From contig CACZLA010000020.1 in the NCBI GenBank assembly GCA_902781895.1, forward strand, positions 1-34,298: a stretch of DNA of 34,298 bases. The letters are read 5' to 3'. A program made the translations under genes and the position numbers. Positions 1 to 34,298 of this stretch are shown piece by piece (the first letter of the stretch is position 1; the number at the start of each line of letters is the position of its first letter). A model generated the notes under the pieces. It saw only the letters and a list, made by a program, of their open reading frames with translations, did no database searches and was not told the DNA's origin. This stretch comes from an uncultured Lachnospiraceae bacterium (GTDB taxonomy: Bacteria > Bacillota > Clostridia > Lachnospirales > Lachnospiraceae).

Positions 1-552
1 GAGAGTTCTGCTGTGGTAGCACAACCGGTATATCCCATCAGCAGAGACAGATCCTGATTCATCTTATTTATATACCTAACGACGCCTTCCGTCCCCTCTT
101 TGCTTAGAGGCGGCAATAGCGCACGACCTACAGAGACCGCTTTTGCTCCCATGGCGAGAGCCTTGTACGCATCAGCGCCCGAATTGATACCGCAGTCCAC
201 GAAGATCTCGACTCCACTTCCCTCAATAGCCTTCTTGATATCCGGAAGTATCATCAGAGGCGGAACAGCAAACGGCATGCGTCCACGGTGGTGGCTAACG
301 ACTATAGCTTTGGCGCCACACTCCGCACATTTGACCGCGTCGGAAACACTCAATACACCTTTGACTATGAATGGCAATTGGGTAGAAGCTGCGTACGCGC
401 GGATGGCCTCTTTAGTCTGAGTGCCCATAGGGTGATCAGCTACCACGTCGTATCCGCCGTCGTCGCCAAATACATGGTCGATATCCATTCCAACAGCGAA
501 CGCGCCGTTCTTTTCTGCAAACTCTATCTCGGCAAATACTTTGTCTTTATGA
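1..552 (-). pseudogene. C-terminal fragment of FMN-dependent alpha-hydroxy acid dehydrogenase (lactate/glycolate oxidase family)
   Basis: Reading the minus strand from about 552 to the window edge gives an open frame of roughly 184 residues from the FMN-binding TIM barrel of the alpha-hydroxy acid oxidase/dehydrogenase family, which oxidises 2-hydroxy acids such as lactate. Visible landmarks are NGAFAVGMDIDHVFG, then a strand with LPFIVKGVLS (lysine that contacts FMN), then VVSHHRGRMPFAVPPLM, matching the family's catalytic His and Arg block, then DCGINSGADAYKALAMGA and SVGRAL for phosphate binding, and MGYTGC near the C-terminus, which continues off the window. Family members are about 340 residues, so about 150 N-terminal residues are absent. 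Upstream the frame runs into the end of the neighbouring regulator with no plausible start codon. Codon use is richer in GCG, CGC and GTC than in the neighbours. It is a broken gene or an assembly join. Confidence 0.75.
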
Positions 553-561
553 ATCCTTATT

Positions 562-1389
562 TTATTGTGACAAAATGTCCTTAATAGCATTCCTGGCATC
601 ATCGGAAATTTTAATGTTTTGCTTTGTGCTATATATAGTCTTATACAAATCTTCTATTTTAAGACGGAGATCGTCATCTGCAATTAAGGTGCTACATAAC
701 AACGAAGTTGTATATTCAGGTCCATTTTCAGAAAAATCAATACTTGCAGGGTCAATATAACCTTCCTCATCTACAACGCATGATGATTCTTTTTTCGATC
801 GGATATACATTTCTAACACTTCTTCATTTTTTTCTCCTACAAGTAAAAACCCAGTCACAAACAATTCATTATTTCCAATTTCCAGCTTAAACCAAGCTCT
901 CCCAGATAGATCCATTTCCTCCTGCAGAAAATAACGTCCGGAACAATCTGAAGTGTAAACTTTCGGGTGAATATGAGGATAACTGTCATAATCATCCTGG
1001 CAGTCAGGGTGTACATCCAGCATCGGAAATGCGGCATATGTTTTCCCATCCATAATATCTTTGATCATACGAGGATCATATCTCTTCCAGATATAAGCCG
1101 AAGATTCAGTCTTTTGCTTAAGATTATCAATAAAACTAATTATATATAGTTCATCCTCATCCTGCTGACTGAGATCAACAAAAAGCAGCGTATCAATCGA
1201 TATATTGAAAATCGACGAAAGATTAACTACAAAACTAGTAGTAAAATCATTACCAGAAATCTGGCGTCCCATTCTGCTTAGATATCCCCTGCTAACACCA
1301 AGTTTCTCTTCGAGCTCATAATTCTTCATATCATACTTTTTTAATAAGAAAGAAATGTTATCCAATAGTCGGTTTTGACCCATCTTCAT
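562..1389 (-). CDS. XRE-family helix-turn-helix regulator with long C-terminal domain
   Basis: This 275-residue protein begins with an XRE/Cro-type helix-turn-helix (about residues 8-70: ISFLLKKYDMKNYELEEKLGVSRGYLSRM, then a conserved FNISIDTLL). The remaining 200 residues are acidic and not recognised; they include a DVHPDCQDDYDSYPHIHP stretch with possible metal ligands and a predicted alpha/beta core. The start at 1389 is chosen for a GAGGT motif six bases upstream and a near-consensus promoter 31-60 bases upstream. The -35 box lies inside one of three related dyads, so autorepression is likely. It is probably the control protein of the accessory island. The stop codon lies at the junction with the truncated oxidase gene. 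What the C-terminal domain senses is unknown. Confidence 0.8.
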   Translation of the reverse strand: MKMGQNRLLDNISFLLKKYDMKNYELEEKLGVSRGYLSRMGRQISGNDFTTSFVVNLSSIFNISIDTLLFVDLSQQDEDELYIISFIDNLKQKTESSAYIWKRYDPRMIKDIMDGKTYAAFPMLDVHPDCQDDYDSYPHIHPKVYTSDCSGRYFLQEEMDLSGRAWFKLEIGNNELFVTGFLLVGEKNEEVLEMYIRSKKESSCVVDEEGYIDPASIDFSENGPEYTTSLLCSTLIADDDLRLKIEDLYKTIYSTKQNIKISDDARNAIKDILSQ

Positions 1390-1419
1390 ATAGCTACCTC
1401 ACACATTTTAACTGATTAT

Positions 1420-1448
1420 AATATAACATAAATTAACGTATATGTCAA
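1420..1448 (-). promoter_or_regulatory. Sigma-A type promoter of the first helix-turn-helix gene
   Basis: On the minus strand a consensus TTGACA (1443-1448) is followed after 17 bases by TATATT (1420-1425). The -35 hexamer is one half-site of the dyad at 1431-1450, so a protein bound there would block RNA polymerase. This is seen directly; repression is inferred. Confidence 0.75.
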
Positions 1449-1555
1449 TTAAATTATTATAATTGACGTACGCGTCAATTATTTAATCGTAATTATGATT
1501 ATACTCATACCTTCATATAGTTGTAAACACGCCTAAATTGACATATTCGTCAATC
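1431..1555. promoter_or_regulatory. Three operator-like dyads, TTRACR-N4-YGTCAA
   Basis: Three 20-base sites of the same design lie upstream of the first regulator: 1431-1450 (TTAACG TATA TGTCAA), 1461-1480 (TTGACG TACG CGTCAA) and 1536-1555 (TTGACA TATT CGTCAA). The first two start 30 bases apart (about three helical turns) and the third starts 75 bases further on. Flanking AATT is shared. The first site contains the -35 box of the downstream gene. Such spaced dyads fit cooperative binding of an XRE-type dimer, most simply the product of the adjacent gene. Confidence 0.7.
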
Positions 1556-1615
1556 CGCTTATGAATTTCCTGTTTCTATTTACCTTTTTTTACATAATCT
1601 CGCAAATATAAACTA

Positions 1616-1670
1616 ACGTACATTATTTTAAAAACGTACAAAATAGTAGTACAATAATAATGTACGTTTT
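1616..1670 (-). terminator. Inverted repeat, probable weak terminator of the 1669-1869 gene
   Basis: Perfect 10-base arms AAAACGTACA (1631-1640) and TGTACGTTTT (1661-1670) enclose 20 bases. On the minus strand the second arm ends in a run of T, directly at the stop codon of the small gene. A second, overlapping pair of arms, ACGTACATTATT (1616-1627) and AATAATGTACGT (1656-1667), makes alternative pairings possible. The low GC of the stem makes it a weak terminator; an operator role is an alternative. Confidence 0.45.
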
Positions 1671-1869
1671 AAACATTGTTATTCTTTGGCATTAGATGCT
1701 GTGTTTTTGATATCTTGTCTAAATATGTTCCAGGCTTAAATACTAACCCTCTTTTTTTCGCTATATCCACTAATAATAAATCATCCTCTACTGAATGTGG
1801 ATATGGATTTTCGCCTTCCTTAAATGGAGTATCTTCATCATTCATTAAGTAGTATTCTCGTTCTAACAT
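1669..1869 (-). CDS. Small hypothetical protein, 66 residues
   Basis: I do not recognise the family. The 66-residue product is soluble and acidic in its first half (NDEDTPFKEGENPYPHSVEDD), then carries an amphipathic segment LLLVDIAKKRGLVF and a basic tail. The start is supported by AAGGAAG (1877-1883) seven bases upstream. That ribosome binding site sits immediately after the end of the nucleotidyltransferase remnant, so the two were probably one operon with coupled translation. It is intact although the upstream partner is decayed. It could be an accessory protein of the nucleotidyltransferase, or a remnant on its way out. Confidence 0.55.
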   Translation of the reverse strand: MLEREYYLMNDEDTPFKEGENPYPHSVEDDLLLVDIAKKRGLVFKPGTYLDKISKTQHLMPKNNNV

Positions 1870-1884
1870 GTAATCACTTCCTTT

Positions 1885-2584
1885 CTACAATTCTTCAACG
1901 ACAAACAATTTATGTCTTTCAGACAGATCAGCGTTAATCCTATAAATTTCCGTAGTAGTCAATCTTTTTGCTTCATCTATATCAGTCGTAAGTTGTTTCT
2001 TATTTTCCAAAATATCATTACTAATCAAGAGCATTATCATAATCATAATCCAGATTGCTATGGTCATCACAAAAAAACGTTAACAATTCTTCAAATCTCA
2101 TTGGTGGAATACTATGATTTTTTCTCTATCCACCTACATCAAAGAAGCGGTCTGAACACATATAGATATTTCTTATATTTCACTTTATCTCCCATAAGAA
2201 AACTATGGATACGTACTGTTCGCCGTTCCATAATAATGACAAATGGATTCTTTTTCAGAAAAGAATTGTCTGACTAACTTATCAAAAACATCCCACCCCT
2301 CTGTACTTCTGTATACAATTGGAGAATTATCCCCTTCCATAACATTTGGATTTCCCTTCGCATGTGCAAGCAGCGCCTTCTTTAGATTCTAGCCATTTAT
2401 ATCAAGAACCTCATCAAGCTACCACTCTATCACATCTTTTCTCGGATCTATCTTTAGGTATTCCTCCGTTTTCTGAACATAAATGAATCTTACATCGTAA
2501 TTACTATCCGGAGAAGCAAATTCCCATGCCCTGCTCCCCCGACTCGATAGCATTGAAAATAATAACAAAAGATGCTACCATCAT
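1885..2584 (-). pseudogene. Decayed DNA polymerase beta-superfamily nucleotidyltransferase (RlaP/YcgL-like)
   Basis: Joining frames on the minus strand recovers a nearly full-length protein of the PF10127 type nucleotidyltransferases. From 2584 it reads AIESG, then after a one-base shift in a run of five G (about 2536-2541) [20 protein letters not shown], with the GS...DxD nucleotidyl-transfer signature, then KTEEYLKIDPRKDVIEW, DINGxNLKKALLAHAKGNPN, NSPIVYRS, FFSEKESICHYYGTANSTYP, FLMGDKVKYKKYLYVFRPLL, CRWIEKKS, PPMRFEELLTFF and a C-terminal helix ending in VEEL. I count at least three frameshifts and several stops, two of them TAG where the family has coding residues (after VIEW and within DING). 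Intact relatives transfer nucleotides, and RlaP members sit near RNA repair genes. Here the gene is dead. The family call rests on motif memory but the blocks are distinctive. Confidence 0.8.
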
Positions 2585-2622
2585 TGACTTTTTAAAATAA
2601 AAGAGTTACTATGATTGTACAA

Positions 2623-2668
2623 GGTGCGGACCTGCAGTGTAGATATGCGGGGGCTGCACCATTTTTTT
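2623..2668 (+). terminator. Terminator-like hairpin with T7 tract
   Basis: GGTGC (2623-2627) pairs with GCACC (2656-2660), and inside it CCTGC (2631-2635) pairs with GCGGG (2647-2651). Seven T follow from 2662. It points rightward, but no plus-strand gene precedes it, so it may be a leftover of an older arrangement. It overlaps the decayed minus-strand frame. Confidence 0.35.
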
Positions 2669-2706
2669 ATGATTTTTTCTTTCTATTTCACTAAGATTAT
2701 CTTGTA

Positions 2707-2738
2707 TTTCTTTTTCAATATCTTTCTTTTTCAATATC
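2707..2738. repeat. Exact 16-base tandem duplication
   Basis: TTTCTTTTTCAATATC occurs twice head to tail (2707-2722 and 2723-2738). As 16 is not a multiple of three, it breaks the minus-strand frame that reads DIEKE, which is consistent with a slippage event that inactivated a gene. Confidence 0.8.
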
Positions 2739-2964
2739 TCTCATTTTCTATGTTACTCTTAACAATCACACATCTCTATTATTCTCAGATTTCATCCATC
2801 ACTATTCTACGATTTATTATTTCAACAAACTCTTCCACCCTGTCCATATCGGGATGCAACATCTGCCATAACTACACCCCCTTCAATAAAATATCATTAA
2901 TTTTCAGTTGCATATTATTTGAAAGCATCTAACAATACAAATCTTCTAATATAATATGGTTTTT

Positions 2965-3351
2965 TTAACCCAAAAATTTATTAAGCTCATTTTGCGCTTC
3001 TTTTTTTAGTTTTTTTGTTATTTTCGCATATTCTTTTTCCTTTTGTTTATTCCGAGCTTCATCTTCTTCTTTCTTTATTTGTTTTTCTCCTTCCGAAGGA
3101 GAAAACTTATATTTCCCCAATAACTTTATTATTTCATCATCAAAACAAGCGCTTTCTACGGCAACATATAATTTTGTGAATTCATCTGAATCACATCCCC
3201 ATACATGCGCACTAAAACATTCAAATTGTAGGCAGATAGCTATTTCTTTTATTTTTAGTTTGTCCTCTTCTGTGAGTTCTTTTTTTGAAGTCAAAAGCAA
3301 ATTCTCCAAAAAAACTCTTGCCTCATATCTTGTTATTATTTTTCTTTTCAT
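2965..3351 (-). CDS. Hypothetical protein, 128 residues, lysine-rich C-terminus
   Basis: The start is set at the ATG at 3349-3351 because AAGGAG (3361-3366) lies nine bases upstream; a longer reading from 3432 would put that site inside the gene and adds only basic residues. The product has an N-terminal alpha-helical half (RYEARVFLENLLLTSKKELTEEDKLKIKEIA), a central LQFECFSAHVWGCDSDEF stretch, and a C-terminal 45-residue segment of mixed charge (KKEEDEARNKQKEKEYAKI) that should form a long helix or coiled coil. No signal peptide or membrane helix is present. The family is not recognised. It lies 188 bases downstream of the second regulator on the same strand and may be expressed with it. Confidence 0.6.
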   Translation of the reverse strand: MKRKIITRYEARVFLENLLLTSKKELTEEDKLKIKEIAICLQFECFSAHVWGCDSDEFTKLYVAVESACFDDEIIKLLGKYKFSPSEGEKQIKKEEDEARNKQKEKEYAKITKKLKKEAQNELNKFLG

Positions 3352-3539
3352 TTTTTTCTTCTCCTTTTTAACTATTTTTGTTCTATATATTATGTTATGG
3401 GGAAATCGTAGAATTTTTTTGAAAAAGGACAAACAATAATATCTTCCAAAAGTTACTTAAACCATAACCTACGTCTTTCCGCAATCGCTAGAGAGGATGC
3501 AATAGGTAATATCCTCAAGCTCTGAGATTATTATCAATT

Positions 3540-4253
3540 TCAATTAGGCATATTTCTCATAAGCTTGTATTTTGCTGAATCATATTTTTCCATGAAATGT
3601 AATAAATCCTTAGTAATATCTGCCTTTTCTTCGATAGCTTCAAAATATGAATTGTATTCCTCTTCGAATTCAGGATCTGAGATTAATAATTCATTTTCTT
3701 TTTCCTTGAGCACCTCAGATGCTGATTTGTCAGGCATACCATCCCATGGCTCGGATTCAATTAGCTCGAGTACTTTGTCGATATACGATTTGGCTTTGCT
3801 TTCGGGAATGTTATGATAAGCATAACCGACAGCTTGTGCAACATAGTCTTCATTTCCAAGTATACATCCACGGACGCGATAAATAGCATCAAATAAGTCT
3901 TCTAAATTGATCAAAGGAAGTATAAGAAACAATTGTGAAAAAGTGGAGATTTTACGGAACGGATTTCGATATAAATAATTTGCGCAGTCTATAGTATGTT
4001 GTAACCCTAAATTGGTGGTGACTGGAAAATCATCTTTTTGAAGATCATCAACAATTAGGGTGCCCAACTTACAACTAAATAATTCTGCTATTTTGGATAT
4101 AGTGTTTAGGGAGATATTGTCAACATGACCGTTTTCGAGAGCTGACAAACGACGTTTACTAATTCCGACTGCTAAAGCTAAATCATTTTGGCTAACTCCT
4201 ACTTCTTCTCTCATATCTCTTATATTCTTACCTAATAAACTGTAATTAATCAT
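3540..4253 (-). CDS. XRE-family transcriptional regulator, 237 residues
   Basis: An N-terminal XRE helix-turn-helix (residues about 8-62: LGKNIRDMREEVGVSQNDLA, GISKRRLSALENGHV, ISLNTISKIAELFSCKLGTLI) is followed by a helical domain of about 170 residues that I do not recognise (LEDLFDAIYRVRGCILGNEDYVAQAVGYAYHNI). AAGGAGG stands seven bases before the ATG, and a promoter with 17-base spacing lies at 4279-4307. The gene sits between the recombinase operon and the small protein at 2965, on the same strand but beyond the recombinase terminator, so it is transcribed separately. A role as the element's repressor or excision control protein is inferred from position only. Confidence 0.85.
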   Translation of the reverse strand: MINYSLLGKNIRDMREEVGVSQNDLALAVGISKRRLSALENGHVDNISLNTISKIAELFSCKLGTLIVDDLQKDDFPVTTNLGLQHTIDCANYLYRNPFRKISTFSQLFLILPLINLEDLFDAIYRVRGCILGNEDYVAQAVGYAYHNIPESKAKSYIDKVLELIESEPWDGMPDKSASEVLKEKENELLISDPEFEEEYNSYFEAIEEKADITKDLLHFMEKYDSAKYKLMRNMPN

Positions 4254-4278
4254 TACTTTACCTCCTTGTTGTTGTAAT

Positions 4279-4307
4279 ATTTTACTACACCTTTAATGAT
4301 ATAACAA
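4279..4307 (-). promoter_or_regulatory. Promoter of the second helix-turn-helix gene
   Basis: Minus-strand TTGTTA (4302-4307), 17-base spacer, TAAAAT (4279-4284). The 13-base direct repeat described at 4315-4327 begins just upstream of the -35 box. Confidence 0.55.
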
Positions 4308-4314
4308 GATGAAA

Positions 4315-4523
4315 TATATTTCCACACATGTATAAGGAATATAATTGAGTATAGCAAGACCGTAAATATCATTCCGAGAATACATTTATATTTCCACACG
4401 AAAAACACCCGCCTGTCCTACGAATCAATAAACTTTTACCTTATATGCTAGTTACAAGCCCTTATGGGAGTTTTTCACATTTAAGGTAAATTTATCCCAC
4501 CCCACCATAAAAGTCCTTATATG
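4315..4523. repeat. Non-coding repeat cluster, candidate recombinase or regulator binding region
   Basis: The 395 bases between the second regulator and the recombinase gene contain no gene but dense short repeats. TATATTTCCACAC is repeated exactly at 4315-4327 and 4387-4399. CCTTATATG is repeated exactly at 4439-4447 and 4515-4523. TTTACCTTA (4435-4443) and TAAGGTAAA (4482-4490) form an inverted pair around CCCTTATGGG (4459-4468). Repeats of this sort at the 3' side of a tyrosine recombinase gene resemble core and arm binding sites, but no matching second copy was found elsewhere in the window, so the role is unproven. Confidence 0.5.
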
Positions 4524-4549
4524 AGCCTTAAAAGGCACTCAGATCAAAA

Positions 4550-4581
4550 AAATACCCTCTGCCCAATTACAGAAGGTATTT
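4550..4581 (-). terminator. Rho-independent terminator of the recombinase operon
   Basis: AAATACC (4550-4556) and GGTATTT (4575-4581), with TCTG/CAGA continuing the stem, form a hairpin; on the minus strand it is followed by a T-run (4545-4551). It lies about 70 bases past the stop of the 476-residue recombinase. Confidence 0.75.
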
Positions 4582-4648
4582 CTATATTATAAATCGCTTA
4601 CATTTTCAGATTCATTATTTGTAACGATATTTTTCTGCTGTATAGATA

Positions 4649-6079
4649 TTACACCATAGATTCATCACAAAATTTATAAGCGCCATTTATTGAACTAACT
4701 ATATTTACTTGTCTACCATACTTTATATCTTCGGTATTATATTCTACTGATACATCTATTCCCTCCAATGATTTCAAAACCACATATATATTATCTCCAG
4801 GTTCATTTCCATTTATTTTAATCTTAAGTTTCTCACAATCCTCATTAGTTTGTATTTCCTCTCTATAGTGGCTATTGTTCTTTCTGATGAGATTAGTGTT
4901 GTGATTATCTAGATGACCATTCAGAAATCCATTTACAGGAAGACTATCCAACTTATGTTTAATCTTAATCAACTCTCTCTCATTTGTAACAACATTTCTG
5001 CAATAATATGGATCCTCTATTTCGTGTCCCATAAAATATTGAATCTGATACATCTCCATTCCTATATTATAAAGACTCGTTCCTCGATTTCTCCTAAATA
5101 TATATGTGGTCGGTTCCTTTTCCATAACACCGACATCATCTAAATCACCACTGCTTATGTCTTTAAAGAGTTCACTTAAACTAACACCCTCAATTTTTAA
5201 TTCTTTAAATAACTCATTTCCTCTCCTTATCAAATATTTAGTAGGAGATTTTTCATTATAATTCTTTCCGATACAGACAATTGGTAAATCATCAACACAT
5301 TTATATTCGGATTTCAGTACCAGTTTTCCTGATTCGACAAGAGCTTCTAAATATGTTTTTCTTTTCATCAAATAAACATATAAGAAGTCATATAACGGTA
5401 TTACCCTTGAAGCGTTTTTTGTTTTTCCACCTGCTTTTCGCTTACTAGTGTTAATCATGGTAGTTTCATATACCCATACACACGCATTACCAGGGTATTC
5501 TTTCATTTCTCTGATATCCTTATAATCAAGCGCACATACTTCATTCTCACGAAAAGCTAATAAAAACATAAGTAAAAGCCCAAGATCTTCACCTGATATT
5601 TCTTCCGGTTTTTTATATAGCGCTAAAAAAATACGTTGTTCTTCACTAACAGTAAAAGATTTTTTTACTCTTACCATAAAATCAGTGCCACTTCCACTAG
5701 GTGAATAATAATCAGCACAGAAAGTAGCATCCTCATAATACCCCCTTCTAACCCCCTCTTTATAGATGCGATAATACCAATACCCTATATTATTCAATGT
5801 TGCATACGCATAGCCTTCATCATCCCTTTTGCTAAGTCTGTTATGAAGATCTCTAATATCCCTGTCATCCATTTTTCGTAATGGTTTATTCATATTAAGA
5901 TTTTCTATAAGCCTATTTATATAGTTTACATTTGTATCCCAGGAGTCTTCATTCCAGTTCTCATCGATCTGATATTCTTTATCATCAAAGATCTCATAAG
6001 TGAGACCAGCGAATGTTATTCCGCCTTCATATCCCTCCTTGGGATAGCCTCTAAGCAAAGCTTTCTTTCCAATCGCCAT
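4649..6079 (-). CDS. Tyrosine recombinase/integrase, 476 residues
   Basis: Residues about 45-125 form a helical core-binding domain (NYINRLIENLNMNKPLRKM and a following long helix). The catalytic domain starts near 140. Box I is LLAFRENEVCALDYKDI with Arg177. A beta-hairpin with Lys residues precedes RVIPL (211-229). Box II reads YIFRRNRGTSLYNIG (326-340), with Arg329 or Arg330 in place but Tyr where HxxR normally has His. QYFMGHEIEDPYYCRN supplies the second His (352) and the nucleophile Tyr358 or 359. An unusual C-terminal extension of about 100 residues ends in a beta-rich segment (DNIYVVLKSLEGIDVSVEY). The start lies seven bases after the 1046-residue gene, so the two are co-transcribed and probably work together. 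The enzyme would cut and rejoin DNA at attachment sites. Which DNA it moves is unknown. Confidence 0.85.
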   Translation of the reverse strand: MAIGKKALLRGYPKEGYEGGITFAGLTYEIFDDKEYQIDENWNEDSWDTNVNYINRLIENLNMNKPLRKMDDRDIRDLHNRLSKRDDEGYAYATLNNIGYWYYRIYKEGVRRGYYEDATFCADYYSPSGSGTDFMVRVKKSFTVSEEQRIFLALYKKPEEISGEDLGLLLMFLLAFRENEVCALDYKDIREMKEYPGNACVWVYETTMINTSKRKAGGKTKNASRVIPLYDFLYVYLMKRKTYLEALVESGKLVLKSEYKCVDDLPIVCIGKNYNEKSPTKYLIRRGNELFKELKIEGVSLSELFKDISSGDLDDVGVMEKEPTTYIFRRNRGTSLYNIGMEMYQIQYFMGHEIEDPYYCRNVVTNERELIKIKHKLDSLPVNGFLNGHLDNHNTNLIRKNNSHYREEIQTNEDCEKLKIKINGNEPGDNIYVVLKSLEGIDVSVEYNTEDIKYGRQVNIVSSINGAYKFCDESMV

Positions 6080-6086
6080 ATCTATC

Positions 6087-9000
6087 CTACCTCTTTATCT
6101 CAGACACATTAACATTCATACCATAATCATTTTTGATATCTACACGTACATTTTTCTTAGGGTTAGTAATTTCTACGTTTACTTCAATAGGTTTAGCGGC
6201 ATTTTTATATTCTTCAGGAATAGATATAACCATATCTTTCTGATTTATGTAATTTTCTCTTACTGTATATCCAATATCCTCGCCAAATAATTCCGCCTCA
6301 TACCTATGTAGTTTTACATTCAATCCACAAAGTGAAGCATCATTATTAAAATCATTATAATGTCTGGCAAAAGTAGAAAAACACTTATTCCCCTTCATAA
6401 ATGCCAGTTCGTCCATAGTAAACCCAAAATGATTCAAAGCATAATACTCAAAATTTGTTATGTATATATCCCCTCCGAATGAGGATGTGTCAAATTCCGT
6501 AACATCGCCATTTACCATCAATTCAATTATATTCGAGTCATCCGTTACACTAGAAAGCACATCTTTCCAAAGAGCTCGAAGCTTAGATGGATTAATAGGG
6601 GCTTTTCCCCATGAATCAGAATCATTGCCATCATCAGTAAAAATATATAGTTCATTAATTTCTTGATCCGATAACGATCTTGTATTTTTAATATAGTTTA
6701 TTCTTTCACTAATTCTATCGTATAACACTCTTGGAAAAGGTAGATAACGATATTGTTCAATCTTTTTAAACGGCACCACCTTATTATCTTTATCAACATA
6801 TCCTGATATCTTTATTTTATATAATCCAGGATAATCATCCATATGGATAATATCGCCAAATTTTAATGCAGCAACAGTTTTTGTATCCAAAGGCAATAGC
6901 ATTTTTACCATTGCACTAAAATAATTCCATTCTTCTCCTATGTTATTATCAATATATTTTATCTGGTTATCTATTTCCTTAGCAGTAAATGTCTTTTTTA
7001 CTAAGGCATTCCTCACTTCTGATATTCTATTTCTTTCGTATTTTTCTGCCTTTGAAAACTCTGCTTTCAGTTTATTATCCTTGAGAAGTCCAACTTCACA
7101 TGCATAGTCCAAAGAAATTGATAATGCTTTTAGTACTTCTGTGGTAGTTTTGTTAGAAGAATCAGATATTTCATTCATATAAAAGAAACACTGTTCCATA
7201 TCAAGCTGAGACAATTTGAAATATCCCAGATCACACGAAGCCGCAACTTTTAATGAATCATACAGTCTTCCAAGTTTGTCTTTGAGTTCAGGATAAATAA
7301 ACCAAAACGTTTTTAAACTAATATCTTCTATAGCCTTACTGGTAATACTGTTTTTTATTTCGGAAGAAATAATAGTTCTGATTGAAACTCCGGATTTGTC
7401 TGTTATGAATGGATATGCGTTTTCTATCCACTCGTAGAATTCATTATTTAATCTATCCTCTGAATCAAATCGCCTAAAAGCTTCTGTTTTCTTATCCTTA
7501 ATTAACCTTTTACCTTTATTACCTTTAACAGTCTGACCTTTATTATCTTCTTTTTCTATTATTCTTTCACATGTATGATACACGCAGGTTCTGCATCCAT
7601 TATCGCCTGGCATTATGTTGTAGAAAAATGTTATCTCTGGAGAATAATAGTATTCTTCTTTTCTTCTTCTTTTTCCTTTTAACCCCGTCTTTTCTAAGCA
7701 TATCATGTTATAAAGTTTAACTATCGAAACCTTACCAGCAATTATGTTGTTCTTACCCACATCTATAATCTGATTCTTTTTAGCATATTGTATTCTATTC
7801 TCATCAGTATGTAGTCCAAACTTTGTTACATTTATTTTTTCATTTCGATATATAGAATCTACAACCACAAATATCTTTCTTTTCGGATAAGACGCATTTA
7901 CTATACCCTGTGGCATAAGTTCAATCTTTGAAATATTCATCTTGTCATTTACAGCAAATAATTCTTGTATAGGGTCTATGATTCTATTTGCATAATTAGC
8001 AACCAGTAACAATGCCACCTTTGTATCTACGCTAAAAAGCGCTATATTATCTTGAATCCATTTATTCTGTTCAATCACATTACCATGATTTCCAAAATAA
8101 ATTACCGTATCATAGTGATGATTAATGTTTCTATCCTTAAACCTATTCCAATCCTTAACGGACATAAACTCAGCCACATTACTTTTGGGAATAATATTAT
8201 ATTTTTGCTTATATGCAGTTCTTAGGAATTTTGCTTCTTCATCACTCAGAATAAATCTGTATCGATTAATACCAGTCAGATTATTATCATTTAATAGTTT
8301 ATTCACGAAAAAAATGGAAGGATTGAATACAGTAACATCCTTCAATACTGCATCACCCTTCAATACAGTATCATCCTTCAATACAGAACCGGCACATTCT
8401 TTCAGCAATGGAATCAATCTTGAATAAACCAATGTCTGCTCCAGATTATAATCATTCTCAGAATCATCATATCCTTTCAGCAACATTAATATTGACAAAG
8501 GATTCCATTGATAGATTCCTCTCATTATTTTTTCAATCTTTTTGTCATTACTTATATCGAGTGACTTTAAATAATCCTTATACTCTTTATCCCCCATATA
8601 TTTGCTATATATAAGATCAAGAAGGTATGGAACAAATAAACGTATATCCTGAATAGGATCTTTATCATGCCCTAATTCTGAAATAATATTCTGTATATCT
8701 AAACGCTCTTTGTTTAGTTTCTTGGAAGTCAAAGCTTTTGCTGGATAGTAATTCAATTCATAATATAGAAATGATGATAATAATCTTTTACTCTCTTCGA
8801 TGCTTATCATTCTAAACATATCTAGATTATAACTAGCCCTTGCGTAATCTTTAAATCTTTCAAAAAATTCTTCACCTGAATATCTTTCAGACATTGAATA
8901 CTTTTCATATTCATACAGAATACATACCATTGCAGCTTTTTCTGTATTGCTTCGACACAGCTTATCTAATTCTTCATTTAACGCTTTGGGATTTCCAACA

Positions 9001-9227
9001 ATAGATGGCGTAACAAAAACCAAAAAATCATAAAATGACTGAAGCTTTAGTATTTCATCATTTATACTTTGGCGAATATGATATTCAATATCAATTTTGA
9101 ATTTTTGGAGAGACGAATCCAGTCCATCATCATATGATCTGACTGTGAGATAGATCCTCATCATATTATATTCATTGATTTCACAATCAGAATTATGAAG
9201 TGCATCAATTATATGTCTTCTTAGCAT
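6087..9227 (-). CDS. Giant recombinase-associated protein with degenerate tyrosine-recombinase C-terminal domain, 1046 residues
   Basis: No named family is recognised for residues 1-740. They are helical and charged, with a low-complexity VLKDDTVLKGDAVLKD repeat (282-297) and a possible zinc knuckle CRTCVYHTC (Cys545, Cys548, His551, Cys553) followed by a lysine-rich stretch. Residues about 745-965 follow the plan of a tyrosine recombinase catalytic domain and can be laid beside the partner gene: LLPLDTKTVAALKFGDI matches box I but has Asp781 for the essential Arg; PFKKIEQYRYLPFP matches the Lys hairpin; YITNFEYYALNHFGFTMDELAFMKGNK matches box II without Arg or the second His; TFARHYNDF holds a Tyr. 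It is therefore probably not catalytic. A beta-rich tail (EVNVEITNPKKNVRVDIKN) echoes the partner's. AAGGTGG precedes the ATG. A role as DNA-binding or targeting subunit, as in multi-recombinase transposons, is inferred. Confidence 0.7.
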   Translation of the reverse strand: MLRRHIIDALHNSDCEINEYNMMRIYLTVRSYDDGLDSSLQKFKIDIEYHIRQSINDEILKLQSFYDFLVFVTPSIVGNPKALNEELDKLCRSNTEKAAMVCILYEYEKYSMSERYSGEEFFERFKDYARASYNLDMFRMISIEESKRLLSSFLYYELNYYPAKALTSKKLNKERLDIQNIISELGHDKDPIQDIRLFVPYLLDLIYSKYMGDKEYKDYLKSLDISNDKKIEKIMRGIYQWNPLSILMLLKGYDDSENDYNLEQTLVYSRLIPLLKECAGSVLKDDTVLKGDAVLKDVTVFNPSIFFVNKLLNDNNLTGINRYRFILSDEEAKFLRTAYKQKYNIIPKSNVAEFMSVKDWNRFKDRNINHHYDTVIYFGNHGNVIEQNKWIQDNIALFSVDTKVALLLVANYANRIIDPIQELFAVNDKMNISKIELMPQGIVNASYPKRKIFVVVDSIYRNEKINVTKFGLHTDENRIQYAKKNQIIDVGKNNIIAGKVSIVKLYNMICLEKTGLKGKRRRKEEYYYSPEITFFYNIMPGDNGCRTCVYHTCERIIEKEDNKGQTVKGNKGKRLIKDKKTEAFRRFDSEDRLNNEFYEWIENAYPFITDKSGVSIRTIISSEIKNSITSKAIEDISLKTFWFIYPELKDKLGRLYDSLKVAASCDLGYFKLSQLDMEQCFFYMNEISDSSNKTTTEVLKALSISLDYACEVGLLKDNKLKAEFSKAEKYERNRISEVRNALVKKTFTAKEIDNQIKYIDNNIGEEWNYFSAMVKMLLPLDTKTVAALKFGDIIHMDDYPGLYKIKISGYVDKDNKVVPFKKIEQYRYLPFPRVLYDRISERINYIKNTRSLSDQEINELYIFTDDGNDSDSWGKAPINPSKLRALWKDVLSSVTDDSNIIELMVNGDVTEFDTSSFGGDIYITNFEYYALNHFGFTMDELAFMKGNKCFSTFARHYNDFNNDASLCGLNVKLHRYEAELFGEDIGYTVRENYINQKDMVISIPEEYKNAAKPIEVNVEITNPKKNVRVDIKNDYGMNVNVSEIKR
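8321..8389. repeat. 18-base tandem repeat inside the giant recombinase-associated gene
   Basis: CATCCTTCAATACTG, CACCCTTCAATACAG and CATCCTTCAATACAG recur every 18 bases (8336-8389), with a weaker unit at 8321-8335. In protein they give three VLK(D/G)D units. The period keeps frame, so unit number may vary without loss of the gene. Confidence 0.75.
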
Positions 9228-9250
9228 TTAACCCACCTTATTTATTATTT

Positions 9251-9309
9251 TGGCAATTGTTTAACTTTACTTTTGTTCAGATTTTACAATTTTTATTGCC
9301 ATTTGAAAA
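9251..9309 (-). promoter_or_regulatory. Candidate promoter of the recombinase operon with inverted repeat
   Basis: On the minus strand TTTTCA (9304-9309), 17 bases, TAAAAT (9281-9286). Arms TGGCAAT (9251-9257) and ATTGCCA (9295-9301) bracket the -10 box, with one arm in the spacer, which could be a repressor site. Hexamers are weak matches. Confidence 0.35.
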
Positions 9310-9353
9310 GCATTTTTTACCATAAATGGGTCAACTCGATATTTTTAGAAAAT

Positions 9354-9396
9354 AAAAAAATCCCGCAAACGCCCTATTTATAAGCGTTTGCGGGAT
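9354..9396 (-). terminator. Rho-independent terminator of rplJ-rplL
   Basis: A perfect 13-base stem, ATCCCGCAAACGC (9360-9372) with GCGTTTGCGGGAT (9384-9396), followed on the minus strand by seven T. It lies 20 bases past the rplL stop and closes the ribosomal operon before the recombinase operon starts. Confidence 0.93.
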
Positions 9397-9415
9397 ATAG
9401 AAGTTCAAAAATAAA

Positions 9416-9784
9416 TTACTTAAGAGTGATCTTAGCTCCAACTTCCTCAAACTTCTTCTGGATATCCTCAGCCTCTGCCTTAGATACAGCTTCCTTAAGT
9501 ACCTTTGGTGCACTCTCAACTGCTTCCTTAGCTTCCTTAAGTCCAAGACCTGTTACGTCACGAACAACCTTGATAACCTTGATCTTCTCTGATCCAACTT
9601 CTGTAAGCTCTACATCGAACTCATCCTTATCAGCTGCGCCTGCATCTGCGCCTGCACCTGCTGCTGCAACTACTACTCCAGCTGCTGCTGAAACACCATA
9701 CTTCTCTTCTACTGCCTTTACAAGATCGTTAAGCTCAAGTACTGAGAGCTCGTCTATAGCAGCTACTAATTCTTCTACTGTCAT
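9416..9784 (-). CDS. rplL: 50S ribosomal protein L7/L12
   Basis: The 122-residue product is full length. It has the N-terminal dimerisation helices ([30 protein letters not shown]), an alanine/glycine hinge ([19 protein letters not shown]) and the C-terminal factor-binding domain with [32 protein letters not shown]. It forms the ribosome stalk with L10 and recruits translation GTPases. GGAGG lies nine bases before the ATG. It is the second gene after rplJ, under the L10 leader, and ends at a strong terminator. In most Firmicutes rpoB follows; here an accessory recombinase operon does. Confidence 0.97.
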
Positions 9785-9844
9785 TTTTAATATCCTCCAT
9801 TTTAGATTAATTTCATTTTATTTGTTTGTTTTTTGCTTCAGCAA

Positions 9845-10348
9845 TTATGCCTCAGCGCCTGACTTCTGCTCAGCAACCTGATTGATAACACGAGCGAAGT
9901 TTGTGATAGGTGACTGCAGACTTCCAAGGAACTTTGAAAGAAGTTCTTCTCTTGAAGGGATAGTTGCGATCACATTGATTCCGGCTTCATCATAGTATGT
10001 GCCTTCAACGACACCACTCTTAAGTGATAATGCCTTGAAATCCTTAGCAGCCTTGGCAACTACTCTTGCAGGAGCTGTTGCGTCTTCCTTTGAGATAGCA
10101 ATTGCTGTAGGTCCCTCAAGATCCTTAGCAAGGTCAGCGAACTCTGTTCCCTCGATTGCAAGATTCACCATAGTGTTCTTATATACCTTATAAATCACAC
10201 CATTTTCTCTGAGTGATCTACGAAGCTTTGTATCCTGATCAACTGTTACACCAAGATAATCAACAAGAACAACTGACTTAGCTCCATCAAGATAATCCTT
10301 GATTTCCTGAACTATTGGTTTCTTCTCTTCGACTTTTGCCAATTTCAT
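9845..10348 (-). CDS. rplJ: 50S ribosomal protein L10
   Basis: The start is set at 10348 (MKLAKVEEKKPIVQEI) because AAGGAGG is four bases upstream; a longer reading from 10375 would contain that site. The resulting 167 residues match L10: SVVLVDYLGVTVDQDTKLRRSLRE, KVYKNTMVNLAIEGTEF, LEGPTAIAISKEDATAPARV, and a C-terminal helix (LGSLQSPITNFARVINQVAEQ) that holds L12 dimers. L10 anchors the stalk on 23S rRNA and represses its own operon by binding the leader. It is followed by rplL after 60 bases. Confidence 0.96.
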   Translation of the reverse strand: MKLAKVEEKKPIVQEIKDYLDGAKSVVLVDYLGVTVDQDTKLRRSLRENGVIYKVYKNTMVNLAIEGTEFADLAKDLEGPTAIAISKEDATAPARVVAKAAKDFKALSLKSGVVEGTYYDEAGINVIATIPSREELLSKFLGSLQSPITNFARVINQVAEQKSGAEA

Positions 10349-10401
10349 GTACCTCCTTATAGATTTGGGCTGCACATATATTATCTCTGAAAACAGGGAT
10401 T

Positions 10402-10435
10402 AAAAAACCTCTGTCCATGATTCCACAGACAGAGG
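10402..10435 (-). terminator. Attenuator hairpin in the rplJ leader
   Basis: CCTCTGTC (10408-10415) and GACAGAGG (10428-10435) form a stem, and on the minus strand six T follow (10402-10407). It lies between the L10 leader and rplJ, so it can stop transcription before the genes. This fits L10-controlled attenuation. Confidence 0.85.
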
Positions 10436-10462
10436 CATGAATTCGTAATAAATAAATTCAGA

Positions 10463-10544
10463 AAACTGAATGACACGATTCTTCCTCGGCAGGTAACCTT
10501 TCGGTGTTACGTCTACGACACCTGCTGTCTACGGCAGCTCATCG
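10463..10544 (-). promoter_or_regulatory. Ribosomal protein L10 leader RNA
   Basis: Read on the minus strand, the leader has GAGCTGCCGTAGACAGCAGG, then GTAACACCGAAAGGTTAC (stem GTAAC/GTTAC with a CGAAAGG-type loop), then CTGCCGAGGAAGA. This is the conserved L10-binding layout, a rRNA mimic found upstream of rplJ in Firmicutes. CAGCAGG pairs with CCTGCCG to close the element. The attenuator follows about 30 bases downstream. Confidence 0.88.
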
Positions 10545-10550
10545 TGCGAT

Positions 10551-10580
10551 AATGTACCATAAAACTTCTGTACCTGTCAA
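10551..10580 (-). promoter_or_regulatory. Promoter of rplJ-rplL
   Basis: Consensus TTGACA on the minus strand (10575-10580), 18-base spacer, TACATT (10551-10556). It would start transcription near 10544, at the 5' edge of the L10 leader. It lies back to back with the promoter of the gene at 10638. Confidence 0.75.
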
Positions 10581-10590
10581 GCACTTTTTA

Positions 10591-10599
10591 TGCTATAAT
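10591..10599 (+). promoter_or_regulatory. Extended -10 promoter of the secreted repeat protein
   Basis: TGCTATAAT is a full extended -10 element; no good -35 is present at the right distance. The start would be near 10606, leaving a 5' leader of about 30 bases before AAGGAGG (10627-10633) and the ATG at 10638. It is only ten bases from the rplJ -35 box, so the two promoters share space. Confidence 0.6.
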
Positions 10600-10637
10600 T
10601 ATTTCTGAATTATAAAAGCAATATTTAAGGAGGGTGT

Positions 10638-12095
10638 ATGAAAAAAAGAATAATCAAGGCATTTATTGTCACAATGATTGTTGCGGTCTTTTTCCCAGGG
10701 GCAGCATTTGTATCAAATGCAGGAGGTTATTCCGGCGATGATATCTCCGGTTACGATCCTGTAAAAAATGAATACTATTCTTATTACTGGCAGGAGGGAA
10801 TGAAGGAGCCGGAAAAAACATACTGGCAGTGGGATTATGACGTTGCAGAAGATGATGATGAATATATATCTGTCACTTATTATAAAAACACAAATACCGG
10901 GGCGATATTAAAAGATGGCTGGTATGTAATAAACGGTGAAGATGTATATTTTACAGAAAAAGGCTATGCAAAAACCGGTTTCTTAAACGGCAGAGAAACT
11001 AAAGAAGGCGGCTGGGATCTTGGATATAAGAATGTATATAAAACCAATCCGGCAGGAAAATACGGTGATGATCTAAAGAAGCTGGAAAAGGTTAAATACG
11101 ACTGGATCACAGATTCAAAGGGTACAAGATACGGTGCAACCGGTTATTACTATGCTGATTCATCCGAAGATCCATCTGTAGATTCAAACGGAGTTGCAAA
11201 AGGAACCTGGTATTTAAAGGGTACAGTCAGCTATATTAAAAAGAACACAGACTGGGCGATGTGTACTATCGACGATAAGAATTACAGATTCGAATCAGAC
11301 GGCTATATCGCTAAGGATTTATGGTTTGATGATGGTTTTGATATTAACGGCACATGGGAATCCTCATGGAAATATGCAACATCTGACGGTTCCCTCGCTG
11401 TCGGCTGGAACGAAATAAACGGAAGCTGGTATTACTTCGGAAAAGACAACGTAATGAAAACCTCACAGGTTGTTGACGGTTATTATTTGGATGAAAGCGG
11501 AACCATTTCCACCAAAACCGGCTGGTTCAACAACTGGTTCTGGGTAGACAAAGGAAATGGAATCTGGCAGGACGAATGGATATATCTCGACTCTGACGGC
11601 AAAGTCAGATTAGGCTGGACCGAAATTGATGGAGAATGGTATTATTTCGGTGACAATGGTGTTATGTACTACAGCGCTTCAAAGGACGGATATTATCTTA
11701 CAAAGGACGGCACTCTCGGAAAGGGTGGATGGTATCAGGACTGGTATTGGATAGATCCCGAGGCAGGAACATGGGACTATGAATGGCATTATACATATAG
11801 CGACGGTTCAGTAGCCACCGGATGGACAAAGCTGAACGACACATGGTACTATTTCTATCCGAGCACTGGTATTATGGCAAGTAATGCATATGTTGACGGT
11901 TACTATATAAATAAAGATGGAATCATTGATGAAAGCTCTACCGGAGCCTGGTATCAGGATGATAAAGGCTGGTATTTCATGGATTCAAATAACTGGTATC
12001 CTTCAAACACCGGATATATGATCGACGGAGAGTATTACGAGTTTGATGAAAACGGATATATGAAGGTTAATAAACCCGAAGATAAAAAACAATAA
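10638..12095 (+). CDS. Secreted protein built of choline-binding-type (CW) repeats, 485 residues
   Basis: A classic signal peptide (basic start, hydrophobic AFIVTMIVAVFFPGAAFV, cleavage near SNAGG) precedes aromatic-rich repeats of the choline-binding/glucan-binding type: GWYVINGEDVYFTEKGYAKTGF, then three long units of about 65 residues each, with cores NGSWYYFGKDNVMKTSQVVDG, DGEWYYFGDNGVM and NDTWYYFYPSTGIM, each followed by DGYYL or DGYYI and a GWxxxWxW segment. No catalytic domain is visible, so it is probably a surface protein held by teichoic acid or polysaccharide through the repeats. It is the only long plus-strand gene in the core-like region. AAGGAGG precedes the ATG. Its ligand is unknown. 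Confidence 0.85.
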   Translation: MKKRIIKAFIVTMIVAVFFPGAAFVSNAGGYSGDDISGYDPVKNEYYSYYWQEGMKEPEKTYWQWDYDVAEDDDEYISVTYYKNTNTGAILKDGWYVINGEDVYFTEKGYAKTGFLNGRETKEGGWDLGYKNVYKTNPAGKYGDDLKKLEKVKYDWITDSKGTRYGATGYYYADSSEDPSVDSNGVAKGTWYLKGTVSYIKKNTDWAMCTIDDKNYRFESDGYIAKDLWFDDGFDINGTWESSWKYATSDGSLAVGWNEINGSWYYFGKDNVMKTSQVVDGYYLDESGTISTKTGWFNNWFWVDKGNGIWQDEWIYLDSDGKVRLGWTEIDGEWYYFGDNGVMYYSASKDGYYLTKDGTLGKGGWYQDWYWIDPEAGTWDYEWHYTYSDGSVATGWTKLNDTWYYFYPSTGIMASNAYVDGYYINKDGIIDESSTGAWYQDDKGWYFMDSNNWYPSNTGYMIDGEYYEFDENGYMKVNKPEDKKQ

Positions 12096-12121
12096 AGCCT
12101 CATAAAAAACAATAAAGCCTC
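12082..12121. repeat. 20-base direct repeat across a stop codon
   Basis: ATAAAAAACAATAAAGCCTC occurs twice head to tail (12082-12101, 12102-12121). The first copy carries the stop codon of the repeat protein and its last lysines. Confidence 0.85.
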
Positions 12122-12151
12122 ATAAAAAAAAATAATCATAATATCATAAAA

Positions 12152-12180
12152 AGATGCAGCCGAATGATTCGACTGCATCT
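12152..12180. terminator. Bidirectional terminator between converging genes
   Basis: AGATGCAG (12152-12159) and CTGCATCT (12173-12180) form a stem continued by CGA/TCG, with A-rich sequence on the left and T-rich on the right. It lies between the stop of the repeat protein (plus strand) and the stop of hypF (minus strand) and can serve both. Confidence 0.75.
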
Positions 12181-12190
12181 TCTTATTTCA

Positions 12191-15100
12191 TCAAAGTATT
12201 TCCCCGTATATCTGGCCCAGGGCGATTCCGCCATCGCCGTTCGGAACCTGATTATTTATATAGACACCGTATCCCAGTCTTTCCAGCGAACCTGCTATTC
12301 CATCAACCAGAAGACGATTATACATGCTTCCACCGCTGAGAGCTATATGCTGTATGTAGTCTCTGCCACATACCATATCACATATATAAACCGTGGACTC
12401 CACAACAGCCTTATGGAACTCAAGTGCAAGATTGTCTATGGCTTCCTCAAGCTCATCAATATCCGGATGCCTCTCATATATCTCAACCACTCTGTTCATG
12501 ATATCAGCAACCAGAACAGCCTGATCAAATCTGTATATTTCTTCATCATCACGAGGCTCAATAACTCTGAGCTTTAGTTCGTTCTCTTTTGTTTCAAACG
12601 AAACATCCTTTTGTTTCTTAAATGCCTTTGCCGCAGCACACTCAAGTGCGATAGGACTTTCACCGTCAAATGTATTCCTTGCCCTTACGCCTAAAAGCGC
12701 AGTAACCGCATCGAAGAGTCTTCCCATAGAAGCGGAATAATATGTATTGATATCCGCTCTGAGACATGCACATATGATTCCGTAATCACCCTTATCTATA
12801 TTCAGGATACGAAGCACCTTATCCAGAACTCCTGCCGGAACCAGCTGACGTTCTTCAATAGATTTGAAATATCCGCAAAGGGTAGTCTTAACATCCTTGT
12901 AGTTCTGGTCTCCTCCCATCAGCTTCACGGGAAGAAGCGCCCCCGACCTTATCATCTTAGGTTTTTTCTCAACCAGATAAGGTGCAGCCATTTCATTTTC
13001 ATCCGCTGCATCACTGAGCATACATGATATTATCTCACTGCCCCATATGGTGTCATCGGTTCCGTAGCCCACTCCATCATAGGCAACACCCAATAGTCTT
13101 CCCTTCAGACCATGTTCGGCAGCAACCGAAAGAATATGTGATGCATGATGCTGACGACGAAATACTCTCTGAGGAATACCGTCGATATAAACACTGAGTG
13201 CCCGACTGTCCGCATCCTTTGAAGAAATATAATTCGGATTCAGATCACCGATAAATCTCTTCGGACTAATATTCAGTATCTCCTCCATATGCTCTATAGC
13301 ATTATTTCTGATATCTATAGATTCACTATTTACCAGAGATCCGAAATTCTCAGACAAATATACCGCATTCTTTTTAGCCAGGGCAAATACAGCCTTGCCG
13401 TCTCCACCTGCAGCAAATGTCTCCTTAGGAAGTTCTTCATCCAGCATAACAGGTCCGGGAACATATCCACGGGCTCTTCTTATTATCTGAACCTCTTCCT
13501 TAACTCTGTTTCCCACATGTATTTTAACAACCTGAACCAGTGAATCCTCGAGAGGAGAAACTATCTCTCTGGTATTTGTGAGCATGAAGTCAAGCCCCGC
13601 CTCGGAATCTTCATCAGGTCTTCCTGTATAGGTTGTCTCTTCCTTGTTGATATTATCATCAGCAAATGCTACCGCAGATACCTCACCTGTTGTGATGGCA
13701 GTTCCGTCAACTCCCGGCAGATACTTTATCATATCCATATCGTCTATGCTTACCGGCTCTCCGCCTCTTTTTCCGGTGGTCATCACAAGGGGACCTATTT
13801 CATTTGAAAGTATGATCTGCAGTGGATCACTGGGCAGCATGGCACCTATTCGGTCACTTCCCATCAGCACCTCTTCGGCGATTCCCTCAACTCCCGGAAT
13901 CCTGTCCAAAAGTACTATAGGACGGGCACTTGAAAGAAGAACCTCTTCTTCCTTTTTCGAAACATAACAATATTTCTTTATTTCATCTATATTCGGGAAA
14001 AGAATACTAAACGGATTATTCACATTATCTTTAAAATCCCTGAGTCTTACCGCAGGCTCTGACATAGACGGAACAAATACAAAACGGAAGCCTCCGATAC
14101 CCTTTATAGCTCCGATCTTACCGGCCTTCAGACTTTCGACAGTTTTATCAAGTATCTCATCCTGGCTCATATAAACTTCATCAACCATACGGTTCTCATA
14201 GTATCTGAGCTTAGGACCGCAGTCCTTACAGCTGATCGTCTGCTCAAATCTTCTTGGATTACCGGGTTCATGATACTCTCTGGCACAATCCTGACACATA
14301 TAAAAAACATCCATGGTGCTGTTTTCTCTGTCATAAGGTATAGTCTTGATGATAGAGTATCTCGGACCACATTCGTTACAGCTGATAAAAGGATATCTGT
14401 ATCTTCTGTTTTCCGGATCAAGAAGTTCCTTTTCACATCTCGGACATGTCGGAATATCCGGAGAAATATATCTTACATCCTCATCATAGCTGTCACTCCT
14501 GATAATTCTAAAGCTGTCATCCAGCTCCCTTCCGTACTGATCCAGAACAACACCTTCAGCTACATCTTCATCGGACTGCTCATCAGAAGCATCCTCAGTC
14601 TCACCTTCTGCTTCCGTTTTTTCAGCCTTTTTTTTCTCAGCTTCTTTATTCTCAGCTTCTGTCTTCTCAGCTTTATTCTTTTCCTTCTCTTCCTTTTTTT
14701 TCTTCTCTTCCTTCTTTTTCTTCTCTTCGAGTATTATTTCTCCTATTGATTCTCCGAGACGTTCTGCCTCAACAGCTTCAACAGCCTGTTCTATTTCCTT
14801 AACTCGCTTAGCAGACTCCTCCAGTCCCTTATGGATTTCGGAAATTTCTTCATCATAAACTATCTGATCTACAGGTTTAACCAGAATATTATCTACACGT
14901 CCTTCCTTCGGACAATTATAACGCAGGTAATAGGTCAGCTTACCTATTGCCTCCTGATCACATTCTATATATAGTCTGCAGACGCCACCCGAGTTCTTGA
15001 TGCTGCCCACTAGACCGTTTTTTTCAGCATATTCTGCTACGAAGGCTCTGAAGCCTATTCCCTGAACCAGTCCGAAAACTGTTATTTCATAAGCACTCAT
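12191..15100 (-). CDS. hypF: Carbamoyltransferase HypF with a lysine/glutamate-rich insert, 969 residues
   Basis: HypF makes the thiocarbamate that becomes the cyanide ligand of [NiFe] hydrogenases. Domains in order: acylphosphatase (1-80; GLVQGIGFR with Arg18, KNSGGV with Asn36); a charged linker (about 95-205; KKKKEEKKKKEEKEKNKAE and similar); two zinc fingers (Cys219/222/241/244 and Cys269/272/291/294); YrdC-like domain (about 315-500; GAIKGIGGFRF, GKRGGEPVSI); Kae1-like domain (about 560-969; HHASH at 651-655, AYDGVGYGTDDTIWGSE, ALSGGSMYNRLL). All key motifs are present. It exceeds the usual length of about 750 by some 200 residues, mostly the charged linker. It starts 26 bases after the MacB-like gene and appears to end the transporter operon. 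No hydrogenase or other hyp gene is in the window. Confidence 0.88.
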   Translation of the reverse strand: MSAYEITVFGLVQGIGFRAFVAEYAEKNGLVGSIKNSGGVCRLYIECDQEAIGKLTYYLRYNCPKEGRVDNILVKPVDQIVYDEEISEIHKGLEESAKRVKEIEQAVEAVEAERLGESIGEIILEEKKKKEEKKKKEEKEKNKAEKTEAENKEAEKKKAEKTEAEGETEDASDEQSDEDVAEGVVLDQYGRELDDSFRIIRSDSYDEDVRYISPDIPTCPRCEKELLDPENRRYRYPFISCNECGPRYSIIKTIPYDRENSTMDVFYMCQDCAREYHEPGNPRRFEQTISCKDCGPKLRYYENRMVDEVYMSQDEILDKTVESLKAGKIGAIKGIGGFRFVFVPSMSEPAVRLRDFKDNVNNPFSILFPNIDEIKKYCYVSKKEEEVLLSSARPIVLLDRIPGVEGIAEEVLMGSDRIGAMLPSDPLQIILSNEIGPLVMTTGKRGGEPVSIDDMDMIKYLPGVDGTAITTGEVSAVAFADDNINKEETTYTGRPDEDSEAGLDFMLTNTREIVSPLEDSLVQVVKIHVGNRVKEEVQIIRRARGYVPGPVMLDEELPKETFAAGGDGKAVFALAKKNAVYLSENFGSLVNSESIDIRNNAIEHMEEILNISPKRFIGDLNPNYISSKDADSRALSVYIDGIPQRVFRRQHHASHILSVAAEHGLKGRLLGVAYDGVGYGTDDTIWGSEIISCMLSDAADENEMAAPYLVEKKPKMIRSGALLPVKLMGGDQNYKDVKTTLCGYFKSIEERQLVPAGVLDKVLRILNIDKGDYGIICACLRADINTYYSASMGRLFDAVTALLGVRARNTFDGESPIALECAAAKAFKKQKDVSFETKENELKLRVIEPRDDEEIYRFDQAVLVADIMNRVVEIYERHPDIDELEEAIDNLALEFHKAVVESTVYICDMVCGRDYIQHIALSGGSMYNRLLVDGIAGSLERLGYGVYINNQVPNGDGGIALGQIYGEIL

Positions 15101-15126
15101 AAATAAGCGATACCTCCCGTTTTATA

Positions 15127-16470
15127 CTACTCCCCTGTCGCTTCTGATTCCTGCTCAGGAACCGGCTGATTATTTGCAGCACCACTCTGAGCTGCCATCT
15201 CAGCTTCTTTTCTCTTCTGCGCGGCCTCTTCTTCCTCCTGTTTTTTCTTCTGCTGAAGCTCTTCCATTCTCTTATACTTTTTAGCTTCCGAATGAGCTTC
15301 CCATTTATTCTTTATCGCCTTAAACGGAATAAGCACAACCCCCCTGTGCATATATAACCATATTATAAGGTAAACAACACTGAGAATCGGTAGCATAAGC
15401 AGAATAAGTATTGTATTCAGACCCTTTCTCTGATAGGTCTCCTCATAACGGGCCACATTCTCCCAATATGGATATACTATATCATTGGTCTTCATATCTA
15501 CATATTCTTCTGTATCATCTCTGGAAAGAAGATTGAAGAATCCATATCTTGCCGTATTATCAAGTATTTCTTTACTTCCGAAATTCAGGATCGATCTGGA
15601 TTTCTGCTTTTCCTCATCTGACTGAAACTGTATTCCGGCAGCCTCAGCAACTGCGTTCAGTGCATAATTCTTAATAGGACTCGGCATTACAACTTCATAG
15701 CAGGTAACTTCAGTTCCCGCACCTGTGCTGACACTGTTTGAAGAACCACTATCCGAACCTGACGAACTATCCGAAGCACCATCTCCGCCTGCTTTTGCCT
15801 GGGTCACATCTTTCTTCACGAATGCCTGCATGGGAACAAATACAGAATAATAATTACCATATGCCTGCTTTTCCTCTTCGGTGGTAGCAACCTTGACTAC
15901 ACCTGTAACCGTAAATACGGTATTTCCTATCCAGACCTTCTTTCCTTCCACATCATTGGTACCGAACAGATTCCATGCCACATACTCATCAAGAAGTATC
16001 TGATTTGCATCTGATGCACTAAGATCGGGATAACTGCCTGAAATAAGCGGTATGGTATGTATCAGGAAGAAATCTCCGCCTACCGTATATATATTTACAT
16101 CCATGGTAGTATTATCTTTTCTGACCTGATCAAATGTGTGTCCCGAATAAGCATCTATCCACGCTCTGTCACCCTTCGTATTCAGGTAGTCATCTGTCAT
16201 AAGCTTGTTTTTGATAGCACCTCTCATACTGCTGATATCAGATGCATTGATAGCCCCGGCCTCGGAATAGAATATGCTTATCTCAGCACAATCCATCTTT
16301 TCGGTCTGCCACCTCTCAGCAGCCTTCTGACTGTACAGGCGATCTTCTCTGTCCTTATTTTTCAGCACAATGAACCATGCAATAAGACATAGTATCAAGT
16401 CTATTGCCAGAACGATGAGAACAACTTTCTTATTCGGTTTTCTCAGCTTCTCAGCTATTTTCGCACGCAC
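15127..16470 (-). CDS. MacB-core-like membrane protein lacking the FtsX permease bundle, 447 residues
   Basis: An N-terminal membrane helix (about 17-37, VVLIVLAIDLILCLIAWFIVL) leads into an extracellular domain of about 300 residues resembling the periplasmic core of MacB-type ABC permeases: FFLIHTIPLISGSYPD, ILLDEYVAWNLFGTNDVEGKKVWIGNTVFTVTGVV. That domain has a serine/glycine-rich loop (about 230-250). Only one further helix follows (LILLMLPILSVVYLIIWLYM), then a cytoplasmic tail of about 75 residues rich in Lys, Glu and Gln (YKRMEELQQKKKQEEEEAAQ). True MacB/FtsX permeases have three helices after the core, so this cannot be an ordinary permease. The start is a GTG at 16470 with AGGAG seven bases upstream. 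It follows the HlyD-type gene by 44 bases and probably partners it. Confidence 0.65.
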   Translation of the reverse strand: MRAKIAEKLRKPNKKVVLIVLAIDLILCLIAWFIVLKNKDREDRLYSQKAAERWQTEKMDCAEISIFYSEAGAINASDISSMRGAIKNKLMTDDYLNTKGDRAWIDAYSGHTFDQVRKDNTTMDVNIYTVGGDFFLIHTIPLISGSYPDLSASDANQILLDEYVAWNLFGTNDVEGKKVWIGNTVFTVTGVVKVATTEEEKQAYGNYYSVFVPMQAFVKKDVTQAKAGGDGASDSSSGSDSGSSNSVSTGAGTEVTCYEVVMPSPIKNYALNAVAEAAGIQFQSDEEKQKSRSILNFGSKEILDNTARYGFFNLLSRDDTEEYVDMKTNDIVYPYWENVARYEETYQRKGLNTILILLMLPILSVVYLIIWLYMHRGVVLIPFKAIKNKWEAHSEAKKYKRMEELQQKKKQEEEEAAQKRKEAEMAAQSGAANNQPVPEQESEATGE

Positions 16471-16514
16471 TGTTTTTCTCCTGTTTTTTCTATCGCCTGT
16501 ATCATAAGCCCTTA

Positions 16515-18230
16515 TTATTTATCCGACAGTCTTACCTGCTGTCCGTTATCTATAGGCTTTGATGCATTTGTAATAACATTATCATACTCCGATACTTCTC
16601 CGGAGAGAGCCGAACTGCTTGAATCTGATGCAAGCACCTCAACCTTTGTCTTTTTAGCTATATATCTGTTTCCAAGTGGTGTAGCCTTAACTGTAACTAC
16701 ATAAACGAACTTTCCGTCACCGCCTTCTTTAACGGCACTGTTCGGAACAACAGCATCATATCTCTGACTCTTATCACCTACAGCCAGCTGAAGTGTCTGT
16801 CCTGTCTGAACACTTCCCTTAACAGTAAACTTTACTATACTCTTTCTGTTAGGATCTGATGGGTCGGCTTTGATACTTCTTACCGTACTTGTGACATCAT
16901 CCTCATAAACATTTTCTGCAGTAGCTTCATTTCCAACCTTCAGCTTCATTGCATCATTCTTATCGATAGAACAGCTCATCTCATATCCACCGTCAGCAAG
17001 CTGGATGGAAGCTATAGTAGCATTAGCCTCAATCTTGTCACCGGCTTTTGCCGTAATGCCCGATATGATTCCCGACCCCTGGGCTTTTATATCTTTATAA
17101 TCACTGGTTTTCTTCAGTTTTTCTATCTCTGCCTTTTTCTCTTCTATTTCTTTAAGAGACTCAGCATCATCTATAGCATTTTTCTGAGCTGTCTTGCCGT
17201 TGTCTTTAATCTTCTTATCAAGAGCTTTCTGAGCTGTATCAACAGCTTCGGACTTCTCATCATAGGTTTGCTGAGCCGTCGCAACAGTTGTTTTTGTTTC
17301 CAGTGCAGTGACTGCATCCTTTTTCGCAGTAAGATCGGCCTCAAGCTGTGTAAGTTCTTCCTTCGCCGTTGACAGCTTGGCGATAAGTGCATCTACATCA
17401 ACGTCTCCCGAATAATCAGGAATGTTTGTATATGCATCAACCTCAGTCTGAAGTCCCGAAACCTCAACATTCTTTGCATCATAATTATACTGAGCCTCAT
17501 CCTGAGCTGCTCTGGCAGCCGCAAGAGATGATTCATCGGCTTTAGCCTGATCAAGGGCAGCCTGTGCAGTAGCAAGCTCTGCCTTTGCCTTATTCAGCGT
17601 ATCCTGCTCTTCAGAATAATCATTATCACTTCTGTCAAGAAGTGTCTTCTGATAAGTGTTTTCCAGCTTTTCGAGTTCATCTTCGGCTTTCTTGAGATCG
17701 GAATCTTCATCAGCCTCGAAGGTCATGATAACATCACCCTCTTTAACCTCATCGCCGTCCTCGAACATAACTTCCTTGACTTTTCTTTCACCGCTTATGG
17801 TTACTTCTATATCCTTGCTGACCTCGACCTGTCCCTCACAGCGTATCTTCTGTGCTACATTTCCTCTGGAAACCGTAACCGTCGATACCTCAGGAAGAGA
17901 ATAATTCATGATGGTATTCGAGAAGAATGTAAGCAGAAGGAGGATAATGACAAATATTATGGCAATCCTTCTTATCAGCTTCTTTCTGAATCGGAGTCTT
18001 TTAAGTTCCTCTTCTTTATCAAGTTTTTTCTCATTCTCGGCTTCTTCTCTGGACAGTTCTTCCTTTGCAGCCTTCTTAGTCGCTTTTTTAGCTTCCCTTT
18101 TCGCCTGCTTTTCAGCACGTTTTCTCGCCTTCTCGTCCAGAGCATCATTACCTGCAGCCCCGGCATCACCGGTACTGAGCACGGCTGTTTCAGGTTCTGT
18201 TATATTTTGATTATTGTATTCTTCACTCAT
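16515..18230 (-). CDS. HlyD/RND-type membrane fusion (adaptor) protein, 571 residues
   Basis: A charged cytoplasmic N-terminus (about 28-88, ARKRAEKQAKREAKKATKKA and more) precedes one membrane helix (about 89-109, IAIIFVIILLLLTFFSNTIM). Outside the cell come a first lipoyl-like half (VSRGNVAQKIRCEGQVEV, VKEVMFEDGDEVKEGDVIMTFE), a long alanine/glutamate-rich coiled coil (about 175-370), the second lipoyl half (IKAQGSGIISGITAKAGDKIEANATIASI) and a beta-barrel region with VVPNSAVKEGG. This is the plan of adaptors that link a membrane transporter to outer layers. In Gram-positives they accompany MacB-type exporters. GAGGAG lies just before the ATG. It follows the second sugar permease by 12 bases and precedes the MacB-like gene, but no export ATPase is encoded here. 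Confidence 0.82.
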   Translation of the reverse strand: MSEEYNNQNITEPETAVLSTGDAGAAGNDALDEKARKRAEKQAKREAKKATKKAAKEELSREEAENEKKLDKEEELKRLRFRKKLIRRIAIIFVIILLLLTFFSNTIMNYSLPEVSTVTVSRGNVAQKIRCEGQVEVSKDIEVTISGERKVKEVMFEDGDEVKEGDVIMTFEADEDSDLKKAEDELEKLENTYQKTLLDRSDNDYSEEQDTLNKAKAELATAQAALDQAKADESSLAAARAAQDEAQYNYDAKNVEVSGLQTEVDAYTNIPDYSGDVDVDALIAKLSTAKEELTQLEADLTAKKDAVTALETKTTVATAQQTYDEKSEAVDTAQKALDKKIKDNGKTAQKNAIDDAESLKEIEEKKAEIEKLKKTSDYKDIKAQGSGIISGITAKAGDKIEANATIASIQLADGGYEMSCSIDKNDAMKLKVGNEATAENVYEDDVTSTVRSIKADPSDPNRKSIVKFTVKGSVQTGQTLQLAVGDKSQRYDAVVPNSAVKEGGDGKFVYVVTVKATPLGNRYIAKKTKVEVLASDSSSSALSGEVSEYDNVITNASKPIDNGQQVRLSDK

Positions 18231-18242
18231 ATATGCACTCCT

Positions 18243-19448
18243 CTATCCTTTTACACCGCCTGAATAGGCAATTCCATCCACCAGATATTCTTCTCCGTAA
18301 AGGAATATAAGTATTGGCGGAACCATATAGATAGTTGCTATCGCAAAGGCCAGTCCTATTTCTCCATTATTTATCTGTGAAAGGAAAATGGAGAGCGGAT
18401 GGTATGCGCTGTTACTCAACATGATAAGCGGCTGTTCAACCATGTTCCAATAGTCTATAAATACCAGAATGGCTACTGAAGCAATCGGTCCCTTACACAG
18501 TGGAACTGCCACCTTGCAGAATATCTTCCACTCATTGGCCCCATCAAGTTTTGCAGCCTCTATTAGAGATTCAGGTATTCTTCGCATATACTTTGTCAGC
18601 AGATATACACTGAACGGAGCAAATATACCCGGAAGTATAATACTCCACCTTGTATCCAGAAGGCCCAGCCAGCTGTTGACAAGATAGTTCGGAACAAGTG
18701 ATACCTGATACGGAACAAGAGTAAGCATCAGATATACAAAGAATACTACCTCTCTTATTCGCCCTCGGAATCTTGCAAAGGAATACGCTGCTCCCAAAGC
18801 CAGAAGAACCTGGAAAAGAACTATCGGTAAAGTAAGGATTACCGAGTTCCAGAACTTCATCAGATAATCAGGACTCTTAAGAAGAACCGTTCCGTACTGA
18901 GATCCCACAACCTTATCCGGTATAAGCTTCAGATTTACTTTCTCTGTTCTGTAAGCAGTCTTCGAAGAACTATCGTTATCATCATCGTAGTTATTAAATA
19001 TAACACCGTAGTTCGAGTTGATTTCCTGCTCTGACATAAATGAGTTCGTAAATGTAAGTATCGTCGGAATAAGGAATGACACCGCAAAGAGTGCAGCGAC
19101 TATGGTAAGAATTATCTTCTTTATTAACGCTCTTCTCTTTCTCTTTTTCTTCTGGTGTGCAGCTTCCTCAGCAGGTGTCCTTTTCGGCTTCTTTTTCTTT
19201 TCTTCTGCCTCATCATCAGGATCCTGTATGTATCCGCCTACCGCATATTCACCTCTTGCAAACTCACCCTCAGCATACTGTACTTCGGGCTGCTGTCCGT
19301 CATACTGTACATCCGGTTGATTCCCGTTATACTGCATATCAGGCTGCTGCCCATCATACTGCATTTCAGGCTGCATTACTTCAGGCTGATGAGTCGCTGA
19401 CGCATCTGTCATATATTCAGTTGTGCCGCCTTCTTTAATATCGCTCAT
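18243..19448 (-). CDS. CUT1-type sugar ABC permease (MalG/UgpE-like) with repeat-bearing N-terminal extension
   Basis: The start is set at 19448: TGATATG joins it to the preceding permease with one base between stop and start, and GGAAGG lies within the end of that gene. The 401-residue protein has an unusual cytoplasmic N-terminus of about 115 residues, with four 9-residue repeats of the form QPxxQYxGx (about 28-60), then a Lys-rich stretch. It is followed by six membrane helices and the EAA loop EAAKLDGANEWKIFCKVAVP that contacts the ATPase. It ends GIAYSGGVKG, a typical MalG-type tail. It forms the transport channel with the gene before it, for a sugar or oligosaccharide brought by the lipoproteins upstream. 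Confidence 0.88.
   Translation of the reverse strand: MSDIKEGGTTEYMTDASATHQPEVMQPEMQYDGQQPDMQYNGNQPDVQYDGQQPEVQYAEGEFARGEYAVGGYIQDPDDEAEEKKKKPKRTPAEEAAHQKKKRKRRALIKKIILTIVAALFAVSFLIPTILTFTNSFMSEQEINSNYGVIFNNYDDDNDSSSKTAYRTEKVNLKLIPDKVVGSQYGTVLLKSPDYLMKFWNSVILTLPIVLFQVLLALGAAYSFARFRGRIREVVFFVYLMLTLVPYQVSLVPNYLVNSWLGLLDTRWSIILPGIFAPFSVYLLTKYMRRIPESLIEAAKLDGANEWKIFCKVAVPLCKGPIASVAILVFIDYWNMVEQPLIMLSNSAYHPLSIFLSQINNGEIGLAFAIATIYMVPPILIFLYGEEYLVDGIAYSGGVKG
19276..19374. repeat. 27-base tandem repeat in the permease N-terminus
   Basis: Units start at 19276, 19303, 19330 and 19357 (the last incomplete), each containing TACTG(T/C)A and CCGTCA or a variant. They encode the Q-P-x-x-Q-Y-x-G-x repeats. 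The period is a multiple of three, so the copy number can change without frame loss. Confidence 0.85.
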
Positions 19449-19449
19449 A

Positions 19450-20391
19450 TCAGCCTTCCATATCTTTATCTGCTTTGTTTTCAAAGACAAACAACAAACC
19501 GACTATTATTATCATTACACCACACATGATTATTGCAGCTGCAGACAGCTTCTGATAATCCAGTGATTTAAATGTATTATTCATATAATGCTGTAGCATA
19601 TAAAGTGATTTGAAAGGATAATCTCCCGTCAGAAGATATACCTCCCTGAATACCTTAAATGAATTGATCAGAGACATGATTCCGACGAAGAATATAGTCG
19701 GAGTCAGATATCTGAACTTTATTTTCCAGAACTGCTTCCATGCTCCTGCACCATCAAGGACCGAAACCTCCAGAACCTCTTTCGGAACGGCATTCAGTGC
19801 AGCCATGAAAAGTATCATATTGTATCCCAGATTCTTCCAAAGGAAGAGGATAACTATTACCAGCATACTGTAGTCGGACTTCATCCAGTCCACCGGATTT
19901 CCTCCGATAAATGCAATAGCATCATTTATTGCTCCATGATTATCAAAAAGAACTCTCCAAATAAGCACGATTGAGGCAACAGGTACCATAAGCGGGCTTA
20001 AAAAGAAAGTTCTGAAGAAACCCCTTCCGGGAATCTCATGTTCGAGAAGAATAGCCATAAGAAGAGACAGAATGATTGCAAGAGGAACTGAAATCAGTGA
20101 AAAAAAGGCCGTATTCTTTGCAGCCGACTGGAATGCGCTGTTTGAAACAACATCCTTGAAGTTTTTCAGTCCCACAAAATTCTGTGCTATAATTCCGTCA
20201 ATATTTGCATAATAAAGCACAACAAAAGAAGGAAGTATGAAGAATATCATAACTCCAATAAAACTCGGCGTAAGGAAGAGGTTCGCACTGAGCCTCTCCT
20301 TACCGGTTCTTTTTTTCTTATGATATTTTACTTCCTCCCCTGCACTGTTAATTATCACAGGCTGTTCTTTTTTCTTATTTTTTTTCGCCAT
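19450..20391 (-). CDS. CUT1-type sugar ABC permease (MalF/UgpA-like), 313 residues
   Basis: A lysine-rich N-terminal tail (MAKKNKKKEQPV, YHKKKRTGKERL) is followed by six membrane helices typical of the inner-membrane component of carbohydrate importers: LFLTPSFIGVMIFFILPSFV, an SLISVPLAIILSLLMAILLEH pair, FFLSPLMVPVASIVLIWRVLF, and the EAA loop EVSVLDGAGAWKQFWKIKF, which docks on the ATPase. The gene lies 52 bases after the first solute-binding lipoprotein and one base before its partner permease, so the three belong to one importer. The ATPase is not encoded here; many Firmicutes share one MsmK-type ATPase among such importers. Confidence 0.92.
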   Translation of the reverse strand: MAKKNKKKEQPVIINSAGEEVKYHKKKRTGKERLSANLFLTPSFIGVMIFFILPSFVVLYYANIDGIIAQNFVGLKNFKDVVSNSAFQSAAKNTAFFSLISVPLAIILSLLMAILLEHEIPGRGFFRTFFLSPLMVPVASIVLIWRVLFDNHGAINDAIAFIGGNPVDWMKSDYSMLVIVILFLWKNLGYNMILFMAALNAVPKEVLEVSVLDGAGAWKQFWKIKFRYLTPTIFFVGIMSLINSFKVFREVYLLTGDYPFKSLYMLQHYMNNTFKSLDYQKLSAAAIIMCGVMIIIVGLLFVFENKADKDMEG

Positions 20392-20443
20392 TATTTATAT
20401 ACCCTACGAAAAACCCCAAATATAGTTTCAGAAAACCTCATCA

Positions 20444-22729
20444 CTATTTATTTTCATTAACATATGTTGAAACACGATCCTGAATGATCTTACATACCTC
20501 ATCAACAGACTTATCTCCACTAAAGTATGCTGCAACCTCTTCCTCTATGATGTTATCAACAGCATTATTATAATACTGTAAGCCTTTGGCATTATCAATA
20601 AGTGCACGATATCTTGCAGCATCTTCATCTGTTACAGGCTTCTTATCTATCTCAATTTCTTCTATGGAATCTTTTCCGGATACTGCAGTTATCTCGTTTC
20701 CGTACTCGTCCGTAAAGTCCTTTGTTGCCTTAAGTGCTTCAACCTTCTTTGCAAACATATCTTCTCTGATAGGTTCATAAGTCTCAAAATATCTATCCTT
20801 TTCATAATCAGCTGTAAGGAATGTTCTCATGAACTTCCATGCTCCGTCCTTATCCGAACACTTTGATGACATTCCTATACAATTGTTGAAGATAAACCTT
20901 GAACCTGACTTATCCTTACTTGGATATCCGATATAAGTAAACTTTCCGCCATATACTTTATCATATAACGGAATCTCAGTCATGGTTGGCATACGAAGCT
21001 GCAAAAGAAGCTGATCATTTTTTATCTGCTGTGCCTCAGAAGGCTCTTCATCATAATTAACCTCTTCCTCTTTTGTCCTGTTTGCCATTTCCAGCAGAGC
21101 CTTGAAATCAGGAGAATCATAGTAGCATTCACCCTTATCCCAGTCTATGAAATCATTTCCGCATCCGTTAAGAAGATTTACCAGAACAGATAACTTTGAG
21201 GAGAAACCCAGTACCTTGGCTCCTTCAGGCTTTGAATCTACATATTCCTTCATCTCAACAGCCGTCCAGCCCTCTTTACCTCCAAGATCTTTATCCTTGC
21301 CTATAATAGTCGTAATCTGAAACTCCGAAGAAACAAATAATACTTTTCCGTTTACCTTAAGAGCCTCATAAGCTGAAGGTATAAAATCAGATTCCGAAAG
21401 CTCCTCATCCTTTTCGATATAAGGTCCAAGATCCTCTAAAAGCCCCTTTGCCTCGCACTGTTCGATTGGCATACCTCCTATGTGATAATAAATATCATAC
21501 ATATCAGGTATTTTTCCGGCTGAAATATCTGCACTCAGTTTTGCAGCAGGATCACTCTCTTCCCCGTAATCTGTGATGACTATCTTATAATCTGTCTGGG
21601 AATCGTTAAAATCCTTAACTGCCTTCTTTGTTTCATTCGAACAATTGGCTGACGCAAGAGTAAGAACTTTTCTTTTCTCAACATCCTTCGGATCAACCTT
21701 CTTATATCTGAGTATCGGACATGGTTTATTGGAATCATCCGAATAAATAAAGTAAGCTTCCTCCGGCGAAACCATTTCCAGATTATTAATATCAATTCTG
21801 TCAATATCAGAGGATTCAAAACTCATTATTTTTTTTCGGCTTTTATCAGCATACTTGCAGCCATATACATTGCCTACTGAACAGAGATAAAAATCATACT
21901 CACCTGATCCTCTGCTGAGTGTTACCGGTATTGTGGTTGAAACTTCCAGATCAAAGGGTTGACCGAAGGTCTTCTGAGCCACATTATAAACTATACCCTG
22001 GGTCGTACCATTACCCTCTGCATCATACGTGGTAGTCTTACAAATGATATTATTATCCTTGTCATATGAAGATGCCTCAAGAGAATCACCGGATTTTACA
22101 TCACTTATTTCATTAAAGTTTTCATCAAATGTTTTTATCCCACTACCATATACAGCTATAAAGCTTCCGTCATTCTGAGCGAACATTTCCGTCATCATAT
22201 AACCATCACCACTAACAATCTGAGTAATATCTTTGACTTCACTAAATTCGCCACCCTCAGATTTGTAGATCACGTATGTATAATCGCCGTTATTATTTTT
22301 CTCCAGGATATAATAAATGAGCTTTCCATCCGGACTGACAAATGATTTGTTTACATTTAATGAATAATCTAAATTAACATCCGAAAGCTTCTCAATTTTT
22401 TTTCCGTCTTTATCAGCCTTGTAGAACGCACCTTCTACCACTAATGATTCCTTCGCATCAGTTGAGGAGGCATCACCGTTAAAGACTTCCATATATTTGT
22501 CATACACCTGATTCAGATTGTTTTCATAATAATACAGGGTATCACCGGCTAAGGTCATCCAGTTAACTCTGGTCTGTTCACCGATAGGTCCAAACGAAGA
22601 ATCCTTAGAATATACATAATTCACATAATCACTCTTTTCGTTAGCCTCTTCCTTGCTTCCGCAACCGATACATCCGAAAATCATGCCTAATGAAAGTATT
22701 GCACTGATAATTCTTTTTGATTTTTTCAT
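20444..22729 (-). CDS. Solute-binding lipoprotein with extra N-terminal domain, 761 residues
   Basis: The signal peptide ends in a lipobox (FGCIGC, Cys23 as lipid site). Residues about 40-350 are beta-rich with repeated DG/SPDGK turns (SFVSPDGKLIYYILEKNN, MTEMFAQNDGSFIAVYGSG), suggesting a propeller-like domain. From about 353 (RKVLTLASANCS) follows an extracellular solute-binding protein type 1 fold: KAVKDFNDSQTDYKIVITDYG, DPAAKLSADISAGKIPDMYD, FIPSAYEALKVNGKVLFVSS, GWTAVEMKEYVDS, SSKCSDKDGAWKFMRTFLT. Ordinary binding proteins are about 420 residues, so the N-terminal domain is an addition. It delivers a sugar ligand to the two permeases directly downstream. GGGGG upstream of the ATG serves as ribosome binding site. 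It is a paralogue of the next gene upstream. Confidence 0.88.
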   Translation of the reverse strand: MKKSKRIISAILSLGMIFGCIGCGSKEEANEKSDYVNYVYSKDSSFGPIGEQTRVNWMTLAGDTLYYYENNLNQVYDKYMEVFNGDASSTDAKESLVVEGAFYKADKDGKKIEKLSDVNLDYSLNVNKSFVSPDGKLIYYILEKNNNGDYTYVIYKSEGGEFSEVKDITQIVSGDGYMMTEMFAQNDGSFIAVYGSGIKTFDENFNEISDVKSGDSLEASSYDKDNNIICKTTTYDAEGNGTTQGIVYNVAQKTFGQPFDLEVSTTIPVTLSRGSGEYDFYLCSVGNVYGCKYADKSRKKIMSFESSDIDRIDINNLEMVSPEEAYFIYSDDSNKPCPILRYKKVDPKDVEKRKVLTLASANCSNETKKAVKDFNDSQTDYKIVITDYGEESDPAAKLSADISAGKIPDMYDIYYHIGGMPIEQCEAKGLLEDLGPYIEKDEELSESDFIPSAYEALKVNGKVLFVSSEFQITTIIGKDKDLGGKEGWTAVEMKEYVDSKPEGAKVLGFSSKLSVLVNLLNGCGNDFIDWDKGECYYDSPDFKALLEMANRTKEEEVNYDEEPSEAQQIKNDQLLLQLRMPTMTEIPLYDKVYGGKFTYIGYPSKDKSGSRFIFNNCIGMSSKCSDKDGAWKFMRTFLTADYEKDRYFETYEPIREDMFAKKVEALKATKDFTDEYGNEITAVSGKDSIEEIEIDKKPVTDEDAARYRALIDNAKGLQYYNNAVDNIIEEEVAAYFSGDKSVDEVCKIIQDRVSTYVNENK

Positions 22730-22773
22730 AATGACCCCCGTCGAAAAAAACGAATCAAAATATATGTCATACT

Positions 22774-22779
22774 ATTATA
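22774..22779 (-). promoter_or_regulatory. Internal -10 box before the first lipoprotein gene
   Basis: Consensus TATAAT on the minus strand, about 45 bases upstream of the ATG, in the only gap over 100 bases within the transporter string (22730-22842). No clear -35 box is visible. It may give the importer genes extra transcription. Confidence 0.4.
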
Positions 22780-22822
22780 CCATATTATTTACATAAAATG
22801 ATATTACCAAATAGGTTAATCC

Positions 22823-22838
22823 CGGGGATTTCTCCCCG
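22823..22838 (-). terminator. GC-rich hairpin with GAAA loop between the two lipoprotein genes
   Basis: In the mRNA sense CGGGGA and TCCCCG are closed by a GAAA tetraloop, four bases past the stop of the 783-residue lipoprotein. No T-run follows, so it is more likely a partial terminator or an mRNA-stabilising 3' end than a full stop. Confidence 0.5.
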
Positions 22839-22842
22839 AAGA

Positions 22843-25194
22843 TTATTTATTCTCATTTACATATGTCGTAGCACGATTCTGTATTACCTTACAAACATCA
22901 TCGACACTCTTATCTCCATTGAAGTAGGCAGTAGCTTCCTCGTTTACTATTTCCATCAGCTTCTCATCAAAGCCCCATTCACCATAGCCTGAGTCAATGA
23001 TCTCTCTCTGGAATTTCACATCCTCATCAGTAAGAGGCTTCATTTCGAAGGAATCCTCAGCGTATCCCATCTCACCTGTTCTCGGAGTGATCTCATTTCC
23101 ATACTTGTCAGTACCCTTCTTTGTGCATGTAATGCTCTCAACATATGCTTCGAAAACATCTTCACGTGTAGGTATTGCGTAGATTTTCTGGTAATTCTTA
23201 CCCTGATAATCCTCTGTCATAAGGGTTCTGATAAACTTCCATGCTCCCTCTTTATCTTCACACTTACTTGACATAGCAACAGAATCAGCAAAATAGAAGA
23301 ACGATCCTCTCTTATCCTTGGTCGGATATCCCTTATAGGCCATATCCTTTCCGAGAGAATTCTTAACCATTACTATTTCATCAGCATCAACACTTCCTTC
23401 AACAAAGAGAAGTTCACCCGAATCAATAAGCGTTTTTCTGGATGGATCCTCTTCACTCCAGGTGGTTTCATTATTCTGGCTGATATTACTCATTTCCAGG
23501 ATGGATTTGAAATCATCCGAATCAAAATAGCATTCACCCTTATCCCAGTTTACAAACTCTCTTCCGCATGCATTCAGGAAGTTTTCAAGATTTGCTTCCT
23601 TGCTGTCATTATAGAAAAGTCTTACTCCGTCTTCCTTTTTGGAATCAACATATTCCTTCATCTCACTGACTGTCCAGCCACCATTTCCTCCGACCTCGGA
23701 GCCCTTGGCATAAAGTGTATTTAATGTAAATGCCGATGCAACTGAATACAGTTTTCCATCGTGACACATAGTCTCATAAACCGAAGGAATAAAATCATCA
23801 GGACTTATCTCTTCGTCCTTCTCAACAAATGGTGTAAGATCTTCAAACAGACCCTTGCTGATACACTGATCCTTTGACAGATTTCCCAGACCCATGGAAA
23901 GATCATATAGATCAGGATAATTACCGGAAAGGATATCAGCACTGAGTTTTTCTGAAGGATCCTGCTCTGAACTATAGTCAACTATGGTTATTCTGTATTC
24001 ATTCTGAGATTTATTAAATTCGGAAACAGCCTTTTTAAGACTTGAATACTCTCCGAAAAGCGACGCTAAAGTAAGCACCTTTTTATCAGCAACCTTGGAA
24101 GGATCCACCTTTACATATTTTTTTACTGTACACCCTTCACCACTGCTATCTTCCATATAATATCCTGACATATCAGCATAGTAGAATTCTGTCGGGCTGG
24201 CCATGATCGATAATGACATATAGCCGCTTTCAATATCGGAATCGGTCATTGCAAGTATCTTGGTTGATGATCCGTCACTGTATTTATAGCCGTATACACA
24301 TGAAGACATTACATAATAAAAATCGTAGTCTCCATTTCCGGTCATCAGATCACCGCCACTGCTGGCATATGCACCATCCATCTTATAGTCGCCCTCAAGC
24401 TTATTTGTTTCTTTGTTATATTTTTTAATGGATGTATTCAGGCTTTCTGTTTCTTCATCGTACTTTGAAATACTGACAACTACATCACCGTTCTTATCCG
24501 TCTGAACACAGTCAAAATAATCATTTTCCGAAGTTGAAAACTCATTTTTCTTATTGAAGTCCGAATCATATATAACCATCATAGTGTCATATACAGCGAT
24601 AAAATCTCCATCCTTATCGATCATAAACTTGTTGAAATAGTGTTCGTCACTCATATGTACGATATCGGAAATATCCTTAAACTCTTTAAAATCACCATCT
24701 TTATAGCTGTATAATGAAACTGATTCCTGATCCTCTCCATTATAAACAGTGACATAAGCAGAACCATCACTACCCACTATAACTTTTTCAAATGGCTTAT
24801 CATCCGATTCAAATATTGCCTCGGCCGTTCCACCATCCTTCGGAACCTTATAGAATCTGCAGGTGGAACTATACCCGGCGTCAGTCTCACTTGCTGCATC
24901 TGTATATGTACTCAGATCATATGTTTCCTCCGAATCCATGCCACTATCATCATACTCTACGGTTGTCACAAACATGGTATCCTCGCTGAAAGCCATACTT
25001 GATACATCACCCTTGATTCCGTCAATACTGAAATCAGGATCCTCTTCAAAAATATAATTCTTAAGATCTTCCTTTGTCTCTTTCATTGAGTCTTTATCAT
25101 TGTCATCACTGCTTCCACACCCCATCATGGAAAATGTAAGCATGGCTGAAAGAATCATACAAGCAGCCTTTTTTACTTTAACCTTCTTAAACAT
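22843..25194 (-). CDS. Paralogous solute-binding lipoprotein, 783 residues
   Basis: Same layout as the next gene downstream: signal peptide with lipobox SMMGC (Cys26), beta-rich N-terminal half (about 45-370; DKDGDFIAVYDTMMVIYDSDF, KNGDVVVSISKYDEE), then the solute-binding fold from KVLTLASLFGEYSS with FNKSQNEYRITIVDYS, DPSEKLSADILSGNYPDLYD, FIPSVYETMCHDGKLYSV, GWTVSEMKEYVDSK, SSKCEDKEGAWKFIRTLMT. Both proteins end YVNENK. The pair must come from a tandem duplication followed by divergence, and may widen the ligand range of a single permease pair or let one act as a sensor. AAAGGG precedes the ATG; the DUF1846 gene ends 20 bases upstream. Confidence 0.87.
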   Translation of the reverse strand: MFKKVKVKKAACMILSAMLTFSMMGCGSSDDNDKDSMKETKEDLKNYIFEEDPDFSIDGIKGDVSSMAFSEDTMFVTTVEYDDSGMDSEETYDLSTYTDAASETDAGYSSTCRFYKVPKDGGTAEAIFESDDKPFEKVIVGSDGSAYVTVYNGEDQESVSLYSYKDGDFKEFKDISDIVHMSDEHYFNKFMIDKDGDFIAVYDTMMVIYDSDFNKKNEFSTSENDYFDCVQTDKNGDVVVSISKYDEETESLNTSIKKYNKETNKLEGDYKMDGAYASSGGDLMTGNGDYDFYYVMSSCVYGYKYSDGSSTKILAMTDSDIESGYMSLSIMASPTEFYYADMSGYYMEDSSGEGCTVKKYVKVDPSKVADKKVLTLASLFGEYSSLKKAVSEFNKSQNEYRITIVDYSSEQDPSEKLSADILSGNYPDLYDLSMGLGNLSKDQCISKGLFEDLTPFVEKDEEISPDDFIPSVYETMCHDGKLYSVASAFTLNTLYAKGSEVGGNGGWTVSEMKEYVDSKKEDGVRLFYNDSKEANLENFLNACGREFVNWDKGECYFDSDDFKSILEMSNISQNNETTWSEEDPSRKTLIDSGELLFVEGSVDADEIVMVKNSLGKDMAYKGYPTKDKRGSFFYFADSVAMSSKCEDKEGAWKFIRTLMTEDYQGKNYQKIYAIPTREDVFEAYVESITCTKKGTDKYGNEITPRTGEMGYAEDSFEMKPLTDEDVKFQREIIDSGYGEWGFDEKLMEIVNEEATAYFNGDKSVDDVCKVIQNRATTYVNENK

Positions 25195-25214
25195 ATCTTT
25201 TTCCCTTTCATTTA

Positions 25215-26699
25215 TTAAGTATGGAATAATTTCTTAGTCTGATATCTGGGTTCACACGTCAGATTCACTCCAAGTTTCTTAAATACTCCTACATCCACCT
25301 GGGAAAGGATAACTGAGCTGTGTACCTCAAGACCTGAAAGATTCGGCAGCTGTGCATATGCAGCCTTTGCTTCAGGATTTGTATTTGCCTCTATGGAAAG
25401 CGCAATAAGTATTTCATCTATATGAAGCAGCGGATTATGATTTCCGAGATAATTCACCTTCAGACTCATTATAGGCTCAATATTCTGTGGGGAGATGAGC
25501 TTTACGCTGTCATCTATACCGGCAAGAACCTTAAGTGCATTCAGTATAAGCGCTGATGACGCACCCAACAGAGTAGATGTCTTTCCTGTTATTATGCTTC
25601 CATCAGGCATCTCCATAGCTGCTGCAGGATTTCCTGTTTCCTCTGCACGGATATTGGCTGCCGCAACAACAGGTCTGTCAGTAACAGATATTCCTGCTTT
25701 CTTCATCAGAAGCTCTATCTTCTGAATCGCACTGTCAGAGCCTTCACCCTTACGTCTGTCACAAAGTGCCTGATAATATCTTCTGATTATCTCCTGCTTT
25801 GAAGCATCCTGTGTAGCCTCATCATTTATGATGCAGTGTCCAGCCATATTAACTCCCATATCTGTAGGAGACTTATATGGACACTCACCGGATATCTTCT
25901 CAAACATTGCCTCGAGAACTGGGAAAACCTCAACATCTCTGTTGTAGTTTACTACTGTTTCGCCATAAGCCTCAAGATGGAAAGGATCTATCATATTTAC
26001 ATCATTCAGATCAGCAGTTGCTGCCTCGTATGCGAGATTTACCGGATGATTAAGCGGTATGTTCCAAATAGGAAATGTTTCAAACTTCGCATATCCGGCC
26101 TTAACACCTCTTTTCTGCTCATGGTAAAGCTGTGAAAGGCAGGTCGCCATTTTTCCACTTCCCGGTCCCGGTGCAGTTACAACTACAAGCGGACGGGTTG
26201 TCTCTATATAATCATTTCTTCCGTAGCCCTCGTCACTTACGATCATAGGAATATCAGAAGGATATCCTGCTATAGGATAATGACGATATACCTTAAGTCC
26301 CAGTGCCTTAAGCTTCTTCTCATAAGCTACAGCTGAAGGCTGCTCAGAAAACTGTGTAAGAACAACAGATCCTACATAAAGTCCGTTATTGGTAAAGGCA
26401 TCTATAAGTCTCAGAACATCCATATCATAGGTAATACCTATATCGCCTCTTACCTTGTTCTTTTCAATATCTCCGGCCTTGATAGCTATTACTATCTCAG
26501 TCTGATCCTTTAACTGCTTAAGCATTCTTATCTTGGAATCAGGCTTAAAGCCCGGGAGAACTCTTGATGCATGATAATCATCAAAAAGCTTTCCGCCAAA
26601 CTCCAGATAAAGCTTTCCGCCAAACTGTCCTATCCTTTCTTTGATATGTTTTGACTGCATATCGAGATATTTGTCATTATCAAATCCTATCGCTTTCAT
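25215..26699 (-). CDS. DUF1846 family protein, 494 residues
   Basis: Full-length member of the DUF1846 family of Firmicutes, cytosolic proteins of about 500 residues with no established reaction. Typical blocks are visible: [19 protein letters not shown] at the N-terminus, [42 protein letters not shown], and [22 protein letters not shown], a phosphate-binding-like loop, then [24 protein letters not shown]. It lies 20 bases upstream of the 783-residue lipoprotein and may be the first gene of the transporter string, or may simply read into it. The ribosome binding site is weak (AGAGGG, about 14 bases from the ATG). Confidence 0.9.
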
Positions 26700-26760
26700 A
26701 ACTGTCTAAAAATCCCTCTTCTTCTAAAAATTACTATATATTCTGAGGACAGTAATCCGC

Positions 26761-26778
26761 TTGTTACAGCTGTTACAA
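26761..26778. promoter_or_regulatory. Small dyad/direct repeat upstream of the DUF1846 gene
   Basis: TGTTACAGCTGTTACA contains TGTTACA twice, two bases apart, and is nearly palindromic around CAGCTG. It lies about 60-80 bases before the ATG of the DUF1846 gene, where a regulator of the transporter operon could bind. Promoter hexamers near it are not convincing. Confidence 0.3.
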
Positions 26779-26832
26779 TCCCATAAACACTCAATTTTCA
26801 TAATACTACAAAAAAATCTTTTTATCAATAAA

Positions 26833-26860
26833 TTGTGGGCAGTAATAGTACTGCCCACAA
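26833..26860 (-). terminator. Terminator after the PTS IIC gene
   Basis: A perfect 12-base stem, TTGTGGGCAGTA with TACTGCCCACAA, around a four-base loop, 18 bases past the stop of the IIC gene. T-rich sequence follows on the minus strand, with ATTTTTTT further on. Confidence 0.85.
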
Positions 26861-26878
26861 CTAAATATCTGTATTAAA

Positions 26879-28009
26879 TTATGCCAGCTTCATATCTCCA
26901 TCCTTAACCCATCCAAGCTTTCTGAATATACGGTCAAAAATAAGCGAGAAAATAGCCGGAAGTATAAACGATATAAGCACCAGGCCGACCCAGTCCATTG
27001 CCGTAATTGCATCCTTAGCACCGGCACTTACGTCATTAACCCATCCGGTATAAACTCCTATCTGTCCAACAAAACCACAGGTACCCATTCCGGATGATAC
27101 GAATTCACCATTCATCTCCATATGGAAAAGACAAGTTGCTATCGGTCCGGTAATTGCCGAAGCAAGTGTCGGCGCCAGCCAGATACGAGGATTCTTTACA
27201 ATATTCGGCATCTGAAGCATAGATGTTCCGATACCCTGTGACACGAGGCCACCCCACTTGTTTTCTCTAAAGGATATGATCGCAAAGCCTATCATCTGTG
27301 CTGAACAGCCTGCAACAGCCGCTCCTCCGGCAAGACCTCCCAGATGTAAGGCTGCGCAGATAGCCGCCGAAGAGATCGGCAGGGTAAGTGCCATTCCCAC
27401 AACTACAGATACAACTATTCCCATAAGCAGTGGCTGAAGCTCTGTTGCCCACATAATAACATCTCCAACCTTGCTTGCAGCCGATCCGATAGGTGGTGCA
27501 ATCAGCCAGGAAAGGAAAACACCTACTCCTATTGTCACAAGAGGAGTTACAAGAATATCTACCTTTGTTTCCTTTGAAACAGCCTTTCCGATTTCAGCAG
27601 TAATGATTGCTATAAACAGAACCGCAAGAGGGCCTCCCGCTCCGCCCAAAGCATTTGAAGCAAAGCCGACTGAAATCATCGAAAAGAGTACAAGAGGCGG
27701 ACATTTAAGTGCATATCCAATGGCGGTCGCCATAGCCGGTCCACTCAACGCAAATGGTATACCACCCACTGTGTACTTTACACCGGCAACCTCTGCTACA
27801 GGCTTATTTAAAAAGCCTATATCAAACTGAGTACCGATGGTGTTGATGATCGTACCGATAAGAAGGGAACAAAACAGTCCCTGTGCCATTGCTCCGAGGG
27901 CATCGATTCCATATCTCTTGAGGGATATCTCAATGTCCTTTCTCTTCAGAAAGGCCTTAAAGCCCTTCTCCTTTGTAAGTGCATTCTGTTTTTCATTTGT
28001 GTTACTCAT
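26879..28009 (-). CDS. PTS transporter subunit IIC (PTS_EIIC_2 type), 376 residues
   Basis: A polytopic membrane protein with about ten helices. Glycine/alanine/proline-rich segments match the PTS_EIIC_2 group: KRYGIDALGAMAQGLFCSLLIGTIINTIG, GIPFALSGPAMATAIGYALKCPPLVLFSM, GGAGGPLAVLFIAIITAEIGKAVSK, LPISSAAICAALHLGGLAGGAAVAGCSAQM, IGTSMLQMPNIVKNPRIWLAPTLASAI. Proteins of this group are annotated as sugar-phosphotransferase channels, but no IIA or IIB domain is fused or nearby, so substrate and energy source are open. GGAGAG precedes the ATG. It is the last gene of the string after cellobiose 2-epimerase (55 bases), so a link to uptake of a disaccharide is possible. Confidence 0.75.
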   Translation of the reverse strand: MSNTNEKQNALTKEKGFKAFLKRKDIEISLKRYGIDALGAMAQGLFCSLLIGTIINTIGTQFDIGFLNKPVAEVAGVKYTVGGIPFALSGPAMATAIGYALKCPPLVLFSMISVGFASNALGGAGGPLAVLFIAIITAEIGKAVSKETKVDILVTPLVTIGVGVFLSWLIAPPIGSAASKVGDVIMWATELQPLLMGIVVSVVVGMALTLPISSAAICAALHLGGLAGGAAVAGCSAQMIGFAIISFRENKWGGLVSQGIGTSMLQMPNIVKNPRIWLAPTLASAITGPIATCLFHMEMNGEFVSSGMGTCGFVGQIGVYTGWVNDVSAGAKDAITAMDWVGLVLISFILPAIFSLIFDRIFRKLGWVKDGDMKLA

Positions 28010-28064
28010 AATTTCTCTCCATAAAAATAATTATATATTCTCAAAGCCATAATCGGCTTCATTA

Positions 28065-29333
28065 TCAAAGTCTTTCTATAACCTCCATACACATCCTTGC
28101 TGTGTGATAAGGGCCTTTCCACAGATTGACTGTATCCATTGACAGATCCGGGGTAAGATCGTCACTTAGTTCATTATACCATTCGCCTCCAGGGCGTTTA
28201 TCCAGAAAATGATTTTCACAAAAGCTCCAGACATTCTCAGCTGCTTCCATATACTTGTCAGCTTCATGATCATCACCGTTATGCTTCTGATAATAGTTCA
28301 CAAAGCCAATGATGGCCTCTGCCTGAACCCACCATATCCTCTTCCTGTTAACAACTCCTCTTTCGCATTCGTTAAGTACCGAACCATCCTTTTCAACTGC
28401 GATATTTAAAATTGTTTCAGCAAGTTTATCAGTTAGTTTACATAACTTTATATATGAATCACCCATATACTGATCGTCCAGCACCTCAAGTGTTCTGTCT
28501 ATCAGCCATGAAGCCTCTATATCATGTCCGTAGGACTGAAGATCGATTATCGACTTAAAGTCTTTATCAAAGAATACCTCAAGCCGGTCATTTCCCTGAT
28601 ATATTTTATCCGCAAAGCATTCGAGAATAGCCTCCAGCCTCTCCTGCACTCTGCCCATGTACTCAGCTGTGTCAAGTCCCTCTTCCGGATAACCGTCTGA
28701 ACCTACCTCCATGGCAGATTCCGATGATACTGACGGTCCGAATCTAAGAACCTTGTAAAGCACCGTATATGCTTCCATGATATGGAGTGCTGTATTCATT
28801 GTCTTTGCGGCCTCGACTCCATTTTCAGATAGCTTCTCATTTGAGGAGGGCCTGAAATTCACATCAAACGCCTCCGTATAGCCCACATCATCCGTGAACT
28901 TCTCTTCTATCATCTCAAACATATCGATGGCCAGTTTTAAAGCCTCTGCATCACCAGTTGCTTCAAAATAGGTGGCAAGTGCGTATACCGCAAATGAATG
29001 ATTATATGAATGTTTTGTGGTGTCACATGGAGTTCCGTCATAATTAACTGACCAGTATACTCCTCCACGTTCTTTATCTATACATTTATCTCTTAAAAAT
29101 CTGTACGCATGCTCCGCATATTCCAGATACTTTTCATCTCCCAGCGTCATGTACGCCGAAGAAAATGTCCACAGTATCCTGCTGCAGAGTATGACTCCCT
29201 TTTCTCCGTCCTTATGAACCTTGAGTTCAGGATCAACCAGTCCGTAGAAGCCTCCGTACTGATCATCCTTAAGTGACATCCAGAAGGGGAGAATACATTC
29301 AACAAGATTCTTTTTTACACCCTCTTTTAACAT
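28065..29333 (-). CDS. Cellobiose 2-epimerase (AGE family), 422 residues
   Basis: The enzyme converts cellobiose to glucosyl-mannose for mannan and cellulose oligosaccharide use, in the cytosol. It has the alpha/alpha-barrel of the acylglucosamine 2-epimerase family with specific landmarks: GGFYGLVD, CSRILWTFSSAY (Arg52), KHSYNHSFAVYALA (108-120), MNTALHIMEAYT (His184), HDIEASWLIDR (His270), WWVQAEAIIGF, GGEWYNEL and KGPYHTARMCMEV (His410). All catalytic positions known from the family are present. It is about 30 residues longer than usual, with an insert near 198-225. AAAGG about ten bases upstream supports the start. It lies between the DUF6062-like gene and the PTS IIC gene. Confidence 0.9.
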   Translation of the reverse strand: MLKEGVKKNLVECILPFWMSLKDDQYGGFYGLVDPELKVHKDGEKGVILCSRILWTFSSAYMTLGDEKYLEYAEHAYRFLRDKCIDKERGGVYWSVNYDGTPCDTTKHSYNHSFAVYALATYFEATGDAEALKLAIDMFEMIEEKFTDDVGYTEAFDVNFRPSSNEKLSENGVEAAKTMNTALHIMEAYTVLYKVLRFGPSVSSESAMEVGSDGYPEEGLDTAEYMGRVQERLEAILECFADKIYQGNDRLEVFFDKDFKSIIDLQSYGHDIEASWLIDRTLEVLDDQYMGDSYIKLCKLTDKLAETILNIAVEKDGSVLNECERGVVNRKRIWWVQAEAIIGFVNYYQKHNGDDHEADKYMEAAENVWSFCENHFLDKRPGGEWYNELSDDLTPDLSMDTVNLWKGPYHTARMCMEVIERL

Positions 29334-29381
29334 ATTATGTAAACCTTTCTATAATAACCCGGACTACACTGCCACATTAAG

Positions 29382-30104
29382 TTACTCATCCAATATTGTA
29401 TGCTCTGTCTTGATTATGGCTCTCTGGATGGAATCCTTGGAATTCTTCCAGTCAGCCTCCTTGTTTCTGTAATCATGCTTGTCAATAAACCATGACACAT
29501 CTCCGTTCACGCGCTGCATGTTACTGAAATATACATCATTCAGAGCAGCTATAAACTCATCATACTGACTCTGGTTCAGATGCTCCGCACCCTTATCGTA
29601 AAGAATACCGTAGTGATATGTACAAAAGCCCTTTGAACCTTTCAGCTTCTCCCTGAACTCCGAGTCCTTTTTCCACATATGGAAAATGGTATGTATATAT
29701 CTATCAAATACAGGATCTATCCTCTGACATACAAAGCAGTTTGACTCCAGCTCTTCGATATATTTTACCACCGGAGATTTCTCCTTTTTTCTTGAAAGAA
29801 GACCCTTTGCAACCGGCTTATCCTTGTCTGCCAGTGACTTAAGATCCTTATTTGTCTTATTCATATGAGTATTCAGCATCAGAGCAACACCCAGCTTGTT
29901 TTTGTCAGCATACATCATCTTTATATGCTTGGGACAAAATCCCAGCTTGTCGGTCACCTCACGGTTATCATCCTCCATATAACTCGGACCCATAGTGAAC
30001 TCGATAGCATTTTGCTCAAGCTCCTTTGTCATAAGACAGAGGGGACATTCACAGTCTGCCGCAAATGCATCATTTACCGGTATTGTATATAAAGCTTCTG
30101 CCAT
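29382..30104 (-). CDS. DUF6062-like cysteine-motif protein, 240 residues
   Basis: A soluble protein with two similar halves, each holding a CxxC and a later CxxH: CECPLCLM (about 19-26) with GFCPKHIKMMY, and NCFVCQRIDPVFDRYI with GFCTYHYGILYDKG. The repeated pattern suggests two zinc or other metal sites. The sequence resembles the DUF6062 family of Clostridia, which has no known function. AAGGAGAG precedes the ATG, and the gene starts 14 bases after the P-type ATPase ends, so it is surely co-transcribed and perhaps related to metal or redox handling. The family name is from memory. Confidence 0.65.
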   Translation of the reverse strand: MAEALYTIPVNDAFAADCECPLCLMTKELEQNAIEFTMGPSYMEDDNREVTDKLGFCPKHIKMMYADKNKLGVALMLNTHMNKTNKDLKSLADKDKPVAKGLLSRKKEKSPVVKYIEELESNCFVCQRIDPVFDRYIHTIFHMWKKDSEFREKLKGSKGFCTYHYGILYDKGAEHLNQSQYDEFIAALNDVYFSNMQRVNGDVSWFIDKHDYRNKEADWKNSKDSIQRAIIKTEHTILDE

Positions 30105-30118
30105 ACCCTGCTCTCCTT

Positions 30119-32842
30119 TTATTTTTTCATGCGTGTACGTTTGATGATCTTTGTTATCTCAACTATCGGAATTATGAGAAATGCTATTCCGACTGCTACT
30201 GCGAATTCCTTCAGACTGATATGACTGAAGGAGAATTTATCTCTCAGGAACGGAACATAAAGGATGGTCACTGTAAGTACCAGTGCCAGAGCCAGTGTTC
30301 CCCAAAGTATCTTATTCTGCTTTTTAAGCTTGAATATAGACTCAGTCCTTGAACGCATGTTAAAGCTGTGGAATACCTCCACCAGTGAAAGTGTAAGGAA
30401 CGCCATAGTCATTCCGTCAGCTGAAGTCTTTATAGCCCATGAACCGCTCTCCATATAGTTACCCACCATATATGAGAAAACAGTAAGTACTGCTATCACC
30501 AGACCATGGATAACAATATCAAGTCCCATACCGCCTGCGAATATACCTTCGCTCTTATCTCTCGGCGGCTGCTTCATAGTATCTGCCTCTGCCTCTTCCA
30601 TACCAAGTCCCAGTGCAGGGAAGCAGTCTGTAATAAGGTTGATCCAGAGCAGATGTGCAGGCTTCAGAATAGTAAAGTTAAGTATCGTAGCGATAAGTAT
30701 AGCCATAACCTCTGCCAGATTGGAAGAGATAAGGAACTGGATAGACTTACGTATGTTGTCATATATCCTACGTCCTTCTGCTACTGCTGCAACGATGGTT
30801 GCAAAGTTATCATCAGTAAGGATCATGTCTGCCACGTTCTTTGTAACATCAGTTCCCGTGATACCCATCCCGACACCGATATCAGCCGACTTGATAGAAG
30901 GTGCATCATTAACACCGTCTCCTGTCATGGCTGTAACCTTGCCCTTCTTCTTCCAGGCATTTACAATTCTTACCTTATGCTCAGGCTGAACTCTGGCATA
31001 AACAGAATAGTCTGCAACATGCTTCATGAAGTAATCATCCGAAAGCTCCTCCAGCTCCGAACCGGTGATTGCTTCATATCTTACAGCCTGACCATTTTCA
31101 TCAACTCCCTCAAGGATTCCAAGCTCACCTGCTATGGCTACGGCTGTATCCCTGTGGTCACCTGTTATCATTATCGGACGGATGCCGGCCTTACGGCACT
31201 CACCTATGGCAACCTTTACCTCAGGTCTGATAGGATCGATCATTCCGTCAAGTCCCACATAAATGAGATTTTTCTCAAGAGCCTCCGGCGAATAGTCTGT
31301 AGGCTCCTTATCATATTTACGATATCCGAGAGCAAGAACTCTTAAGGCCTGATCGGCCATTCTCTTGTTCTCAACCTTAATATCATTTTCTACTTCAGGT
31401 GTAAGCTCAAGGATCTGTCCATCCTTGAGGTAATGTGTACACTGTGCAAGCACGCAGTCAGGCGCACCCTTTGTGAACTGTACAAATCCACTCTCAGGAT
31501 CCTTATGAACGGTAGTCATCATCTTTCTGAGAGAATCAAATGGAGCTTCACCGATTCGCTCATATGTATCCTTAAGAACCCCCTTAGGCATTCCATTCAT
31601 AGCAGCATCAGTAACAAGCGCACACTCTGTAGCCTCTCCGACAGCCTTGTCTGTCTCCCACTCAGCATCGCAGCAAAGAGCCATACCGATAACAAGAATT
31701 CGGCCATCGTCTGAAGGTATCTCCTTCTTTTCTTCACCGCCGGTCTTAAAGGAACCGTCTCTTACATTCACATGCTCAACAACGGTCATCTTGTTCTGTG
31801 TAAGAGTACCTGTCTTATCCGAGCAAATGATCTGTGTACATCCGAGAGTCTCAACTGCAGTCAGCTTTCTGATGATTGCATGCTTCTCTGACATACGAGT
31901 TACACCCAATGAAAGAAGCACTGTGACAACTGCGGCGAGTCCTTCCGGAATGGCAGCAACTGCAAGTGAAATAGCGATCATAAATGTATCAAGGAACACA
32001 TCTCTTGTAAGAGGAGTTCCGTTCACAAGGCATCTGCCTATGTTAAGTCCAAATATAACTACACAGATAATGATGACCATAACTGTAAGTATCTTGGAAA
32101 GTTCCTTCAGCTTTAACTGAAGCGGAGTCTCCTCATCACCTGCCTGAGACAGCTGATCAGCTATCTTACCCATCTCTGTGTTCATACCTGTTCCGACTAC
32201 AACGGCCTTGCATCTTCCGTACTGAACAGATGAACCCATATATACCATATTGGCTCTGTCGCCAAGAGGAATATCCGTAGCCCCGCCAAGCTCCAGTTTA
32301 TCTGCGGATTTATCTGACGGAACAGACTCTCCGGTAAGTGCAGCCTCCTCAACCTTGAGAGAAGCAGCCTCTATAATACGTGCATCAGCAGGAACAGCAT
32401 CTCCCGCTTCCATTGTGATTATATCTCCGGGAACGAGCTCGGCAGCCGGAACTACCATCACCTGACCACCTCTTATAACCTTTGAAGTGGCTGCCGACAT
32501 CTCCTGAAGTGCAGCTATTGCAGACTCAGCCTTTGACTCCTGATAAACTCCAAGGACTGCATTCACAATAACTACCGAAAGAATAATTATAGTATCAGCA
32601 ATACTGTCATTACTAAGTATAGCCGTAACTGCAGAAATGATAGCAGCAACGATAAGTATAATCGTCATCGGCTCACATAATTCCTTGAAGAACTTCTTGA
32701 TGACACTTTCCTTTTCTTTCTCTACGAGCTTATTCTCGCCAAATTTATCCAGACGATTTTTTGCCTCCTCCTGAGACAGTCCACCGGGCGTAGTCGCCTG
32801 TTCTTCTAAAACCTTTCCAAAGCTTTCCAAATAGTATTTCAT
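30119..32842 (-). CDS. Ca2+-transporting P-type ATPase (P2A, SERCA-like), 907 residues
   Basis: A full-length cation pump of the plasma membrane that exports Ca2+ at the cost of ATP. N-terminal cation ATPase domain (1-50); actuator with LTGES (169-173); AIPEGL in M4 (Glu300); phosphorylation site ICSDKTGTLTQNK (Asp342); nucleotide domain FTKGAPD; hinge MTGDGVNDAPS (639-649); M5 SSNLAEV (Asn708, Glu711); M6 LLWINLITDCFPAL (Asn735, Asp739). These residues correspond to both Ca2+ sites of SERCA, so two-site binding is likely rather than the one-site PMR1 pattern. The ribosome binding site AAGGGA lies in a triplicated 15-base repeat. The cysE gene ends 127 bases upstream. Confidence 0.93.
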   Translation of the reverse strand: MKYYLESFGKVLEEQATTPGGLSQEEAKNRLDKFGENKLVEKEKESVIKKFFKELCEPMTIILIVAAIISAVTAILSNDSIADTIIILSVVIVNAVLGVYQESKAESAIAALQEMSAATSKVIRGGQVMVVPAAELVPGDIITMEAGDAVPADARIIEAASLKVEEAALTGESVPSDKSADKLELGGATDIPLGDRANMVYMGSSVQYGRCKAVVVGTGMNTEMGKIADQLSQAGDEETPLQLKLKELSKILTVMVIIICVVIFGLNIGRCLVNGTPLTRDVFLDTFMIAISLAVAAIPEGLAAVVTVLLSLGVTRMSEKHAIIRKLTAVETLGCTQIICSDKTGTLTQNKMTVVEHVNVRDGSFKTGGEEKKEIPSDDGRILVIGMALCCDAEWETDKAVGEATECALVTDAAMNGMPKGVLKDTYERIGEAPFDSLRKMMTTVHKDPESGFVQFTKGAPDCVLAQCTHYLKDGQILELTPEVENDIKVENKRMADQALRVLALGYRKYDKEPTDYSPEALEKNLIYVGLDGMIDPIRPEVKVAIGECRKAGIRPIMITGDHRDTAVAIAGELGILEGVDENGQAVRYEAITGSELEELSDDYFMKHVADYSVYARVQPEHKVRIVNAWKKKGKVTAMTGDGVNDAPSIKSADIGVGMGITGTDVTKNVADMILTDDNFATIVAAVAEGRRIYDNIRKSIQFLISSNLAEVMAILIATILNFTILKPAHLLWINLITDCFPALGLGMEEAEADTMKQPPRDKSEGIFAGGMGLDIVIHGLVIAVLTVFSYMVGNYMESGSWAIKTSADGMTMAFLTLSLVEVFHSFNMRSRTESIFKLKKQNKILWGTLALALVLTVTILYVPFLRDKFSFSHISLKEFAVAVGIAFLIIPIVEITKIIKRTRMKK

Positions 32843-32845
32843 CGT

Positions 32846-32890
32846 TTGTTCCCTTTTTTATTGTTCCCTTTTTTATTGTTCCCTTTTTTA
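32846..32890. repeat. Triplicated 15-base unit carrying the ATPase ribosome binding site
   Basis: TTGTTCCCTTTTTTA occurs three times head to tail (32846-32860, 32861-32875, 32876-32890). On the mRNA strand each unit reads TAAAAAAGGGAACAA, so three ribosome binding sites are stacked; the last is about eight bases from the ATG. Confidence 0.92.
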
Positions 32891-32969
32891 TCGTATATTA
32901 TTATCGTTTATTATCACTTATCATCATAGACTATTAACATTTTTTATTAGCATCTTTAGTTAACATCCA

Positions 32970-33752
32970 TCAGATAATATAGAACCACTGGTTGTCATCT
33001 TCATCGGCATTCTTCGGAAATGCCTGACCATCAAACTTAAGCTCCTGATTTGCTACATGAACCTTCGTTCCTGCCGGAACAGACTTTGTAAGGAATACGT
33101 TTCCTCCTATAACAGAGCCCTCACCTATAACTGTATCTCCGCCAAGTATAGATGCACCCGAATAGATAGTTACATTATCCTCAATGGTCGGATGACGTTT
33201 TTTATCGATGAGCCCTCTTCCGCCTCTTGTTGAAAGTGCTCCGAGAGTAACACCCTGATATATCTTTACATTTTCTCCGATAACAGTAGTCTCACCGACT
33301 ACAACTCCGGTTCCGTGATCGATGAAAAAGTACTTTCCGATAGTCGCACCCGGGTTGATATCTATTCCCGTCTTACTATGTGCAATCTCAGTCATGACAC
33401 GGGGTAGAATGGGAATTCCCAGCTGATACAGAACATGTGCATATCTCTGAACCGAGATTGCGAAAAGTCCCGGATAGGCTATAATGATCGCATCCTTAGA
33501 CTCAGCCGCAGGATCACCCACATAGAGAGCCTCGATATCCGTATCAAGATACTCCCTTATCTCCGGAAGCTTCTTCATGAACTGCACCGTATAATCCTCA
33601 GATACGATCCTGATCTCCTCTTCGGTTTTACCCTTCATCCTTTCATCAAAATGAAGTGCCAGAGATATCTGCTTATTGAGATTATAAGCCACATCCTCCG
33701 TCATCGACGCTATAGTCGTGCTCAGATTGTAAATCTTATATGTACGATCCAC
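32970..33752 (-). CDS. cysE: Serine O-acetyltransferase, 5'-truncated
   Basis: The enzyme acetylates serine in cysteine synthesis. The catalytic left-handed beta-helix is complete: AHSKTGIDINPGATIGKYFFIDHGTGVVVGETTVIGENVKIYQGVTLGAL in order, with the active DHGTG, then STRGGR, KRHPTIEDNVTIYSGASILGG and VIGGNVFLT. The helical N-terminal part includes SYPGLF-like AYPGLFAISVQRYAHVLYQLGI. GTG at 33752 is the only near start, but no ribosome binding site precedes it. The frame continues upstream as PFQILYKLNHIVYAGYYV, similar to the family's FPGYY region, until a stop at 33804. Relatives have about 40 more residues before that point. So the true start has been cut off by the junction to the ParA-bearing DNA. 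Confidence 0.88.
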   Translation of the reverse strand: MDRTYKIYNLSTTIASMTEDVAYNLNKQISLALHFDERMKGKTEEEIRIVSEDYTVQFMKKLPEIREYLDTDIEALYVGDPAAESKDAIIIAYPGLFAISVQRYAHVLYQLGIPILPRVMTEIAHSKTGIDINPGATIGKYFFIDHGTGVVVGETTVIGENVKIYQGVTLGALSTRGGRGLIDKKRHPTIEDNVTIYSGASILGGDTVIGEGSVIGGNVFLTKSVPAGTKVHVANQELKFDGQAFPKNADEDDNQWFYII

Positions 33753-33799
33753 ATAATAACCTGCATAAACAATATGATTCAGCTTATATAAAATTTGAA

Positions 33800-33946
33800 A
33801 TGGTTATAAAAGCATTAGATACTTCAATAGAAGATTTTGTACATTGCAAAAATAATAATATTGTATTTGAAGATGAATTTCCAAAAGATTTTCCTTACGT
33901 ATTCGTACATGATGATTATGAAGATGAGGAGGGAGATTATGAGTAA
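33800..33946 (+). CDS. Small acidic protein upstream of parA, 48 residues
   Basis: Starting at ATG 33800 the product reads MVIKALDTSIEDFVHCKNNN and ends in an acidic tail (HDDYEDEEGDYE). The stop overlaps the parA start by eight bases (ATGAGTAA), so translation is coupled. No ribosome binding site precedes this ATG, and the frame is open upstream across the junction, so the real N-terminus may be missing. The family is not recognised; the arrangement with ParA recalls small genes next to partition ATPases in Firmicute conjugative elements. Confidence 0.5.
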   Translation: MVIKALDTSIEDFVHCKNNNIVFEDEFPKDFPYVFVHDDYEDEEGDYE

Positions 33947-34298
33947 AACTATATCTATAGCTAATCAAAAAGGAGGAGTTGGTAAGACAACAACAACATT
34001 ATCATTAGGAGTTGCATTAGCACAAAAAGGTAAAAAGGTTTTGCTTATAGATGCAGATCCACAAGGAAATTTAACAACTTGTTTAGGAATAGAAAATGAA
34101 GATTATAAGTATTCAATTTCAGATTTAATGAATTCCGTAATGATTGGAAAAGAATTCAATGCAAATGAGGTTATACTACATACAAAAGAAAATGTTGATT
34201 TAATTCCTGCAAATATTGAATTATCTGCAACAGAAATGAATTTAGGCAACGCAATGTGCAGAGAATTTGTTCTAAATAATTCAATAAGGAATATAAAA
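33939..34298 (+). CDS. ParA/Soj-type partition ATPase, N-terminal part
   Basis: The first 120 residues of a ParA-family ATPase run off the window. The deviant Walker A motif ANQKGGVGKTTTTLSLGVAL (8-27) with its signature lysine is intact, followed by KVLLIDADPQGNLTTCLG (switch/Walker A' region) and VDLIPANIELSATEMNL. GAGGAGG lies seven bases before the ATG. Such proteins segregate plasmids or integrative elements with ParB. Codon use is strongly AT-rich (ATA, TTA, AAA), unlike the core genes to the left, and the strand is opposite. This is the edge of a mobile element or of foreign DNA joined to cysE. Confidence 0.92.
   Translation, partial: MSKTISIANQKGGVGKTTTTLSLGVALAQKGKKVLLIDADPQGNLTTCLGIENEDYKYSISDLMNSVMIGKEFNANEVILHTKENVDLIPANIELSATEMNLGNAMCREFVLNNSIRNIK

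Follow-up and report, generated by a model that had tools for sequence, protein, structure and literature searches.

A conserved gene pair of gut and rumen bacteria joins an enzyme-like tyrosine recombinase to a degenerate partner with a predicted methyltransferase fold

Computational comparison of eight loci reveals a conserved pair of adjacent genes, here called Large and Small, in some gut and rumen bacteria. We class the pair as a multi-recombinase system that includes an unusual fusion. Small is enzyme-like, while Large appears doubly dead, as a recombinase and as a predicted methyltransferase. We tentatively regard the two proteins, with slightly less than an even chance, as one heteromeric site-specific recombinase unit in which Large would set the architecture or the target; the mechanism of such a unit is what we infer. 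The window from which the analysis started is one entire contig of 34,298 nucleotides (CACZLA010000020.1) from an uncultured Lachnospiraceae bacterium, with only about 4.6 kb on the far side of the pair.

The gene arrangement agrees with the first-pass annotation, which had described a two-gene operon of an active tyrosine recombinase and a giant, catalytically dead partner. Both open reading frames are present as described (1046 and 476 aa), with Large upstream and Small downstream, 7 nt apart (Table 1). The terminator thought to be shared by the two genes is plausible: the hairpin behind Small has a folding energy of -18.6 kcal/mol (z -6.2), and none of 200 shuffled sequences was equally stable. 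A simple consensus terminator scan does not list it. The host gene upstream of the pair is taken to be rplL (ribosomal protein L7/L12) from its translation, without a family call. Downstream of the pair the window contains an HTH protein (3540-4253) and an ORF-poor stretch. Few long ORFs are found at 1900-2950, between HTH genes, and this region may have decayed; the HTH ORF at 562-1389 and the ORF that follows it share 41 bp. A choline-binding repeat protein (10638-12095, Pfam) lies beside what is presumably rplJ.

Table 1. Features of the recombinase pair and its surroundings. Positions refer to the window unless a locus is named.
Feature	Position	Strand	Remarks
Large gene, 1046 aa	6087-9227	-	predicted methyltransferase-like domain, degenerate tyrosine recombinase, tail
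Large residues 1-252	8472-9227	-	predicted mostly helical; 1-172 with pLDDT <50
Large residues 253-512	7692-8471	-	predicted adenine DNA methyltransferase fold
Large residues 635-951	6375-7325	-	putative tyrosine-recombinase core-binding and catalytic region; D781, I923, N947
Large His956-Tyr957	6357-6362	-	invariant in 8/8 Large proteins
Large residues 983-1046	6090-6281	-	tail, partly aligned to the Small tail by hhalign
Large/Small gap, 7 nt	6080-6086	-
Small gene, 476 aa	4649-6079	-	tyrosine recombinase; R177, K219, R329, H352; Y358 spacing non-canonical
Probable intrinsic terminator of the Large-Small operon	4548-4583	-	hairpin then T's
rplL	9416-9784	-	host gene upstream of the pair; name from translated sequence
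rplL intrinsic terminator	9360-9396	-	directly upstream of the pair
Lone TTGACC	9329-9334	-	between the rplL terminator and Large
CoiA-like protein, L027	13198-14121		convergent with Small
CoiA-like protein, L005	12675-13580		convergent with Small
CoiA-like protein, L009	10399-11373		convergent with Small
CoiA-like protein, L031	13424-14401		convergent with Small
CoiA-like protein, L032	13512-14534		convergent with Small

Small is, judging from its sequence, a member of the tyrosine recombinase superfamily. The window protein matches PHROG_1 with an E-value of 6e-17 and PF00589 with 4e-4, the latter under the curated cut-off; PF00589 is found in all seven Small proteins scanned (E <= 0.1, best 2.5e-6). 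Residues were counted in the seven complete proteins, excluding the L030 copy, which is cut by a contig end. In a joint alignment with four ordinary integrases, Arg177, Arg329 and His352 fall in the catalytic columns, as the first-pass annotation had it, and the same columns hold Arg, Arg and His in 7/7 Small proteins. Equally invariant (7/7) are Lys219, which we take for the beta-hairpin lysine, and Tyr326, three residues N-terminal of Arg329, at a position where integrases have a His. The Tyr of the proposed catalytic set fits less well: Tyr358 follows the His by six residues, whereas the spacing is nine in all four ordinary integrases compared. Six Small proteins have the Tyr at His+6, one at His+11 and none at His+9. 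The pairing of an enzyme-like with a degenerate recombinase is supported, but with this unusual Tyr spacing Small departs from the textbook enzyme.

Large and Small are homologous. Their hhalign comparison reaches a probability of 98.9 (E 1.4e-17) over 360 columns and extends into the tails. Both proteins have a recombinase-like domain followed by a tail. Taken alone, the window Large has no above-chance or convincing family match, and neither it nor Small matches a PADLOC defence family. PHROG_1 is matched by four of seven Large proteins, and Large profiles match integrase-sized frames of other genomes at E-values as low as 4e-11. In 56 of the 68 loci hit in this way, such a frame is matched by an ordinary-integrase profile, built from four integrases, as well (E <= 1e-5). 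PDB sequence-profile searches gave weak integrase matches only. Structure prediction, proposed earlier as a check on Large, yields a recombinase fold; recombinase matches for the window model appear in VIA-align, and there is no recombinase among the 50 Foldseek matches listed. By homology and predicted fold, the C-terminal part of Large classifies as a putative tyrosine recombinase.

Large is a paralogue of Small without the catalytic residues. Asp781, Ile923 and Asn947 stand at the Arg, Arg and His columns of the joint alignment with Small, confirming the losses of the box I Arg, box II Arg and second His that had been noted at first. Catalytic Arg I, Arg II and His III are missing in all eight Large proteins, which have D/A/A/A/P/S/S/S, I/L/V/L/L/Y/Y/V and N/I/R/V/N/N/N/I at the respective columns. 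The terminal Tyr957, likewise noted, is present and invariant (8/8) but lies one residue past the canonical column. It forms part of a His-Tyr found at this position in every Large protein. Of the 256 gapless columns, 16 are invariant, His956 and Tyr957 included.

About 740 residues in front of the recombinase part had been described as unrecognised. This description no longer holds for residues ~253-512, which have a predicted adenine-methyltransferase fold, albeit in a low-confidence model (mean pLDDT 54; 34-65 per ten residues in the methyltransferase part). The fold is better predicted in the L027 relative of Large, with pLDDT of 68-92 across residues 1-320; the methyltransferase and recombinase folds are predicted in these two models, one good and one poor. 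For the front of Large, the predicted fold is that of class I methyltransferases, of the kind acting on adenine in DNA. It resembles the methylation subunit of type I restriction-modification (R-M) systems and the adenine methyltransferases CamA and TaqI, and residues ~150-252 fall within some of the alignments to type I M subunits. Adenine methyltransferases carry a GxG-type motif I and a motif IV of the form [DNS]PP[YFW] (NPPY/F); neither pattern occurs in any of the eight Large proteins. Alignment of the domain to one HsdM-like sequence with hhalign gave a probability of 1.7, and a Pfam scan of the domain returned nothing convincing. A 1527-aa protein, presumably EssC-like, matched Large at residues 358-466 (E 2.5e-5; L006); we disregarded this match, which profile search did not recover.

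Large and Small occur together and in the same order in 8/8 loci (in L030 with Small cut by the contig end), namely the window, six loci behind guaA and plasmid NZ_CP069422.1 of Aristaeella lactis. Independent occurrence, which would have spoken against the original proposal, is not seen in these loci. A degenerate scan of genome contigs with three Large sequences returned six loci, all with Large followed by Small; contigs G448 and G069 are two of the six guaA loci. The plasmid-encoded Large is matched with an hhalign probability of 99.7 (E 7e-26). Large frames are intact in eight diverged copies, six of which share 19-20% identity with the window protein. Full-length Large is present in two of 61 genomes of the genus and in two of 397 sampled genomes of the family, where nine others have short matches, eight of them in the recombinase part. 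Sampling of the class and the order (391 and 392 genomes) yielded no further Large apart from that in the window's own genome. Single-sequence scans with the window protein found no relative in genome or viral contigs, and the Large alignments and the Small alignment found none in viral contigs. Neither Large nor Small of L027 was matched in phage records. Among plasmid records the window Large matched nothing, and the Small proteins of L027 and of the window matched one record, whose own Large found itself only. Small was never seen without Large in the genus, viral contigs, phages or plasmids.

In all contexts the pair lies directly behind the terminator of another gene, the terminators outside the window having been judged by eye. 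In the six loci with guaA, a name that we assign from sequence, Large starts 158-269 bases past the guaA stop. Four of five genomes (L204-L212, the window's own included) have two guaA-like genes, a short one of ~327 aa and a full-length one, and pairs occur behind both forms. In every guaA locus except the truncated L030, five in all, Small is convergent with a gene whose product we label CoiA-like for its N-terminal Cys motifs, and a NikA-like protein and an ordinary integrase follow. One of three CoiA-like proteins scanned has a weak, sub-cut-off Pfam match to DUF7828. On the plasmid record, parts of the integrase (216 aa, 37.5%) and of the NikA-like protein (49 aa) are matched near the end; the CoiA-like protein is unmatched in the plasmid stretch. 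On this plasmid record (L143 1-8478), annotated genes for protein kinase, phosphatase, FHA, AAA ATPase and 4Fe-4S proteins precede the pair. The 34-kb contig of the window has no match to the integrase, NikA-like or CoiA-like protein of the guaA loci. The integrase and NikA-like module is common in Lachnospiraceae without the recombinase pair. We examined 20 stretches with related integrases (L184-L203; 1.8 to 19.9 kb each), one each from 20 of 54 matching genomes among 165 searched, with the pair-bearing G069 excluded. A NikA-like match is present in all 20, and Large, Small, the CoiA-like gene and guaA are absent throughout, suggesting that the pair is as a rule added to a widespread integrase module.

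Just before Large, tandem TTGACC with an 11-bp period is found in five of six guaA loci and is off by one letter in the sixth. The window has one copy, and the plasmid has TGACC behind a hairpin seen by eye. Tandem TTGACC is absent from the 20 stretches around related integrases, 318 kb in total. This weakens the idea that TTGACC represents arm sites of the ordinary integrase, although the ends of those elements may lie beyond the stretches. In genome G413 (L065), where the search detected no Large, a near-identical rplL terminator precedes GTTGACCCA and AACAATTGCCAAAAT. AACAATTGCCAAAAT is a 15-base stretch common to G413 and the window, where it also lies ahead of Large, and TTGACC is common to both as well. 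The proposed search for an empty site behind rplL failed to yield one that closes among the 18 of 57 matching congeners compared. The DNA behind rplL varies among 18 congeners (window 9200-9420; L063-L080), in the manner of an insertion hotspot. For the left flank of the window, short matches only, at 63-78% identity, were found in 8/60 congeners. Neither a direct-repeat search nor 14-nt windows revealed att sites; three 12/14 matches in L028 are roughly at chance level by an uncomputed estimate. The rplL terminator hairpin was rejected as a repeated target, with one copy in four of eight genomes and none in the other four.

Pairing, shared ancestry and complementary residue loss suggest a mixed recombinase. 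Small would supply the catalytic Arg-Lys-Arg-His. Large, whose front would be a degenerate methyltransferase domain resembling the type I M subunit, would hold the complex to DNA and set its architecture or target. Islands would carry the unit, in most cases next to an ordinary integrase. Its place is directly after another gene's terminator, that of rplL in the window and of guaA in six loci. A targeting role of Large, raised in the first-pass annotation, is consistent with the predicted DNA-methyltransferase-like domain. Selection of the insertion site need not fall to the pair, since an ordinary integrase accompanies it in six of the seven other loci, the seventh being cut short. We infer that Large and Small associate, that the methyltransferase-like domain binds DNA, and that the DNA acted on is either the element ends or an internal site. 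The recombinase unit is favoured by the constant order in 8/8 loci with open, divergent Large frames, by the Large-Small homology (E 1.4e-17) and the predicted folds, by the loss of catalytic residues in 8/8 Large against their retention in 7/7 Small, and by the tandem TTGACC before Large, absent around the 20 integrases. A further argument comes from GInt, where, in the available text, ginC is an essential partner without catalytic residues (PMC5385486). The same reading is weakened by the non-canonical Tyr of Small, by a methyltransferase assignment that comes from predicted structure, and by the lack of att repeats, an empty site and element ends in our searches.

It is also weakened because the integrase and NikA-like protein could explain mobility without the pair. 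Large and Small might then be accessory to, or cargo of, integrase-driven islands, acting in defence, locus control or local DNA rearrangement. We give this a substantial, though minority, probability. The integrase and NikA-like protein do lie further on in five guaA loci and on the plasmid, and the module lacks the pair in 20/20 related loci; the plasmid matches raised our estimate of a cargo role somewhat and took the recombinase unit from an even chance to just below it. On the other hand, the window contig, with ~4.6 kb on the far side, has none of these three genes, PADLOC assigns neither protein to defence, and the pair always comes first behind a terminator (by eye outside the window). 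An active site composed of Arg, Lys, Arg and His from Small and Tyr from Large, with neither protein working alone, is unlikely. Large has kept His-Tyr in 8/8 copies after losing the other catalytic residues, and Small, with R, K, R and H in 7/7, has no Tyr at the canonical column, but the Tyr that Small does have (His+6 in 6/7, His+11 in 1/7) may be the nucleophile, and that of Large, one residue off, may be structural. The boldest form of this idea, which we likewise hold to be improbable, is a split enzyme of Small Arg-Lys-Arg-His and Large Tyr in which the former methyltransferase domain reads the target and strands can be cut only when both proteins are assembled on the correct DNA. Decay to a functionless remnant would fit the missing catalytic motifs and the rarity of the family (2/397 sampled genomes), but eight diverged copies are still open and share the same invariant residues, which leaves it very little probability.

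A full-text search of the open-access literature found no published description of a methyltransferase-recombinase fusion. The type I R-M M subunit and the CamA/TaqI methyltransferases have a fold like that predicted for the Large front; unlike them, Large lacks the motif I and IV patterns in 8/8 copies and is fused to a recombinase. Flp cleaves in trans, with an active site shared between subunits. Flp is one protein, whereas a composite site would split the residues between two paralogues. RIT elements have three adjacent recombinases, versus two here.

The initial view that a giant pseudo-enzyme with a long unrecognised front does not match the multi-recombinase elements considered there needs correction, in that recombinase-fold partners lacking catalytic residues (SE Tfp, GInt GinC) and a long Tn554-like recombinase are already described in the available parts of the literature. 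According to the available text, Tn554 and Tn554-like actinobacterial elements (TnpA/TnpB/TnpC) include one recombinase whose N-terminus is extended by >400 aa of unknown nature; as in our pair, two tyrosine recombinases are adjacent, one normal-sized and one abnormally long. There the long protein keeps a potential catalytic motif, whereas Large lacks Arg, Arg and His in 8/8 (PMC3414803). Strand-biased circularizing integrative elements (SE), described for Gammaproteobacteria only in the part of the paper available, encode intA, tfp, intB and srap. They resemble the pair in having an ordinary and a large recombinase, together with Tfp, which has a recombinase fold without catalytic residues; their inactive and large proteins are separate, in a set of four genes, whereas Large is both (PMC10214605). 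Compared with the SE operon intA-tfp-intB plus srap and terminal inverted repeats, we see two adjacent recombinase-like genes, with element ends not located. In GInt, as far as the available text goes, the ginABCD operon lies at one end of the island, has examples in Firmicutes too and needs all four genes; GinC lacks the first Arg, yet ginC is essential. GInt has three adjacent integrases and a small fourth protein (ginD), versus two genes here (PMC5385486). Tn554, SE and GInt include seemingly inactive yet required proteins, whose exact role is not established in the available parts of the cited work (PMC3414803, PMC10214605, PMC5385486). In our pair the catalytic residues seem to be shared out between the two proteins, and the role of the inactive subunit, be it targeting, assembly or Tyr donation, becomes testable with two proteins and point mutants. 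What the pair adds to these systems is an inactive recombinase partner fused to a predicted DNA-methyltransferase fold without its chemistry.
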